64,000 nucleotides of DNA, taken from positions 372,001-436,000 of the forward strand of contig NZ_JAAKXY010000002.1 in the NCBI RefSeq assembly GCF_011043775.1, read 5' to 3'. Below, piece by piece: positions 1 to 64,000 of the stretch. The position numbers and the translations under genes are program-made. The stretch is from Natronolimnobius sp. AArcel1 (GTDB lineage Archaea > Halobacteriota > Halobacteria > Halobacteriales > Natrialbaceae). Numbering within the stretch: position 1 is the first letter of the stretch; each line of letters starts with the position of its first letter. Below the pieces are notes generated by a model. The model had not been told where the DNA came from, did no database searches, and saw only the letters and a program-made list of their open reading frames with translations.

Positions 1-316
1 GATACGTCTCCTCGAGTGGAACCAATAAGAGATCACCGCGATCGGTCGCCGCCGAGACGTCGATGCCGCGGGCTTTGAGCGCGGCCTCGAGGTCGGTTAG
101 AAACGACGATGTGCCGGTTGCAATGCAAGTTTCGCCGATGTGAAGTCCACGAGAGAGCGACGCCGTCGCAGTCGCAAGTGTTTCTTGCAGCGTCTCACAA
201 ACAGCGATGCTGTGGGCCGAGTCTTGGTCACCGGGTGACCCAAGCGGTGCCGTGCGGTAGTGTCGTCGGTGGTCACCGTCCTGTCGTGAGTCGATTCGCG
301 CGTTCGTATCATCCAT
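1..316 (-). CDS. MEDS-domain sensory protein, 5' part (runs off the window)
   Basis: The frame opens at an ATG (314-316, minus strand) and stays open to the left edge, so only the first 105 residues are seen and there is no stop. After a polar N-terminus of about 35 residues comes a stretch shaped like a MEDS (methanogen/methylotroph DcmR sensory) domain: HSIAVCETLQETLATATASL, then GLHIGETCIATG, a helix ending in LKARGIDV, and LLLVPLEETY. In haloarchaea such domains often precede an HTH or kinase part, which would lie outside this window. A TATA-like TTTATAAA lies near 411-418, about 95 nt upstream. Assignment is by pattern only; the effector domain is unknown. Confidence 0.6.
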   Translation of the reverse strand, partial: MDDTNARIDSRQDGDHRRHYRTAPLGSPGDQDSAHSIAVCETLQETLATATASLSRGLHIGETCIATGTSSFLTDLEAALKARGIDVSAATDRGDLLLVPLEETY

Positions 317-446
317 AGTGAATCGTCGAGGTGACCAACCTTCCGTTCCTGCCGGTCTGGGAAGTCGAGGTACGGTACTGGTTCAACCGCGTAAAGGGTA
401 ACGGATTAGGACTTTATAAAAGAACAGAACCAAATATATTTGTATG

Positions 447-1094
447 TTAGTCGTCCGACACCAGTGTCGATCGCACTAAATGCTGGGTTCCTCGCCGGAG
501 GAGGCCGCTTGCTGAGGGTGCCGAAATACCGAACTCATCCGCCAGTTCCTGTAACGAAACGTCGCGTGGTTCCTCGAAGTAGCCCGTTTCCACGGCACTG
601 ACAAGCAGTTCTCGCTGACGCGGTGTCAGCCCATAGCCAAGCGAGGAATCCAACGCTGACAATGAGTACAGGTGTCGAAGCACGAAGTGTAACCCGCAGT
701 CGAGACACTGACTGCTAAACGTCGACAACCGATCATCACTGGGAAATCGAATCTCGAACTCCCAACCAGTCTCACGCCCACAGGCACCGAGCAAAACGGC
801 ATCGCTCGCTTGCAATCCGTCGCACAAATCAGTCACCCGATCTGTCCACGTTGCATGGTACAGTCGACTATCACTCTCAGTCATCAGCGACTCGAGTGTC
901 TCGAGAGCGGGATCTGAGCGCGCAAGCCGCTCGAATTCGTCGAATTTAGTTCCCCAGACCCAAAAAAGCGCCATTGTTGACAGCTGGGTTGGCACGATAC
1001 GTTCGAACTCGACGCGATCAACGCTCGGAAGCACAAGCGCTTCCTCGAGAACAAAAGATTCGGGTTCTAGTTCGAACTCGGCTATGATCCCCAT
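447..1094 (-). CDS. HTH_10 (bacterio-opsin activator-like) transcription regulator
   Basis: This 215-residue protein has the haloarchaeal Bat-like layout. An N-terminal beta-rich sensing region (about 1-150) begins GIIAEFELEPESFVLEEAL. A C-terminal HTH_10 follows, from LTPRQRELLVSAVETGYFEE through LQELADEFGISAPSASGLLR. The HTH would bind DNA; no ligand can be read from the sequence. It is divergent from the ornithine cyclodeaminase-like gene at 1271, with 176 nt between them, so it may regulate that gene. It is close in size to the regulator at 63205. The family call is firm; the target is inferred from position. Confidence 0.85.
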   Translation of the reverse strand: MGIIAEFELEPESFVLEEALVLPSVDRVEFERIVPTQLSTMALFWVWGTKFDEFERLARSDPALETLESLMTESDSRLYHATWTDRVTDLCDGLQASDAVLLGACGRETGWEFEIRFPSDDRLSTFSSQCLDCGLHFVLRHLYSLSALDSSLGYGLTPRQRELLVSAVETGYFEEPRDVSLQELADEFGISAPSASGLLRRGTQHLVRSTLVSDD

Positions 1095-1270
1095 CGGCTA
1101 CCCCGACAACTAGAGCCTATACGAATAGGTTTGTCGAATCGGATAGTTATACTAATAAGCGACTCTCAGCGTCGTTGACGTAGTCGAAGAAAGTGGTGTT
1201 TCATTGCATTCAGAGTGATCGAGAGTCACGAAGTACAACGAGTTAAGTACACACACCAATATTTCCCAAT

Positions 1271-2260
1271 ATGAACACGCTATTATTAGACAGTAACGAT
1301 GTCGACGAGTATGCTACCCTCCCTGCAGTGATCGATGCTGTCGAAGATGCGTTCGCGGCGTTTGAACGTGGAACGACACAGATGCCAGCGAAGTCCTACA
1401 TTGATCTTCCGCAGTACAACGGCGATTTTCGCTCGATGCCGGCGTACCTCGATGCCGGCGACTGGGACGCTGCCGGTCTCAAGTGGGTAAACGTTCATCC
1501 AAACAATCCGACTGACCATGACCTGCCAACCGTTATCGGGACGATGATCTATTCCGATCCCGAAACCGCGTTTCCGCTCGCGATTATGGACGGGACGAGT
1601 CTGACAATGAAACGAACCGGCGCTGCCGCCGCCGTCGCAACGGACTACCTCGCACGCGAGGACGCAACAAGCCTTGGGATCGTCGGTGCCGGTGTTCAGT
1701 CGTACACCCAGTTACGTGCAATCAGTGAGGTCCGCCAGATCGAGACTGTCATCGTCTCCGATCAAGACGACGAGCGCGCCACGCGACTCGTCGAGACGTT
1801 CGACGCGGAGTTCGACATCCGTACCGGTTCGATCACCGAAGCGGGCCACTGCGACGTCCTCTCGACGGTGACCCCGGTCGACGACCCGATTATCTCTCGC
1901 GAGGATGTCGGCGAACAGACCCACATCAACGCGATCGGCGCCGACGCCGAGGGCAAACACGAACTCGCTGATTCTCTGCTCGAGGCGGCACGAATCGTGA
2001 TCGACGACCACGAACAGTGTACCCACTCGGGCGAGATCAACGTCCCCTACAGCGAGGGCGTCATAACTGATACAGACATTCATGGCGAAATTGGAGAACT
2101 GGTCGTCGGTTCGATTGAGGGTCGTACCGAAGCAACCGGTGTGACTGTTTTCGATTCGACCGGCCTGGCGATTCAGGATGTTGCCGCCGCACACGTCGTC
2201 TACGAGAACGCTCGAGGAACCGGTTCCGGCTATGAATTCGGACTACTCAACAGCGCCTGA
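1271..2260 (+). CDS. Ornithine cyclodeaminase / archaeal alanine dehydrogenase family
   Basis: A 329-residue NAD(P)-dependent enzyme of the OCD/mu-crystallin family, at the usual family length. The substrate part carries GLKWVNVHPNN and MKRTGAAAAVATDYLA. The Rossmann motif GIVGAGVQSYTQL is at about 136-148, and INAIGADAEGKHEL holds the Asp/Lys region near the active site. Family members deaminate L-alanine (archaeal AlaDH) or cyclise ornithine to proline; the sequence alone does not separate these or other amino-acid or imine substrates. It stands alone, divergent from an HTH_10 regulator. Confidence 0.85.
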   Translation: MNTLLLDSNDVDEYATLPAVIDAVEDAFAAFERGTTQMPAKSYIDLPQYNGDFRSMPAYLDAGDWDAAGLKWVNVHPNNPTDHDLPTVIGTMIYSDPETAFPLAIMDGTSLTMKRTGAAAAVATDYLAREDATSLGIVGAGVQSYTQLRAISEVRQIETVIVSDQDDERATRLVETFDAEFDIRTGSITEAGHCDVLSTVTPVDDPIISREDVGEQTHINAIGADAEGKHELADSLLEAARIVIDDHEQCTHSGEINVPYSEGVITDTDIHGEIGELVVGSIEGRTEATGVTVFDSTGLAIQDVAAAHVVYENARGTGSGYEFGLLNSA

Positions 2261-2368
2261 AACACGCTTCGAGGTCGGGTTGTCGGCCCGGTTGGAGGAC
2301 AGGTCGCAGTCTGACCAAAGCTGACGGGCAGGTGTCTGATTGAGGCTCGAGAAGGTACGTTTCGACAC

Positions 2369-3142
2369 CTATCGGCGTTGCCAGCGTGGTAGTGACCCCG
2401 TCATCTGCAGTTCATCACAGTAGTACGCTCGCGGCGAGTCAGTTGGCTCCGGAAGCCCATTGGCCGCAAGCATCGTCTGTTCGTGTATCGCGACCGACGC
2501 CGGCTGGATCGGCCACGGATCGTGGGCAATTTCACCTGTTAATACGGTGTGTTCACCTGGTGCGTAGAATCGCCGGCGCTCCATACTCCAGTGTTCGAAC
2601 GATCCTGGCTCGGGAAGCTCGACGGGACCGTCCGGACGATACGTCGCTGCAAACCAGCCAGGTTCAACAGTGGTTCGATCGACAACTGTCGGTGACTGGA
2701 GTGGTTCCCGACGGCTCGAGAAGGCAATTCCATCTTCGCTACCGCTGACACGCATGTTCGCTGCCGTCACCGAGAGTCGCGTGTGATCGGCGAGCGTGGC
2801 AAGTAGCGGCCTGTTCAGATCGATGCTGAAAAAGTACAGTCCCGATCGACCGCGATAGGAAACGTACGTCCGCACGTTGAGTTCGGCAACGGCAAACCGT
2901 GTCGCTGCTGGTAAGCCGCGAAGGCCGACGTTCGTCAATACGAACGGCAACACGCTCACCCAGGCCGATCCCTCCCACGTCTCGAGCGTCAACGGGGCGG
3001 GAACGTGCGGACGGAGCTGTGCAGGGTCGACGGGCCAGTGGAGAAACAGCCCGTGGCGCCACGTCATTGACGCAACATGTGGTTCTCGCGAAGTCGTCGC
3101 TCTGACTCGGTGTGGATCCGGGTGCGGACGGTGTGTGTTCAT
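2369..3142 (-). CDS. DUF2071 (YqjF-like) family protein
   Basis: 257 residues from an ATG. The conserved core begins near residue 26 with MTWRHGLFLHWPVDPAQLRP, followed by WVSVLPFVLTNVGLRGLPA, LNVRTYVSYRGRSGLYFFSI and, near the end, ERRRFYAPG. This is the DUF2071/YqjF pattern, related to the acetoacetate decarboxylase fold. No biochemical role is established for the family. The gene is monocistronic between the OCD-like gene and the helicase. The first 25 residues are not conserved-looking, so the true start could be internal. Confidence 0.75.
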   Translation of the reverse strand: MNTHRPHPDPHRVRATTSREPHVASMTWRHGLFLHWPVDPAQLRPHVPAPLTLETWEGSAWVSVLPFVLTNVGLRGLPAATRFAVAELNVRTYVSYRGRSGLYFFSIDLNRPLLATLADHTRLSVTAANMRVSGSEDGIAFSSRREPLQSPTVVDRTTVEPGWFAATYRPDGPVELPEPGSFEHWSMERRRFYAPGEHTVLTGEIAHDPWPIQPASVAIHEQTMLAANGLPEPTDSPRAYYCDELQMTGSLPRWQRR

Positions 3143-3277
3143 TCCAACGTGTCGCTATCATCTCAATACGGCGGGAGCCGACATAAAACGGATAGCTGTC
3201 TGTCAGATACAGTTGAGATCGGTTTCTGATGGCTGTCTGGACACCTTGAACGAGTTCCGACGATAGTGGCAGGACAA

Positions 3278-5344
3278 TTATAATTCGTCGTCTCGAAGTT
3301 CGATATCTGCGATGAGTTCGTACGGATGGGCGTCCTTACGGATCCCGTCGATAAGCGTGAACGCCTCGCCCGGATTCAGGAAATGACGGGTGACAACCTC
3401 TCCGAGCGGCGTTGGCTCGAGGCCGTCGATGAACTCGTACTGCAGGAGTTTGCCGACGGCATGTTTCGTTGGAACCTGTCCGAGCATCCGGTCGTTGAGT
3501 GCCTTCGCGGCTTTGCCGCCGACGGTGACGTTGGCCAGCGTTTCCTCGATGGCAGCATCTTCATCGTAGTGGGTCATCACGGACTCCATATCGCCTTTCA
3601 GGAGTTTGAACGCGACTTCGTCCTCGCTCATCTCCATCGAGTTGTGATACGCGCAGTCAGGTTCGACCAGCACGTAGACGGTCCCTTTATCGTGATAGTC
3701 TGGCCGACCTGCTCGCCCGAGCATCTGGTGGAACTCCTGGACAGAGAGCCACTCGATCCCCATCGCCAGCGAGTCGAAGACGACCTGTGAGGCCGGGAAG
3801 TCGACACCAGCGGCGAGTGCGGCGGTCGTCACGACGGCGGCGAGGTCTTGCTCGCCGAACTGCCGTTCGACGCGCTTGCGGCGTTTGTAGTCGAGTCCCG
3901 CGTGATACGGTGCTGAGGAGTACTCGAGTTTGCGGGAAATTTCGTGACACCGTCTCCGGGAGTTGGTGAAGATAATCGTCTGGCCGCGATATCCTTTCGA
4001 GGATTCGGTATCGAACTCGCGTCTGACGAGTTTGTTCTCGATGCGGAGCTTTTCTTGGCCGTCGGCAAACGTCACGTGGCGCTCGATCGGAACCGGGCGC
4101 TCCTCGAACTCGATAAGCGTCGACTCGAGCGTTCCTGCCAACTGTTCGGGGTTGCCAACGGTTGCAGAGAGGTAGACCCACTGTGCGCCACCGTAGTCGT
4201 CTCGTCGTTTTGCCCGCTGCTCGCAGGTGTATTTAAGTCTCGAGATGAGTCCGTCGAGTCGGTGGCCGCGCTCGTCTTCTTTCAGCGTGTGGACCTCGTC
4301 GATGACGACGGTACCGATGTCGCCCATGTCCTTGCCTGTCCGCAGGGCGTGGTCGATCCCTTCGTAGGTGCCGACGATAACGTCGGCGTTCGGGTCGAAC
4401 TGGTTGCCGTCATCCGTGATTCGACTCGCGCCGACGCGGATCGAGACGTCGACGAGGTGGCCGTACTCGTCCTGAAAGTCCTCGTACTTCTGATTCGCGA
4501 GCGCGACGAGCGGGACGAGAAAGAGCATCTTCCCCTTGCCGTTGAGTACGCGATTGAGGCCGGTCATCTCGCCGACCAGCGTTTTCCCCGTCGCCGTCGC
4601 GGAGACGACCATCTGGTCTTCCCCATCAAAGAGTCCGTTCTCGACGGCGAGGCTCTGGACCGGCAGCAGCGTTTCGAATCGATCCTCAAGCAGTCCCTGC
4701 AAGCCCGGATGAAGACTGAGCGAGTCGATTCGAACGGGGTCGACCTCGTCGGTCGTCGCCGAAATCGTATCGAACTTCGTCAGATCGGGATCGAGTCGTC
4801 CCTTGAGCAGGTTGACGATCCGTTCTAAGTCCTGGACCTCCATCATGAGATCCTCGAGTCGCTCTTTCGCTGCACCCGTCACCTGCCCGCCGCCCGAATA
4901 CGATAGTTGGCGCTCGAGTTCCTGACGCGCACAGTCCTTGCAGATCCAGTCCTGATCGTCTTTGACGGCCGTTTCGGTGGTTATCGGCGAGTACCGACCC
5001 GCGGAGGCGCAGTACCGACAGGTCCGGACGGCCTTTGCCTTGTCCTCGAGTTGGTATCCCTCGAACATTTCGAGCAGTTCCTCCCGCCCTGTTCGAGAGG
5101 TTTGCTCGGAGATGCGAATGCGTTTGGCGCGCCGGGCGAGTTCGACGAACTCGTCGGGTTGGCGTGGTTCCTCGCTCGAGCCATCCTTGAGTCGGAACTT
5201 CGCGGGGCGTGGGCCGGCGTTGGTATCCGAGAGCCCAAGCTTTGCCCGAAACAGTCGTTGTCCGTCCCGCTGGACAACGACAAGATAGTCGTTGCCCGTT
5301 TCGTGGCAAAAGATTGTCTCGACCTGCTGGACCTGCTTCGACAC
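3278..5344 (-). CDS. SF2 DEAD/DEAH-box helicase with N-terminal zinc ribbon
   Basis: 688 residues with a GTG start. Cys109/Cys112 and Cys135/Cys138 form a probable zinc ribbon. The helicase core follows: motif I SATATGKT (248-255), motif II DEVH (349-352), motif III LSAT (392-395) and a C-terminal RecA domain ending in motif VI QMLGRAGRPDY. This is the Ski2/Hel308-like side of SF2, but the arrangement with a long N-terminal extension is that of a haloarchaeal helicase rather than of Hel308 itself. It would unwind nucleic acid using ATP; the substrate is unknown. Motif I is unusual, with alanines around the GKT. Confidence 0.85.
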   Translation of the reverse strand: MSKQVQQVETIFCHETGNDYLVVVQRDGQRLFRAKLGLSDTNAGPRPAKFRLKDGSSEEPRQPDEFVELARRAKRIRISEQTSRTGREELLEMFEGYQLEDKAKAVRTCRYCASAGRYSPITTETAVKDDQDWICKDCARQELERQLSYSGGGQVTGAAKERLEDLMMEVQDLERIVNLLKGRLDPDLTKFDTISATTDEVDPVRIDSLSLHPGLQGLLEDRFETLLPVQSLAVENGLFDGEDQMVVSATATGKTLVGEMTGLNRVLNGKGKMLFLVPLVALANQKYEDFQDEYGHLVDVSIRVGASRITDDGNQFDPNADVIVGTYEGIDHALRTGKDMGDIGTVVIDEVHTLKEDERGHRLDGLISRLKYTCEQRAKRRDDYGGAQWVYLSATVGNPEQLAGTLESTLIEFEERPVPIERHVTFADGQEKLRIENKLVRREFDTESSKGYRGQTIIFTNSRRRCHEISRKLEYSSAPYHAGLDYKRRKRVERQFGEQDLAAVVTTAALAAGVDFPASQVVFDSLAMGIEWLSVQEFHQMLGRAGRPDYHDKGTVYVLVEPDCAYHNSMEMSEDEVAFKLLKGDMESVMTHYDEDAAIEETLANVTVGGKAAKALNDRMLGQVPTKHAVGKLLQYEFIDGLEPTPLGEVVTRHFLNPGEAFTLIDGIRKDAHPYELIADIELRDDEL

Positions 5345-5542
5345 GACTACTCCTACTATGGTAGCGTACTTGAGCGATTCGGACTCGAGTCCACTTGGTG
5401 CTGTACCCTCCCCCGTATGGTGCGGCTAGCGGTGGGTCTGGCCTGTGGTGAACCACCGCTGGCAATCGAATTCAGACGACAGTCACAGTAGCAAGTCATT
5501 AGTAACCAGCGACTGGTCCCAACTCCGAATAGTGACCACCGA

Positions 5543-6535
5543 ATGGGAGCCATGAGTGACCAACCACTGGTGAGTGTCGTGTTGCCTACATATGACCGAC
5601 CAGACATGCTCATCGAGGCGGTCGACAGCGTTGCCAACCAGACCTATCCATCAATCGAGTTGATTGTCGTCGACGACTGCTCACCGACGCCAGCGGCGGA
5701 CGTCCTCGAGGAGCGGGGCCCGGATGACCTCGAATGGCGCTGTTACAGACACGAGGAAAACCGAGGGGCGAACACGGCACGGAACACAGGCATCCGTGAA
5801 TCTGTGGGTGAATGTATCGCATTTCTCGACGACGACGATCGGTGGGAGCCCGACAAGATCGAATTGCAAATCAACGCGTTCGACGATGACGACGTTGGTG
5901 TGGTCGTCGTCGGCCAGCGATACATCTCTCGAGACACACAGACGGCGACGAACCTCCCCAGTGTCGAGGGCGATGCAACGGCGGCACTGATTGGCGATGC
6001 AACGGCGGGGCCGTTTTCGACGATCGCGGTTCGCCGATCTGCAATCGAAGACGCCGGCACGCCTGACGAACGATTTCCCGCCTGGCAGGACCGTGAGTGG
6101 CTGTTGCGACTCTCCTGTCACTGTGAGTTCGCCTCAGTACGCCAGCCGCTCGTGATCCGTCGCTACGGCGATTACGAGCAGATCGGCAACGACTTCGAAG
6201 GAAAACGCGATACGTCCTATCCGCTCTATCTCGAGAAACATCAGGAGCTGGCGGCCGAACACGACCGCGAACGGCTTTTTGAAGCACAACTTGCAACAGG
6301 TGTTGCGGCTGCCGGAATCACGAATGGTCACTACAGCGATGCACGCTCGTTTGCGGTGAAAGCAGTGCGGACAAAGCCACGATTCCTCCCAGCGTATCTG
6401 TATCTCACGCTCGCGGTCGGTGGCCCCTATCTGTACGAAATCGCAACCCGATGCAAACACGGGCTCACTCGGCTCGGACGCAATCTCTCTCGCCTTGGCG
6501 AATCCGTAACGTATCGACTGGGCCGAAGTACCTGA
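5543..6535 (+). CDS. Family 2 glycosyltransferase
   Basis: 330 residues; a second ATG at 5552 (MSDQPLVSVVLPTYDRP) is an equally good start. It has the GT-A fold signs of GT2: LVSVVLPTYDRP, IELIVVDDCSPTP, the NRGANTARNTGI helix and the DXD-like metal site FLDDDDRWEPDK. The acceptor half contains the acidic WQDREWLLRL. It probably transfers a nucleotide-activated sugar on the cytoplasmic face. Neighbours are a second GT2 (11482), an ABC exporter and two unknown paralogues, which together suggest surface glycan synthesis. Donor and acceptor cannot be predicted. Confidence 0.85.
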   Translation: MGAMSDQPLVSVVLPTYDRPDMLIEAVDSVANQTYPSIELIVVDDCSPTPAADVLEERGPDDLEWRCYRHEENRGANTARNTGIRESVGECIAFLDDDDRWEPDKIELQINAFDDDDVGVVVVGQRYISRDTQTATNLPSVEGDATAALIGDATAGPFSTIAVRRSAIEDAGTPDERFPAWQDREWLLRLSCHCEFASVRQPLVIRRYGDYEQIGNDFEGKRDTSYPLYLEKHQELAAEHDRERLFEAQLATGVAAAGITNGHYSDARSFAVKAVRTKPRFLPAYLYLTLAVGGPYLYEIATRCKHGLTRLGRNLSRLGESVTYRLGRST

Positions 6536-6584
6536 ATACGCTCGAGGCGATCGACACAAGCCTCTCAGACGTTTTTGCGTTGTC

Positions 6585-7463
6585 TCAACACCCGCGGAGA
6601 TCGGGATGTGTGGACTCGGATGCTGACGCCGCCACACACCGGTCCATCCATCCCTGATGTCTGACGAGAAAAACGACCGGCACTGCCTCGAGGCCGAGCA
6701 GTTTTACAATCGCCAGTCGGTGTTTGCCGGAGACAAGCAGCAAGTCGCCGTCACGGCCGATGTCGACCGTGATTTCGTGGCGTAGACAGTGCCGGAAGCC
6801 AACCGACGGATCACGTCCCAGTCGCTCGCGCTGGGAGCGATACCCGTCATCGCGAATCAGCTCGTACAACGTATCGAGCTGGCGACAGCGCTGATCGATT
6901 GCCGCGTTTGTCTCGCACTCGTGCCAGACGCGTTCAGGCGTCGATTTCGGAACGAGCGCCTTCGCTCGCTGCACGAGTTCCGTTTCGTCCCACGGAACAT
7001 CGTCCTCGAAATGAGCCTCGAGCGAGCGATAGAGAACCGAATGTTCGAATCGATTGGCAAGAAAGAGGTGCGCTGGTGGCCCCTCATAGTCGGGGTCGAT
7101 CGGCGGGTCCTCGCGCTGGTCCCAGTCACCACCTTGCACCGCGCCGAACTGCTCGAGGCGGTCCCGGTAAGGCGGGTACTCCCGCCGAGTGTGACGCACG
7201 ATCCGCTCGGGCGATACCCACTCGAGTTTGAACGGGTCCGGTGCGACAGCGTCCGGGAACGACGCGACATCGTTCGCACAGCGACGGCGATAATAGGTCT
7301 CAGCAACGCGCCAGTGGAGTGTTGGGTGAAGCCGCGGGCGGCTAATCGCGTACTCGAGGGCCGTCCGAGCCAGTGCAGTTAGCCCGGCAGTCTCGCACAC
7401 GTCTCGAGCCATGCGGGCGTTTTCAACAGCTGAGCGCGTTGTCGGTCCAACTCCCAGTCCCAT
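6585..7463 (-). CDS. Unknown protein with ParB/Srx-like C-terminal motif (paralogue 1)
   Basis: 292 residues. It is a clear paralogue of the gene just upstream (23 nt gap, same strand, probable operon). Shared blocks are YPPYRDRLEQFGAVQGGDWD, a segment of the form F-S-FRSL-AHF-DDV-WE, RCRQLDTLYELIRDDGYRSQ, and a C-terminal EITVDIGRDGDLLLVSGKHR followed by LAIVKLLGLEAVPVVFLVRH. That last part resembles the GxHRL..A..LG nucleotide-binding segment of ParB/sulfiredoxin-fold proteins. Its place in a glycan cluster suggests action on a sugar or lipid-linked intermediate. This is inference; no named family was recognised. Confidence 0.7.
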   Translation of the reverse strand: MGLGVGPTTRSAVENARMARDVCETAGLTALARTALEYAISRPRLHPTLHWRVAETYYRRRCANDVASFPDAVAPDPFKLEWVSPERIVRHTRREYPPYRDRLEQFGAVQGGDWDQREDPPIDPDYEGPPAHLFLANRFEHSVLYRSLEAHFEDDVPWDETELVQRAKALVPKSTPERVWHECETNAAIDQRCRQLDTLYELIRDDGYRSQRERLGRDPSVGFRHCLRHEITVDIGRDGDLLLVSGKHRLAIVKLLGLEAVPVVFLVRHQGWMDRCVAASASESTHPDLRGC

Positions 7464-7486
7464 CAGTTTGTTCGAGACAGCCGCCC

Positions 7487-8395
7487 TCAGCGGAAAGGTA
7501 TGTATCCATTACTGTCTGTATTGGGGAGGGGAAGCCATCGGCTGTGTCTCGAGGAGTCCTCGAGGTCGCACAGATCGGGGTGGTCACATGGCGGTGCATC
7601 CGCGCCCGTAAGTGGGCCATCGCGTGCGTAGGCATCTCGCGTTTCCATCCATTCCACGTGGCGCACGAGCACGCCGACTGGGATCGACTCGAGGCCGAGC
7701 AGTTTCGAAATGGCGAGGCGGTGGCGGCCGTTGACGAACAGCAGTTGTCCGTCGCGGGCGATATCGACGACGACCTCGTCGGTCACGCGCTGGATAGAGG
7801 GCTCGCCGAGGGCCTGCTGTGAGTGATAGCCCGACGAGCGAATCTGCTCGTAGAGGGCGTCGATTTTCGCACAGCGCTCGAGAATGGCGTCGCTCGAGGT
7901 GAGGCTGCGCCAGGATGGCTCACCGCGCTCGGCGAGGGTGAGACAGCGCGCGACGAACGGTGTGTCTTCCCAGTCGACGCCGTCGTCGAAGTGTGCCTGT
8001 AGCGAGCGGAAGAACGTACTCTCAGTGAAGCCATCGGCACGATACAGGTCGTAGCGTTCGCGATAGTCTGGATCAGTGATCGGAGCCTCAGCACGCCGAT
8101 CCCAGTCGCCGCCGCGGACGGTTCCCAACTGCGCGCTCTTTTCGTGATACGGCGGATACGCCCGTCCGGTAAAGGACTCGACTCGAGCGGGGTCGACCTG
8201 CCGAACCGCGAACGGGTCCGGTGGGTGGTCGTAGGTGTCGAACTCGTCCTCGAGTGCGAGTCGGTGATAGGCGTTTTTGACGGTCGGTGGGATGGGGACT
8301 GGGAGCCGGTTGGAGAGGTCTGCGATCGATGGACGGCGCACGTGCGCTCGAGTCAGTCCTGTTTCTGTGGTGGGACTGTCCCCGTCGGTGCTCAT
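7487..8395 (-). CDS. Unknown protein with ParB/Srx-like C-terminal motif (paralogue 2)
   Basis: 302 residues from the ATG at 8393-8395; a TTG two codons earlier also keeps the frame. It is the first gene of a two-gene unit with the paralogue at 6585. It has the same order: YPPYHEKSAQLGTVRGGDWD near the middle, FFRSLQAHFDDGVDWEDTPF, RCAKIDALYEQIRSSGYHSQ, and the C-terminal DEVVVDIARDGQLLFVNGRH followed by RLAISKLLGLESIPVGVLVRH. The ABC exporter at 8559 is divergent, so the two units may share control. No transmembrane segment or signal peptide is visible, which suggests a cytoplasmic protein. Function unknown. Confidence 0.72.
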   Translation of the reverse strand: MSTDGDSPTTETGLTRAHVRRPSIADLSNRLPVPIPPTVKNAYHRLALEDEFDTYDHPPDPFAVRQVDPARVESFTGRAYPPYHEKSAQLGTVRGGDWDRRAEAPITDPDYRERYDLYRADGFTESTFFRSLQAHFDDGVDWEDTPFVARCLTLAERGEPSWRSLTSSDAILERCAKIDALYEQIRSSGYHSQQALGEPSIQRVTDEVVVDIARDGQLLFVNGRHRLAISKLLGLESIPVGVLVRHVEWMETRDAYARDGPLTGADAPPCDHPDLCDLEDSSRHSRWLPLPNTDSNGYIPFR

Positions 8396-8558
8396 AGACA
8401 AACGCTCGAGAACCAGACGCTAAACTAGTCACTCTGTTCCGTGCTGGCGTCGGTTGGAAAGGTGGCCATTCCATGCGTCGACTGCAGTCCTGTCAGCGTG
8501 GTTTCTGGGTAGAATCTCCATAACAAGGCGTGGGCGACGTGTTTGTGACACCACTCAG

Positions 8559-10346
8559 ATGTCTACGGAGGATCTGTCGTTACGTGAAAAACTGCGCGGG
8601 TTGTATCTCATCGCAACCTTCCGTCCGTGGCTAACGGCCCTGATTGTCCTCTTTAGCGGGGTCGTTGCCATATTGGAAGGGATTGGGATCAGCTTCATCG
8701 TCCCAATTGTCGAACTCACGCAGGACCCAGACGCAGCATCACAGGCCGACGGCATCGCCGGGCTGTTCGTCTCCGCGTTCGACCTGCTCAACATCCCGTT
8801 CTCCCTCGGGTACATCGTCGTCGCAGTCAGCGCCGTCATGGCTGTTCGCTTCCTCTCGAGTATCGTCCTCGCGTGGTTGCGCGTCATGCTCCAGACGTGG
8901 TACGTTCGGGAACTCCAGCAACAGGCGTTCGAAAACGCGCTCAACGCCCATACGGCCTACTTCGATCAGGAAGGGTCAGACGACATCATCAACGCAATCG
9001 TGACGCAAGCGGAGTACGCCGGGAAAGTGATCCGGGATACCGTTCGCCTCTTCGGTGCGCTCTTGCTCACACTCGCATATCTCTCGGTTGCGTTCTACAT
9101 CTCGCCGATGCTGACGCTGCTTGCTGGCGGTTCCATCGCTATCCTCACAGTCGTCATCCGTGGACTCCCTGCTGCCGGCTACACCGTCGGCGACCGCGTT
9201 GCAGATGCGAACGAACAGATTCAACAACGCGTTCAGGCAGGCACGCAGGGCATTCGTGACGTGCGCTTGCTCGGCGTCGACGACACCATCTACAACGAAT
9301 TCTCGAGTTCGCTCGACCGATTCACCGAGGCGACGATTGCGCTCGGACGCAACGAGGAAGTGATCAACAACGTCTACAACCTCTCGATTGCCGTCCTTGT
9401 CTTCGCGCTCATCTACGTCTCGATTGCTATCGCGGACATGTCGCTTGCAACACTCGGTGTCTTCCTCTTTGCCATGTTCCAGGTCGGCCCGAGCGTCAGC
9501 CAGGCGAACAAGTACTTCTACAAGGTCGAGGGGCGACTCCCGCACCTGCTTCGCACCCAGCAGTTCATCGCGGAACTCGAGGCAAACCAGGACGTCGAGG
9601 GTGGTGACCGACCGGTTCCGGCGGATCCGACACCAATTGAGTTCGACTCGGTGTCGTTCGCCTACGGTGAGGACGAACAGGTGCTTGAGGACCTCTCCTT
9701 TGCCGTCGAGCGCAACGAGTTCGTCGCCTTCGTCGGCCAGTCCGGCGCTGGCAAGTCAACGATTGCGGCATTGCTCGCCCGCCTGTACACGCCTGACTCC
9801 GGTGAGATTCGGGCCGGGCGAACCCCAGTGGGCGAGTACGACGTCGACGAGTGGCGCGACAACGTCGCGTTCGTCCGCCAGGACCCGTTCATCTTCAACG
9901 ACACACTGCGAGAAAACGTGCTGATGGGCAATCCCGATGCGAGCGAGGAGGAGTTTGAGTGGGCCTGCAAAACCGCCCAGGTCACAGAGTTCGCCGCTGA
10001 CCTCGAGAACGGCTACGATACCGACCTCGGGGATGACGGCGTTCGCCTGTCGGGTGGCCAGCGCCAGCGGGTAGCACTCGCACGCGGCTTACTCGAGGAT
10101 GCGCCAATTCTCGTCCTCGATGAGGCGACGAGCGCACTCGATGCGACTATCGAACAGCGCGTCCAGAACGAACTCGAGTCGATGGAGCAGGATCGAACCG
10201 TGATCGCCATCGCCCATCGCCTGTCAACGGTGAGAGACGCGGATCGCATCTACGCGCTCGAGGACGGCAACATCGTCGAACGCGGCCGCCACGGCAGTCT
10301 CGTCGAGCAGGACGGGGCGTACGCGGAGTTGTACGCAGCGCAGTAA
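8559..10346 (+). CDS. ABC exporter, fused membrane and ATPase domains (MsbA/PglK type)
   Basis: 595 residues from the ATG at 8559. The frame is open upstream to 8454, but that extension is Arg/Trp-rich and unlike the family. Hydrophobic helices fill about residues 20-320, including a first segment around LTALIVLFSGVVAILEGIGI. The ATPase domain has Walker A GQSGAGKST (about 392-400), signature LSGGQRQRVALARGLL and Walker B ILVLDEATSAL. It is a half-size transporter that would act as a homodimer. Between glycosyltransferase genes, a role as flippase for a lipid-linked glycan (as for PglK) is reasonable but not shown. Confidence 0.88.
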   Translation: MSTEDLSLREKLRGLYLIATFRPWLTALIVLFSGVVAILEGIGISFIVPIVELTQDPDAASQADGIAGLFVSAFDLLNIPFSLGYIVVAVSAVMAVRFLSSIVLAWLRVMLQTWYVRELQQQAFENALNAHTAYFDQEGSDDIINAIVTQAEYAGKVIRDTVRLFGALLLTLAYLSVAFYISPMLTLLAGGSIAILTVVIRGLPAAGYTVGDRVADANEQIQQRVQAGTQGIRDVRLLGVDDTIYNEFSSSLDRFTEATIALGRNEEVINNVYNLSIAVLVFALIYVSIAIADMSLATLGVFLFAMFQVGPSVSQANKYFYKVEGRLPHLLRTQQFIAELEANQDVEGGDRPVPADPTPIEFDSVSFAYGEDEQVLEDLSFAVERNEFVAFVGQSGAGKSTIAALLARLYTPDSGEIRAGRTPVGEYDVDEWRDNVAFVRQDPFIFNDTLRENVLMGNPDASEEEFEWACKTAQVTEFAADLENGYDTDLGDDGVRLSGGQRQRVALARGLLEDAPILVLDEATSALDATIEQRVQNELESMEQDRTVIAIAHRLSTVRDADRIYALEDGNIVERGRHGSLVEQDGAYAELYAAQ

Positions 10347-10522
10347 GGTCGGATGTGGACGCTGCGTTTCCTTCGAGTTGTCGCAGCAGCTGTCGAAGCG
10401 CTTGCAGTTCCGTTTGTCGTCGATTCACGCAGGCTGGCGTGAGCGAGTGAAACGAGCGAGAACCGTAGACAGTGCGGGCACTGTGTCACTCGGTGCAGTT
10501 GTGACTATCAGTAGTTGGGAGT
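10347..10522. other. Non-coding stretch after the ABC exporter
   Basis: No credible reading frame is seen here. It contains the short haloarchaeal-type repeat GCGTGAGCGAGTGAAACGAG around 10438-10457 and leads into the left inverted repeat of the DUF7344 module. The remaining sequence up to the DUF7344 start at 10793 also lacks a gene; it has an AT-rich ATTATAG near 10679-10685 that could be a distant promoter. Confidence 0.5.
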
Positions 10523-10540
10523 ACGGTTTCTTTATTCAGA
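10506..10540 (+). repeat. Left inverted repeat flanking the DUF7344 gene
   Basis: It holds ACGGTTTCTTTATTCAGA (10523-10540), the exact reverse complement of 11205-11222. Matching continues outward (AGTAG at the same 8-nt spacing) and inward (TGAAACT after 8 nt, then ACTGATCAAG near 10577-10586), so the homologous arms cover roughly 80-90 nt with gaps. See the right arm for the partner. Confidence 0.75.
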
Positions 10541-10792
10541 GGGAGGTGTGAAACTCGCGGAGAGTATAGGTAGTACACTGATCAAGACCGACTCTCTCTT
10601 TCCAGTGAGGGTACACTTATCCGTCTGTGGGTCGATATTCTATTACGGAACCAATCCACTCACTGTGCCCAGCCCCCAATTATAGAGAGGGCGCTTGAAC
10701 CGGTTTGCGCCGGTCGATCACTCACACCTTGTTCTCTTCGCGTGGCAGTCACGCGGGACACAGTAGATTCCGCAACACGAGCCACGCAACCA

Positions 10793-11140
10793 ATGAATTC
10801 TAACACAATCGAAATCAAACCAGACGCCACCCTCAACGAACTGTTCGAGATACTTAGCCACCCCACGCGACGACGCATCCTCTCAACACTTGCGACGCGT
10901 AACCCCCGTGACGAAGACGAGTTCCAGACAGAGACCTCCTCGTCCGATGCTGATGATGATCTTGAACAATTTCTCCTTCAACTCACCCATCTACATCTAC
11001 CGAAACTGGCTGACGCAGAGTTCATCAATTGGGATCGTGAGACAAACACAGTTACACGTGGGCCACGCTTCAAGGAAATCCAGCCTCTAATCAAATTGAT
11101 GCAAGAAAATCAAGATGAACTGCCTGACGGGTGGCCATAA
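10793..11140 (+). CDS. DUF7344 winged-helix-like regulator
   Basis: 115 residues from ATG 10793; a GTG at 10742 is in frame but adds a sequence unlike the paralogue. The pattern is LNELFEILSHPTRRRILSTL (recognition-helix region), an acidic linker, then LTHLHLPKLADAEFINWDRE and GPRFKEIQPLIKLM. The gene at 43797 is a paralogue of almost the same length. This winged-helix type is abundant in haloarchaea and presumably binds DNA; no target is known. The gene lies between two convergent inverted repeats, 10506-10540 and 11205-11240, in the middle of a glycan cluster, and is more AT-rich than its neighbours, which fits acquisition as a unit. Confidence 0.8.
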   Translation: MNSNTIEIKPDATLNELFEILSHPTRRRILSTLATRNPRDEDEFQTETSSSDADDDLEQFLLQLTHLHLPKLADAEFINWDRETNTVTRGPRFKEIQPLIKLMQENQDELPDGWP

Positions 11141-11204
11141 CAACTCCCTTGATCAGTTCGCATCTGTAGTTGCCGAATCACCCTGATTCAGTTTCAAACA
11201 TGGT

Positions 11205-11240
11205 TCTGAATAAAGAAACCGTGCTATTATCTACTGCTAT
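11205..11240 (-). repeat. Right inverted repeat flanking the DUF7344 gene
   Basis: It carries TCTGAATAAAGAAACCGT (11205-11222), followed outward by CTACTG at the spacing found in the left arm. Inward, AGTTTCA (11190-11196) and CTTGATCAGT (11149-11158) mirror TGAAACT and ACTGATCAAG of the left arm. The two arms enclose about 660 nt. No target-site duplication was recognised. Confidence 0.75.
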
Positions 11241-11331
11241 AGAAAGGACGCTGCTCTCGTGGACACAAGGGATTACCACGTCCTCCCCAGCCGATTCGCT
11301 CACGATGTTCGCTCATCCCTCGCGTGGTTTT

Positions 11332-11365
11332 GTCAGCCGGCCTCACTGGTGTTCGGCCGGCCGAC
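11332..11365. other. Strong GC-rich stem-loop between DUF7344 and the GT2 gene
   Basis: GTCAGCCGGCC (11332-11342) pairs with GGCCGGCCGAC (11355-11365) with one mismatch around a 12-nt loop. It lies in a 341-nt non-coding stretch (11141-11481) and follows a run (about 11270-11330) that resembles sequence often left at ends of haloarchaeal IS200/IS605-type elements. It could also be the transcription end of the minus-strand GT2 gene. No transposase frame is present. Confidence 0.5.
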
Positions 11366-11481
11366 AGCACACGCCACCGCATGCCAGATGATCGGAACTA
11401 GATGATACCACCGCCGCCTGTACTGAACGCGGGTGCCACGGATTATCGGAAAATCGAATTCGCAGTCGCTCGCGGTCGCGC

Positions 11482-12441
11482 TTACGTCGCGCGTTCGTCT
11501 GTCCGCCCGAGGTCGTCCGCACTCGAGGAACTGTCCGACTCGAGGTGGGTCGCCAGCCGACCGGCGGCGCTTGCGAGTCGGCGCAGGGAGCCAACGCCGT
11601 AGAGGCCGAGTTTGTCAGTGTACGAGAGATCGTCCCACTCATCACCGAAGTTCCGGTGAAATCTGAGGGGGTGGGGCGGCACGTACGTCAGCGGATTCCA
11701 GAGCGAGAGCGTCTCGTAGCGTTCAGGATACTTCTGCTGGCGTTGGGCGATGCCGCGACCGATCCGGACATACTTCTCGAGTAGCGAGCGAAGCGACGTC
11801 CGTGCAGGATGGATGACCCGTGCAGTCGGCTCGTAGTGGAGGTCGTAGCCAGCCGCGGCGACGCGCTGGCCGAACTCCGTATCACCGCCGGAAACGAGTT
11901 CGGCGTCGAACTCGCCAACGTCGGAAATCACGTCTCGAGCGACGACCAGCGCACACGTCGGCGCGAATTCGTTTCGCTCGATGTAGCGTTCGACCGGAAA
12001 GCCAGTGAGTTCGTTGTACAGCCCCGCGAACGTCTCGCCGTTGCGTTCAATTTCGACTCGAGAGCCGACGTAGTCGACGCCGTGGTTCTGTGTCGCCGCT
12101 ACGGCGGCCTCGAGCCAGTCCGAATCGGCGACGACATCGGCGTCGATAAACGCGAGATAGTCACCGTCACTTTCGCGAATCCCCGTGTTTCTGGCTGCGT
12201 AGGATCCTTGCGTATCGAACTCCGTCTCGAGGCGGATGCGGTCGGGGTGGTCGGCTGCAATCGTGCGAACGACTGACCGTGTTTCGTCGTCAGAGCCGTT
12301 GTCGACGACAACGATCTCAGTTGCGTTGGTTGGATAGGTCTGCTCGAGGAGGGACTCGAGGGTCGTTCGAATCCCTTCCGGATCGTTGTAGACGGGGATG
12401 ATGACCGACACGGATGGTGGGTCGTGGCCGAGCGAAGACAT
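11482..12441 (-). CDS. Family 2 glycosyltransferase
   Basis: 319 residues. GT2 signs: VSVIIPVYNDPEGIRTTLES, TEIVVVDNGSDDETRSVV, GSYAARNTGIRESDGDYLAF and the metal site FIDADVV. The second half has the family's GGDTEFGQRVAAAGYDLHYE segment followed by a basic, amphipathic C-terminus (KYVRIGRGIAQRQQKYPERY), which may dock on the membrane. It is a probable partner of the glycosyltransferase at 5543 and the exporter at 8559. The ser/asp-rich tail is typical haloarchaeal sequence. Donor sugar unknown. Confidence 0.85.
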   Translation of the reverse strand: MSSLGHDPPSVSVIIPVYNDPEGIRTTLESLLEQTYPTNATEIVVVDNGSDDETRSVVRTIAADHPDRIRLETEFDTQGSYAARNTGIRESDGDYLAFIDADVVADSDWLEAAVAATQNHGVDYVGSRVEIERNGETFAGLYNELTGFPVERYIERNEFAPTCALVVARDVISDVGEFDAELVSGGDTEFGQRVAAAGYDLHYEPTARVIHPARTSLRSLLEKYVRIGRGIAQRQQKYPERYETLSLWNPLTYVPPHPLRFHRNFGDEWDDLSYTDKLGLYGVGSLRRLASAAGRLATHLESDSSSSADDLGRTDERAT

Positions 12442-12737
12442 AGCTCGTCTCCACCCTCATGGGATAGCCAATTAGTTAGCGGGTCAATTCCAGGCTGTTT
12501 GTGTCCCGCAGGGCCGGTGTGCTCTATCGAGGCCATCCAGATGGGTCCACTGGGTGGGGGTCTCGAGGGCGGGAAGACCCACAGCACCGCATCAGGCGAC
12601 GACTGTCCGCTAGTTCTCCTCTACCCCCGAACCGTTCTGTGGTCGGCTGGCGAACCGGCATCGCAGACTGTCTCACGACCGGCCATTCGTAAACTGGCCA
12701 GCACGATTATGTATTGGTAATCGAAACTACAGCAGTA

Positions 12738-14066
12738 ATGTCGGGGAGATGGGGTGGACTCGGCGAACGGCCGTGGCTCTCGCCAGCGGCCCAGCGGGTG
12801 ACCGGTGTGAGCACCATCTGTGGGTGTGGGCTCGTGCTCGTGGCCGTCTCCATGGTCTATCTCTTTCGTATGGCCTCAAGCAGCCTTATGGCGGTAACGG
12901 CGCTGCTATCCGTGCTGTTAGCGCTCGTCGTCGTTGGCGCTGGCGGTTGGCTGTGGCACCGATCCATGTCGGGCTGGGGCGTGCTCCGGGTCGCCGGCTG
13001 GATGGTGATCGGAATGGCCGGCCTTGGAACGCTGTTTCTGTGGACGCTTACGCACCAACTTGCCTACGGCGGAACGATGCCACAGGCGCATTTCGTTCTC
13101 GCGAACACGCTCGCCGCGGGCAGCGTCATCGGGATTGCAATCGGCCTCTACGACGTACAAGGCCAGCAGTATCGACGCCAACTCGAGCGCGAACGGTCGA
13201 AGCTATCGGACGAACGGGCAAAACTCGCGTTTCTCAATCGGATGCTTCGCCACTACGTATTAAACGGTGTCAACATCATCACAGGGCACGTCGGAATGCT
13301 CAAACGGACACCTGAATCAGACGGCCGCGAGCATCTGGATGTCATCCATGACCAGAGCGAGGACGTCGCCGATGTCGTCCGAAAGTTTCGCTACCTCACA
13401 CAGGCGTTAGTCGGCGAGACAGAACGCGGGCCTCGAGACCTTTCAGGCACCTTATCCCGCCGAATCACGATCACTGCCCAGGCCCACGAACAGGCGACGA
13501 TTCAGGCAGAGATTCCAGATGGCGTCACGGTACTTGCAGACGAGATGCTCGATCAGGTGTTCGAGAATCTCCTGACGAACGCAATCGTGCACAACGATCA
13601 GGCGACCCCTCGAGTCGACGTTACCGTGACAGAACACCCGGACACGGACACGGTCAGTGTCACCATTGTCGACAACGGCCCCGGACTACCCGAGGAGCAA
13701 CGGGCCTCCATCCTCGAGTGGGAGACAAAGCGCGAGGAGGACACAGACGCAGGGATCGGACTCGCAATCGTCGAGACGCTGGTTGATCGCTATGACGGTT
13801 CGATTTTGGTGTCGGATGCCGAGCCACGCGGAACCAGCGTTCGCGTTGAACTGCCGACGGCGTCGGGAACGGCACTGACGCACGAGTCGACATCGACAGC
13901 TGACCGCGCTCCTGCCGTCGATATCTCACAGACGATACAGTCGGCAGACGATGCTGATGGCGCTGACGGCGCGACACTCAACGCAGAGTCGTCCGATGAA
14001 ACAGCCGCAACTGAGTCGACAGCCACGACTGACCAGCACGATCCGATGCCGTCGGCGACGCGTTGA
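12738..14066 (+). CDS. Membrane-bound histidine kinase
   Basis: 442 residues from ATG 12738; the frame also opens at a TTG 24 nt earlier. Four hydrophobic segments (about residues 20-125) form an N-terminal membrane sensor. A short coiled coil (QYRRQLERERSKLSDERAKL) is followed by the H-box FLNRMLRHYVLNGVNIITGH, with the phosphoacceptor His inside LRHYVL. The HATPase domain shows QVFENLLTNAIVHND (N box), VDNGPGLP (G1) and GIGLAIVETLVDRYDG (G2). A long acidic Ser/Thr/Ala-rich tail of about 70 residues follows. No receiver gene is adjacent; the cognate regulator is unknown. Confidence 0.88.
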   Translation: MSGRWGGLGERPWLSPAAQRVTGVSTICGCGLVLVAVSMVYLFRMASSSLMAVTALLSVLLALVVVGAGGWLWHRSMSGWGVLRVAGWMVIGMAGLGTLFLWTLTHQLAYGGTMPQAHFVLANTLAAGSVIGIAIGLYDVQGQQYRRQLERERSKLSDERAKLAFLNRMLRHYVLNGVNIITGHVGMLKRTPESDGREHLDVIHDQSEDVADVVRKFRYLTQALVGETERGPRDLSGTLSRRITITAQAHEQATIQAEIPDGVTVLADEMLDQVFENLLTNAIVHNDQATPRVDVTVTEHPDTDTVSVTIVDNGPGLPEEQRASILEWETKREEDTDAGIGLAIVETLVDRYDGSILVSDAEPRGTSVRVELPTASGTALTHESTSTADRAPAVDISQTIQSADDADGADGATLNAESSDETAATESTATTDQHDPMPSATR

Positions 14067-14227
14067 GTAGGCTGGAAGACAGCAGTAGGACAGACCGCTC
14101 GAGCGATCGCTCAGAAATGTAAAATACTGCAATCAAGTGCCGATACTAGTACGAATTGATAGCCCAACTGAAACGGGAACAGACGGCCACAGAGACTGCG
14201 GCGCCCGGTCGTTCAGTTGCGTCTACC

Positions 14228-14422
14228 TTACAGGCGCTCGACGTTCGTCGCGCGTGGGCCTTTTGGGGCCTGCTCGATGTCGAACTCAAGCTCCTGTCCT
14301 TCCTCAAGGTCCGGGCCGCCGATGTCTTCCATGTGGAAGAACACGTCGTCGTCCGCGTCCTCAGTCTCGATGAATCCGTAGCCGCCAGTGTCGTTGAAGA
14401 AATCAACGGTTCCTTTCGCCAT
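14228..14422 (-). CDS. cspA: Cold-shock domain protein
   Basis: 64 residues, the usual length. It carries GTVDFFNDTGGYGFIETEDA with the RNP-1-like GYGFIE, and DDDVFFHMEDI with the RNP-2-like VFFH. It is a five-stranded OB-fold RNA/DNA chaperone. The haloarchaeal acidic insertion (DADDD) is visible. It is divergent from the Lrp-family gene at 14568 and has its own TATA box 26-31 nt before the start, so its mRNA is nearly leaderless. Confidence 0.95.
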   Translation of the reverse strand: MAKGTVDFFNDTGGYGFIETEDADDDVFFHMEDIGGPDLEEGQELEFDIEQAPKGPRATNVERL

Positions 14423-14448
14423 TGCTTCTAAAGAGAGTTGCTGGATGC

Positions 14449-14457
14449 GTATAAACG
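14449..14457 (-). promoter_or_regulatory. TATA box of cspA
   Basis: Read on the minus strand this is CGTTTATAC, centred 31 nt before the ATG, placing transcription start about 5 nt upstream of the start codon. Confidence 0.6.
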
Positions 14458-14539
14458 CTACGACTCGAATCGGACGATGAACAATCGCCCCACTACGCGT
14501 GGACGGGCTGTATTCGGCAGGTCCGGCAGCCGAAGCCCC

Positions 14540-14546
14540 TTATATT
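14540..14546 (+). promoter_or_regulatory. TATA box of the Lrp/AsnC gene
   Basis: TTATATT preceded by a C-rich stretch, 25 nt before the ATG at 14568, predicts a leaderless transcript. This supports the start chosen over the frame's upstream extension to 14499. Confidence 0.6.
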
Positions 14547-14567
14547 CTCCCGGCGAAACCATCGGCC

Positions 14568-15032
14568 ATGACGAAGTACGAACTCGACGCGATTGATCGG
14601 GAGATTCTCTATGCGCTTCAAGCGGAAGCGCGCAATCTCTCCTCGAGCGAGATCGCGCAACGAACCGACGCCTCCTCGAGTACGGTCCGAAAGCGAATCC
14701 AGCGCCTCGAGTCGGAGGGGATCATCAAACGCTACAGCGCGGAGATCGATTACACGATGTCCGGCCATCCGATCCGGATGTTGCTGTTCTGTACGGCACC
14801 GATTCCGGAGCGTGGCGAGTATCGTGAGCAGATCCTGGACATCCCACGGGTCATCTCGGTGCAAGAACTCGTCACCGGTGAGGAGAACCTGCTCGTGACG
14901 GCCGTTGGTGAGACAGACAGGGATATTACGCCCGTCGCACAGGAACTCTCGGACCTGGGGCTGACGATCACTGACGAAGTGCTCGTTCGGAGCCACGAAA
15001 CAACGACGTTCGACGAGTTTTCCAGCAAGTGA
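14568..15032 (+). CDS. Lrp/AsnC family transcription regulator
   Basis: 154 residues. The N-terminal HTH is LDAIDREILYALQAEARNLS, SSSEIAQRTDASSSTVRKRI, then QRLESEGIIKRYSAEIDYTM; the C-terminal part is a RAM/ligand-like domain (VISVQELVTGEENLLVTAVG). Lrp proteins form dimers and octamers and bind palindromic sites, usually responding to amino acids or other small molecules. Two identical-type palindromes lie downstream, between this gene and dabB, which makes carbon uptake a plausible target. The linkage to dabBA is positional inference. Confidence 0.9.
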   Translation: MTKYELDAIDREILYALQAEARNLSSSEIAQRTDASSSTVRKRIQRLESEGIIKRYSAEIDYTMSGHPIRMLLFCTAPIPERGEYREQILDIPRVISVQELVTGEENLLVTAVGETDRDITPVAQELSDLGLTITDEVLVRSHETTTFDEFSSK

Positions 15033-15153
15033 AGGTAGATTCGCGCCTGCGAGAACGGTTTCGATGACCCGTAATTCGCGATCGCATCTGTCCCGAGAAA
15101 ACTAGTGCTCGAGTCGCCAGTTCGTCTCAGTTTGGACGATACTATCAGTATAT

Positions 15154-15168
15154 CGAACGGATTGTTCG
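15154..15168. promoter_or_regulatory. Palindrome 1, CGAAC-N5-GTTCG
   Basis: Perfect 5-bp arms with the spacer GGATT, located in the 443-nt gap between the Lrp gene and dabB (15033-15475), which contains no credible gene. It has the same form as palindrome 2, 179 nt further on. Confidence 0.55.
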
Positions 15169-15331
15169 GGGTAACGATCCACTCGAGGCCGTCTGTCGCT
15201 GTCACAGGGTAGGCAGTACAGCTGATCGGCGGATTCGATTGCCGTATTTTCGTTCCACCCCCACTATCTCTCCCATGTGATTTTCACACATTCCTCATAT
15301 AAGGACCATAATGTTCTTTAAACACCCGATA

Positions 15332-15348
15332 TCGAACAGTTTGTTCGA
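15332..15348. promoter_or_regulatory. Palindrome 2, TCGAAC-N5-GTTCGA
   Basis: Perfect 6-bp arms with spacer AGTTT, directly upstream of the candidate dabB TATA box. This position relative to the promoter is typical for an archaeal activator, or a repressor overlapping the BRE. A further half-site GTTCAA lies at about 15373-15378. Confidence 0.6.
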
Positions 15349-15355
15349 ATAGAAG

Positions 15356-15364
15356 GATATAATA
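15356..15364 (+). promoter_or_regulatory. Candidate TATA box of dabBA
   Basis: The AT-rich GATATAATAA lies about 110 nt before the dabB ATG. It predicts transcription start near 15385-15390 and a leader of some 90 nt, unusual among the otherwise leaderless genes here. An alternative TATA (CATATAAGG) lies near 15296. Confidence 0.4.
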
Positions 15365-15475
15365 ACCACTTTGTTCAACATGGTAGTATCGAAGATCAGT
15401 CTGTGCCCTTGTTTCCCGGCAACAGGCCGTCTATCTGGGAAACGCGCCTTACTGGTTGGAGGAGACGCCAAGGAA

Positions 15476-16972
15476 ATGACCACGGAACAAGACTCACGCG
15501 CATCTGATGCCGTACAACTCGCCGAAACGACGACGCAGCCGTCTTCGGTCGTCGCGCGAACGTCGACCTGGTCAGTCTGGGCACTCTTTTGTCTCAGCGT
15601 CGGGGCACTTGCACTCACAGCGCTGCGAGGGACCCAGTGGATCGTTTCGGACATCCTGATCGTCGACGGCTTGACCGCAGTCATGTGGGTCGTCGTCACC
15701 TTCTTCAGCGGTATCGTCCACAGCTACTCGCGGCGCTACATGGCGGGCGACCGTGATATCGAGCGGTTTTACGCCCGTGTGTTCGGGTTCACGCTCGTCG
15801 TGATGACGATGACGGCGGCCAACCACGTCGCATTGCTCGCGGCAGCGTGGCTCGCGATGGGACTGTTGATGGCCGGCCTCATCGGCCACGTTCGTGACTG
15901 GGAACAGGCACAGGCCGCGGCCACGCTGGCTCGTCGCTACTTCCTCGCCAGCAGCGCGCTGCTTGCCGGCAGTTTGAGCCTGTTAGCCTGGGCGACTGGA
16001 ACCACCTCGATCAGCGGAATTCTCGCGCAGGCAGACGAGATTTCGACGTCCGTTGCGCTCGTCGCCGTCAGCGCTATTGTCCTTGCGGCGCTGATCCAAT
16101 CCGCGCTGTTTCCCTTCCACAACTGGCTGCTTTCCTCGATGACAGCCCCAACGCCGGCCTCCGCGCTGATGCACGCCGGGTTTGTCAACGCCGGTGGCAT
16201 CCTGCTGACCCGATTCGCGCCGGTCGTCACCCTCGAGGTCGCCGTCATGTCTGCGGTGGTCCTCATTGGTGCGGTCAGTGCGCTGCTGGGTCAGGCGATG
16301 GGACTCGTCCAACCCAACGTCAAGCGCAAACTCGGCAGTTCGACCATCGCCCAGATGGGCTTTATGATCATGCAGTGTGGCCTCGGCTTTTTCGCCGCCG
16401 CAATCGCCCACCTCATCCTTCACGGCTTCTACAAGGCCTATCTCTTTCTCTCCGCCGGCGCTTCAGTCGAGCAGACCGTTCCCAAAGACGCCAAATCGAC
16501 CGACACCGGCGTCTCGAGCGTCGCCATCGGCGCCGTCACGGCTGTCGGTGCCGGAGTGGTGTTTGCTACACTCACCGGCAAATCGCTGCTGGCGTTCGAT
16601 AGCGGGACGATCCTCGTCCTCGTCGTGGTTCTGACGACACTGACTGCCACGCGAGATATCCTCCGGCGGGCCGTCCTGCCGGCGACGCTCAGAGTCGCCG
16701 CCGTGCCGATCGTCGTGCTGAGCGCGATCACTGGTTACGCCCTGCTGTACAACGCGATCTCCACGGCCCTTTCGGGCGTGCCGATGACCGACGCGCCAAC
16801 GGAGTTAACGGCCGCACACTTCCTTGCGCTCGCCCTGTTCGTCGTTGCTTACCTGGCGACGGAATTCGGTTGGCACCGCTCGAGCACCCGCCTTTACGTC
16901 TTCCTGTTGAATCGCTCTCAACCCGATTCGTCGACCGTCCTCACCACCAAAGCGGAGTACAACGATGTCTAG
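15476..16972 (+). CDS. dabB: DabB, membrane subunit of the inorganic carbon uptake complex
   Basis: 498 residues from ATG 15476, preceded by GGAGG; the frame's upstream extension has no membrane character. The protein is a chain of about 13-14 hydrophobic helices related to NuoL/MrpA (proton-conducting). It contains GIVHSYSRRYMAGDRDIERF, ALIQSALFPFHNWLLSSMTA, PTPASALMHAGFVNAGGILL and KRKLGSSTIAQMGFMIMQCG. Paired with a DabA-type protein this family forms the DAB bicarbonate/CO2 accumulation complex rather than Complex I. Its stop overlaps the dabA start by 8 nt, so the two are translationally coupled. Confidence 0.92.
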   Translation: MTTEQDSRASDAVQLAETTTQPSSVVARTSTWSVWALFCLSVGALALTALRGTQWIVSDILIVDGLTAVMWVVVTFFSGIVHSYSRRYMAGDRDIERFYARVFGFTLVVMTMTAANHVALLAAAWLAMGLLMAGLIGHVRDWEQAQAAATLARRYFLASSALLAGSLSLLAWATGTTSISGILAQADEISTSVALVAVSAIVLAALIQSALFPFHNWLLSSMTAPTPASALMHAGFVNAGGILLTRFAPVVTLEVAVMSAVVLIGAVSALLGQAMGLVQPNVKRKLGSSTIAQMGFMIMQCGLGFFAAAIAHLILHGFYKAYLFLSAGASVEQTVPKDAKSTDTGVSSVAIGAVTAVGAGVVFATLTGKSLLAFDSGTILVLVVVLTTLTATRDILRRAVLPATLRVAAVPIVVLSAITGYALLYNAISTALSGVPMTDAPTELTAAHFLALALFVVAYLATEFGWHRSSTRLYVFLLNRSQPDSSTVLTTKAEYNDV

Positions 16973-19472
16973 TCACCAATCCCAGACTCACCTCGAGTCC
17001 GAGTCACAATCCGCACAGCAACTGGCCGAGCAATCACAGACACCGCAACTCGGTGACCACATCTCCGAGAACATTGACCGCGCGGCCGAGCGAATCGGCT
17101 CCGTCTGGCCGATCCACTCGTTCGTCACGGCCAACCCGCTCTCAGGATTCGAAGACCAACCATTTCACGAGGCCGTCGCCGAGGCCCAACGGCTGTTCGG
17201 CGGCCGCGGCTATCCAAGACCCTCTGTCTTCCAGCAAGCCTGGGAGACCGGACAGATCGATCCCGAGATTCTGGCCAACGAACTCGAGTCACGTGGTATC
17301 GACCGCAAGCCAGAGACGCTGCTCGACGAACTGGCCGACGCTGAAGCAGCACACGCGGCGGACGCCGACATCGATCCCGCAACCGAAACTGTCGATTGCG
17401 TACTCTCGAAGTGGCTCGCCGCGTTCGTCGACAAAGGGAAGGCCGCGTGGCCGATGCCTGACCGCGACGAGGGGTTTTACGCAGCCTGGCGTGCGGTTGC
17501 TCCCGTCGATAGCGACGTGCCCTGCAGTGATTCCGACGCGCTTCCCGAAACCGCGCCCGAGGCGCTCGAGGACGCCCTCAGCGGTTCCCCGGAAAGCCGC
17601 TGGGTTGATATCGTTGAACACCACCTCGCCGCGTTGCCGGGCTGGACCGGACTCATCAAGCAACGCGCTGATGACGACGCTGATCCCTGGCAGACCGAGT
17701 ATGCGATTACTCTACGCGAGTACCTTGCAGTGCGCCTGACGCTCGTTGAGTTGCTGGACGCGCCCCTCGAGCCCGATACCACGTCCAGTTCGGCGGACGG
17801 AACAGCGCTCGAGACGGAACCGATCGCAGAAATCTGGCTGACTGCCTGGGAGCGCAGCTACCGCGAGCGCCTGCTCTCGGATATCGATACGTCGGTCACT
17901 AATCCCTCACAGGTCAACAATAACGCGCGGCCGGCCGCCCAACTCGTGTTCTGTATCGACACCCGCTCGGAGATTATTCGCCGCCACCTCGAGGAGCAGG
18001 GACACTACGAGACACACGGCTATGCGGGCTTTTTCGGCGTTCCGATGCGCTACCAGGGCTACGACTCGGCCACCGAAACCGACGCGTGTCCGCCCATCGT
18101 CGATGCCCAACACCGCATCGTCGACCGGCCTGCCGAAACGGACGACACAGCTATCGCCTCTCACGAACGCTGGACCGACCTGACGACCGCAACCCGGAAA
18201 CACTTCAAGCGGCTCAAGACTGACGTCGTCGCTGCCTTCCCGTTCGTTGAGGGTGCCGGCGGCGCGTACGGCTCAGCGATGACCACGCGAACCCTGTTCC
18301 CCTCAACGGTCACGAAACTCCGCCGCGCCGTCGACGAACGCATCCCGAGTTCCGGCGAGTTCTGTTCGCCGACGCTCGAGGCCCACGAACACGACGACCA
18401 CACGCACGCGGATCACGCCCTCCCGCAGGGGATGACCTTCGAGGAGAAAGTCTCCGCCGCCGAGACCGCCTTCGACCTCATGGGCTGGACAGACTTCGCC
18501 CGTCTGGTCGTCTTTACGGGCCATGCGAGTCATACGACGAACAACCCGTTCGACTCGAGTCTCGACTGTGGCGCCTGTGCTGGCAACGCTGGTGGCCCGA
18601 ACGCTCGCGTGCTCGCGACAATTTGCAACGACGAGAACGTCAAAGCCGAACTGCGCGAGCGCGGCTTCCACATTCCTGAAGACACCGTCTTCCTCGCGGG
18701 CGAACACAATACGACGACCGACGAAATTACCCTGTTCGACGGTGACGTGCCCGAGAGCCACCAGGAAGACCTCGAGCAACTCTACGCCGATCTCGAGCGT
18801 GCTCGTGCTGGTGCGGCGGCCGAACGGCTCGAATCGATGACTGACGCCGATGCCGACGAAATCGACCCTGAGGCAGCTGTCGAGGAAGTCGAGCGCAAGG
18901 CAGTCGACTGGGCCGAAACGCGTCCCGAGTGGGGACTGGCCGGCAACGCCTCGTTTGTCATCGGCCCGCGCGAACTCACCGAGGACGAGAACCTGGATGG
19001 CCGCGCGTTCCTCCACTCCTACGACTGGACGACCGATCCCGAGGGCGATGCGCTCGAGGCCATTCTGACGGGACCGCTCGTGGTCACCCAGTGGATCAAC
19101 AGCCAGTACTACTTCGCGACCGTCGACAACGGCGTCTACGGGAGCGGCTCGAAGGTCACACAGAACCCAGTCGGCAACGTCGGCGTCGTGCAAGGCAACG
19201 GCGGTGACCTGATGACTGGCCTGCCGCTGCAGTCGCTCAAGGTCGATGACGACCAGCCGTACCATCAGCCGCTGCGTCTCTCGACGGTAATCCACGCACC
19301 GCTCGAGCGCGTGACCGACATTCTCAACCGTCACGACGAGGTCACGCAGTTGCTCGACAACGATTGGATTGGCGGGCTAACGGTTATCGATCCCGAGCAA
19401 GACAATCAAGCGTTCCATTATCAGGACGGCCTCGAGTGGGAACCTGAGATTGGACCGGCGCCAGCGCACTGA
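16965..19472 (+). CDS. dabA: DabA, zinc-dependent subunit of the inorganic carbon uptake complex
   Basis: 835 residues, the former UPF0753/DUF2309 family. DabA looks like a distant beta-carbonic anhydrase and, with DabB, couples ion flux to one-way CO2 hydration to bicarbonate. The expected zinc and catalytic residues are present: Cys330 and Asp332 in FCIDTRSEIIRRHLEEQGHY, His520 in VVFTGHASHTTNNPFDSSLD and Cys535 in DCGACAGNAGGPNARVLATI. A conserved N-terminal segment (WPIHSFVTANPLSGFEDQPF) precedes them. An acidic His-rich loop (EAHEHDDHTHADHA, about 472-485) is a haloarchaeal addition that may bind metal. Confidence 0.93.
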   Translation: MSSHQSQTHLESESQSAQQLAEQSQTPQLGDHISENIDRAAERIGSVWPIHSFVTANPLSGFEDQPFHEAVAEAQRLFGGRGYPRPSVFQQAWETGQIDPEILANELESRGIDRKPETLLDELADAEAAHAADADIDPATETVDCVLSKWLAAFVDKGKAAWPMPDRDEGFYAAWRAVAPVDSDVPCSDSDALPETAPEALEDALSGSPESRWVDIVEHHLAALPGWTGLIKQRADDDADPWQTEYAITLREYLAVRLTLVELLDAPLEPDTTSSSADGTALETEPIAEIWLTAWERSYRERLLSDIDTSVTNPSQVNNNARPAAQLVFCIDTRSEIIRRHLEEQGHYETHGYAGFFGVPMRYQGYDSATETDACPPIVDAQHRIVDRPAETDDTAIASHERWTDLTTATRKHFKRLKTDVVAAFPFVEGAGGAYGSAMTTRTLFPSTVTKLRRAVDERIPSSGEFCSPTLEAHEHDDHTHADHALPQGMTFEEKVSAAETAFDLMGWTDFARLVVFTGHASHTTNNPFDSSLDCGACAGNAGGPNARVLATICNDENVKAELRERGFHIPEDTVFLAGEHNTTTDEITLFDGDVPESHQEDLEQLYADLERARAGAAAERLESMTDADADEIDPEAAVEEVERKAVDWAETRPEWGLAGNASFVIGPRELTEDENLDGRAFLHSYDWTTDPEGDALEAILTGPLVVTQWINSQYYFATVDNGVYGSGSKVTQNPVGNVGVVQGNGGDLMTGLPLQSLKVDDDQPYHQPLRLSTVIHAPLERVTDILNRHDEVTQLLDNDWIGGLTVIDPEQDNQAFHYQDGLEWEPEIGPAPAH

Positions 19473-19476
19473 TTTG

Positions 19477-19695
19477 TTAGAGTCCGTCGCCGTCCTCGAG
19501 TCGGTGGACGGTTACGGAGACGAAATAGACCAGCATGAACAACAAGAATCCAACGACGAGGCCGCCGAGTTCGACCGTCCCGATCCCAGCGGGCGAGAGC
19601 ACGGCCAGGGCTGTCAGGGCGACGACGAAGATTACGATCGTGAACGCGCCGATGGCATAGTAGAAACCAACATCGGAGCCAAAGCGCTCTTTCAT
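19477..19695 (-). CDS. Small two-helix membrane protein
   Basis: 72 residues with hydrophobic segments at about 10-34 (GFYYAIGAFTIVIFVVALTA) and 42-63 (ELGGLVVGFLLFMLVYFVSV). The C-terminal VHRLEDGDGL is charged. It is convergent with dabA, with 4 nt between stops, and lies downstream of the carbonic anhydrase gene on the same strand (74-nt gap), so it may be cotranscribed with it. No family recognised; a role in carbon uptake is only suggested by position. Confidence 0.65.
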   Translation of the reverse strand: MKERFGSDVGFYYAIGAFTIVIFVVALTALAVLSPAGIGTVELGGLVVGFLLFMLVYFVSVTVHRLEDGDGL

Positions 19696-19769
19696 CGGTT
19701 GAAAATCCGCTTCGAGTCATGAAAACAGTACCGACAGTTGGATTTCGCCCCGGGCCACGGGAATCGAAG

Positions 19770-20519
19770 TCAGTACAGTAGACTCTGGGTTATCGGCTCG
19801 TACTCCTCGGGAAGTTGCTCAGCAATTGCGTCCGGCTCCATCGTGCCGTTGACGTTGACCAGATATGCACAGCCGTGGTCATCCCCGTAGACGCCTTGAA
19901 AGTCATAGACAAAGCCGTAGATGTCGATGCCGTCCGGGACGTTCGGGGAGTTACGGAGGAACTCCGCCTGATGGTCAACGTTGTATTCGACGAGTTGGTT
20001 GATCACTAAATCGTCGTCCGCGTTAGCGTCGATCAGGTCGCTCTCGAGGGCGTCCTCAACGACGGGTACAAGCATGCGGATCCACTTGTCGACGCCCTGG
20101 GGCCCGGGTAGTGAGTCGCCCGTTGCGACGCGATAGGCTGCAGTGATGGCTCCACAGCCGGTGTGGCCGACGACAGCCGCGACCTCGGTGTCCGTGTGGT
20201 GGATCGGGTAGAGCAACCCGCCGTCGACGATCCGCTCGCCGTCGTCTTCGTCCCAGACCTGATTGCCGATGTTGCTCGGTGTAAAGACCTGTCCTGCATG
20301 ATCGACGCCCCACATGTCCTCCTGTGGCACCCGCGAGTCCGAGCAGGAGATGGCGACGATGTCTGGGTGCTGTTCAACCTGCACGTCCGCGAAGTAGTCT
20401 TCCGGCAGAGAGTTGACGTGGTGGCGATTGCCCACGAGCAGTTCCGCAAGGATTCCGTACTCGCTGTCGGCGTCGGAATCGCGGCCGCCTCTACCGCTCG
20501 GTTCGCTATCGGTTCCCAT
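19770..20519 (-). CDS. Beta-class carbonic anhydrase
   Basis: 249 residues from the ATG at 20517-20519; the frame extends upstream but the extra residues are Arg-rich and not family-like. Zinc and catalytic residues: Cys59 and Asp61-x-Arg63 in SCSDSRVP, His119 and Cys122 in VVGHTGCGAITAAYR. The enzyme interconverts CO2 and bicarbonate in the cytoplasm. Together with dabBA, 300 nt away on the other strand, it forms an inorganic carbon island. In a heterotroph this would supply bicarbonate for carboxylations. It is followed by a small membrane protein gene. Confidence 0.92.
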   Translation of the reverse strand: MGTDSEPSGRGGRDSDADSEYGILAELLVGNRHHVNSLPEDYFADVQVEQHPDIVAISCSDSRVPQEDMWGVDHAGQVFTPSNIGNQVWDEDDGERIVDGGLLYPIHHTDTEVAAVVGHTGCGAITAAYRVATGDSLPGPQGVDKWIRMLVPVVEDALESDLIDANADDDLVINQLVEYNVDHQAEFLRNSPNVPDGIDIYGFVYDFQGVYGDDHGCAYLVNVNGTMEPDAIAEQLPEEYEPITQSLLY

Positions 20520-20647
20520 AGGTACCCTATCTCGGCGGCGGTGAAAAGCTTCTCCGGCGATCCCGGCTCGAGTGCAAGCCAGCTGTGACCTGCCAGCTAC
20601 TTTCCGCAATCCTGTGTCTCTTCACGCAAGCTCTGTTACAGACGCAC

Positions 20648-21664
20648 ATGGCTGACACCAGACAGTGGCGACTCGCGAGCCGCCCAACCGGAACACCGAC
20701 AGCGGAGAACTTCGACCTCGTCACCATCGAGCGACCCGACCTCGGTCCAGGTGAGGTACTCGTCCGAACGCTGTACCAGTCCGTCGATCCATACATGCGC
20801 GGGCGGATGCGCGACGCCGAATCCTACGCCGAACCGTGGGACGTTGGCGAACCGATGCAGGCCGGCGTCGTCGGCGAAGTCCTCGAATCCGAGGCCGACG
20901 CCTTCGAGGCGGGCGACGTTGTCACGGGCAACCTGCTGTGGGCCGAACACGCCGTCGCAGATGCTGACGAACTCCGGCAAGTCAACCCCGATCTCGGTCC
21001 CGTCTCGACCGCACTCGGCGTGCTCGGAATGCCCGGCGTCACGGCCTACTTCGGCATGCTCGAGGTAGCCGATCCTGGCCCCGGTGACACCGTTGTCGTC
21101 TCCGGCGCAGCGGGCGCAGTCGGCTCCGTCGCGGGACAACTGGCGCGTCTCTCAGGTGCTCGAGTCGTTGGAACTGCCGGCAGCGACGAGAAGACCGACT
21201 GGCTCTCCGACGAGTTGGGATTCGACGCCGCGATCAACTACAAGGAAACGGAGGACCTCGCAGGCGCGATAGCCGAGGCCTGCCCGGATGGCATCGACGC
21301 CTACTTCGACAACGTCGGCGGACCGATTACGGACGCCGTCTGGCCACTGTTGAACGTTCGCGCCCGGGTAGCCGTCTGTGGGCAAATCTCGCAGTACAAC
21401 GCAACCGAACAGCCGACCGGACCGCGAAAGCTCGGCAAACTAATCCAGTCTCGCGCCCGCGTGGAAGGGTTCCTCGTGGGCGACTACGAAGGTCGGTGGG
21501 GCGAAGCACTCGAGCGCCTTTCGGGGTTCATCCACGAGGACGAGTTACAGTACCGCGAACACGTCGTCGAGGGCTTCGAGGACGCACCCGATGCCTTCCT
21601 CGGGCTGTTCGAGGGCGAGAACATCGGCAAACAGCTCGTGCAGGTGGCTGAGCGCGACGTCTGA
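20648..21664 (+). CDS. NADP-dependent MDR oxidoreductase (LTB4DH/CurA-like)
   Basis: 338 residues from ATG 20648. It belongs to the zinc-free medium-chain dehydrogenase/reductases: LYQSVDPYMRGRMRDAESYA, GEPMQAGVVGEVLES, the nucleotide motif VSGAAGAVGSVAGQLARLSG, and YFDNVGGPITDAVWPLLNVR followed by VCGQISQYN. Family members reduce the double bond of alpha,beta-unsaturated ketones with NADPH. The ATG at 20648 matches the family start; the longer frame adds a hydrophobic stretch not seen in relatives. Substrate unknown; monocistronic. Confidence 0.9.
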   Translation: MADTRQWRLASRPTGTPTAENFDLVTIERPDLGPGEVLVRTLYQSVDPYMRGRMRDAESYAEPWDVGEPMQAGVVGEVLESEADAFEAGDVVTGNLLWAEHAVADADELRQVNPDLGPVSTALGVLGMPGVTAYFGMLEVADPGPGDTVVVSGAAGAVGSVAGQLARLSGARVVGTAGSDEKTDWLSDELGFDAAINYKETEDLAGAIAEACPDGIDAYFDNVGGPITDAVWPLLNVRARVAVCGQISQYNATEQPTGPRKLGKLIQSRARVEGFLVGDYEGRWGEALERLSGFIHEDELQYREHVVEGFEDAPDAFLGLFEGENIGKQLVQVAERDV

Positions 21665-21671
21665 TCGTCGC

Positions 21672-21755
21672 CCACAGCACTGCGGTCCGCTCGGCAGCAC
21701 AGCATACCGCAGCACCGCACAACACACCACCGCATAGCACCGCACAGTCCCGAAG
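21672..21755 (+). repeat. Short imperfect tandem repeat (CAGCACCGCA-like)
   Basis: The intergenic sequence is made of degenerate units such as CAGCACTGCG, CAGCACAGCA, CAGCACCGCA and TAGCACCGCA. It sits between the oxidoreductase stop and the alpha/beta hydrolase start. It might be a slippage-prone spacer or terminator; no function is evident. Confidence 0.6.
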
Positions 21756-21794
21756 CTTTTTGCGCCGATTCTGCTATCGTACAGCCAGACCACG

Positions 21795-22694
21795 ATGGAC
21801 CGAACGGACACCCACGCGGACTCAATCCCCGACTCGAGCAGCGAGTCCGATGACGACCCGCGGGAGGCGAACGTCTCGGCACCAGGACTTGGTATCGACA
21901 GAGACACGCACACGCTCGCGGACGGCCGCCAGCTTGCCTACGCCACGTTCGGTCCTGACGACGGCACACCGCTGATTTTCCATCACGGCACACCCGGCTC
22001 TGGCGTCCTCGGCGCGGTCCTCTCGTACGCCGCCCGCGGACAGGGCGTGCACCTGATCGCACCGACCAGGCCCGGCTACGGCCGCTCCGATCCGTATCCA
22101 GCGGGAACGCTCGAGACGTGGGCCGAGGACTGCGAGGAGCTAGCTGACGCACTCGGCCTCGAGACCTTTGCCGTCGCGGGGTTTTCCGGCGGCGGGCCGT
22201 ATGCGCTGGCTGTCGCTGACGCCCTCCCCGAGCGTGTCACGGCGGCAGGCATCGTGAGCCCGCCGGTCCCCGAGAGCGCGGGCGTCTTCGGACGTCTCGC
22301 CCGATTTCCGCGACTACTTGGGCTCGCCTTCCGTGCGGGCAACGCCCTCGCACGCTACCGCGGCGACCAGTTCGTCGTGGACCGACTCACCGAGCGCTCA
22401 CTGCACAAAATCACCATCGAAATCGTCGGCCAGGACTTCCGAACCGCACTCGAGAACGGCCCCGCGGGCGCGGTGCGCGAGAGTCGCCTGCTCGCGGGTG
22501 ACTGGTCACTGTCAGATCCAGGCCCTGCAGTCGAGACGACCGTCTGGCATGGCGCCGGTGACACGAATGTGGCGCTCGAGGCCGTGCAGGATGCCTACGC
22601 GGAACGAGAGCACACGACGGTTCACACCGTCGAGAACGACCATCTAGGGACCCTGATTTCGGTTCGAAAAGACATCGTCGCAATCGCAGAATAA
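21795..22694 (+). CDS. Alpha/beta hydrolase
   Basis: 299 residues. After an acidic N-terminal tail (about 1-35) comes the hydrolase core: LIFHHGTPGSGV (oxyanion-hole HG), APTRPGYGRSDPYPAGT, nucleophile elbow GFSGGGPYAL with the catalytic Ser, Asp in WHGAGDTNVALEAV and His in VENDHLGTL. The arrangement is that of the broad esterase/haloalkane-dehalogenase-like group; the substrate cannot be inferred. It lies alone downstream of the MDR oxidoreductase. Confidence 0.88.
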   Translation: MDRTDTHADSIPDSSSESDDDPREANVSAPGLGIDRDTHTLADGRQLAYATFGPDDGTPLIFHHGTPGSGVLGAVLSYAARGQGVHLIAPTRPGYGRSDPYPAGTLETWAEDCEELADALGLETFAVAGFSGGGPYALAVADALPERVTAAGIVSPPVPESAGVFGRLARFPRLLGLAFRAGNALARYRGDQFVVDRLTERSLHKITIEIVGQDFRTALENGPAGAVRESRLLAGDWSLSDPGPAVETTVWHGAGDTNVALEAVQDAYAEREHTTVHTVENDHLGTLISVRKDIVAIAE

Positions 22695-22699
22695 GACAA

Positions 22700-23512
22700 C
22701 TAGTCCGTCAGTCCGTAGCCGATCTTGAACAGATAGACATCAATTGCGAGCACGACTGCCGTTAGCGCCGTCAACACGCCAAGCGAGAGCCACGGCGCAA
22801 TATCGGCGTAGGCTGCTGGCGCGACCTGATGCAGGTCGGAGTAGCCAAGCAATCCGTACCGGACGCTGTCGACCATGTAGACCATCGGATTCAGCAGGGA
22901 GACCGCCTGCCAGAGGGGCTCGAGCATGGTCAACGAGTAAAAGACTGCGCCGAAGAAGACCAGCGGCCGGAGGATGAACTGGTTCATCACCGTCAGGTCG
23001 TCAAAGTCTCTGGCGACCAGCCCGCCGATGATCCCGAAGCCGGCGAACAGCGCCGAGATGACGATCATCGTCGCGACGAGGAAGAAGGCATTCGCGACCG
23101 TAATTGGGACGAACAGCGCGCCGATGATGGCAACGATCACGCCGACGATCAGCCCGCGAACTGCGCTGGCGGCGACGTAGGCGACGACCATCTCGAGGTA
23201 CGACAGCGGCGAGGTCAGCGTCTCGTGAATGTACTCGTTCCATCGCCCATGGAAGATCGAGAATGAGGCGTTCTCGAAGGCGTTCGAAATCGTGCCGAGG
23301 ACGACGAGTCCGGGGATCAGAAAGAGGATGTAGCCGAAGTCAGCGCCGGGAACCCCTTCGACTGGGCTTTCGATCCGGCCGCCGAGGATGATACCGAAGA
23401 CCGCGAAGTAGAGCACGTTCGTGATCGCCGGCGGCATGAACGTGTTCTTGGGGCGGCGGACGAATCGCAGAATCTCGCGCTTGAATAGCGCGCGAAAGCC
23501 AACCGAGAGCAT
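22700..23512 (-). CDS. ABC-2 type transporter permease
   Basis: 270 residues with about six hydrophobic segments. The family signature lies in KREILRFVRRPKNTFMPPAI, HGRWNEYIHETLTSPLSYLE and RPLVFFGAVFYSLTMLEPLW. It is the membrane half of an ABC-2 exporter (drug, lipid or polysaccharide export). Its start overlaps the stop of the ATPase gene by one base (TGATG), so the pair is translationally coupled. It is convergent with the alpha/beta hydrolase. Substrate unknown. Confidence 0.9.
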   Translation of the reverse strand: MLSVGFRALFKREILRFVRRPKNTFMPPAITNVLYFAVFGIILGGRIESPVEGVPGADFGYILFLIPGLVVLGTISNAFENASFSIFHGRWNEYIHETLTSPLSYLEMVVAYVAASAVRGLIVGVIVAIIGALFVPITVANAFFLVATMIVISALFAGFGIIGGLVARDFDDLTVMNQFILRPLVFFGAVFYSLTMLEPLWQAVSLLNPMVYMVDSVRYGLLGYSDLHQVAPAAYADIAPWLSLGVLTALTAVVLAIDVYLFKIGYGLTD

Positions 23513-24525
23513 CAGGCGACACTCTCCTGTTCGCGCTTCGCTCGTTCATCGCCGTCGCGTTCCTCGTCGGATCCCTCGTCGCTCGAGGCTGACGACCGGG
23601 TCACCGTCCGATCCTCGCTTCTCGTGAGATCGACGAAAATCTCCTCGAGTGACGTCCGACTGATCTCGAGATCGCCGATCTCGTGGCCCATCGCTTCCAG
23701 GTCGTTGAGTAACTGCGGCGCGGTCGAGCCGCCGTCATCGACGCGCACCTCGAGATGGTTGCCCTCGAGCGTCGTCTCGTGCGCGTAGCCGTCGAGGGCA
23801 GGCGCAGTCGCCGGCGGCGACTCGAGGCGGACCGAGATGGTGTCCGTCCCGCGCGTCTTGAGTTCGTCCGGCGTCGCGACGGTGATTTTTTGCCCTTCGT
23901 TCATGATCGCGACGCGATCACAGAGGCGTTCGGCCTCCTCGATGTAGTGTGTCGTCAACAGGACGGTAGTCCCTTCCTCGTTGAGTTCGGTGACGAGCTC
24001 CCAGAGATCGTGGCGCAGTTGCACGTCGACGCCCGCCGTCGGTTCGTCCAGAATCAGCAGGTCGGGATCAGTGACGAGCGCACGCGCGAGGAGCAATCGG
24101 CGTTTCATCCCGCCCGACAGCCAATCGAAGCGCTCGTCACGCTTGTCGTAGATGCCGACGCGTTTGAGCACCTCATCTGCACGCTCGGCAGCCTCGTCTT
24201 CGGGCAATCCGTGATAGCCCGCCTTATGCTGGAGCACTTCCTTGATGGGGAAAAAGCGGTCGACGTTGAACTCCTGTGGCGCGAGGCCAATCGCGTCTCG
24301 AGCCTGTCGGTAGTCGTCTTCGACATCGTACCCAAATACGCGGGCATCGCCACCGCTCTTGCGGACGAGGCCGACCAGCGTATTGATGAACGTCGTCTTG
24401 CCCGCGCCGTTGGGGCCGAGCAGGCCGAAGAACTCGCCTTCCTCGACTGTGAGTGACAACCCCTGTAACGCGCGCAACTCCCCATACTCCTTGACGAGAT
24501 TCTCGGTCTCGATGGCCGGTGGCAT
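23512..24525 (-). CDS. ABC-2 exporter ATP-binding protein
   Basis: 337 residues. Walker A GPNGAGKTT (38-46), signature LSGGMKRRLLLARALVTDP, Walker B LLILDEPTAGVD and the H-loop LLTTHYIEEAERLCDR are all intact. The C-terminal 100 residues form the DrrA-like extension (LEAMGHEIGDLEISRTSLEE) ending in an acidic tail. It powers the permease encoded directly downstream. Drug and lipid exporters share this layout. Confidence 0.92.
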   Translation of the reverse strand: MPPAIETENLVKEYGELRALQGLSLTVEEGEFFGLLGPNGAGKTTFINTLVGLVRKSGGDARVFGYDVEDDYRQARDAIGLAPQEFNVDRFFPIKEVLQHKAGYHGLPEDEAAERADEVLKRVGIYDKRDERFDWLSGGMKRRLLLARALVTDPDLLILDEPTAGVDVQLRHDLWELVTELNEEGTTVLLTTHYIEEAERLCDRVAIMNEGQKITVATPDELKTRGTDTISVRLESPPATAPALDGYAHETTLEGNHLEVRVDDGGSTAPQLLNDLEAMGHEIGDLEISRTSLEEIFVDLTRSEDRTVTRSSASSDEGSDEERDGDERAKREQESVA

Positions 24526-24636
24526 CAGTATCGCCGAATCGTCGGCCCCGACTGCGGTTAACGATGTTGGTCCTCGTCGCTCGAGGCGGTGATTCTGGCC
24601 GGTATCGACTCGAGAATTAGTTGTTCGAACTCCCGA

Positions 24637-25818
24637 TCAGTCTGCCGTTCGGGGCTGCTGTGACGGGTCGATTGCGCCGCTTTTCTGGACGATGTCGAAC
24701 GCTGTCATCAGGTCCGAACGCGAGATCAGTCCGATGAGATCGCCGTTGTCGACGACGAGCAGGCGACCGATATCGTTGTCGCGCATTTTCTCGATTGCCT
24801 CCATCGCGTTCGATTCGGGCGTAATCGTCTCGAGGTCGGTCGTCATTACCTCTTCGACCGTGTAGGCCTCGCGCTCGACGGGATCAATCGAACGGGCGTC
24901 AGTGAGCGTGACGAGGCCGATCAGTCGATCGTCTTCCCAGCCGCTGCTTTCGATAACGGGATAGCCGGTGTGGCGTTCGGTGAACATGCGCTGGATTAGT
25001 GTTGCAACCGTCGTCTCGGGTGCAACCGTGTGAAGATCACCCGCTGGCGTCATGATGTCGGCGACAGTGACGTCCTGAAACGCCGCTTTCATCGTCACCT
25101 GTTGAGCCTCGCTCGAGGCCGCGATGTAGACGAAGAAGGCGACACCGATGAGGACGATGTTGAACGGTGGAATAAGGCCGAAAATCCCCATCAGTACTGC
25201 GAATATCTTGCCGACGCTTGCGGCCTGCTGCGTTGCCTGCGGGTAGGGCCGCGACCGGGCGAGAAAGGCCCGGAGGACGCGGCCGCCGTCCATCGGAAAC
25301 GCCGGAAGCATGTTGAACCCGGCGAGTGCGATGTTCAATATTGCAAGATAGCCAAGCACGAACCGTGCACCATCGAAACTGGCAGGCGTGATGTAAAAGA
25401 GCCCGAACGAAGCGATGCCGACGAGAATCGAGACGATTGGGCCGGCGATGGCGATGTTGAACTCCTTGCGCCAGTCTTCGGGCATTTCGGAGAGTGCAGC
25501 AACGCCGCCGAACAACCAGAGCGTGATCGAATCGATTGGGAAGCCGTATCGCTGGGCAGTCAGTGAGTGGCCCAGTTCGTGTAAAATGACGCCGACGAAC
25601 AACCCAACGGCGGCAATAAAGCCCAGAATCCAGGGTGTCATGCCACCAGTAATCGCCTCAGTATCAATTCCCGCCCCGAGTGCCGTATTCAACAACTCGG
25701 AGACGATATCGATCTGAAAGCCAATGAGATACGCAAAAAACGGCAACACGAGTAAAAACGTAATATCTAGCTTAATAGGAATACCAAACAGCGATCCAAT
25801 CCGGAAACTCCTCATCAT
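24637..25818 (-). CDS. Site-2 protease family (M50) membrane metalloprotease with CBS pair
   Basis: 393 residues from the ATG at 25816-25818; a second ATG follows immediately. It has six or so transmembrane helices. The zinc motif HELGH (80-84) lies in VILHELGHSLTAQRYG and the third ligand Asp177 in NMLPAFPMDGGRVLRA. The C-terminus (about 255-385) holds two CBS domains (VADIMTPAGDLHTVAPETTV and VEEVMTTDLETITPESNAME), which bind adenine nucleotides and may gate proteolysis. The family cleaves membrane-bound anti-sigma or regulator proteins; the target here is unknown. Confidence 0.9.
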   Translation of the reverse strand: MMRSFRIGSLFGIPIKLDITFLLVLPFFAYLIGFQIDIVSELLNTALGAGIDTEAITGGMTPWILGFIAAVGLFVGVILHELGHSLTAQRYGFPIDSITLWLFGGVAALSEMPEDWRKEFNIAIAGPIVSILVGIASFGLFYITPASFDGARFVLGYLAILNIALAGFNMLPAFPMDGGRVLRAFLARSRPYPQATQQAASVGKIFAVLMGIFGLIPPFNIVLIGVAFFVYIAASSEAQQVTMKAAFQDVTVADIMTPAGDLHTVAPETTVATLIQRMFTERHTGYPVIESSGWEDDRLIGLVTLTDARSIDPVEREAYTVEEVMTTDLETITPESNAMEAIEKMRDNDIGRLLVVDNGDLIGLISRSDLMTAFDIVQKSGAIDPSQQPRTAD

Positions 25819-26122
25819 GCGATATGCTACCTGTCTCTGTCTTAGCGGCGCCGGCAGTAAGAGGTTTCGCGTCACCGCACTCGAGTGCCGGCTTCAGATG
25901 GCGTCGCGGCGAGTGTCCATACAGTAGTTGCGGATAGCTGTCGGACGTCACTCCAGTGCGAGCCAGCCAAATATACCCTATACAGCCTCGGGAAGGACTC
26001 TCTCGTCACTTGAGCCCGACGTATTCGGTGCTCGAGGCTGCCGATTTGAGCCAGCCAAACTCGAGACCGCGGTTCGAAGGCTTTATCCGCTCGGTAGGCT
26101 TCCGTTTTCGTAAGTAACCACC
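25819..26122. other. Intergenic region upstream of rpl10e with a 12-nt direct repeat
   Basis: A divergent promoter region of 304 nt. GAGCCAGCCAAA occurs at 25960-25971 and again at 26048-26059. A TATA-like CTTTATCC (26081-26088) precedes rpl10e. No gene is seen. Confidence 0.5.
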
Positions 26123-26653
26123 ATGTCCGACAAACCTGCCTCCATGTACCGGGAGATCAGTAAGCCGGCCTACACGCGCCGCGAGTACATTACTGGGATT
26201 CCGGGTTCGAAGATTGCACAGCACAAGATGGGCGACCTCACCAAGGACCCCGAAGATTACCCGATTCAGATCAGCCTCGTCACCGAGGAAGAGGTCCAGA
26301 TCCGTCACGGATCGCTCGAGGCCTCGCGTCTGTCGGCAAACCGCCACATGCTGAAAAACGCAGGCGAGTTCCAGTACAAGATGATCCTGCGCAAGTTCCC
26401 ACACCACGTCATCCGTGAGAACAAGCAGGCAACCGGTGCGGGTGCAGACCGTGTGTCCGACGGGATGCGTCAGGCATTCGGGAAAATCGTCGGCACCGCA
26501 GCCCGGATCGACGAGGGCGAGCGCATCTTCACCGTCTGGTGTGACGTTGAAGACGCCGAGTTCGCGAAAGAAGCGTTCCGCCGCGCCTACAACAAGATCT
26601 CGCCGCCGTGCCGTATCGTCATCGAGAAAGGCGAAGAAGAACTGATCGCATAA
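26123..26653 (+). CDS. rpl10e: Large-subunit ribosomal protein L10e (uL16)
   Basis: 176 residues, the usual archaeal length. The start [34 protein letters not shown], the central [17 protein letters not shown] and [20 protein letters not shown] are characteristic of uL16/L10e. The protein sits near the tRNA elbow in the 50S subunit. It is monocistronic, with a TATA box 35-42 nt before the ATG. Confidence 0.97.
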
Positions 26654-26744
26654 CGCCACCTTTTTCGCTCCGTTCGTTCTGCATCACCAAGAGCGGAGCC
26701 GCTGTTTGATTCGCCGTCACTCGAGCAACCCGTCTCGAGGCACC

Positions 26745-26752
26745 TTTTTATC
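26745..26752 (+). promoter_or_regulatory. TATA box of the RimK-like gene
   Basis: TTTTTATC, 22-29 nt before the ATG at 26774, predicts a leaderless mRNA. Confidence 0.55.
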
Positions 26753-26773
26753 GCTTCCATCCCGAGTTTCGGT

Positions 26774-27649
26774 ATGATCGATCTCGCGGTCGCCAACGAC
26801 ACGGAGACGTTCCAGCGGATGCGCGACCCGCTTGCCGAACGCGGTGTGCAGGTCCATCATGTGCCCGCGAGTGAACGGACTGTCGACCTCGCAGACCCAC
26901 CGTGGAGCCCTGATGAGTACGACGCCGGCTACGTCTATCCCGGCCGGATCATGGAGGGTGGCGTTGCGGATGCATTTCTCGAGGTGCCGTGGCTCAACGA
27001 CCACGAGGCGGTGTTGACCTCGCGAAATAAGGCTGAAGTAATCGCACGACTCGAGCGCGCTGATCTGCCGGTGCCGCGATCAGTCTATGTCTCGAACGAC
27101 GTGAGTGAGGCGACGCTGGCCGACGTATTCGAGCGGTTCGAGCCACCCGTTGTTGTCAAGCCGAACTCGACGACGCGAGGGACCGGCGTTGCGAAAGCCC
27201 ACGATGTCGACTCGTTTCTGGGCATCTGTGACTACCTCTCGCTGGTTCACAACTACAAGGCAACGGGTGATCGCTCGTTTCTGGTTCAGGAGTACCTGCC
27301 GGATGCGGTCGACTACCGGGTGATGGTACTCGAGGGCGAGTACGTCGGCGCGGTCGAGCGTCGACTTCCCGAGTCAGCCGTTTCAGACGGCCAGTGGAAG
27401 CACAACGTCCACCGCGGAGCCGAGGCCACAGGCGTTTCGCTGCCGGACCGGCATCGCGAACTCGCCGAAGCCGTTGCTGCAGAACTCGAGATTCCGTTTC
27501 TCGGCGTCGATCTCCTCGAGACTGGAGAGCGGCTGGTGGTCAACGAGACGAACGCTCGGCCGACGATTGATGAGGAGACGAAGTACGAGCCGGGGTTTTA
27601 TGACCGGCTGGCGGCGACGATTCGGTCGCTTCCCCCCGCGTCGACGTAG
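26774..27649 (+). CDS. RimK-like ATP-grasp ligase
   Basis: 291 residues. ATP-grasp signs: EPPVVVKPNSTTRGTGVAKA (ATP-binding lysine), SFLVQEYLPDAVDYRVMVLE and the metal-binding end LGVDLLETGERLVVNETNAR. The N-terminal pre-ATP-grasp domain contains YVYPGRIMEGG. RimK-type enzymes add amino acids (often glutamate) to protein, cofactor or peptide acceptors. Here the acceptor is unknown; the adjacent L10e gene tempts a link to ribosomal modification, but the genes have separate promoters. Confidence 0.85.
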   Translation: MIDLAVANDTETFQRMRDPLAERGVQVHHVPASERTVDLADPPWSPDEYDAGYVYPGRIMEGGVADAFLEVPWLNDHEAVLTSRNKAEVIARLERADLPVPRSVYVSNDVSEATLADVFERFEPPVVVKPNSTTRGTGVAKAHDVDSFLGICDYLSLVHNYKATGDRSFLVQEYLPDAVDYRVMVLEGEYVGAVERRLPESAVSDGQWKHNVHRGAEATGVSLPDRHRELAEAVAAELEIPFLGVDLLETGERLVVNETNARPTIDEETKYEPGFYDRLAATIRSLPPAST

Positions 27650-27714
27650 CTTACGAGTGCGTCTCAGCGTGGGGTCGACAGAAAACGAGACCGAAGCGAC
27701 CGCGATGCCCTGTC

Positions 27715-28116
27715 TTACTCGAGGCTGATGTCCGACGATTCCTCGGCCGGGTCAAAGACGACCTCGAGGACGCCGTTGTTGTACGTGGCGGAGGCCGTGT
27801 GTTCGTTGACGCGGGTCGGCAGTGAGACGCGCTCGTCGTACTGACGGTGCTCGCTGCCGGCAGAGATTGTCAGTGTTTTGCCGTCGCACTCGAGTTCGAT
27901 GTTGTCTTTTTCGACACCGGGGAGGTCGGCGACGACGCGGAGTTCCTCGTCGGTTTCGTGGATGTCCACGTGGGTGTCCATGCCGAATCCGTTGTCGGTA
28001 GCGGTCGATGAATCGAAGTCAACGTTCGCATCGGCTCCGTTCATCATGTCGTTCATCATACGTTCAATTTCGCGAAACAGGTCGTCGAAGGGTTCGTCGC
28101 GGTCGTCTCGGCGCAT
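27715..28116 (-). CDS. Hsp20 / alpha-crystallin family chaperone
   Basis: 133 residues from the ATG at 28114-28116; a TTG nine codons earlier is in frame. It has the alpha-crystallin core: DTHVDIHETDEELRVVADLP, GVEKDNIELECDGKTLTISA, then the A-x-x-x-n-GVL motif ATYNNGVLEVVFDP. The N-terminal arm is acidic and Met-rich (IERMMNDMMNGAD). It holds unfolding proteins in solution as an ATP-independent oligomer. It is convergent with the RimK-like gene. Confidence 0.93.
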   Translation of the reverse strand: MRRDDRDEPFDDLFREIERMMNDMMNGADANVDFDSSTATDNGFGMDTHVDIHETDEELRVVADLPGVEKDNIELECDGKTLTISAGSEHRQYDERVSLPTRVNEHTASATYNNGVLEVVFDPAEESSDISLE

Positions 28117-28211
28117 GGGTGTCCATAGGGAAGGGAGGTCCAAAAACTTTCCCCGCCGTCTGACGTTCGTGAGGAGAGACGATGATCTGTGACGACCCGA
28201 ATAGGCAGCGA

Positions 28212-29279
28212 CTAGTCCGCAGTCTGCCGATCCGCAGTAATCTCTTTGCGGTCGCTCAATCGAGTGCTGCCGATCCCGAGTGTTTCGTTCGTGAGTGCTC
28301 TGCTTTCCGGGCCGGTGAGATGTCCTGAGAGCGCACGGATCGCATCGACGTTTTCGGGCACGACGTCGGATTCCTGGTGAATCGCCTGCATACAGTAGAG
28401 GTCGTTGCCCTCGAGTGTGAGCGACTCCTCCCAGATGCAGTTCTCCCAGATGTCACCACGCGGGCGTCCGGCATCGAGGGCGAAGTCCTTGAGCGTGCCA
28501 GCGCCGTCGATGCCGGCATACTCGGGGATAGTGAGGAGTCGGTCCTCATCCTGAAAGTGCTCGCGAACGGCCGCAATATCCTCGGGCGCGTTCTCGAGAG
28601 TGACGTTGACAGTGTGAAGGTGCATCATCGTCGTCGGCACCTTCAGGCCGATGGTGTCAATGTCGAGTTCGGGGAAGACGGTCTGGACATCGGGACCGTG
28701 GTGCGACGGGATCGACACTGGGTCCGGGACTGCGTCGTTGATCGGACCGCGGCCGGTTTGGTCGGGGTCGCCACCGCGACGGACCAGCGTCACGCGGGCC
28801 TTCTCGATACCGTAGTTCTCGTAGAGGGGCGCAAGAAAGCGCGACAGACCGGTCGTATTACAAGAGACGACGCGGACGTAATCGGCGTCTTCGGCCTCGT
28901 CGTAGTTGACGCGCGCGTTGAAACTCACTTCGGCGACGGTCGCATCCTCACCGCCCTGAAACAGCGCCGGCGTCTCGTGGCGTTCGTACAGTGGGCGGTT
29001 CTGTGCGCCGATTCCGGAGGGCGTTGCATCGACGATAACATCGCTTTCGGCGACCAGGTCATCAACCGTGCCTGCGAGGTCGATACCGATGTCGCGAAAG
29101 CCATCAGCGCGATCCTCGTCGGCGGCGTAGACGGGGTACTCCGCCTCGGCAGCGCCGACTGCGACGTAATCCGGACTTCGTTTTGCGACGCCGTGGACCG
29201 TCATGTCGGGCTGTGCCCGGACTGCATCCGCAACACGTTTGCCGATGGTTCCGTACCCGTTAATTCCGACCCGTATCAT
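28212..29279 (-). CDS. gap: Type II (archaeal) glyceraldehyde-3-phosphate dehydrogenase
   Basis: 355 residues from ATG 29277-29279. The frame runs further upstream into the divergent promoter, but the Rossmann start [20 protein letters not shown] fixes the N-terminus. The catalytic Cys140 lies in [13 protein letters not shown]. This archaeal enzyme class interconverts glyceraldehyde 3-phosphate and 1,3-bisphosphoglycerate with NAD(P). In Haloferax the type II enzyme serves mainly gluconeogenesis. It is divergent from the type I enzyme (29537), with 257 nt containing likely regulator sites between them. Confidence 0.95.
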
Positions 29280-29303
29280 ACGGGTCGCACTCCACCGCGA
29301 ACA

Positions 29304-29312
29304 CTCATAACT
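29304..29312 (-). promoter_or_regulatory. Candidate TATA box of type II gap
   Basis: On the minus strand AGTTATGAG is centred about 29 nt before the ATG and fits a leaderless start, though it is a weak match. Confidence 0.4.
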
Positions 29313-29337
29313 GTTTTGCAGGTAATTGATAGATCTT

Positions 29338-29353
29338 AACTCATAATTGAGTA
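29338..29353. promoter_or_regulatory. TrmB-like site in the divergent gap promoter
   Basis: AACT-N7-GAGTA differs in one base from TACT-N7/8-GAGTA, the site described for the sugar regulator TrmB of Halobacterium. It includes the perfect palindrome ACTCA-N4-TGAGT (29339-29352) and lies about 25-30 nt upstream of the candidate TATA box of type II gap. Confidence 0.5.
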
Positions 29354-29451
29354 GTCTGGAGCCGAATGGGACGCCTTGGTGTGGTACTGTGTACACACCC
29401 ACATAGTAGGATGTGTTTGAACTATGGTAGGTGTCCCCGTAGGAACCTAAT

Positions 29452-29469
29452 TACTTCGTTGTTGAAGTA
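29452..29469. promoter_or_regulatory. Palindrome TACTTC-N6-GAAGTA upstream of type I gap
   Basis: Perfect 6-bp arms with spacer GTTGTT, centred about 50 nt upstream of the type I gap TATA box. Its TACT...AGTA ends resemble the TrmB site but with different spacing. A further imperfect inverted repeat (GGTGT...ACACC) lies at 29378-29399. Confidence 0.5.
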
Positions 29470-29505
29470 CGTTCACAATACACTTTCGTTTCGCGTGGGA
29501 CAACA

Positions 29506-29514
29506 ACTTTAACC
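29506..29514 (+). promoter_or_regulatory. TATA box of type I gap
   Basis: ACTTTAACC lies 23-31 nt before the ATG at 29537 and fits a leaderless mRNA. Confidence 0.5.
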
Positions 29515-29536
29515 ACGGAACTCCTACTACTCAGTT

Positions 29537-30610
29537 ATGAGTGAACATTCGTACACCGGGGACGCGGAGCGAGACGGAACGCTCCGAATCGGGCTCAACG
29601 GGTTTGGCCGAATCGGGCGGAACGTGTTGCGCGCCTCACTCGAGAACGACGCCGTCGAAATCGTCGCTATCAACGACGTAATGGACAACGACGATATGGC
29701 GTATCTGCTCGAGTACGACTCCGTCCACGGCCGCCTCGAGGACGTCTCCCGCGACGGTGACGTGCTCTCGGTCGGTGACCACGACGTGCAACTGCTCTCT
29801 GAGCGTGACCCCTCGACGCTGCCGTGGGACGACCTCGATGTCGATGTCGCCTTCGAGGCAACCGGCCTGTTTCGGACACACGACGAGGCCGCACAACATC
29901 TCGAGGCCGGCGCAGACAAGGTCCTTATCTCCGCGCCACCGAAAGGCGAGAAGGAAGTCCAGACCGTCGTCTACGGCGTCAACCATGACGATTACGACGG
30001 CGAGGACGTCGTCTCGAACGCCTCCTGTACCACGAACTCCGTCGCACCCGTCGTCAAAGTTCTCGACGAGGAGTTCGGCATCGAATCCGGCCTGCTGACG
30101 ACCGTCCACGCCTACACCGGCACGCAGAACCTCATCGACGGCCCGCTTGGCAAGCGCCGCCGTGGCCGTGCCGCCGCCGAAAACATCATCCCAACCTCGA
30201 CTGGCGCTGCCATCGCCACCACCGAAGTCCTGCCCCAGCTCGAGGGCAAACTCGACGGGATGGCAATGCGCGTACCCGTGCCAAACGGCTCGATCACCGA
30301 CCTCACCGTTGATCTCGAGGCTGATGTGACGAAAGACGAACTCGCAGACGCCATCCGCGACGCAGCTGACGACGAACTCGCTGGCATTCTTGGCTACACC
30401 GACGAAGAGATCGTTTCCCGTGATATCGTTGGCCTGCCGTTCTCGTCCTATGTCGACCTCGAGGGCTCGATGGTGCTCGAAGGCGGCCTCGTGAAGGTCA
30501 TCACCTGGTACGACAACGAGTACGGCTTCTCGAACCGGATGCTCGATCTGGCCGAGTACGTCGTCGCTGAAGCCGACGATGTCACCGCCGAAGAGGCTGC
30601 AACCCACTGA
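29537..30610 (+). CDS. gap: Type I (bacterial-type) glyceraldehyde-3-phosphate dehydrogenase
   Basis: 357 residues. The Rossmann motif is RIGLNGFGRIGRNVLRASLE, the acidic VAINDVMD suggests NAD use, the catalytic Cys164 lies in SNASCTTNSVAPV and the activating His191 in TVHAYTGTQNLIDG. The C-terminus WYDNEYGFSNRMLDLAEYV is classical. In haloarchaea this enzyme, of bacterial origin, serves the catabolic direction. It is followed 50 nt later by pgk, the next pathway step, which has its own TATA box. The region between this gene and the divergent type II gap carries candidate TrmB sites. Confidence 0.96.
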   Translation: MSEHSYTGDAERDGTLRIGLNGFGRIGRNVLRASLENDAVEIVAINDVMDNDDMAYLLEYDSVHGRLEDVSRDGDVLSVGDHDVQLLSERDPSTLPWDDLDVDVAFEATGLFRTHDEAAQHLEAGADKVLISAPPKGEKEVQTVVYGVNHDDYDGEDVVSNASCTTNSVAPVVKVLDEEFGIESGLLTTVHAYTGTQNLIDGPLGKRRRGRAAAENIIPTSTGAAIATTEVLPQLEGKLDGMAMRVPVPNGSITDLTVDLEADVTKDELADAIRDAADDELAGILGYTDEEIVSRDIVGLPFSSYVDLEGSMVLEGGLVKVITWYDNEYGFSNRMLDLAEYVVAEADDVTAEEAATH

Positions 30611-30628
30611 TCGCCGCCGTTCTTTGAA

Positions 30629-30636
30629 CTTTTAAG
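30629..30636 (+). promoter_or_regulatory. TATA box of pgk
   Basis: ACTTTTAAG-like sequence about 28 nt before the ATG at 30661 suggests that pgk can be transcribed separately from gap as a leaderless mRNA. Confidence 0.5.
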
Positions 30637-30660
30637 CAACTTCGCCGACTGATAGTACCT

Positions 30661-31890
30661 ATGACGACATTTCAGACCATCGACGACCTCGATCCAGGAC
30701 AGCGTGTACTAATCCGCATCGACATCAACGCCCCCGTCGAGGACGGGGACGTCCAGGACAACCGCCGGTTCGAACGCCACGCCGAGACCATCGCCGAACT
30801 ACTCAGTGACGACCACGCCGTCGCCATCCTCGCCCATCAAGGCCGACCGGGCCGGGATACGTTCGTCTCGCTCGAGCAACACGCCGACATCCTCGCTGAT
30901 CACCTCGAGCAGGAGGTCGGCTTCGTTGCCGACACCTTCGGCGAGGACGCACTCGAGGCGATTTCGACACTCGAGGGCGGCGAGGCACTCGTCCTCGAGA
31001 ACGCGCGGATGTGCGATGAGGAGTTACCCGAGGAAGAGCCAGACGTGAAAGCCGAGACGGAGTTCGTCCAGACGCTCGCGCCCGAGTTCGACGCCTACGT
31101 CAACGACGCGTATTCCGCGGCCCACCGCTCGCATGCCTCGCTCGTGGGCTTCCCGCGCGTCATGGACGCCTACGCGGGTCGCGTGATGGAAGCCGAGTAC
31201 ACCGCAAACTCGGCGATTCAGGAGCGGGAGTTCGACGGTCCCGTCACGATGGTACTCGGCGGGACGAAAGCCGAGGACCTGATTCCCGTTATCGAGCAGG
31301 TCGACGACACCGTCGACCGGTTCTGTCTCGGTGGCATCGTCGGTGAACTCTTCCTGCGCGCCGACGGCTACGACGTCGGGTACGATGTCGAGGGCACCGA
31401 CTTTTTCGACCACCAGTGGGACGAGCATCAGGAGACTATCGAGCGCGTCCTCTCCGAGTACGGCGATCGCCTGCATCTCGCGAGTGACCTCGCGTACGAG
31501 AGCAGCGAGGCGTCGTCCGATGACGACGCCGGCGAGCGCGCCGAGGCCGCTGTTGCGGACATCGAGAAGGAGACGTCGTATCTCGATGTGGGGAGCGAGA
31601 CCGCTGGTGAGTATGCCGACCTCGTCCGCGACTCCGACGCCGTCTTCGTCAAAGGCGCACTCGGCGTCTTCGAAGACGAGCGCTTTGCCGACGGCACCGT
31701 TTCCGTCCTCTCGGCTATCGCCGAAACCGACTGCTTCTCCGTCGTCGGCGGCGGCGACACCTCCCGCTCGATTTCGATGTACGGCCTCGAGGAAGCGGAC
31801 TTCGGCCACGTCTCTGTCGCCGGCGGTGCCTACGTCCGTGCGCTGACTGGCGAGGGACTGGTCGGCGTCGAGGTCCTCGAGCAGGCCTAA
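30661..31890 (+). CDS. pgk: Phosphoglycerate kinase
   Basis: 409 residues. Family motifs: VLIRIDINAPVEDGDVQDNR, the substrate-binding AILAHQGRPGRD, YVNDAYSAAHRSHASLVGFP, the hinge MVLGGTKAEDLIPVIE, and the nucleotide-binding VFVKGALGVFED with VVGGGDTSRSISMYG. It transfers phosphate between 1,3-bisphosphoglycerate and ADP. The residues around 275-295 form an acidic haloarchaeal insertion. It is part of a gap-pgk block; an aminopeptidase gene follows on the same strand. Confidence 0.97.
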   Translation: MTTFQTIDDLDPGQRVLIRIDINAPVEDGDVQDNRRFERHAETIAELLSDDHAVAILAHQGRPGRDTFVSLEQHADILADHLEQEVGFVADTFGEDALEAISTLEGGEALVLENARMCDEELPEEEPDVKAETEFVQTLAPEFDAYVNDAYSAAHRSHASLVGFPRVMDAYAGRVMEAEYTANSAIQEREFDGPVTMVLGGTKAEDLIPVIEQVDDTVDRFCLGGIVGELFLRADGYDVGYDVEGTDFFDHQWDEHQETIERVLSEYGDRLHLASDLAYESSEASSDDDAGERAEAAVADIEKETSYLDVGSETAGEYADLVRDSDAVFVKGALGVFEDERFADGTVSVLSAIAETDCFSVVGGGDTSRSISMYGLEEADFGHVSVAGGAYVRALTGEGLVGVEVLEQA

Positions 31891-31992
31891 CAATCCCAGC
31901 GTTCTCGAGGACCGTCATGGATGGGTGAGAATCACACTACGGCGTCCGAATCGGGGATAACATCTATCGGCGTGCTCGACACACATACAGGT

Positions 31993-32940
31993 ATGTCAGA
32001 ACTCCGTGCTGGTGCCGAAACTGCCGTACGACAGTGTCTGGACCTTGTAGCCGACGAATCCTGTGTGATCGTGACCGACGACAAGCGCGAACCGATTGGT
32101 GAGGCGCTGTACGAGGTCGCACGCGAGATCACCGACGACGTGTCGTTGCTTCGATTTCCACCGGGCGACCAACACGGTGCCGAGCCATCCGCGCCCGTCG
32201 CCGCGGCGATGCAGAGAGCCGATACGTTCCTCGCACCGACGACGAAGAGCCTGAGCCACACCCGCGCTCGCTCCGATGCAACCGACGCGGGTGCCCGCGG
32301 AGCGACCCTGCCGGGAATCACTGAGGAAGTCTTTATTACCGGCCTCGACGCCGATTACGACCGAATCCGCACGGAGTGTGAACGCACCATCGAACGCGTC
32401 TCCGGTGCCGACGAGATCCGCGTCACGACCGATCGTGGCACCGACATCACGTTCGAACTTGGCAACCGGGAATGGTTCGACGACACCGGCGACGTGAGCG
32501 CAGCAGGCTCGTTTTCGAATCTCCCCGCCGGCGAGGTGTTCATCAGTCCCGAATCCGCCGAGGGAACCTACATTGTCGACGGTACGATGCGCCCCCACGG
32601 CCTGCTCGAGGACGGCCACGAACTCGAGTTCGTCGTCGAGGACGGCTACGTAACAGAGATTTCAGACGACGAGATTCGACAGCAGGTCGAAGAAGGCGCT
32701 ACCGAAGTCGGCGATGCAGCATACAATCTCGCGGAACTCGGTATTGGAACGAACGTCGGCGTGACGGAACTCATCGGCTCGGTTCTGCTTGATGAGAAAG
32801 CCGCCGGAACCGTCCACATCGCAATCGGCGACAACGCCGGTATCGGCGGCGAGACGGAAGCGCCGCTGCATCTGGACGGTATCGTCCGCGACCCGACGGT
32901 CTACGTGGATGGCGAGGAACTCGAGTTACCCGAAGCGTAG
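31993..32940 (+). CDS. M29-like aminopeptidase
   Basis: 315 residues from ATG 31993 (MSELRAGAETAVRQCL); the frame is open from an ATG at 31921, but the added 24 residues look like untranslated leader. Conserved blocks: PTTKSLSHTRARSDATDAGA, NLPAGEVFISPESAEGTYIV (metal-binding glutamates), ELGIGTNVGVTELIGSVLLD and AAGTVHIAIGDN. The family removes N-terminal residues from peptides using two metal ions. It lies between pgk and a zinc-finger gene. Confidence 0.85.
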   Translation: MSELRAGAETAVRQCLDLVADESCVIVTDDKREPIGEALYEVAREITDDVSLLRFPPGDQHGAEPSAPVAAAMQRADTFLAPTTKSLSHTRARSDATDAGARGATLPGITEEVFITGLDADYDRIRTECERTIERVSGADEIRVTTDRGTDITFELGNREWFDDTGDVSAAGSFSNLPAGEVFISPESAEGTYIVDGTMRPHGLLEDGHELEFVVEDGYVTEISDDEIRQQVEEGATEVGDAAYNLAELGIGTNVGVTELIGSVLLDEKAAGTVHIAIGDNAGIGGETEAPLHLDGIVRDPTVYVDGEELELPEA

Positions 32941-33015
32941 GGCCGCCAGCGAGAGTGTTTCACGTCGTAGGCCCGGTCCAATCGCCTTTTCAATGTGTGG
33001 CGTCTACACGATGCT

Positions 33016-33675
33016 ATGAACGATATTCCGGACCGCGTTCCAACGCCCTGTCCGTCGTGCTCGCCGGACCTCGAGACGGTCCACGAGGTGCTGACGACGA
33101 GCGAGGGTGGCGGAACCGTCACCGTCCGCTGCAGCGAGTGCGCACACGTCCACAAGGTACAGCCAGAACAAGAACGCGAGGTCACCCTCGATGTTGTCGT
33201 CTCTCAGGACGGCGAATCATTCACAGCGAATGTCACCGCACCCGAGGACGAACTGATCGAAGTCGGCGACGAGTTTATTCTCGAGACGGATGAAGTCCTC
33301 TCGACCGTTCGCGTCACTAGTGTCGAACTCACCGGGCACCGTCGACGCGAGGAAGCGCCGGCAGACGAAATCGAGACTGTCTGGAGTCGCGAGGTCGACA
33401 ACGTGGCGGTCAACGTCACGATCCACCCACAGGATGGCTCTCGAGACGATAGCCGCGGGATCACGGTTCACGTTCCCGGCGACTACGAGTTCGAAGTTGG
33501 CACAACCGAGAGCTTCGGCGAAGACGAGTTCGAAATCGATGCGTACGTTGTCCGCGACGATGCCTCGGGCTACCACCGCGACCGCTACGAGATGGAAGGC
33601 GACACTGTCCTCGCAAAGGACGCAAAGCGCGTCTACGCCTACGACGAACAGACCAGCGCCTGGTCTGCCTGGTAA
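33016..33675 (+). CDS. HVO_0476-type zinc finger protein
   Basis: 219 residues from ATG 33016. An N-terminal zinc ribbon uses Cys12/Cys15 (CPSC) and Cys39/Cys42 (CSEC). The remainder is beta-rich, with EVTLDVVVSQDGESFTANVT, IEVGDEFILETDEVLSTVRV and DNVAVNVTIHPQDGSRDDSR. Relatives lie beside the gap/pgk genes in other haloarchaea, as recalled from Haloferax gene order. No function is known; the ribbon suggests nucleic-acid or protein binding. Confidence 0.85.
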   Translation: MNDIPDRVPTPCPSCSPDLETVHEVLTTSEGGGTVTVRCSECAHVHKVQPEQEREVTLDVVVSQDGESFTANVTAPEDELIEVGDEFILETDEVLSTVRVTSVELTGHRRREEAPADEIETVWSREVDNVAVNVTIHPQDGSRDDSRGITVHVPGDYEFEVGTTESFGEDEFEIDAYVVRDDASGYHRDRYEMEGDTVLAKDAKRVYAYDEQTSAWSAW

Positions 33676-33750
33676 GACCAGGGTTCTGTCCTGTCTTCTA
33701 CCGTAACATGCAGTGGCGACTCTATTCCGTTGGACGCCCTAGAGGTGGGT

Positions 33751-34431
33751 ATGTTCGATCGCTTCAGGTCGGGCGGCGATGGCGACACGGACGCCGACAC
33801 CGACACCGGCGAGTATGAAGTCGCTCGAGAGCGGTTAGTCCAAGCTGTTTCCAACCGCGTTACCGACGAACGCGTTCTCGAGGCGCTCGCGGCCGTCCCG
33901 CGCCATGAGTTTGTCCCACCGAATCGCCGCAACAATGCCTACGCAGATCGTCCGCTGCCGATCGGCGACGGTCAAACGATTAGCGCGCCACACATGGTCG
34001 TGATTATGGCCGACAAATTGCGTCTCGAACCCGGCGACTCCGTCCTCGAGATTGGCACTGGCTGTGGGTATCACGCCGCCGTCACAGCCGAACTCGTCGG
34101 CCCGGAACACGTCTACAGCGTCGAGTACAGCGACGAGTTGGCCGAGCAGGCGCGCGAGCGACTCGCTGAACTGGGCTACGGTGAGATCGCAGTCCGAGCT
34201 GGCGACGGACGCGAAGGCTGGCCCGAACACGCACCTTATGACGCCGCCTACGCCACCTGCGCGATGGAAACCGTTCCCGACGCCGTTCTCGAGCAGGTCG
34301 CTCCCGGCGGCCGTGTGCTCGCGCCCATCGGAACTAACCGCCAGACACTCATCCAAATCGACAAACACGAAGACGGGACACTCGAGCGCAGCGAACACGG
34401 CGGGGTTCGGTTCGTGCGGATGCGCGGATAA
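33751..34431 (+). CDS. pcm: Protein-L-isoaspartate O-methyltransferase
   Basis: 226 residues from ATG 33751; a TTG start at 33730 is possible. Canonical PIMT motifs are all present: VPRHEFVPP, the substrate loop DGQTISAPHM, SAM motif I VLEIGTGCGYHAAVTAEL, VYSVEYSDELAEQA and the C-terminal RFVRMRG. It repairs isoaspartyl damage in proteins by SAM-dependent methylation. A degenerate paralogue follows 93 nt downstream on the same strand. Confidence 0.94.
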   Translation: MFDRFRSGGDGDTDADTDTGEYEVARERLVQAVSNRVTDERVLEALAAVPRHEFVPPNRRNNAYADRPLPIGDGQTISAPHMVVIMADKLRLEPGDSVLEIGTGCGYHAAVTAELVGPEHVYSVEYSDELAEQARERLAELGYGEIAVRAGDGREGWPEHAPYDAAYATCAMETVPDAVLEQVAPGGRVLAPIGTNRQTLIQIDKHEDGTLERSEHGGVRFVRMRG

Positions 34432-34524
34432 CGAGGCGCAGAACGGACATACAACACTGCGTTCGGTATTGCCCCGAGTCCGCGCAAGCGCGGCATTGAT
34501 ACTCCCCGACCGGCTACCCCGCCC

Positions 34525-35283
34525 ATGGACCCCGCGGTACTTCGGGAGGACATGGTCGACAGCCTCGAGTCCGAGGCCAAGAACGTTCTCAAGGACGAGG
34601 CTGTCGCCGTTGCCATGCGAGATGTCCCCCGCCACGAGTTCGTCGATGAAGCGCGAGCGGCCTACGAGGACCGCGAACACGAAACCCTCGGCACCCGCGT
34701 GCTCGCACCGAGTACGGCAGCCAAACTCCTGCAAGCCGGTGATCTCGAGGCAGGCCACTCCGTCCTACTCGTCGGCGTCGGCGTCGGCTATACGGCTGCG
34801 GTCGCCGCTGAACTCGTCGGTGAGACGAACGTCCACGCCATCGATATTGCCCGCCCGCTCGTCATCGACGCCCGACATAATCTCGAGGCCGCTGGCTACG
34901 ACGGCGTGCTTGTCGACTGCCGTGACGGCGCGAACGGACTCCCCGAGTACGCGCCGTTCGACCGGATTTTTCTCGAGGCCGCTGCGTTTGACCCACCACA
35001 AGCCCTGCTCGAGCAACTGGCTCCCGACGGAACGCTGGTGTTCCCCCGCGGTGCACAGCCACAGCAACTCGAGACTGTCACCGCACGTGGAGAGCGAACC
35101 CACCACGGTGCGGTCGCGTTCGACCCGCTACTGGTCGATGGCGAACAGGTTGGTACCATCGAGCGAAATCGAATGGCACGCGAAGACCGCGAGCACGCCC
35201 GCCAGCGCGCCGAATCTCGCCGCGGCTGGGAACAAGAGTGGATCGAGTGGGACGACGCAATTGACTCACCCTCGAGACAGTGA
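34525..35283 (+). CDS. PIMT-like protein with altered active site
   Basis: 252 residues, clearly related to the upstream pcm (VPRHEFVDEA, LVGETNVHAIDIARPLVIDA, QLAPDGTLVFP). The key motifs have changed: the substrate loop DGQTISAPHM reads TLGTRVLAPSTA, and SAM motif I reads VLLVGVGVGYTAAV, without the acidic residue before the first Gly. The C-terminal tail is basic and Trp-rich (RAESRRGWEQEWIEWDDA). It may be a non-catalytic partner or bind another ligand. Such tandem PIMT pairs occur in haloarchaea, but no separate role is known to me. Confidence 0.85.
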   Translation: MDPAVLREDMVDSLESEAKNVLKDEAVAVAMRDVPRHEFVDEARAAYEDREHETLGTRVLAPSTAAKLLQAGDLEAGHSVLLVGVGVGYTAAVAAELVGETNVHAIDIARPLVIDARHNLEAAGYDGVLVDCRDGANGLPEYAPFDRIFLEAAAFDPPQALLEQLAPDGTLVFPRGAQPQQLETVTARGERTHHGAVAFDPLLVDGEQVGTIERNRMAREDREHARQRAESRRGWEQEWIEWDDAIDSPSRQ

Positions 35284-35354
35284 TCTGCCGGTCGGTACCA
35301 TTGTACGGACTGCCTCACAGAGCCATCGCTCAAAAGTATAGTGCTACGGAAAGT

Positions 35355-35376
35355 GGGGGTGGGGGATTGGGGGTGG
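35355..35376 (+). other. G-rich tract (possible G-quadruplex) in convergent gap
   Basis: Three runs of five G separated by T and ATT, followed by a GG, in the 188-nt gap between the stop of the PIMT-like gene and the stop of the REC-GAF-HTH_10 gene. The + strand could fold into a quadruplex and act as a two-way terminator. The gap otherwise holds only a TTAAATATAATTTC stretch. Confidence 0.45.
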
Positions 35377-35471
35377 CGATAGCCTATCGCAAATCGCCAA
35401 CTAATCGTATGCAGTGTGAGGGGTTAAATATAATTTCTATCTGTTTAGTGGTTGATTGGGGGCGGTACTAA

Positions 35472-37667
35472 TTATTTAGAGTCACCCTCGAACGCGAGTT
35501 CGACCAGCTTTCGCTGTGCTGCACGGAGATGGTAATGATATGTCGGTGCAGAGACCGACAGCGTCGCCGCTAAATCCTCGCCAGTTCCCTCCCGCGGCCA
35601 CTCGAAGAAGCCGCCGTAGTGGGCCGCTTGCAACGCCTCGTGTTGTTTCTCCGTCAGTCGCTCCTCGAGATAGGTATCGAGTTGACGTGCTGAACGTGTC
35701 GTCCGCTCTCGGCGAGCCTCGAGTTCGGTATCTGGATAGGCAGCAGTGACTGCATCGATCAGTGAGCGCGCTTCAACTTGCTGGGGAACCTCGAGAACGA
35801 GCGTCGAGACGCCGTCTTCAGCGCGTGCTGTCCGGAGCGTCACGTCGTAGCTTCGCAACACCTCCAGAAACGGCGTGACGCCTACCGTCACCTCAAACAG
35901 CGTCTCATCGTCGCCTTCGGACACCGCAGAAATCGTCTCGACCGCCGCCTGATCCGCGGCTACCTCGAGGAGATTTGTCTCCGCTGCCGTGCTGAGAAAG
36001 ATGACGATCTCGTCGCCTCGGTCGATTGCGCCCTCGAGAACGAGCGGCTCATCGAGCGAACTCGAGAGCCGGTTGAGCAAGAGGCGCTCGTCCCCGCAAC
36101 TGAGTTCGAGCTCGAGACGGCTGTCGGTAAGCATTGCTCGCGTTCGCTCGACCGACCGGATGGCGTAGCCAATGGTCTCTCCGAGTTCACCCAATACGTC
36201 GCGTTCGCTCTCGCTGATCGCGTTGACGCCACCCAGATGGACGAGCAAAACGCCATACCGCCGCTCGTCATCAGCCAGTGGAACCGCAAGCACCGTCTGG
36301 AAGCCGTACGTCAACGCTTCTTTCCGGCGGCGTTCCCAGTCGCTCGCCTCAAGTACATTTTTTATTTCTTGAATGGTGCCGGTCTCGATCACCGCTTCAA
36401 CGAGCGCTATTTCGGGTGCACGCGAGCCGTCGTCGGTCACTTGATCGATGTAGGCAGCGTCGATGCCAGCCCAGTCGGTTGGTTCAGGCGGCGTTTCATC
36501 AGTCGTCGCGATCCAAGCGAACCGGTAGCGATCCGTATCCGCAAGTCGCTCACAGACGATGGAGATGATCTCTTCGCGCGTCGTCGCCTGTGCGGTGCCG
36601 TGATTGATCTCGCGAACGATTTCGTTGATGTGATTGAGGCGTGTGAGTTCCTCGTTCTTGCGCGTCAGCGTCCGATCGTGTTCGCGCAGCAGCTGTTCGC
36701 GCTCGGCACGGTCGAGTGCGGCTTCCGTATTTGCCGCCAGAATCTGAACCGGTTCGGTCGTGGTCTCATCGAAGCCCGCGAGCGCATCCGTTCCCGCGAT
36801 TAACACGCCGTGAGTGCCAAGTGGCACAATCAGTTCGTTCTGACAGAGCGGTGCTGCAGTGTCTTCGCTCGGTGTCGCCTCGAGGTCAGCGTCGGTCGCC
36901 GCTGTGGCTGGTGAATCGGCGCTCTGGTCCGCTGCGTCTGAATTATCAGCTGACTCGCCGCTGCGAAGATTCTCGTAATAGGCGCTCTTGCCTTCCGAAA
37001 AGACATCCCAGACGACGCCCGATCCGCGGTGATACCGTCGCTCCGGATCGGTAATTGTCTGGGGGTCCGTTCGCGAGGCGACGTGCTCGAGTGCCCCCTC
37101 TGTTGGTTCGAACGCGTACGCGGCAGCGACTGGCACATCGAAAATGTCACCGGCCGTCTCGACTGCCAGCCGGTAGATTTCAGCTTTGTTATCGGCGCGC
37201 ATCAGATCCCGCGTCGTTTCGTGAAGCGTTGCAAGCGTCCGCTCGTAGCGTCGCTCGCTCTCTCGCAACTCCGTTTCGGTTCGATACTGTGAAACAGCAT
37301 TCACAATCTGATTCGCAAGCAATGTGTACTGCTCGTCACCAGTCCCCTTCTGGAGATACTGGGTCACACCGGCTGCGATGGCCTCGCTTGCGACTTCCTC
37401 GGAACCGCGGCCGGTAAAGAGGATAAACGGAAGATTCGGATCGTCTTCGCGAACCTCGGCTAACAACTCGAGACCGCTCAACTGGGGCATCTCGTAGTCG
37501 CTGACGATACAGTCGATATCGTGATTTGCGAGTATCTCGAGTGCCCTCGTAGAGCTCGTCGCCGGTTTCGCAGTAATCGCATCCGCTTCGTGCTCGAGCA
37601 TCTGGGCGGCGATATCCGCGAATCCCGGCTCGTTATCAACGACGAGAACGGTTATCGAGTTCGTCAT
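35472..37667 (-). CDS. Receiver-GAF-GAF-HTH_10 regulator (Bat family)
   Basis: 731 residues from ATG 37665-37667; an in-frame start 12 codons earlier is less family-like. It opens with a receiver domain (4-118), phosphoacceptor Asp57 in IDCIVSDYEMPQLSG and Lys in YLQKGTGD. Two GAF domains follow (about 150-310 and 345-500, the latter ending in the bacterio-opsin activator form YRFAWIATTDE ... GVLLVHLG). Last come a Bat-specific region and the HTH (LTEKQHEALQAAHYGGFFEW, then TLSVSAPTYHYHLRAAQRKL). It senses a small ligand or redox state and a phosphorelay input; the kinase is unknown. Confidence 0.92.
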   Translation of the reverse strand: MTNSITVLVVDNEPGFADIAAQMLEHEADAITAKPATSSTRALEILANHDIDCIVSDYEMPQLSGLELLAEVREDDPNLPFILFTGRGSEEVASEAIAAGVTQYLQKGTGDEQYTLLANQIVNAVSQYRTETELRESERRYERTLATLHETTRDLMRADNKAEIYRLAVETAGDIFDVPVAAAYAFEPTEGALEHVASRTDPQTITDPERRYHRGSGVVWDVFSEGKSAYYENLRSGESADNSDAADQSADSPATAATDADLEATPSEDTAAPLCQNELIVPLGTHGVLIAGTDALAGFDETTTEPVQILAANTEAALDRAEREQLLREHDRTLTRKNEELTRLNHINEIVREINHGTAQATTREEIISIVCERLADTDRYRFAWIATTDETPPEPTDWAGIDAAYIDQVTDDGSRAPEIALVEAVIETGTIQEIKNVLEASDWERRRKEALTYGFQTVLAVPLADDERRYGVLLVHLGGVNAISESERDVLGELGETIGYAIRSVERTRAMLTDSRLELELSCGDERLLLNRLSSSLDEPLVLEGAIDRGDEIVIFLSTAAETNLLEVAADQAAVETISAVSEGDDETLFEVTVGVTPFLEVLRSYDVTLRTARAEDGVSTLVLEVPQQVEARSLIDAVTAAYPDTELEARRERTTRSARQLDTYLEERLTEKQHEALQAAHYGGFFEWPREGTGEDLAATLSVSAPTYHYHLRAAQRKLVELAFEGDSK

Positions 37668-38073
37668 AACAGTTATACTCGGTTGTGTTTGCTGTTCGAA
37701 CAATGACGCGACCGCTACGTAAGTCGTTCCATCTGCTGACTTTCCACTGCTATCCTCGCGTGCGTGCCCACACGTACAGTGACGTTCCGCAGTACGCCGG
37801 AGCGCCGTCGTAGAACGCGTCTGAGTGGGCCGTCTTTTCGTTGCTATTGCCCTCGAGTGACAACCGTCTCACTCACAAAATATGAGCACACACTCCGCGG
37901 TGCTCGCTGGTGTTGTCCGCTGAAGAAGACGCTCGAGGCGGGATTTGAACCACCTGAACGTTGCTCACTCCGTTCGCCCGTTCCGTCATTCAAATCCCTC
38001 TTTTCGTCTTTTTTGCTCACGAAGTACGAGCACACGCTCCGCGGTGCTCGTCGGAGTTGTTCGCGAAAGAAGA
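37668..38073. repeat. Non-coding region with 80-bp direct repeat and tRNA T-arm fragment
   Basis: No gene is seen here. 37873-37952 and 38016-38095 are direct repeats: by eye about 67 of 80 positions match. The second copy runs into the 3' part of tRNA-Asp; the first ends with the same GCGGGATTTGAACC. Both carry the hairpin GAGCAC...GTGCTC. In the first copy GGGATTTGAACC (37940-37951) faces TTCAAATCCC (37989-37998), forming a tRNA-derived inverted repeat. Confidence 0.65.
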
Positions 38074-38146
38074 CGCCCGGAGCGGGATTTGAACCCGCGT
38101 CACAACCGTGACAGGGTTGTATGATGGGCCACTACACCATCCGGGC
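38074..38146 (-). tRNA. tRNA-Asp (GTC), copy 1
   Basis: 73 nt. Acceptor GCCCGGA/TCCGGGC with discriminator G, anticodon stem CAACC/GGTTG with loop CTGTCAC (anticodon GTC), T-arm GCGGG-TTCAAAT-CCCGC. CCA is not encoded. A TATA-like CCTTAAG lies about 33 nt upstream (near 38178-38184). It is identical to copy 2 at 41066. Confidence 0.96.
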
Positions 38147-38324
38147 TTACAACTCTTCGTTTCCCGGTGAGAGACTTAAGGGTTCTGTTTCATACCGCCG
38201 GACGAGAGTGGAATTGTCAACTCGTTGTGCGCCACGGGTCCTAGCTATCAGACGGACCAATGTCAGCACCGAGAAGACTGCGATACGTGTCTGGCCACAC
38301 CGGAAACGTAGACAGCACTCCGTT

Positions 38325-40721
38325 TCAGTCGTCGTCGGCGACAATCCTCACGTCGCCGGACTGGCTCCCACTCACGTCCGCGTTCGCATCCGCATCCGTT
38401 TCGAAGCGACCAACCAGCGACTGCAACTCCGTCGCACGATCCGAAAGTGACGCCGCGTTACCAGCGATTTCGGTCACCGCGCTTGTCTGCTCTTCCGCCG
38501 CAGCTGAGACGTTCTGTGCCCCGTCAGCAGTCTCCTCGCCGACGCTCGAGATCTCGTCAACCATCGTCGAGACTTCCTGTGCTGACGCCGCCTGATCGTC
38601 GGTCGCTTCGTCAATCGACTGGACGCCAGCGTTCGCATCCTCGACGCTCTCGACGATCGACTCAAGCGTCGTGAGCGTTCTGTCAATCGTCTCGCGGCCA
38701 TCCTCGATCTCCGTCTCCATCTCACTCATGTCCGCAGCGACGGATTCCGTCGATGCTTCGACCGTCCGAACGAGGGAGTCGACCTCGTCAGTCGCGTCGG
38801 CGGTTTCCTCTGCGAGCGACTTGACCTCGCTCGCGACGACAGCGAACCCATCACCAGCCTCGCCGGCCGTCGCCGCCTCGATGGAGGCGTTCAGGGCCAG
38901 CATATTGGTTTCCTCAGCAATTCGATCAATCAACTCGACGACTTCGCCGATTCGCTCGACCTCTTCTTGCAACGAGTCCATCTCCGCAGCCGTATCGACA
39001 GCCTTTGACTCGATCCGGTCCATCCGTTCGACGGCGTCGCTCGCCGCGACTGCGCCCTCCTGGCCCAGCTCGGCCGCGTGGCCGGACTGTTCGGCAACCG
39101 TCTCCGAGGAGGACGCGACCTCTTCTATCGTCGCCGAAAGGTCGCTCATCGCCGCCGCGGCCGTATTGAGCTTCTCGCTTTGGGTTTCCGCACCCGCCGA
39201 AATCTCCTCGATACTCTCGGCGACCTCTCCGCTCGAGGCTTCGATCTCCGCGGTCGAGGCGGTGACGTCCTCGCTCCGCTCGTCGACCTGTTCGGCGACG
39301 TCCTGAATCTGCACGACCATCGCCTCGATGTCGGCCAGCATCTCGTTGAGTGCCTCGCCGATCTCGGTCATCGCCTGACTCTCGCTGTCCGTCTCGAGGC
39401 GACGGGTGAGATCACCGTCAGCGGCAGCCTCAATCGACCCGCGGTACTGCTCGGCTTTCTGCTCTAAGTGTTGGCTGAGTGCCTCCGCATCGGCCTTTGC
39501 CTGTTCGGCGTCCGCTTCCGCCGTCTCAGCCTCGGCTTTGGCCTGTTCGGCCTGCTCTTTGGCAGCCTCTGCTTCTTGGGCCCGTTGTTCGACTTCCGAG
39601 AGTTGATTCTCGAGCGTATCGCGAATCCGAGCAAACAGCGTCGAGAGATCACCGAATTCGTCGGTTCTGGACTGGCTAATCTCGACGTCGAGATTTCCGT
39701 TTTCGATCTCCTCGGCGTACCCGGTCATCCTCTCGAGCGAGTTGTTGACGTCCCGCGAGATGACGCCGCCAACGACGACGAAACCGAGGACGGCGATCCC
39801 GATCAATACGCCGATTGCCTGTGTTACCTCACCGACCGTCCCGAAGACGGTACTCTCTGGTGCGGCGACGGTCACCGCCCACGGTTTCTCCTCGAGCGGA
39901 ACCGTCGCGACGGCGACATCGTTGTCCTCGAGTGCCTCGAGGTCGGTCGTCACGCGATCAAGTTGTGGCTCCGTTACGTTCGACTGGAGGTGTGGAAGTT
40001 CCTCGAGAAGGGCGTACTCCTCGAGAACTGTGTCCGGGTCCTCAGCGAGGGTTACCTGACCGCTTTCCGTAGACACCACCTGCATAGCGCTCCCGTTCAT
40101 CGGCGCTGTGAGGAGGTCACTCTGTTCGGAGAGATCAACCTCGATGACAATCGCATGGCTTGTGTGGCGACTGACTGGACTAATAAATCCCATCTGCTGG
40201 CCGTCATCAGTCTCGTACGGCTCGAACGAGCGGATGTCGTTCGGGTGTGCGAATGAATCGTAGTCGACCGCCCACGGTCGATCAGATTCGTCAACCGTCT
40301 CACCCTCTCGTTCATGGTCTGAACTGACCTCGATGGTTTCGTTGTCCATGTCGAAGTAGTGGATCGTCTGTACGTCCTCAGGAAGGATCTGAACGTTCGA
40401 CTGGAGATCCACCCGGAGCGGCCTGGTATCCATGTCCGAAAGGAACTGATCATCAGAGATTCGCTGGGCATGCTCACCGCGGTCGCGCACGAAGTCGTCG
40501 ATTGCCTGTGCCTCCCGGTCAGCGGCGTTGATCATCGTTTCTTCGGCATCGGCCTCGACGCTCGCTTCCGCCTGTGCGAGCGCGACGTACCCCGCCCCAA
40601 GCAGCGTAACAGTGACGACGAGAATCGCGATTCCAATTTTGAGAAAATATCGACTCCGAACCTTGTCGTATACTCGACGATGGAACGGATCGCCGTCCCC
40701 GTCGCCGTCTGCGGTCTCCAT
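38325..40721 (-). CDS. Halobacterial transducer (methyl-accepting chemotaxis protein)
   Basis: 798 residues from ATG 40719-40721; a GTG two codons earlier is also in frame. TM1 (about 27-50, [20 protein letters not shown]), a Cache-like sensor outside the cell, TM2 ([20 protein letters not shown]), HAMP, a coiled coil with repeated [10 protein letters not shown], then the signalling domain with its hairpin tip [20 protein letters not shown]. It sends attractant or repellent signals to CheA. A promoter-like CTTAACAA lies 26 nt before the start. The gene is enclosed by two identical tRNA-Asp genes in direct orientation. Ligand unknown. Confidence 0.94.
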
Positions 40722-41065
40722 ACACACTCATGTCAGAAACAATTGTTAAGCTTAGTGGCCCAAATACTGTGACACAGACCCTCTATCATTATATATTGGG
40801 ATGATTGTCTCTTGAGTGACAATGCATGCCGCACGCACTCAGTTGCCACGTTACCGTCTCGTCGCTATGGACGGCTGCTCAAACGCACTCGAGGCAGTGG
40901 CGTCGCTCACGAACGTGTTTGCGACGGAAAGCACCCGGAGCGGGATTTGAACCACGGTCGCAGCAAAGCAGCTCCCTGATTCAAATCCCTTGTCAGCGTT
41001 TCTCGAAATTCGAGGATGGTCGCAACACAGCAAGCTGGTTGCTCAGGGGTTAAATTTCGAGAAAG
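40722..41065. repeat. Non-coding region with tRNA-Asp 3' fragment hairpin
   Basis: No gene is seen here. The stretch CCCGGAGCGGGATTTGAACC (40934-40953) copies the 3' end of tRNA-Asp. It faces TTCAAATCCC (40980-40989) with 26 nt between, giving the same inverted-repeat form as upstream of copy 1. An AT-rich TTATATATTG lies at about 40791-40800, with no obvious gene attached on the + strand. Confidence 0.6.
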
Positions 41066-41138
41066 CGCCCGGAGCGGGATTTGAACCCGCGTCACAACCG
41101 TGACAGGGTTGTATGATGGGCCACTACACCATCCGGGC
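41066..41138 (-). tRNA. tRNA-Asp (GTC), copy 2
   Basis: 73 nt, identical in sequence to copy 1 at 38074-38146. Upstream sequence is also shared (ACCGGGGAACAAAGAGTTG against a near-identical stretch at copy 1), with TATA-like CCTTAATA near 41166-41173. So the duplication includes the promoter. Confidence 0.96.
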
Positions 41139-41385
41139 TTGCAACTCTTTGTTCCCCGGTGACGGTATTAAGGCTTTCCAATCAACCGCCGTGTGGTACG
41201 GCGAATCGAGCCATGAATGCGAGTGAATCAGTCCCGAACTCGAGCGAGGTTCACAGGGACTGTGCTTGAACCAGATTGTTACTCATTTGCACGCTTATGA
41301 GGACCAGTCGGCCGGAACCAGTTACGGCGCCGGTTTTGTGGCTCCATTATTGGATTCAACGGTGTGCGAGTGTCGCCTCGAGAAG

Positions 41386-41456
41386 TGCGCCGACCGGGAA
41401 TTGAACCCGGGCTAGAGCCTTGGGAAGGCTCTGTCCTACCACTGGACCACCGGCGC
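41386..41456 (-). tRNA. tRNA-Gly (CCC)
   Basis: 71 nt. Acceptor GCGCCGG/TCGGCGC with discriminator A, anticodon stem GAGCC/GGCTC with loop TTCCCAA (anticodon CCC), T-arm CCCGGG-TTCAATT-CCCGG. No intron and no encoded CCA. The 247 nt between it and tRNA-Asp copy 2 hold no gene. Confidence 0.95.
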
Positions 41457-41610
41457 GCACTCACTTCGATTACTCGCGCCACGACTCGCAGTTCCAGCGA
41501 AACTGCTCACCACCGGCGCGCACTTTGGCGTAGTCGATGTTGACACTTGAACGTAGCGCTCGAGTCTCCTCGAGAAGTTGGCAGTTGTCCAGTTTTTCGC
41601 CTCGAGGGGA

Positions 41611-41618
41611 GTTTATTA
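41611..41618 (+). promoter_or_regulatory. TATA box of nadE
   Basis: GTTTATTA, 27-34 nt before the ATG at 41645, supports the short start chosen for nadE. Confidence 0.5.
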
Positions 41619-41644
41619 GACGCTGCTGTCCCTATAGTCCGGAT

Positions 41645-42439
41645 ATGATCGACCTTCGGTTTTCGGACGCAGAATTGGACCAGCGACGCAATCACATTCT
41701 GGCCTTTATTCAGGACCAAGTTGCTGCGGCGGGTGTCGACGGGGCCGTACTGGGACTTTCCGGAGGCATTGACAGCACGCTGACGGCGTATCTCGCTGTC
41801 GACGCACTCGGTGCCGAGAATGTTCACGGACTCGTCTTGCCGGCGACCGTCAGTAGCGAAGACAACATGAGTGATGCCGAACGGGTCGCACAGGACCTCA
41901 AGATTAGCTACGACGTAATCGAAATCGAGCCGCTCGTCGACTCGCTACTCGAGGTGTATCCCGACGCTGAAGGGGATCGGGAAGCGGTTGGAAACGCTCG
42001 TGCACGCGTTCGCGGCGTGTTGAACTATCTAGTGGCGAATCACGAGCATCGCCTCGTGCTCGGGACGGGCAACCGTAGCGAGGCCGCCGTTGGCTACTTC
42101 ACCAAGTACGGGGACGGTGCGGTGGACTGTCACCCAATCGGGAACCTCTACAAAGGGCAGGTTCGCCAGCTCGCACGCCACGTCGGCGTCCCCGAGGATC
42201 TGGCGGCGAAAACCGCGACTGCAGAGCTGTGGGCCGACCAGACCGATGAAGGTGAACTGGGGCTCAGCTACGAGACGCTCGATTCGATTCTCGCGACGTA
42301 CATCGATGGGCCGCTGTCTGCCGGCGCGACATGTCGGCTGCTCGAGGTTGACGCGGACACTGTCGAACAGGTGCGGACGCTGTACGAGCAAAGCGAGCAC
42401 AAGCGGACCGTCCCGCCGGCACCGTCGCCACTCGAGTGA
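41645..42439 (+). CDS. nadE: NAD synthetase (ammonia-dependent)
   Basis: 264 residues from ATG 41645; the frame extends upstream by 36 residues but the TATA box lies within that extension. The PP-loop SGGIDS (39-44) is in VLGLSGGIDSTLTAYLA. Further motifs are LVLGTGNRSEAAVGYFTKYG, DCHPIGNLYKGQVRQLARHV and TAELWADQTDEGELGLSYET. It makes NAD from deamido-NAD, ATP and ammonia. There is no glutaminase domain. A DUF7114-like gene follows. Confidence 0.95.
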   Translation: MIDLRFSDAELDQRRNHILAFIQDQVAAAGVDGAVLGLSGGIDSTLTAYLAVDALGAENVHGLVLPATVSSEDNMSDAERVAQDLKISYDVIEIEPLVDSLLEVYPDAEGDREAVGNARARVRGVLNYLVANHEHRLVLGTGNRSEAAVGYFTKYGDGAVDCHPIGNLYKGQVRQLARHVGVPEDLAAKTATAELWADQTDEGELGLSYETLDSILATYIDGPLSAGATCRLLEVDADTVEQVRTLYEQSEHKRTVPPAPSPLE

Positions 42440-42535
42440 GAAACTACTCACCGAGTGTGTCTGTCATGGTCGCCTAGAGTCCGCCCGAACGGCGTTTCCA
42501 AAGGTCTTTGCCTTCTCCGTCGTAACTCTCTGCTA

Positions 42536-43453
42536 ATGGAACCGGCCGACAACTGTCGGCGCGCCGCCTACGAAGCCGTTGCGGACGTCGAACCACCGCA
42601 GTTGCACGACCTCGTTGAAACTGTTCTCGAGGAGGCCTCGATGGTCCCCGGTGTACTCACCGTGACGAGTGCCCTGCTCGCGACGAAAGCGGCCGCAGCC
42701 GACTCGAGCGACGACGCCGTCCTCACACAGTGGGCGTCAGCTGTTGCTGCCGGCGAGAGCACAGATCGCGAGCCACCCAGCGAAACGGCTCTCGGAAACG
42801 TTACTGACGACGACAGCGTCGTCACTCTCGAGGGAGTCACCGAGGCACTGCTCACCCGTGCGGCTGGCGTGCAACTCATCTACGAAGGGCTTCGGCTCAC
42901 GCGAACACTGGCACACACCGAACCGTGGCTCGAGGCCGCCTCTGCTGCTGAGACGCCGGCCACAGCCGGCGCTGAAGGGACAACGCCGGTCGCTCCACAC
43001 GCCGACACCGATGGCGACCTCGAGATTCTCGCAGCCGATATTCTCGTCGCTCGCGGGTTCTACCTGCTTGCACGTACCGACGCGGCGGAAACGGCCGTCG
43101 AGACGGTCCAGTCGTTCGGTCGCGATCAGACGCATCGACACGATGGGACAGCGACTGGCAAGGCAGACGGGACAGCATCGGACACCATCGATGCAAACCT
43201 CGAGCGCGATATTCTCGCACTGGCAGTCGAAACAGGAGCCGTCGCCGTCGACGAGACACCCGCTGAGCGACTGACAGCAGCCGCGACGACACTGGTCGCG
43301 ACGACCGGCGCGTCGTTCCCACCGGTACCGCAGTGGGTTATCGACCTCGAGGCGACGTTTGCAGACACTGCCGAACCGATCGAATTCAACCACGAAGATG
43401 GCTCACTCGAGGACCAGCCAGCGGATCACGCGACATCCGCAACTGATCCGTGA
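42536..43453 (+). CDS. Conserved haloarchaeal protein (DUF7114-like)
   Basis: 305 residues from ATG 42536. It is mostly helical and Ala/Thr-rich, beginning MEPADNCRRAAYEAVADVEP. It has LEDILAADILVARGFYLLAR-like sequence near the middle, where the helix pattern resembles the all-alpha polyprenyl-synthase-like proteins called DUF7114 in haloarchaea. No DDxxD motif is visible, so enzymatic activity is doubtful. It follows nadE by 96 nt and precedes tRNA-Thr. The family name is from memory and uncertain. Confidence 0.6.
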   Translation: MEPADNCRRAAYEAVADVEPPQLHDLVETVLEEASMVPGVLTVTSALLATKAAAADSSDDAVLTQWASAVAAGESTDREPPSETALGNVTDDDSVVTLEGVTEALLTRAAGVQLIYEGLRLTRTLAHTEPWLEAASAAETPATAGAEGTTPVAPHADTDGDLEILAADILVARGFYLLARTDAAETAVETVQSFGRDQTHRHDGTATGKADGTASDTIDANLERDILALAVETGAVAVDETPAERLTAAATTLVATTGASFPPVPQWVIDLEATFADTAEPIEFNHEDGSLEDQPADHATSATDP

Positions 43454-43540
43454 CCGTCAGCCGTAGCGGTGTCACCGATACGCACGCCCGATGGCGAATC
43501 GAAACCCATAAAGACGACTCGAGTCAACACTGAGTTGCGC

Positions 43541-43612
43541 GCCTGGGTAGCTTAGCGGTAAAGCGCGTCCTTGGTAAGGACGAGAGCCCGGGTTCAAATC
43601 CCGGCCTAGGCT
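43541..43612 (+). tRNA. tRNA-Thr (GGT)
   Basis: 72 nt. Acceptor GCCTGGG/CCTAGGC with one G-T pair, discriminator T, anticodon stem CGTCC/GGACG with loop TTGGTAA (anticodon GGT), T-arm CCGGG-TTCAAAT-CCCGG. A TATA-like CCATAAAG lies at about 43506-43513. Confidence 0.95.
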
Positions 43613-43796
43613 TCTAACAGGGCTTCAGCGCCACTTTTGGTTGATATTGGCATGTGATCGGTGCTTGTTTGGCCCAATTCGTGTTTTCGTCCGATCATTT
43701 GTACGGACGGACAGGTACACTCGAGACTTCGAAATTTCACTCATGTGCGGGCCTGTTAGCAGCGAAGCTAGCTTCGGAGATCATAGTCGAACGCAA

Positions 43797-44141
43797 TCAG
43801 CGATAGTCAGTGGGAAGCTCATCCACGTGAGTGACCAGCAACTCCAGTAGCGGACGGAGTTCGTCGAACCGTGGTCCCTTTCGCACGACGTGTGCCTCTT
43901 GATCCCATTTGATGAATCCGGCGTCCTCGAGTTTTGGGAGATGGGTGTGGACAATTTCTACCTTTGGAGTGTGTCGCTCCTCGCTGTCCGTCTCGAGATC
44001 AGTGGGGATCTGTGGGTCATCGTCATCGTGTGGATTGTGCGTGAGTAATACAACGAGTAACCGACGTCGGTACCCACTCGCTAAGGTGCTAAAGTACTCG
44101 TCCAGAGGTCTCTCTTCAGGTTGACAGTGACTCATATTCAT
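43797..44141 (-). CDS. DUF7344 winged-helix-like regulator, second copy
   Basis: 114 residues from the ATG at 44139-44141; MSHCQPEERP at 44135 is an alternative start. It is a paralogue of the gene at 10793: LDEYFSTLASGYRRRLLVVL, an acidic linker, IVHTHLPKLEDAGFIKWDQE and GPRFDELRPLLELL. It is predicted to bind DNA; target unknown. Its start overlaps by one base the stop of a possible 82-codon frame upstream. Unlike the 10793 copy, it has no flanking inverted repeats that I could find. Confidence 0.78.
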   Translation of the reverse strand: MNMSHCQPEERPLDEYFSTLASGYRRRLLVVLLTHNPHDDDDPQIPTDLETDSEERHTPKVEIVHTHLPKLEDAGFIKWDQEAHVVRKGPRFDELRPLLELLVTHVDELPTDYR

Positions 44142-44389
44142 CAACTCGATCTCCTTGACGACGGTTCTGTTTCTGGGGCACCATTTCCCGGTTGATTCGT
44201 CTTTCGCGCCGCGACTTGGCTCGTGAACTCGTCGACTAGCAGCGCAGTTTCGTCATCGAACAGTTGGGATAGAATATGGGGTGTGGTCCTGTCGTTGGGA
44301 CGGCGGCAGAAGTCATCCAACGGTGGCGTCCGGGCGTGAAGCCTACTCGTCGCTGCCCCGCTGTTGCTTCTGGCGTGATCGGGTGACAT
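44141..44389 (-). CDS. Possible small protein upstream of DUF7344 (uncertain)
   Basis: An 82-codon frame from an ATG, Ser/Arg-rich at both ends, with a more protein-like middle (ILSQLFDDETALLVDEFTSQ). Its TGA shares one base with the DUF7344 ATG (TGATG), a common sign of coupled translation. No family recognised and composition is poor, so it may be chance. The rest of this gap (44390-44631) shows AT-rich sequence but no gene. Confidence 0.3.
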   Translation of the reverse strand: MSPDHARSNSGAATSRLHARTPPLDDFCRRPNDRTTPHILSQLFDDETALLVDEFTSQVAARKTNQPGNGAPETEPSSRRSS

Positions 44390-44631
44390 TGGTTGCTTCT
44401 TAACCCGTAGTTGGGTAAATCTGCGTTCGAATCTTTTGTGCTAATTAGAAATAGGGGGCGTATTATCTAGAACCGCGTCAAAAATAACTAGTCGATAGAC
44501 TCCTCAGTACAGCTGCAATGACGTTCAACAGGTGCCTTGAGAGGAATACAGCTAACTGAGACGGTTCTGATTGACGGTCTGAAATGCGTAATGGTTAGAC
44601 CCCGTGTCGATCCACTGGTCCTGCTAGCTCG

Positions 44632-47424
44632 TCATAACCGATCAAATACCAACTCACACAGCCGCCGCTCTCCCTCTCGAAGGTGATGGGAGAACGTTGA
44701 CTGCGTGACATCGAGCGCCTCCGAAAGATCCCTGCCGGTTCTGATACGTGGGGATTCAAAGTATCCACTTCGGTATGCCATCTCGAGGATTTCGCGTTGT
44801 CGGGCGGTGAGTCGTTCGGAGAGAACCACTCGCAGATCCTCAGGCGTCTTGATCGAACGGTCGCGTGAGTGGCGTGCCACGAGGTCAGCGCTTGGGTACT
44901 CGGCTTGTATCGTCTCGACGAACTCCCGTACGGTCGCGTTAGCGGGCTGATCGACGACAACAGTGATCGCTTGGCCGGTGACAGTAAGCGAGCGGACGAT
45001 CCCGCCGTTCTTGACGACGTGTGACGCGACTGTCGGTTCGGTGGCTTTCAGCTTGAATTCACTCTCGGTTTCCGCTTCCCGAAGGAGCGTCACCGCTGCG
45101 ACACCAGGGAGGCAGTGAGCTACGTCTCGTACCTGCTTCGCAGTCACATCATGTGCCGTAAAGAACAGACGGGCTGCGCCGCCGTTCAGAGGGACGAGCC
45201 CGTCGAATGTAATTTCGGAGTCAATCTCTTGGGCGAGTTTGACAAGGACAGTATCTCCCTCGTAGATCTCGAGCGTGAGTTCGGTGACGCTGTCAGTCAG
45301 GAGCGTCCGCTTGGTTTCGACGGCGTCGATTGCGTGGGCGATCGTTTCCCCCAGTTCCGCGAGCACTGGGTTGTCGCGCTCGTCAGGCTGGAGGCGAGCA
45401 GTGTACACCGCCAAGACCCCGTAGGCCGTTCCATTATACCGCAGCGGGACGGCGATACACGAACGAACACCGCGTTCGAGCGTGGGTTCCCGCCAGCTGG
45501 CGGCTCGTGGATCGATAGCTACGTCTCCCACAACCTGTAGGTCGCCGGTTCGGATGGCGGCAGCCATGGGGTCTTCGTCGGGGGTCGTTCCGTTGGTCCG
45601 AATCGAGAGGGTCTCGAGATATCCGTCGTCGACGCCGGCCCACGCTCGAGGGATGATGGTGTCCGTGCCGGGCTCACGCGTACCGACCCATGCGAACTCG
45701 TAGAGGTCCGAGTCGGCGAATTGGTCTACCACAGCCCGTTCGATGACCTCACGACTGTCTGCGTCGACCAGCTGCTGATGGACGCCTCGAATGAGCGCGT
45801 TCAACCTGTCGAGGCGCTTGAGTTCCTCGTTGCGCTCTGCGAGTCGCTGCTCGCCTTCGGCGCGGTTCCACGCAGTCTCGACGGACGCGGCGGTCGCCTT
45901 CGCGAGGTCACCCATTCGATCATCGAAAGAGTCCGCTCCAGGCGAGCCAAACCACAGGACACCATGTCGGCCCAGCGGAACGGTCACGAAGCTTCCTAAC
46001 GGCGACGACCCGTCGTCCTGGCCGTCGAGGTCGGGTTCCACGTGGACGCCGCTGGTACCGACAAACGTCTGCCAGACCGCATCGGATACCTCGGTCGTGA
46101 CCTCGACTGTATCGACGTCGACGGTTCCGGCCGTGTCGACGGCGTGTTCTTCGAGCTCTCCGTTCCGGTCGTCGTAGCGCCAGAGGGCAGCGCACTCGAC
46201 ATCGAGCACCTCCCGTGCGAGCGGTGCGACGCGATCTGCGATAGTCTCGGTATCGGCGTCGATAAGCTCTCGAGTCGCCTCGTTGAGGCGTTCGAGGGCG
46301 TTGTTGACTTCCAGTAGTGCTCGGCGAGAGTGTTCGCGCTCCACCGCGATACCGGCGATATAGGTGCCGAAGTCCGTCACTTGGCGTTCCCACTCGGTCG
46401 GCCCTCGAGGTTCGTCAAAGCAGAGCATGAACGATCCCAGGGGCTCGCCTGATGCATTCCGAATGGGTTCTGAACGCCCAGCGAGGACGTCGTTCGCGAC
46501 GCAGAGTTCACGCCACTCCTCTGACCATCTGTCGTCGGTCGTGACATCCTCGCAGGTGATACCATCGCCGCGGAACACCGCTTCTCCGCAGGTGCCGATC
46601 ATGAGGTCGTTGATCGGTGCGTCCTCGAGTCCGTCTCCCCACGACGGCTGCAAGTCTGGAGCAATGGGGCGCTGGAACGAGTCGCGCTCGTCGTCAGCGA
46701 GCATGATACTGGCCCGGACACCAGTCCCAAGCCGGGGGACAGCAGCGCACAGCGCGGAGAGGCACGTCTCGAGTGGCGCATCCGTGGCGATCAGTTCGAG
46801 CAACTCTTTTTGGGCTTTCAGCAATCGTTCTCGTTGCTTGCGCTCGGTGATGTCCACGACGAACTCCACTTTCTCACTCTCGTTCAGTCGCCGCGATTCG
46901 AACAACCCCCACCAGCGCGACCCATCCGCGTGATAGTACTGCTTTTCGTAGGGGACGCCGCTGCCAGTCTCCTCAACCTCCTGTAGATGTCGCTCCGAGG
47001 TCGAGTAGAACGCCTCTGGCGTGAGGTCTCGCCACGACGTGCCGAGTGCCTCCTGGTAGTCGAGCCCGGCCATTTCGAGGAAGGCGTCGTTCGCGTCAGT
47101 GATCGTGATGTCTTCGCCCCAAACGATAACGCCGATCAGGTTAGAGTCGAACACGGGAAGAGAGCGGAGTTGTTCGATGTCTCCGTTCAAGCCCACGCTT
47201 CCTGACTGCTCGCTTTCAACGGGTTGCCACCAGACGCGCCCTTTGGCACCGACCTTCTTCGTCTGTATCCTGTCGCCCTCGACGAGCGTCTCGAGCCGAT
47301 TGTAAATCGTTCGATCAGTACAGTCGAACTCCTCGGCGACCTCTGGCGTCGTGAACGGTGTACCGGGCGGTCCGAGTGTGACGAACACGTCGAAGACCTC
47401 ATCCGGCGTGGGCACAGGACTCAT
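44632..47424 (-). CDS. HTH-PAS-GAF-HTH_10 regulator (Bat family)
   Basis: 930 residues from ATG 47422-47424. It opens with a winged HTH (about 5-70: FTTPEVAEEFDCTDRTIYNR, LETLVEGDRIQTKKVG). PAS (about 85-190; LIGVIVWGEDITITDANDAF) and three GAF-like regions (about 200-350, 380-535 and 550-700) follow. Last are the Bat-type output region and HTH_10 (LTARQREILEMAYRSGYFES, DLSEALDVTQSTFSHHLREG). Two separate DNA-binding ends on one chain are unusual. The light/redox-type PAS and GAF inputs are typical of bacterio-opsin activators. Targets unknown; no partner gene. Confidence 0.9.
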   Translation of the reverse strand: MSPVPTPDEVFDVFVTLGPPGTPFTTPEVAEEFDCTDRTIYNRLETLVEGDRIQTKKVGAKGRVWWQPVESEQSGSVGLNGDIEQLRSLPVFDSNLIGVIVWGEDITITDANDAFLEMAGLDYQEALGTSWRDLTPEAFYSTSERHLQEVEETGSGVPYEKQYYHADGSRWWGLFESRRLNESEKVEFVVDITERKQRERLLKAQKELLELIATDAPLETCLSALCAAVPRLGTGVRASIMLADDERDSFQRPIAPDLQPSWGDGLEDAPINDLMIGTCGEAVFRGDGITCEDVTTDDRWSEEWRELCVANDVLAGRSEPIRNASGEPLGSFMLCFDEPRGPTEWERQVTDFGTYIAGIAVEREHSRRALLEVNNALERLNEATRELIDADTETIADRVAPLAREVLDVECAALWRYDDRNGELEEHAVDTAGTVDVDTVEVTTEVSDAVWQTFVGTSGVHVEPDLDGQDDGSSPLGSFVTVPLGRHGVLWFGSPGADSFDDRMGDLAKATAASVETAWNRAEGEQRLAERNEELKRLDRLNALIRGVHQQLVDADSREVIERAVVDQFADSDLYEFAWVGTREPGTDTIIPRAWAGVDDGYLETLSIRTNGTTPDEDPMAAAIRTGDLQVVGDVAIDPRAASWREPTLERGVRSCIAVPLRYNGTAYGVLAVYTARLQPDERDNPVLAELGETIAHAIDAVETKRTLLTDSVTELTLEIYEGDTVLVKLAQEIDSEITFDGLVPLNGGAARLFFTAHDVTAKQVRDVAHCLPGVAAVTLLREAETESEFKLKATEPTVASHVVKNGGIVRSLTVTGQAITVVVDQPANATVREFVETIQAEYPSADLVARHSRDRSIKTPEDLRVVLSERLTARQREILEMAYRSGYFESPRIRTGRDLSEALDVTQSTFSHHLREGERRLCELVFDRL

Positions 47425-47555
47425 ACACAACGTTATTGAGAGACGTGGAAAAGCATTCGGTCAACAGAACGGCCGATCAATTGCTCTGGGGCTTTTGCGA
47501 GAAGCAGTGGTCTTCGAACGGCGACTACTAGTACTGCTCACGATAATGGCCGTCT

Positions 47556-48047
47556 GTGCTCGTCGTGATCTGTGGCCCGCCGGGTGCTGGCAAGACGACT
47601 ATAACGACTGCCCTCCGTCGTCGCCTCGAGCGCCGTGGCGAGGCTGTTCGAACGTTGCACTCGGATTCGTTCTCGAGTCGGACGTACGACCAGTTGTCCG
47701 AGCGGGTACGGGAGACGCCAGCGAGCGCGATTACGATTGTCGATGGCACGTTCTATCGCAAGCGTTGGCAGACTCAGTTTCGGGCGTTCGAGCCGGTTCG
47801 GTTCGTGCACGTGACGGCGGCACTCGAGACATGTCTCGAGCGAAATCGAGCGCGTGCGGAGTCTATCGACGAGCAGGGGGTCCACGTTGTGTATCGGGAG
47901 TTTTCGACGCCGGCGGCCGACGTGCGGATCGACACTGACGAGGAATCCGTCTCGGCGGCGGTCGAACAACTCGTGGCTGCACTCGAGGAGTGGGGCTGGC
48001 TCGAGTGCGATAGCGAGTGTTCCGTGGTTTCTGAGACCGGCGTGTAG
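47556..48047 (+). CDS. Small P-loop kinase (APS-kinase / seryl-tRNA kinase-like)
   Basis: 163 residues with a GTG start; no in-frame ATG is available. Walker A CGPPGAGKTT lies at about 6-15, followed by LHSDSFSSRTYDQLSERVRE, the Walker-B-like ITIVDGTFYRKRWQTQ and the lid ETCLERNRARAESIDEQGVH. The layout resembles AAA/adenylylsulfate-kinase-like and PSTK-like small-molecule kinases. The acceptor is unknown. It stands alone, with 14 nt to the convergent Tat-protein gene. Confidence 0.75.
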   Translation: MLVVICGPPGAGKTTITTALRRRLERRGEAVRTLHSDSFSSRTYDQLSERVRETPASAITIVDGTFYRKRWQTQFRAFEPVRFVHVTAALETCLERNRARAESIDEQGVHVVYREFSTPAADVRIDTDEESVSAAVEQLVAALEEWGWLECDSECSVVSETGV

Positions 48048-48061
48048 GCGGGCGGGCGCTG

Positions 48062-49102
48062 TTATTTTCTGACGCCGGGGATGGTGAGATCCTCCGGTCG
48101 TTCGTCCGGAACGAGTTCGTCGGGCAGGATGTCCCAGCCGAGTTCATCGGTGCCGGGTTCCGCATTGGTTTCGAAGCCCGCGTTGTCGGCCGGTGGACGC
48201 TCGCGAGCGTCCGGTGGCGGGCCGCCGTGTGCGTAGACGCCGTCGGGGTGGTCAACTGCCCAGACGTGCATCATGCAGGGGGTTCGACACGGGGCCTCGA
48301 GGTCGCCGTCGGCGAAGTCTTGTTCGTAGGCCTGACGGTAGTACCACCAGGCGAAGCGTCCAGGGAGGCCGGCGTGGTAGTGCCAGGGTGAACAGCGGTC
48401 TTCGTGGCCGACGGGGCCGTGGTCGTGGTCGTCGTCGCTATTGTCGCTATCGTGGTCATGGCCATCGTGCTCGTGCTCGTCGTGGGCGGCGTGACCGCCG
48501 TATTCGTCCTCGTGATGATCGTACTCGTAGTCGTCATCGCCGTCCGTGCGGCGCTCGTTCCGGTCGTCCCAGACTGCCTCGTCGTCTTCGTAGACGGCGG
48601 GTGGGTCGACTGGGTCGCCATCTCGCGTTGCGATGAACATGACACCAATCGAGCGCCACGACGTGTTATCGACCAGTACGGATTCTGGGCGCCCGGGGTC
48701 GAGTACGGTGTCGTCGCCGATGTAGTCCGGATTGAGCCAGTGTGACCAGCCGTCTTCGTCGCCGACATCGAGCGTGTCGAAATACGGCTTGAAGCCAGCC
48801 GAAAGTAGCGCGCCGACGTCGTCGTACTGGTCTGTGAGTGTTTCGCGGACAGACGTCTGAAGCTCTTGGGTTACCGGGTGGTCGTCGTCACAGCCGACGG
48901 TACTTGCACCTGCACAGTAGCCCATACTCGGCCGCAACGTCGCGTCGGGACACCGATTGAGCGTGGCTGCACCCGCATGACTCGAGTCGTTGCTGGTCGC
49001 TGCGACCTGTCCTGTCGCGACTGCCGGAACGGCAAGCGCCCCGCCCGTTGCGTGCAGGAGTGTTCGTCGAGAGATCCGCCCCCCATCCATCTCATCAGTC
49101 AT
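48062..49102 (-). CDS. Tat-exported protein with histidine-rich metal-binding loop
   Basis: 346 residues from ATG 49100-49102. The twin-arginine signal is ISRRTLLHATGGALAVPAVA (RR at 12-13), so the protein is exported folded. The mature part has an N-terminal Cys cluster (Cys51, Cys63, Cys71) and conserved-looking SVLVDNTSWRSIGVMFIATR. A loop at about 196-243 is packed with His, Asp and Glu (DHHEDEYGGHAAHDEHEHDG and more). Then come CSPWHYHAGLPGRFAWWYYR and CRTPCMMHVWAVDHPDGVYA. No family recognised. The loop should bind Zn, Ni or Cu ions, either as a metal store or for a periplasm-like cofactor role. Function unknown. Confidence 0.8.
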   Translation of the reverse strand: MTDEMDGGRISRRTLLHATGGALAVPAVATGQVAATSNDSSHAGAATLNRCPDATLRPSMGYCAGASTVGCDDDHPVTQELQTSVRETLTDQYDDVGALLSAGFKPYFDTLDVGDEDGWSHWLNPDYIGDDTVLDPGRPESVLVDNTSWRSIGVMFIATRDGDPVDPPAVYEDDEAVWDDRNERRTDGDDDYEYDHHEDEYGGHAAHDEHEHDGHDHDSDNSDDDHDHGPVGHEDRCSPWHYHAGLPGRFAWWYYRQAYEQDFADGDLEAPCRTPCMMHVWAVDHPDGVYAHGGPPPDARERPPADNAGFETNAEPGTDELGWDILPDELVPDERPEDLTIPGVRK

Positions 49103-49188
49103 GGCACGGTTTGGCACATCCTCGACTGATGTAAACCATGTTGGCGCTCGAGGCGACAGTGTGGCCGCGTGACGACTTCGCGGACGCC

Positions 49189-50226
49189 CTACTCGAGTCG
49201 GGCACCGGTGCCCGCTCGCTCGAGGCTGGCAAGGTCGATTCGGCCGCTGGGCATGGCAACACCCGCGTAGGGGTCGTCGGCGAGCAACAGCGGGCCATCG
49301 AGGTCGGCGTAGTCGAGCATCGGGGCGAGGTGACAGGCAGCCGCAATCGAGGCGTGTGATTCAGTCATACAGCCACACATGACCTCGAGGCCGTGTGCGC
49401 GGGCAGTATGGATCATCCGGACTGCCTCCCGAAGGCCGCCACATTTCATCAGTTTCAGGTTCACGATGTCACAGCGGTCTGCGACTCGCGGGATATCTGG
49501 GAGCGTACTGCATGACTCGTCGACGGCGATGGGGAGCACAGAACGCTCGTAGACGAACTGGAGGCCTGCTGGGTCGTCGGCGGGAACGGGCTGTTCGATG
49601 AATTCGAGGTCGTACGCGGCGAGGCGGTCGATCCGGCTGACGGCTTCGCGTGGCGTCCACGCTTCGTTTGCGTCGGCATAGAGGCGCACATCGGGGGCAA
49701 CGTCTCGAATCATCTCGATGATCTCGAGGTCGCGATCAGTGCCGAGTTTGATCTTCAGCGTCTCGTGACCGCGCTCGAGTGCCGCGGTGGTTTTCTCGCG
49801 CATCGTCTCGAGGTCGTCGAGGCCGATGGTGTAGGACGTCTCGAGCGTGTTCGTCGGGTCGAGTCCCCAGTAGCGATACAGTGGGATATCGAGTTGTTTC
49901 GCGACGAGGTCGTGACAGGCGATGCTGACCGCGGCCCGTGCAGCCGGGTTTCGCCTGACTGTCTCGCGCATGCGGCGCTCGATGCGCTCGAGGTGGAGTG
50001 GGTCGCCGACGTCCTCGACGACTGCGAGCAGGTCAGGAAGGACTGCTTCGACCGTTGCTGCCGTCTCGCCGTAGTGAGCCGACGGCGTGGCAGCCCCGAT
50101 GCCGACTCGGCCGTCCTCGTCTTCGATGTGCACTGTCACGACCTCCGTTTCGGTCTGTGTCTCGCGTGCGATGCCAAAGGCATACTCGAGCGGGATCGTT
50201 CGGCGCTGGAACTCAGTGCTGAGCAT
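49189..50226 (-). CDS. dgcA: Enolase-superfamily dipeptide epimerase / DgcA-like racemase
   Basis: 345 residues. Superfamily residues are all present: the KxK base motif in LKIKLGTDRD, metal ligands in LYADANEAWTP, FIEQPVPADDP and IAVDESCSTL, and the second Lys in VNLKLMKCGGLREA. This is the L-Ala-D/L-Glu epimerase branch. Directly upstream (2-nt gap) is a DUF1611 gene. That pair matches the reported DgcN-DgcA route of D-glutamate degradation, in which DgcA acts on N-acetyl-D-glutamate. The gene name is inferred from this pairing; plain dipeptide epimerase is the alternative. Confidence 0.82.
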   Translation of the reverse strand: MLSTEFQRRTIPLEYAFGIARETQTETEVVTVHIEDEDGRVGIGAATPSAHYGETAATVEAVLPDLLAVVEDVGDPLHLERIERRMRETVRRNPAARAAVSIACHDLVAKQLDIPLYRYWGLDPTNTLETSYTIGLDDLETMREKTTAALERGHETLKIKLGTDRDLEIIEMIRDVAPDVRLYADANEAWTPREAVSRIDRLAAYDLEFIEQPVPADDPAGLQFVYERSVLPIAVDESCSTLPDIPRVADRCDIVNLKLMKCGGLREAVRMIHTARAHGLEVMCGCMTESHASIAAACHLAPMLDYADLDGPLLLADDPYAGVAMPSGRIDLASLERAGTGARLE

Positions 50227-50228
50227 GG

Positions 50229-51248
50229 TTAGAGCAGGTTCTCGAGGACGTGATCGGTCTCGAAGCGGATCACATCTGTTGTGGGGATGCCAAGGGTATC
50301 GCCATAGGCGTCGACGGCGTCTGCGGCAGCGTCGTCGCTGTCCAGATCGGACGTGTTGAGCGCGCCAGCGACGACCTCGGCGTTACAGACGGGCGCAGCC
50401 AGTTGTTCGTAGAGGTCGATGTAGGTCGGGAGCGGAGGGAGCGCGAACGATTCGTAGCCGTGGATGACCTCCTGGCCGGCCCTATGACACAGCACCAGTT
50501 TGTCGGGCATCGCGCCGTGGAGGATGCTACAGGTCACGCCAGAGTAGGCGGGATGCGCAATGCTGCCTTGCCCTTCGACGAAGAGATAGTCGTACTCGTC
50601 ACCGATTTCTGTAACCATCTCCTCGACGGCACCCGCGGCGAAGTCGGCGACGACGCGGTCGATTGGATTTCCCCACCCCTCGATCATGATTCCCGTCTGG
50701 CCGGTCGGCACGACTGCAGCGTCGTAGCCCGCCTCGCGAGCGTCTCGAGCAAGTTCCATCGTGGTCGTCATCTTGCCGACCGAGCAGTCCGTCCCGACGG
50801 TGAGGATGACGTCGGCGTCGACATCGCCGGCAACACCGTCTGCGACCGCCAGATCGTTATCTGGCTTGCGAACGTCCCACAGTTCGCAGTCGTTTGCCGC
50901 GGCGAGGCTGGCGAACTCGTCGTCCTCGCTGAGAAAATAGTGGAGCCCCGAAATGACGTCACAACCGTCCTCAAGGGCCGTACGGACGTCGTCTCGCCAG
51001 GACTCGTCGAACTCGCCGCCGATCGGCGAGATGCCAATATACAGCGCATCGACTGCATCAGCCTCGAGGTTGTCCATGCCGGCAACGATGGGGGCCTCCT
51101 GTACGTCCGGAACGAACTCAGAGACGGTCGTTCCGGCGTTGTCGCGGTCGAGCACGGCGACGACATCGTCGGTTCCGTAGCGAAGCACACCGAGTGCGGT
51201 CTTCGCCCGCGTCGGAAACTTCTCGTGAGCGAGGAGCGCGACCTTCAT
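50229..51248 (-). CDS. dgcN: DUF1611 protein, DgcN-like (D-glutamate N-acetyltransferase)
   Basis: 339 residues. An N-terminal Rossmann-like part (KVALLAHEKFPTRAKTALGV, APIVAGMDN) is followed by a P-loop part ILTVGTDCSVGKMTTTMELA, VVPTGQTGIMIEGWGN and YLFVEGQGSIAHPAYSGVT. This is the DUF1611 family, some members of which (DgcN) acetylate D-glutamate for catabolism in marine bacteria and haloarchaea. It is translated just before the dgcA-like gene in the same operon. Substrate assignment is inference from the pair. Confidence 0.8.
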   Translation of the reverse strand: MKVALLAHEKFPTRAKTALGVLRYGTDDVVAVLDRDNAGTTVSEFVPDVQEAPIVAGMDNLEADAVDALYIGISPIGGEFDESWRDDVRTALEDGCDVISGLHYFLSEDDEFASLAAANDCELWDVRKPDNDLAVADGVAGDVDADVILTVGTDCSVGKMTTTMELARDAREAGYDAAVVPTGQTGIMIEGWGNPIDRVVADFAAGAVEEMVTEIGDEYDYLFVEGQGSIAHPAYSGVTCSILHGAMPDKLVLCHRAGQEVIHGYESFALPPLPTYIDLYEQLAAPVCNAEVVAGALNTSDLDSDDAAADAVDAYGDTLGIPTTDVIRFETDHVLENLL

Positions 51249-51323
51249 ACTCGCGATATGGACAACAGGGGACTTAAAACAGAGTTTCGCGGACGCTGGT
51301 GAACGTTTGCCAGCCGGGGGCGA

Positions 51324-52340
51324 TCAGATCACATGCAGGTCAGTCGTCCAGAACGAGTGAACGGCGTCCTCGAGTGCCGATTTCGGACTGCCGGTCGCAT
51401 CGACGGCAGCCGTCGCTGCAGGCTCGAGGTCGATTTCCTCGGCGAGCGTGTCGACGACACCACGCTGGCCGACGAGAAAGAGCCGATCGAGTCCGGCAGT
51501 CTCGCCAGCCCCATCGCCAGCGGTCGTCGCTGAGGATGTCTCCGATCCGGTTCGACGGCCTGCGGGCTCGAGCGCTGGTTCGACGTGTTCTGCAAGCGCC
51601 TCCTCACACCGATCGAGATGGCTGTCGATCTGCTCGTTGCGAATGCGTTCGAACCGAGCCTGCGAGAAGCCGCCTTTCGAGTGACTGCCTTTCACGTCGC
51701 TCTCGAAGCCGTGATACTCGAGGCGCTCGTCGCCGTCGTAAATCCCCAGCGCGAACAGGTCGGTTCGAACCAGTGCAATCGCATAGCGCCCGGTCGGCAG
51801 GAACCACTCGCGCTCGAGCGTGAATCGATCGTTCCAGCCCGTTTCGTGGTCCGACGGCATTGCGGGTGGCTCGAGCGCGACCGACACGAGACCGGCATCA
51901 TCGAGACAGCAAACGCACGGCGAAACATCCTCGAGAAGTGTGACTCGCTCGCCGAGGATCTCATCGGCACCGACTTGCTCGAGCGTCTCACGAGTATCGT
52001 CTCCATCGAGGACGGCTGTCAGCGCCCCCTCAGAGTCGGTTCGAACCGACTCCAGGCGATCGAGAACGTGCTCGAGGCGACCGCCGCGAAGCTGTTCGCG
52101 CCGTCGCACCTCGAGACTGGTGTCGTCCCCCTCGACGCGGTCGAGTTCGCCCTCGAGTTGGGCGATTCGGTCCTCGAGACGGTTGACCTGTGCTTCGGCG
52201 TCCTGACGGGCCGTCGCCGCCTCGGATCGACGATCCGCTTCAGCCTCGTAGCGGCTCTCCATGTGCTCGAGTTCGTCCTCGAGCTCGTCGATGCGCTCTT
52301 TGAGGGCGGCGCGTCCCAGCAACTCGTCGAGGTCGAACAT
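51324..52340 (-). CDS. Vms1/VLRF1-type peptidyl-tRNA hydrolase
   Basis: 338 residues. A long coiled coil (about 10-75, acidic) leads into an eRF1-like fold. The active loop GSHSKGGFSQARFER (218-232) replaces GGQ and is the hallmark of the Vms1/VLRF1 release-factor branch. These proteins free nascent chains from stalled large ribosomal subunits during ribosome quality control. A disordered Ser/Thr/Gly insertion (about 255-275) precedes the last strand set. The convergent dgcN gene is not related; the divergent gene is the Hsp20-like protein at 52542. Confidence 0.82.
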   Translation of the reverse strand: MFDLDELLGRAALKERIDELEDELEHMESRYEAEADRRSEAATARQDAEAQVNRLEDRIAQLEGELDRVEGDDTSLEVRRREQLRGGRLEHVLDRLESVRTDSEGALTAVLDGDDTRETLEQVGADEILGERVTLLEDVSPCVCCLDDAGLVSVALEPPAMPSDHETGWNDRFTLEREWFLPTGRYAIALVRTDLFALGIYDGDERLEYHGFESDVKGSHSKGGFSQARFERIRNEQIDSHLDRCEEALAEHVEPALEPAGRRTGSETSSATTAGDGAGETAGLDRLFLVGQRGVVDTLAEEIDLEPAATAAVDATGSPKSALEDAVHSFWTTDLHVI

Positions 52341-52541
52341 TCGGCCGAAAACGCGCTGCGCGGGTACTTCTAAGTTCGGGCTTGTCGCAGAGTGCTCGAA
52401 GCCAGTTGGACGCCGATTCGAGTTTGGACCGCGACAGGACGTTGTTCTTCATCGCCCGGTATCCGGCGCTGAGGCGGCCACTACTGGCGGTTCGGCAGGA
52501 GCGTGCACATCGTTTAGAAGGCTCGCCACCCCATCTCTCGT

Positions 52542-52844
52542 ATGGAAACCCCACCTGAACTCGAAGCCGTCGCCGGAGATAATGACGATATCCGCATCAC
52601 GGATCGCGAGTACGATGACGAACACGTCATCGCGGTTGATTTCGGTCCCGCTGTCGGTGAGCCCTCACTCGACATCGCCGACGGGATGGCCATCGTCGTC
52701 GTCGAACGCGCAGGCGACCAGGCGGAGCCTCCTCCAACCGCATCGACAGCCGATGTGAGCGAGCAGTTCGAGTTTGCAATCCCTGCGGATGCGACTGCTG
52801 TGGTGGTTAACAACAGTGTGTTGACGATCACAGCGGCCAAGTGA
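52542..52844 (+). CDS. Small Hsp20-like protein (DUF7127-like)
   Basis: 100 residues: ELEAVAGDNDDIRITDREYD, HVIAVDFGPAVGEPSLDIAD, then FEFAIPADATAVVVNNSVLT. The last segment is a degenerate alpha-crystallin-type strand with no GVL. It is shorter than true Hsp20 proteins. It is divergent from the VLRF1-type gene and could act with it on misfolded chains; that is speculation. It is convergent with the exopolysaccharide synthase gene, 39 nt away. Confidence 0.7.
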   Translation: METPPELEAVAGDNDDIRITDREYDDEHVIAVDFGPAVGEPSLDIADGMAIVVVERAGDQAEPPPTASTADVSEQFEFAIPADATAVVVNNSVLTITAAK

Positions 52845-52883
52845 CGCTCGGGTAACGGACACAGAGATCGTACCAACTGCAAC

Positions 52884-54455
52884 TCACTCCGACTCGAGGA
52901 CCTGCGTGGAGACCGAGGTGCGCTCAGCGTCCTGCGAGCGCGTCTGCTCAACGCGTTTCGCGCTGGTCCAGTCGAGGTCGCGGTCGGTGAGGACGTCAAC
53001 CATACATCGGAGGTTGAGCGCGTCGTGGAACTGTTTGTAGCCGACAACGAGCAGCGGTGAGTAGACGAGCAAGCGCCAGTCTTCGCCTTCGATCTGGATG
53101 CCGAGTGCAGCGATCAGGAGCACGATGCTCGTAAAGAAGACGAACACCGCGAGGACGGTCACCAGATGCCCTGTGAGCGCGAGCCAGACGATGTAGGCAA
53201 GGACGACGAAGCTCGCGGCCGGAACGAAGAACATCTCGACCAGTCGGAACGGCAGGGCAACTCGGTTGAGGTAGCCGTAGGAGCCGTCGGTGACGACCGG
53301 CCAGTGTTTGAGGATCGTCATGTAGTTGCCGCGGTACCAGCGCAGACGCTGGCGATGGAGGTCCGCCCAGGTCGAGGGCGCTTCGGTGTAGACGCGGGCG
53401 TCGCTGACCGTAACGCGGTAGCCCGCCCGAAGCACCTTCATCGTCACGTCGAAGTCCTCGGTGAGCGTGTCAGGGTCGTAGGCAAACACCTCGTCCAAGG
53501 CATCGCGGCGGTACGCACCGAGACAGCCGGGCACGACCATCACGATGCCGAAGTAATCGAGCGCTCGGCGGTAGATGTTCACTCCAATCGTGTACTCGAG
53601 TTGCTGACAGCGCGTGACCAGCGAATCGCGATTCCAGATCGTGACGTTGCTTGCGACCGCGCCGATATCGGCGTCGTCGCGAAACGGCGCGACGATGCGT
53701 TTCAGGGCGTTTGCAGCGACGATGCTGTCAGCGTCGACCGTGACGATGATCTCGCTCGAGGCGAACAGCAGGCCGTAGTTCAGTGCAGAGTACTTGCCGC
53801 CGTTTTCCTTGCTGACGACACGCACCTGCTCGAAGACGGCCGCGTAGGTGCTGGCTTCGGCGTAAGTGTCGTCAGTGCTGCCGTCGTCGATGGCGATGAT
53901 CTCGAGGCGCTCGGTTGGGTACTCCGCGTCCAGCAGTGCCTGAATCGTTCGGCCGACGTAGCCTTCCTCGTTGTACGCGGGAATCAGGACGGTCACGTCG
54001 GGGTAGGGTGGGCCAGCCTCAAACGTCGAGTGCCCAATTTGGTCGTGAAAGAACGCGATGAACGCGATGAACCAGTAGTAGATAAAGATCAACACGACCG
54101 CGCCGAGGTGGACGAACGCCATTGGCGAGGGCTCGAGCCAGCCGAGTGCGACGATCAGGACGCCGTAGGCGACGAGCGAGACAGCGAGCGCCCGTGGACC
54201 GAACAGGCTCATGTATTTCGGAATGCGCTCGACAGCGACGTACGACCAGAGCAGGTAGGCCCCGATCAGTCCGGTGAGGACCACAATCGCCGCGATGACG
54301 CCCGGCCCCATCACGTCGAGTAGCAGCCCAAAGGGGATCAACGCCGAGAGGAACAACGCGAGCGGTCGCCACTTGACTGCTTGCAGGCCGCGACCGACGC
54401 GAGCGAGTCGGGCGGACCCACTCTTCCCGACGAGCCACGGAACGACCGGCATCAT
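52884..54455 (-). CDS. Membrane processive glycosyltransferase 2 (PgaC/NodC-like)
   Basis: 523 residues. Four or five N-terminal membrane helices (33-138) are followed by the GT-A catalytic domain on the inside: PDVTVLIPAYNEEGYVGRTI, IDDGSTDD (189-196), DxD at 241-243 (VDADS), TED (332-334) and the processive-synthase motif QRLRW (369-373). More membrane helices at 395-470 would form the polymer channel. This is the poly-N-acetylglucosamine/hyaluronan/cellulose synthase layout. It overlaps the upstream deacetylase gene by 4 nt (ATGA), so they work together. The polymer is unknown. Confidence 0.9.
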   Translation of the reverse strand: MMPVVPWLVGKSGSARLARVGRGLQAVKWRPLALFLSALIPFGLLLDVMGPGVIAAIVVLTGLIGAYLLWSYVAVERIPKYMSLFGPRALAVSLVAYGVLIVALGWLEPSPMAFVHLGAVVLIFIYYWFIAFIAFFHDQIGHSTFEAGPPYPDVTVLIPAYNEEGYVGRTIQALLDAEYPTERLEIIAIDDGSTDDTYAEASTYAAVFEQVRVVSKENGGKYSALNYGLLFASSEIIVTVDADSIVAANALKRIVAPFRDDADIGAVASNVTIWNRDSLVTRCQQLEYTIGVNIYRRALDYFGIVMVVPGCLGAYRRDALDEVFAYDPDTLTEDFDVTMKVLRAGYRVTVSDARVYTEAPSTWADLHRQRLRWYRGNYMTILKHWPVVTDGSYGYLNRVALPFRLVEMFFVPAASFVVLAYIVWLALTGHLVTVLAVFVFFTSIVLLIAALGIQIEGEDWRLLVYSPLLVVGYKQFHDALNLRCMVDVLTDRDLDWTSAKRVEQTRSQDAERTSVSTQVLESE

Positions 54456-55870
54456 CGGCTCACACCTCGCAGGATCGCCCCAATCGCGTCGGTGACGATA
54501 GACTGCGTGCGCGCATCAGCCGCAACCTCCGTCGAACTGCCCTCGAGCGAGTCCGAAAGCGGCTCGAGAACGCGCCAGCCGTCGTCAGTTTCTTCGACAA
54601 CACCTTCTTCGAGGCCGAGGGAGAACTGCTCGAGCGTGAGGAAGGCGACGTCTTCGCCGTTCATGTGCTCGATGAGCGACTCGAGCAGCTCGAGGTCCTC
54701 GTCGGTCGTGAAGTACTGGTAGTGAAACATCACGACCTGGACGTCGTTGTCCGCGTGAGACGCGTCGAACTGGTCAGTCAGGGTCTCGAGATTCTCGAGT
54801 GGCACGTCGGTTGCGTTCTCCGCCGACTCGGTGTCGCCGGAGTCGGCTGCGGCGCCCTCATCTGCGTAGGCGCTCCAGTTCTCCATCGCCGTGTTTTCGG
54901 GGACGTGGAGCAGCCCGCCCTCATCGAATCGGCCGGGTTCGTCGTAGTAGTCAGCGGTGAACCACTCGCCGCCGGACACCGTGGTGTAGTTGGCGTCCGC
55001 GAGGGCATCGACAGTGTCCTCGTCGTAGGTGTTCATCGGCGGGATGAACGTCGAGGAAGGTGACTCCACGCAGTCAGCGAGAATCTCTTCACCAGCGGCG
55101 AGTCGCTCGCGTTGCTCATCAGCCGGGAGGTCGCCGAACTCACTCGCGCCGTAGAAGTCCGTGACGGGTTGGTGCGTGTAGCCGTGCAACGCCATCTCGA
55201 ACTGCCCGGGATAGTCCGCCTCGAGCGACCGGAGGTACTCACAGGTTTGCTCGTCATCGGTCAGGGGCGCTTCCCCCTCCACCATTGGGATGATTCCGAG
55301 CGTGACCGGCACCTCCTCGTCGATGAATACGTCATTGACCGCTCGAAGCTCATCGGAAAGGTACCATGGCTGTATGTCGTCGTTTCGGAAGATAACGACC
55401 GAGTCGTACTCCTCCCAGGATTGATCGACCGCGACGGGTTCGGGTTCGCCCTCGAGGAAGGGCGTGACCGAGACAGCGCCGGCGATGCCCGCGATGAGCA
55501 CCATCACGACCAGTATCGAGGTCAGCACCTGTCTGGTCGCACCGGATTGGGGGAGCAGACGCTCTGGTACCCACGCCCAGTGGTCATCCGGCGAGGGGAG
55601 TTTCGGGAACGTCACCGGCGCTGGACCCTCCGCAACGGTCGGATCGCCCGACTCGAGGCCAGTTACCGTTCGGTGGCCACAAGCGTGACAGTGGGCGGCA
55701 GTCCCGACGGATCGGAGCGTGTCGTCGGCAGGTTCGCGGCCACACTTGACACAGCGGTCTGTAAACGCATCGCTGGGGGCGACGTGTCCGCAGTCGTGTT
55801 CGACGATGTGTTCGGGCGCGACCGAGTCGGATTGACACCGCTCGCACGCGCTGTTCGAGGACTCACTCAT
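54452..55870 (-). CDS. Membrane-anchored polysaccharide deacetylase-like protein with zinc ribbon
   Basis: 472 residues from ATG 55868-55870. The N-terminus has Cys pairs C9/C12, C40/C43 and C61/C64 (zinc ribbons) in the cytoplasm, then one membrane helix (about 115-137). An extracellular NodB/DUF2334-type domain follows: FRNDDIQPWY with Asp164-Asp165, and HGYTHQP with His229 and His233. The Asp-His-His set is a metal-dependent deacetylase site. Directly coupled to a PgaC-like synthase, it would trim acetyl groups from the secreted polymer, as PgaB does. Zinc ribbons on such a protein are unusual and may bind the synthase or a regulator. Confidence 0.82.
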   Translation of the reverse strand: MSESSNSACERCQSDSVAPEHIVEHDCGHVAPSDAFTDRCVKCGREPADDTLRSVGTAAHCHACGHRTVTGLESGDPTVAEGPAPVTFPKLPSPDDHWAWVPERLLPQSGATRQVLTSILVVMVLIAGIAGAVSVTPFLEGEPEPVAVDQSWEEYDSVVIFRNDDIQPWYLSDELRAVNDVFIDEEVPVTLGIIPMVEGEAPLTDDEQTCEYLRSLEADYPGQFEMALHGYTHQPVTDFYGASEFGDLPADEQRERLAAGEEILADCVESPSSTFIPPMNTYDEDTVDALADANYTTVSGGEWFTADYYDEPGRFDEGGLLHVPENTAMENWSAYADEGAAADSGDTESAENATDVPLENLETLTDQFDASHADNDVQVVMFHYQYFTTDEDLELLESLIEHMNGEDVAFLTLEQFSLGLEEGVVEETDDGWRVLEPLSDSLEGSSTEVAADARTQSIVTDAIGAILRGVSR

Positions 55871-56083
55871 AGATAAAACAGAGGCCAGCAGGGGTCCAAT
55901 GGGGGGTGCGACCTCGAGGTGAGTCGACAAGGGTACCTTGAGGAAACCGACCCCAGGCGTGGCGTCCCGACAGCCAATGACAGTGACTGCACGTCAGTTG
56001 GAGACCGTCGCGCTGAGCGGACAGTCAGCCGAACATGTCTGTTCCCCAACACTCATATCGTCTGTGAAAGCGTATCGTCAGTA

Positions 56084-59000
56084 ATGCGCCCGATTCCGAC
56101 ACACCCACTCTCCGAACTCGCGTTCTCGATCGGAACTGTGGTCGACGGCTCCGCGACCACGGCCGACGTGCTGGCGACCTATCGCGATCATCTCGAGTGT
56201 GACGCTGTTGCCGTGTACGCACGGACGGCGACCCCGGACGGGACCGTGAGCTACCGACGCCGGGCAGCAGTACCGTCCGTTCCGGACAGCGAGCCGTTCC
56301 GAGCCGCACTCGAGCACCTTCCGGCTGATGCAGACGGTGACGAGGACTTTCGGGCGTCACTGCCCATCGTCGACACCGTCGACGGGATGGAGTACTGGCT
56401 CCTCGAGATTCCTGACGTGGGCGTGTTGGTGTTGCTCGAACCAGCCGCATTGTCGGCCGAGACGGTTGATGCACTCGAGCCACTGAACGAACGCGTTGGC
56501 ACATTCATCACGCACTCGGCCGGACAGGTGGCGAGTGAGTTCGAACCTGTGGGACAGCCGGGACAGCGCCACGAACCGGAGAGCTATGACCAGTTGCGCT
56601 GGATCATCGACCTGTTTCCCCAACCCGTATTCGTCAAGGACGAAACGGGGCGGTATCTGGTAGCGAACGACGCTCTCGCGGATATGTTCGGCATGACTAT
56701 CGAGGATATTGAGGGGGCGACGGATGACGAAGTGATCGCCTCGCGAACCGAAGTGAGCCGGGTTCAGGCACACGATATGGCCGTCATCGAGGCGAACAAG
56801 CCAATCGAGATTACGGGCGAACGCGTCACGGATGCGGCGGGCAAACGGCGCGTCTTCGATACAACGAAAGTCCCCTACGACACCCTCGACGACGGTCGCC
56901 GCGCAATCCTTGCCGTCGCAAACGACGTGACCGAGCGCCGCGAACGCGAGCGAGAACTCGAGCGAAGCCGCGACTTCCTCGAGAAAGTACAGGAAAGTGC
57001 CTCGATCGGTGCCTGGGAAGTCGACGACGCTGGGGAGACACTCCGCTGGGAAGACGAAGTGTCACGGATCATTGGCCGTTCTCCCGAGTACGAAGCGACT
57101 GTCAAAGAGGCACTCGCGGTAATCCATCCCGATGATCGCTCGATGATCGAGACAGCGTTCGAGACGCTCATGGCCGAAGGAACATCGTTCGACCGCGAGG
57201 TACGTATCACTACGGCAACCGACGACGTTCGCTGGGTTCGCATTCGAGCCGATCCACGACACGACGACGAGGGAACGTATATTGGCGCACGAGGGATCGT
57301 CCAGGACATTCACGAGCGCAAAGCGCGCGAACTCGAACTCGAGCAGTTGAAAGAGCGATTCGAGCGCTTCGCTGGGGCCGTCAGATACGGTTTCACCCTG
57401 ATCCGACCGGACTACTCCGAAATGCTGTATCAGAACCCTGCAGCCGCTGAGATGTATGGCGTTTCTGCGGCCGACCTTCGCGACGACCCGCTGGCGTGGC
57501 TTGAGCGCGTCCATCCCGACGACAGAGAGCGGGTGGCAAACGCCTTCGAAACGGACGAGCCAGCGACACTCGATGGGACGCAAAGCCTCGAGTTTCGGAT
57601 CGACCACTCCGACAACGGCTACCGGTGGTTGTTGATCCGCTCGCATGCAGTGCTGGATGATGACGGATCGGTGGCCCACCTCGCGAGCGTGACGGTCGAC
57701 ATCACCGAGCGGCGGCGCCTCGAAGACGAACTTCGGGCGAGCGAGCAGTCACTGCGTCGACTCGTCGAAATCGCCTCGGATACGAAGCTGTCGTTCGAAC
57801 AGAAGCGCTCGCAGTTGCTCGCACTCGGCTGTGACCACCTCGGGCTTCCCTACGGATTCTTGAATCGAGACGACGGTGACGAGTGGGTGCTCGTCGATGC
57901 GGTGGGGACACATCCTGAACTGCAGATTGGCGGTCCATCACCGGCCGCTCGTCCCTGTCGCCAGTGTTCTCGCAGCCCGAAGAGTATCGTCGCAATCGAG
58001 GATATCCAGACCGACGAAACCATCGCCGCGGGCACTACACAGCCATCGTTCGAGTGTTACCTCGGCTCTACCGTCCTCGTTGACGGCGAGTCTTATGGGA
58101 CGCTCTGTTTTGCCGACGACTCACCGCGAGCGGCCGAGTTCACACGCAGCGAGCGAGCGTTCGTCGAACTGCTCGTCCAGTGGCTTGGCTACGAACTCAC
58201 CGGACAGCAAGTCGAGCACCGACTCCGGGAACTCAACGAGACGGCACGACACCTAATGGCCGCCGAAACGCCGGCCGAAATCGCCGCTGTGGCTACCGAG
58301 AGCGCAGACGACATCCTCGAGATTCCCGTCACCGGGATCTGGGACTACAACGAACAACGAGACGCGCTTGTCCCTCGAGCGATGGCTGCCGGCGAACAGA
58401 CAGGTGTCGATGAGTTACCGACGTTCGAGCGAGAACGAGACGAAAGCGCCGCGACAAACGGACACGACGGTATCGTCTGGGAGGTCTTCGAGACCGGCGA
58501 GCGACTCGTCCGCGGCGAGAGCACCACCGTGTTGGCGACGGAGAGCGAAACGATGGCGATACACTCCAAACTCCTGCTCCCACTTGGCACGCATGGCCTC
58601 CTGATCGCCGGCTCGACGGAAGACACGACGTTCTCCGAAACCGACCGTAACCTCCTCGAGATTCTCGCAGCGACGGTCGAAGCCGCACTCGACCGCGCCG
58701 AACACGAGCAACTCCTGCGAACGGCTCGAGCCGACCTCGAGCGCTCGAATCAACAACTCGAGCAGTTCGCGTACGCAGCCTCTCACGACATCAAAGAGCC
58801 GCTTCGTTCGGCGGCGAACTACCTCACGCTGTTCGAGGAACTCTACGAGCCTGGCGATACGCTTGACGAGGATGCGTTTGCCCTCCTCGAACAGGCAACC
58901 GCTGGAACCCAACGTCTGCGCTCGATGATCGACGGACTGTTACAGTACTCGCGGATCGAATCCGTCGCAGAGCCGACCGACCCCGTCGAGTTTGATTCGG

Positions 59001-59479
59001 TGGTCGATCAGGCCACGCTCAACCTTGCCGTTCGGCTGGACGAGACCGACGGGACGGTGACCCGAGATGCGCTTCCGACCGTCCGCGGCGACAACAGGCT
59101 GTTGGTCCAACTTGTACAGAATCTGCTCGATAACGGGTTGAAGTACCACGGCGGTGACCACCCGCAAGTCCACGTCGCACTCGCTGCGGACGAGCCAGTC
59201 TCGCCGGATGACGTTGCCGACGCGACCGGCGGCACTCGACCTGAGACCGACTGCTACCACGTTCGCGTCGAGGACAACGGTAAGGGAATGGACCCAGATG
59301 CCGTCTCGCGGGCGTTCGACGTATTCGAGCGCCACGGTCGACGAGACGACGACGGCACCGGTATGGGACTACCACTGTGTCAACGCATCGTCGAGCACCA
59401 CGGCGGCGCACTCTCGATCGACTCGGAACTGGGCGTCGGAACGGCGGTAAACCTCTGGTTGCCGGCCGCAGACTCGTGA
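56084..59479 (+). CDS. Hybrid-sensor-like histidine kinase with PAS and GAF domains
   Basis: 1131 residues from ATG 56084; the frame is open further upstream to 55919 but that part is unlike coding sequence. Order: an N-terminal MEDS/GAF-like sensor (about 1-150), three PAS domains (about 170-285 from LRWIIDLFPQPVFVKDETGR, 300-420, 430-545), two GAF domains (about 565-715 and 730-885). Then comes HisKA with H901 in YAASHDIKEPLRSAANYL, and HATPase (LVQLVQNLLDNGLKYHGGD, VEDNGKGMDPDAVSRAF, GTGMGLPLCQRIVEHHGG). It heads a four-gene cluster of receivers and kinases on the same strand. Confidence 0.93.
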   Translation: MRPIPTHPLSELAFSIGTVVDGSATTADVLATYRDHLECDAVAVYARTATPDGTVSYRRRAAVPSVPDSEPFRAALEHLPADADGDEDFRASLPIVDTVDGMEYWLLEIPDVGVLVLLEPAALSAETVDALEPLNERVGTFITHSAGQVASEFEPVGQPGQRHEPESYDQLRWIIDLFPQPVFVKDETGRYLVANDALADMFGMTIEDIEGATDDEVIASRTEVSRVQAHDMAVIEANKPIEITGERVTDAAGKRRVFDTTKVPYDTLDDGRRAILAVANDVTERRERERELERSRDFLEKVQESASIGAWEVDDAGETLRWEDEVSRIIGRSPEYEATVKEALAVIHPDDRSMIETAFETLMAEGTSFDREVRITTATDDVRWVRIRADPRHDDEGTYIGARGIVQDIHERKARELELEQLKERFERFAGAVRYGFTLIRPDYSEMLYQNPAAAEMYGVSAADLRDDPLAWLERVHPDDRERVANAFETDEPATLDGTQSLEFRIDHSDNGYRWLLIRSHAVLDDDGSVAHLASVTVDITERRRLEDELRASEQSLRRLVEIASDTKLSFEQKRSQLLALGCDHLGLPYGFLNRDDGDEWVLVDAVGTHPELQIGGPSPAARPCRQCSRSPKSIVAIEDIQTDETIAAGTTQPSFECYLGSTVLVDGESYGTLCFADDSPRAAEFTRSERAFVELLVQWLGYELTGQQVEHRLRELNETARHLMAAETPAEIAAVATESADDILEIPVTGIWDYNEQRDALVPRAMAAGEQTGVDELPTFERERDESAATNGHDGIVWEVFETGERLVRGESTTVLATESETMAIHSKLLLPLGTHGLLIAGSTEDTTFSETDRNLLEILAATVEAALDRAEHEQLLRTARADLERSNQQLEQFAYAASHDIKEPLRSAANYLTLFEELYEPGDTLDEDAFALLEQATAGTQRLRSMIDGLLQYSRIESVAEPTDPVEFDSVVDQATLNLAVRLDETDGTVTRDALPTVRGDNRLLVQLVQNLLDNGLKYHGGDHPQVHVALAADEPVSPDDVADATGGTRPETDCYHVRVEDNGKGMDPDAVSRAFDVFERHGRRDDDGTGMGLPLCQRIVEHHGGALSIDSELGVGTAVNLWLPAADS

Positions 59480-59558
59480 ATCCCATCCCGACCAAAGCAG
59501 ACCGGTCCAACACTTATTGCCATTGGAATCGTATGGCAACTGGAGCGCGAACAGAGCC

Positions 59559-60497
59559 ATGAGCGAGACGGACCCCGCAGAATCGGTCGCGCGATCGCTA
59601 CTCGGCACCAAGTGGAAACCCCGTGTCATCCGCGCCCTCGCAACCAACTCGAGGCTGGGCTTTGGTGATCTCCAGCACGAACTCGAGGGCATCTCGAGTA
59701 AGGTTCTCTCAGCCAATCTTGAGGACTTGCTCGGCTACGGGGTCATCACGCGCGACGTGGTCCGCGAGAATCCCCGACGGGTCGAGTACGAACTCACCGC
59801 CGCCGGCCACGAATTAGACGCCATCCTCGAGTCGATGGCCGAGTGGGACGACCGTTACGTCACGGGTGACGGGCTGCCGCGTGTGTTGCTGGCCGACGAC
59901 GACCCCCGGTTGCTCGAGATGTACTCGCTATGGCTGTCAGCGGACTACGACGTGGTAACCGCACGCAACGGCCGGGAAGCGCTGGCGCACCTCGACGACT
60001 CGATTGCCGCCGCAGTACTCGATCGAAGTATGCCCGAACTAACCGGCGATGAGGTCGCCGAAGCCGTCGCAGAGAGTGGCCAACAGACACCAATCGCGTT
60101 TCTCACGTCCGCACAGGTCGCTCCCGAAGATGTCGCACTGCCGGCAGACCGATTGCTTCGAAAGCCGGTGACCAGAGACGAACTACAGGCCGCAGTCGCC
60201 GAGGTCCGCGCCGTCACCGACATCGCACCCATCGCCCGAGCGGTCGACGCGCGCCGACACCGCCTCGAGTTCGTCGAGCGTTTTCTCGGTTCGAGTGCAA
60301 CGAGGACCGACGCCTACGAACGCGCACAGGAAGCACTCGAGGCACTCGAAGAACAGCGAGCCGCCGACCTCGAAACGCGCCAGCCGTGGCGGCGATACCT
60401 GGCGGCCGGCATCGCTCGCAGCGTGGAGACCGACGGCGACGATGACGAACGCAGCGGTGAGAGTAGCGACAGCGACACTGACATAGACACTGGATAA
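59559..60497 (+). CDS. Fusion of HxlR-like winged helix and receiver domain
   Basis: 312 residues from ATG 59559. Residues 1-100 form an HxlR-type winged helix: ARSLLGTKWKPRVIRALATN, LQHELEGISSKVLSANLEDL, EYELTAAGHELDAIL. A receiver domain (107-215) follows, with Asp155 in AAVLDRSMPELTGDEVAE and Lys202 in LLRKPVT. The C-terminus is a HalX-like helical tail, then a low-complexity acidic end. The usual order is receiver first; here the DNA-binding part comes first. It lies between the large kinase and the single receiver, 2 nt from the latter, and is a likely output of that kinase. Confidence 0.9.
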   Translation: MSETDPAESVARSLLGTKWKPRVIRALATNSRLGFGDLQHELEGISSKVLSANLEDLLGYGVITRDVVRENPRRVEYELTAAGHELDAILESMAEWDDRYVTGDGLPRVLLADDDPRLLEMYSLWLSADYDVVTARNGREALAHLDDSIAAAVLDRSMPELTGDEVAEAVAESGQQTPIAFLTSAQVAPEDVALPADRLLRKPVTRDELQAAVAEVRAVTDIAPIARAVDARRHRLEFVERFLGSSATRTDAYERAQEALEALEEQRAADLETRQPWRRYLAAGIARSVETDGDDDERSGESSDSDTDIDTG

Positions 60498-60499
60498 CC

Positions 60500-60982
60500 A
60501 TGCGAGGACAAACCGACGCGACAGGAGACGACACTGCACGCTCGAGTCGACGAGAAACGCTCCCGGCCGTCGTCTACGTCGAAGATAGTGACGACGATGC
60601 AATGATGATCGAAACGGTTGCCACGCAGACTGGTTGCGCCGCCACTCTCGAGCGTGCTCACAGCGTCGCGGCCGCACTCGAGATACTCGAGGCGATCGAA
60701 GCCGGCGAGCGCGAGCAGCCAAACGCGTTGCTCGTCGATATCAACCTCGGCGATGGCACGGGCTTTCGAGTGGTCCGCCGCGCCAGAGAGACGTTCTCGA
60801 GAGCGACACTACCAATCGTCGTCTTCAGCGGCTCCGACTCAGAGACGGATATCGAACACGCGTACGCTGCGGGGGCGAATCTGTACGTCGTCAAAGCAAT
60901 GCGCTTTCGGGAGTTTCGCCGGCGACTGGTCAGTGCGTGTCGATTCCTCGCCGCGACAGACAACAGTGTGATCGAAACCTAA
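60500..60982 (+). CDS. Single-domain response regulator
   Basis: 160 residues. Receiver fold with the acidic pocket YVEDSDDDAMMIE, phosphoacceptor Asp80 in ALLVDINLGDGTGFRVV and Ser in IVVFSGSDSE. Lys is in LYVVKAMRFREFRRRL; the Pro that normally follows this Lys is replaced by Ala. There is no output domain, so it probably relays phosphate or sequesters it. The gene starts 2 nt after the HTH-receiver fusion gene. Confidence 0.92.
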   Translation: MRGQTDATGDDTARSSRRETLPAVVYVEDSDDDAMMIETVATQTGCAATLERAHSVAAALEILEAIEAGEREQPNALLVDINLGDGTGFRVVRRARETFSRATLPIVVFSGSDSETDIEHAYAAGANLYVVKAMRFREFRRRLVSACRFLAATDNSVIET

Positions 60983-61074
60983 TTTGACGGGCCGTCCGAT
61001 GGCCGACGGCCGCCGATTGCCGCTCGTACTCGTCCACCCCTCGAACATTAGAGGCTGTATCACGTCTCAACTGT

Positions 61075-62232
61075 ATGGTCGCGGACCGACAGGCGACACA
61101 GCGGGTCTTACTCGTCGAGGACGACCCCGCCGATGCACAGCTGTACCAGACGATGCTCCAGCAGCTACAGGCAGATTCGCTCGAGGCGATGACTGCTCCC
61201 TCTGTCGCCGTCGAACACGTCGAAACCCTCGAGGCGGCACTGTCAACGCTCCACGACGACGCAGACGGAATCGATGTCGTCCTGCTCGATTTGAACCTCG
61301 CCGACTCAGTCGCGTTTTCGACGCTCGAGGCCGTCCTCGAGGTGGAAGCAAACGTTGCTGTGGTCGTCTTAACCGGGATTGACGACGGCTCACTCGGCCT
61401 CGAGGCCGTCGAACGCGGCGCACAGGATTTTCTGGTCAAAGACCACGTCACGCCGCGGGTGCTGACCCGAACCGTCACGTACGCCATCGAGCGAAAGCGC
61501 CGAACGCTCGAACTCGAGCGCCAACGACGCGAACTCGCCGTGTTGAACTGGCTGGTTCGCCACGAAATTCGAGATGATGCAGCAGTCGTCCTCGGGTGGA
61601 TCGACGAACTCGAGCCCGCAGGCCCCACTGAAGAGCGGATCGTCTCGCGTATTGCCGGCGCCGGCGACCACATTGTCGAACTGACCGAATCCGTCGGCGC
61701 AATGGTGCAGGCGCTCGAGGAGCCAGAACCAGCGCTCGAGTCGATCCATCTCGAGACCGTTCTCGACGAAGAGATCACCCGGCTCGAGGAGCGCCACGAC
61801 GGCATCAGCGTCGACCGCGAGAGTGACCATGAGGCGTCAACGGTGGTGTGTGCCGACCGGTTCCTCAACGTCGTCGTCCGAAACGTGTTGACGAATGCTG
61901 TCGTCCACGATGATACAGACGCTCCCGAACTGTCAGTACGCGTTCGCACGGTTGAGCGGAGCCGAGACGACCTCGAGAAGCCAAGCGACGAACGCCGGGC
62001 AGACGGCGAGGACGACACGGTCTGTCTCGAGATCGCCGACACCGGCCCCGGGATTCCCGCGACTGAACGCCGTCGCGTTATCGAACCCAACGAATCCGGA
62101 CGGCAAGGTGGAACTGGACTCGGTCTCTATCTCGTCCGGACGTTCGTCGAGCGCTATGGTGGCCACCTCGAAATCGAGGCCAATCAGCCCCGCGGCACGG
62201 TTGTTCGGATCTTGCTCGAGTCGGCGGCGTAA
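61075..62232 (+). CDS. Receiver-histidine kinase hybrid
   Basis: 385 residues. The N-terminal receiver has Asp72 in DVVLLDLNLADSVAFSTLEA and Lys122 in FLVKDHVT. A coiled coil leads to the H-box LNWLVRHEIRDDAAVVLGWI (H163). The HATPase domain has VVVRNVLTNAVVHDD, IADTGPGIPATERRRVI and GTGLGLYLVRTFVERYGGHL. The receiver-first order suggests that this kinase is switched by another kinase in the cluster. It is 92 nt downstream of the single receiver, with no strong promoter in between. Confidence 0.92.
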   Translation: MVADRQATQRVLLVEDDPADAQLYQTMLQQLQADSLEAMTAPSVAVEHVETLEAALSTLHDDADGIDVVLLDLNLADSVAFSTLEAVLEVEANVAVVVLTGIDDGSLGLEAVERGAQDFLVKDHVTPRVLTRTVTYAIERKRRTLELERQRRELAVLNWLVRHEIRDDAAVVLGWIDELEPAGPTEERIVSRIAGAGDHIVELTESVGAMVQALEEPEPALESIHLETVLDEEITRLEERHDGISVDRESDHEASTVVCADRFLNVVVRNVLTNAVVHDDTDAPELSVRVRTVERSRDDLEKPSDERRADGEDDTVCLEIADTGPGIPATERRRVIEPNESGRQGGTGLGLYLVRTFVERYGGHLEIEANQPRGTVVRILLESAA

Positions 62233-62301
62233 CCGGAACGCTGACTCGAGGGCCAGCCACCGTCGACAACGCGTCTCGCCGTTCCCGGGCGTAAAGGGTG
62301 G

Positions 62302-62310
62302 CTTTTTATG
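62302..62310 (+). promoter_or_regulatory. TATA box of pcn
   Basis: CTTTTTATG, 25-33 nt before the PCNA start at 62335, predicts a leaderless mRNA and supports that start over an upstream in-frame ATG at 62308, which lies in the TATA box itself. Confidence 0.6.
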
Positions 62311-62334
62311 TCGACCGTTCGTACCCCGACGCAT

Positions 62335-63078
62335 ATGTTCAAGGCCATCGTGAGCGCAGAAACGCTCACCAGCGCGCTCGATTCGATCAGCGTGCTGGTC
62401 GACGAGTGTAAGATCCACCTCGAGGAAGACGGACTCGAGATTCGGGCCGTCGATCCCGCAAATGTCGGGATGGTCGACCTCTCGCTCGACGCGGCTGCGT
62501 TCGAATCGTACGAAGCCGACGGCGGGCTGATCGGGGTCGACCTCTCGCGGCTCGAAGACATTGCAGGGATGGCCGAATCCGGCCAACTCATCCAGCTCGA
62601 ACTCGACGAAGAGACGCGCAAACTCCACATCCAGATCGACGGACTCGAGTACACGCTCGCGCTGATCGATCCCGACTCAATCCGCCAGGAACCAGACATT
62701 CCGGATCTGGACCTGCCCGCAGAAGTCGTCCTCGAGGGCAAGGACGTCAACCGCTCGGTCACCGCGGCCGATATGGTCTCGGATCACATCGCCCTTGGCG
62801 TCGATGAAGGCGAGGAGTACTTTTACGTCAACGCAGAAGGCGACACCGACGACGTTCACCTCGAACTCACGCAGGACGATTTGATCGACCTGCAACTCGG
62901 CCCCGCCCACTCACTGTTCTCGCTTGACTACCTCAAGGACATGAACAAGGCGATCCCCGCCGACACCGAAGTGACGCTCGCACTCGGCGAGGAGTTCCCC
63001 GTCAAGATCTACTTCGGCTTTGCCGAGGGACAGGGACAGGTTACCTACATGCTCGCACCGCGGATCCAGAGCGACTGA
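62335..63078 (+). CDS. pcn: DNA sliding clamp PCNA
   Basis: 247 residues, the usual archaeal length. [20 protein letters not shown], the DNA-facing [20 protein letters not shown], the interdomain loop [20 protein letters not shown] and the C-terminal [20 protein letters not shown] are all typical. It forms a homotrimeric ring that tethers polymerases, FEN1 and ligase to DNA. The haloarchaeal surface has added acidic residues. It sits after the two-component cluster with its own promoter. Confidence 0.97.
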
Positions 63079-63204
63079 AACGACTGCCCAGACGTCAGTT
63101 CAGAGATTCTCTTACTGGTAATCCAGACGCTCTCAGCTACTCGAGTGTCCCAGGAAGCGATTGATCCCCGGCTTTATTCCGGTCGGTCGCGTCAGTGAAT
63201 CGTA

Positions 63205-63888
63205 ATGGCGACTCTCGTCGAGTTTTCCGTCTCCACTGAGACGTTTTCCTTTGGCACCCTATTTGGAACCATTCCGGGCGTGTCGGTCGAACTCGAGCGG
63301 CTGGTACCAACGACCGAATCGCTGTTTCCGTACGTCTGGATTCGTGGTGCCAGCACGCCCGAAGTTGAGGCGGCACTCGAAGCAGCGCCGGAGACAGCTG
63401 GCTTTACGCAGGTTGATGACCTCGGCACGGACGGCATTCTGTATCGAACGGCCTGGAATCCCGCACAAGACGGCGTCCTCAAGGCGATTGCTGAGTCTGA
63501 CGTGACGTTACTCTCCGCGACCGGCAAACGCGACCGCTGGCTATTTCGCCTGCGCGTCGAGAACCACGGTGCACTCGGCGAGTTCCGGACGCGGTGTCGC
63601 GACCGTGAGATCGATATCGAAGTCGCTCGTGTCCAGCCGCTACAGCCGATCGAACACAGCGGCGGGATCACGCCCGCCCAGTTCGAAGCGCTCGAGCTTG
63701 CCTATCGGGGTGGGTACTTCGACGATCCGCGGCGGGCAACGCTTGATGACCTGGCGGCTGAACTCGGGATTACGCGCCAGTCGCTTGCGGGGCGGCTCCG
63801 ACGTGGACATCGAAATCTGCTGACCGGGCTGTTCGACGGCGACAACGGCTTCGATCGACTGGAAGGCGCGATGTCGCGAACCGAGTGA
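63205..63888 (+). CDS. HTH_10 (bacterio-opsin activator-like) regulator
   Basis: 227 residues. A beta-rich N-terminal half (VEFSVSTETFSFGTLFGTIP, VELERLVPTTESLFPYVWIR) leads to HTH_10: ITPAQFEALELAYRGGYFDD, TLDDLAAELGITRQSLAGRL. It is the same type as the gene at 447, with which it shares overall size. A TATA-like CTTTATTCC lies at 63170-63178. Target unknown. Confidence 0.88.
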   Translation: MATLVEFSVSTETFSFGTLFGTIPGVSVELERLVPTTESLFPYVWIRGASTPEVEAALEAAPETAGFTQVDDLGTDGILYRTAWNPAQDGVLKAIAESDVTLLSATGKRDRWLFRLRVENHGALGEFRTRCRDREIDIEVARVQPLQPIEHSGGITPAQFEALELAYRGGYFDDPRRATLDDLAAELGITRQSLAGRLRRGHRNLLTGLFDGDNGFDRLEGAMSRTE

Positions 63889-63980
63889 AGAGAAGACTCC
63901 ACACATCGTTGGGGTTGGTACTGATGGTAGACGGACTGTCCGTACATCCTGGTCAGCAACACGAACAGATCAGTGATGAG

Positions 63981-63990
63981 GTATTTAAAA
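63981..63990 (+). promoter_or_regulatory. Possible promoter at the right edge
   Basis: GTATTTAAAA at the very end of the window looks like a TATA box for a gene beyond the edge. The stretch 63889-64000 has no reading frame of interest. Confidence 0.35.
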
Positions 63991-64000
63991 CTGCTACATA

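Follow-up and report, generated by a model that had tools for sequence, protein, structure and literature searches.

Archaeal regulators of the Lrp family bind as dimers to imperfect inverted repeats of 13 to 17 bp, spaced two or three turns of the helix apart, and the sites through which they activate transcription lie a few base pairs upstream of the BRE (PMC2995911). The operator of Ss-LrpB from Sulfolobus solfataricus comprises three 15-bp palindromic sites at the regulator's own gene, which three dimers occupy cooperatively while wrapping the DNA (PMC4046817; PMC2995911). Haloferax volcanii HVO_2410/2411 have been assigned as DAB genes by homology with Halothiobacillus (PMC8305020). We found no Lrp-type control of the Halothiobacillus neapolitanus DAB complexes described in the literature searched, and the earlier note's statement that no described local regulator of archaeal DAB is known agrees with our search of the open-licence literature, which returned none.

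Here we analyze the DNA upstream of dabB in Natronolimnobius sp. AArcel1, within a window of 64,000 nucleotides (the whole stretch of DNA that was analyzed; positions refer to it). The putative operator resembles that of Ss-LrpB in having three sites, those at dabB being predicted from sequence; it differs in that its target is the adjacent dab operon, with no such site seen at the lrp promoter, in that the Ss-LrpB motif TTGCAAAATTTGCAA is unrelated in sequence, and in that the last dabB site overlaps the TATA box. As at the activator sites of Ptr2 from Methanocaldococcus jannaschii, a predicted Lrp-family dimer site lies a few base pairs upstream of the BRE (PMC2995911), but dabB has an added downstream site on the TATA edge and the sequence differs. 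Closer in taxonomy, Halobacterium Lrp and HFX_0246 at the nasABC promoter of Haloferax mediterranei belong to the same protein family and the same order (PMC2995911; PMC8143581); unlike these global or nitrogen-linked regulators, the dab-associated Lrp appears to have a single target and falls below the cut-offs of the NCBIfam LrpA1 and Lrp equivalog models. DabA and DabB themselves are homologous to the subunits of the Halothiobacillus neapolitanus complexes. The dabB operator would work like known archaeal Lrp operators, and the protein has the helix-turn-helix (HTH) of the family; the system is unusual in how deeply it is conserved and in having what appears to be a single target.

The lrp-dabBA locus and its conservation

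An Lrp gene lies directly upstream of dabBA, as the earlier note had read from the sequence; Pfam assigns the first product to the AsnC-type HTH proteins and the next two to an antiporter-like DabB and to DabA. The genes and the gap between lrp and dabB are as follows.

14568-15032, + strand: lrp, Lrp/AsnC-type regulator of 154 aa, predicted binder of the dabB sites
15033-15475: gap between lrp and dabB
15476-16972, + strand: dabB, Pfam Proton_antipo_M/N, ATG at 15476
16965-19472, + strand: dabA, Pfam DabA (PF10070, E 8e-270)
19770-20609, - strand: beta-carbonic anhydrase gene, convergent to dabA and immediately 3' of it

DabA and the antiporter-like DabB (PF00361, E 8e-38) are encoded in one operon, with a gene overlap at 16965-16972 and a predicted function in carbon uptake. 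The N terminus of the Lrp protein carries an AsnC-type winged HTH, matched by the Pfam domains HTH_24 and HTH_AsnC-type (PF13412, E 8e-15; PF13404, E 4e-10; both above gathering scores), and no RAM domain model passed in the Pfam scan at 0.001. A low-confidence structure model (mean pLDDT 58.8), used as a fold hint only, has Lrp/FFRP structures as its best Foldseek matches (E 2e-7), and its C-terminal secondary-structure order is consistent with the beta-alpha-beta-beta-alpha-beta arrangement of a RAM domain.

Lrp and DabB occur together almost without exception. At a DabB cut-off of E 1e-144 or better (weaker matches resemble antiporter paralogues), 50 of 125 family genomes encode DabB, and an Lrp orthologue (at least 68% identity, other matches reaching at most 51%) is listed for the same 50. 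The orthologue lies upstream of dabB on the same strand in 50/50 family loci, 39/40 loci of other families, and 79/80 named loci. Comparing lists across 392 genomes of the order gives DabB in 216, the Lrp orthologue in 214, and both in 213, which leaves four discordant genomes: G134, G147, and G376 with DabB only and G133 with Lrp only. The operator described below is present in G134, where no Lrp orthologue was detected, and in G402 the DabB gene, the Lrp gene, and the operator are each present twice.

Three phased sites at the dabB TATA box

The gap had been described as holding a duplicated CGAAC-N5-GTTCG palindrome. Both copies are exact, at 15154-15168 and 15333-15347; the limits first assigned to the second, 15332-15348, take in a flanking T/A pair. 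That palindrome had also been thought to abut the TATA box, whereas TATAAT stands at 15358-15363, some 10 bp past it. The half-site reported further downstream is real, with GTTC at 15373-15376, and a third copy of the motif, GACC-ATAAT-GTTC at 15304-15316, had gone unnoticed and brings out a 30-bp phasing (15304, 15334, 15364). What is conserved is this phased set of sites spanning the dabB TATA box, made of three RAMC-N5-GTTC copies with an AT-rich middle and centers 30 bp apart.

15304-15316, + strand: site A, GACC-ATAAT-GTTC, 30 bp upstream of B
15334-15346, + strand: site B, GAAC-AGTTT-GTTC, which forms the core of the proximal palindrome and lies about 5 bp before the BRE-like GAAGGA
15352-15364, + strand: BRE/TATA of dabB, GAAGGA-TATAATA, with T[AT]TAAYA at a fixed place past B order-wide
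15364-15376, + strand: site C, AACC-ACTTT-GTTC, the earlier half-site, overlapping the 3' edge of the TATA box
15154-15168, no strand assigned: distal palindrome, CGAAC-GGATT-GTTCG, either an accessory site private to this genome or a chance occurrence

The proximal palindrome is exact, 112 to 147 bp upstream of the dabB start, in 42 of the 50 family loci; one more differs from it at a single base, and in seven loci that are more distant only its left half remains. Across 90 loci, GAAC of site B is found in 89 and GTTC of site C exactly 30 bp beyond B in 83, while GTTC of site A is exact at -30/-31 in 47. Both A and C are degenerate in their left half. Site A forms a perfect palindrome (GAAC-ATAAT-GTTC) in several species and is poorly retained in much of the main Natrialbaceae clade, and therefore the three sites are not universal. 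Aligned dabB upstream regions share as invariant blocks the palindrome, TATAATAACC, and then TGTTC (one row of the first conservation profile, L067, was mis-anchored on a match within the leader), and the 40 loci from other Halobacteriales families have the identical block order. A composite score, to which GAAC, the TATA element, and GTTC contribute when they stand at their fixed places, reached the threshold of 11 in 164 of 170 dabB upstream regions, a set in which overlap between the genome collections leaves some species represented twice; no matched window 500 bp further upstream in the same loci, and no shuffle, did so.

The motif is also nearly confined to this place. Only three exact matches to TCGAACNNNTTGTTCG occur in the 4.56-Mb genome, two of them the gap palindromes and the third at 18538-18552 within the dabA coding sequence, where it covers the codons that specify NNPF and probably arose by coincidence. 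Of 50 matches to the family motif CGAACNNWTTGTTCGNA across 125 genomes, 40 fall at dabB and 10 lie in other places; among five of these 10 that were inspected, four lie in coding sequences and one crosses a predicted gene start, and these five look like chance. Of the 392 genomes, 167 contain the operator pattern as defined for the whole order, the places compared adjoin dabB, and the reversed pattern, used as a control, gave zero matches in all listed genomes of the 392. A random scatter of the motif, which the earlier note had named as an outcome that would refute local control, was thus not found, few matches lying away from dabB. A wider regulon was rejected on the five inspected off-target matches, and the Lrp protein appears to have one target, dabBA.

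The distal palindrome does not share in this conservation. It is absent from the corresponding place in every other locus of the 50 family loci compared, and a same-genus genome lacks the DNA that surrounds it; as a conserved partner of B it was therefore rejected. The dedicated control unit proposed earlier is supported in the sense of an adjacent Lrp gene with palindromic sites, but not as a functional pair of duplicates 179 bp apart, since the conserved unit is A-B-C with its 30-bp spacing around the TATA box. In AArcel1 itself, the distal copy might still serve B as an upstream site, possibly through a loop spanning the 179 bp (about six 30-bp steps). This reading is tentative: the palindrome fits the B consensus exactly, exact matches number only three genome-wide, and other lineages have upstream palindrome copies of their own, but it is missing from the same-genus genome and from the same place elsewhere.

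Predicted control of dabBA by the adjacent Lrp protein

As 13-bp imperfect inverted repeats spaced by 30/31 bp, sites A, B, and C fit Lrp/AsnC site clusters at the sequence level. We consider it likely that the gap holds a dedicated local operator for dabBA, to which the product of the adjacent lrp gene would bind. Points against this reading are the degenerate left halves of A and C, the patchy retention of A, and the discordant genomes G133 and G134. A further one is that many Lrp proteins autoregulate, whereas the leaderless lrp promoter of AArcel1 has no dabB-type operator. Across loci, lrp promoters conserve only GCCGAAGTYCCTTATA, in the main clade; autoregulation of lrp via the dabB motif was rejected, its promoters being without the site.

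Variation in the protein and in the sites runs in parallel. The predicted recognition helix begins at residue 37, which is serine in almost every genome whose B is perfect and aspartate in most others, and which tracks the right half of B, with GTTC accompanying serine in 44/60 cases and aspartate in 1/71. Where B is perfectly palindromic A is mostly degenerate, and loci with a perfect A tend to have a degenerate B (Fisher p 5e-13, kinship ignored), and both this trade-off and the residue 37 trend follow phylogeny. These trends suggest that this Lrp reads the A, B, and C sites. It is improbable, in our judgment, that another regulator binds the sites, or that they make up a specialized core promoter recognized by a TFB/TBP paralogue, with the Lrp gene a mere neighbor. 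The elements are indeed tightly tied to the BRE and TATA box, and Lrp binding is something we infer; against this, the co-occurrence of Lrp and DabB is almost perfect, 13-bp sites with 30-bp phasing suit the Lrp family, and site A repeats the motif outside the core promoter.

Sites A, B, and C face the same side of the helix at intervals of 30 to 31 bp (three turns). If Lrp binds them, one dimer per site would do so cooperatively, as an octamer, bending or wrapping the dabB promoter. A dimer on C, at the edge of the TATA box, should prevent initiation by excluding TBP/TFB or polymerase. Full A-B-C occupancy would most likely repress dabBA when carbon is ample, and occupancy of B/A alone could permit or assist TBP recruitment, with CO2/bicarbonate or a carbon metabolite as the presumed cue. 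Since the row of sites and its neighboring regulator gene recur throughout the order, and almost nowhere else in these genomes, the row probably serves as a dedicated switch that turns carbon uptake on and off; we put the chance that repression is the main sign of Lrp control at about even. With B at an activating position and C over the TATA edge, conditional repression is favored and activation through A and B only is the main rival. Lrp would then be mainly an activator whose A and B dimers recruit TBP, as for Ptr2, LysM, and Ss-LrpB, site C being minor or associated with initiation. B is the best-conserved site and lies at a fixed distance a few base pairs upstream of the BRE, the position of activating archaeal Lrp sites (PMC2995911), but C, with GTTC in 83/90, is nearly as conserved, and a dimer bound there, over the TATA edge, should obstruct assembly; we regard activation as a serious possibility, though of less than even probability.

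The dabB leader and lineage-specific arrangements

Downstream of the operator, the dabB transcript is predicted to begin with a 5' leader that can close into a terminal stem.

15386-15475, + strand: predicted dabB 5' leader, start inferred from the TATA position
15394-15400 / 15451-15457, + strand: terminal stem P1, GAUCAGU / ACUGGUU, core conserved with some covariation

Six P1 pairs form in 45 to 49 of 49 aligned family leaders, two of them with double changes, and in a comparison across species three pairs next to the invariant core score above every one of 2000 shuffles, which take no account of relatedness. The leader interior is variable. Folding z-scores range from -3.3 to +0.7 (0.68, not significant, for the AArcel1 leader), and whole-leader folding energy was set aside as evidence on account of these mixed values. 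No Rfam family matched the leader at E <= 1; one spurious match fell elsewhere. We have moderate confidence in a structured P1 leader as a predicted secondary feature. Control acting mainly after transcription, through a leader that P1 encloses close upstream of the start codon, would account for the pairing of the P1 core and for the pairs that exceed the shuffles, but sits poorly with the unconserved interior, the spread of z-scores, the lack of an Rfam family, and shuffles blind to relatedness; we think it unlikely.

The sites, the Lrp, and the leader could be part of a broader and more speculative picture, to which we give a rather low probability: an order-wide, single-target, carbon-responsive Lrp switch in the Halobacteriales, in which the triple operator over the TATA box is coupled with the structured dabB leader and a divergent RAM domain senses CO2, bicarbonate, or a derived metabolite, the whole being the archaeal equivalent of the regulators that control CO2-concentrating systems in bacteria. 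The locus would provide a concrete, conserved regulator-operator pair for archaeal inorganic-carbon uptake, within reach of the genetically tractable Haloferax, and may reveal the signal by which heterotrophic haloarchaea time bicarbonate import. With more than 160 upstream regions and their regulator, it would also form a deep natural data set on the co-evolution of an archaeal Lrp and its sites.

Several loci depart from the common layout. Extra GAAC-N5-GTTC palindromes, about 220 to 310 bp upstream of site B and at lineage-specific positions, occur in Haloferax, Halosimplex, and others (L096, L122, L124, L135-L140, L149, L078, L095). The Lrp orthologue of the DabB-less genome G133 (L199, 69% identity) adjoins a universal-stress-protein-like gene and nickel/CODH-maturation-ATPase-like genes, and possibly has a different target or is a remnant. 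In some genomes (L064, L141, L147, L193), lrp and dabB are separated by a short carbonic-anhydrase-like gene, about 180 to 980 bp upstream of dabB, in which the usual CxD motif is CxM (e.g., SCSM); its product is possibly a non-catalytic relative or a sensor. In other genomes (L068, L078, L082, L105, L152, L169), an amidohydrolase-like gene on the opposite strand lies between lrp and dabB, and the operator remains at dabB.
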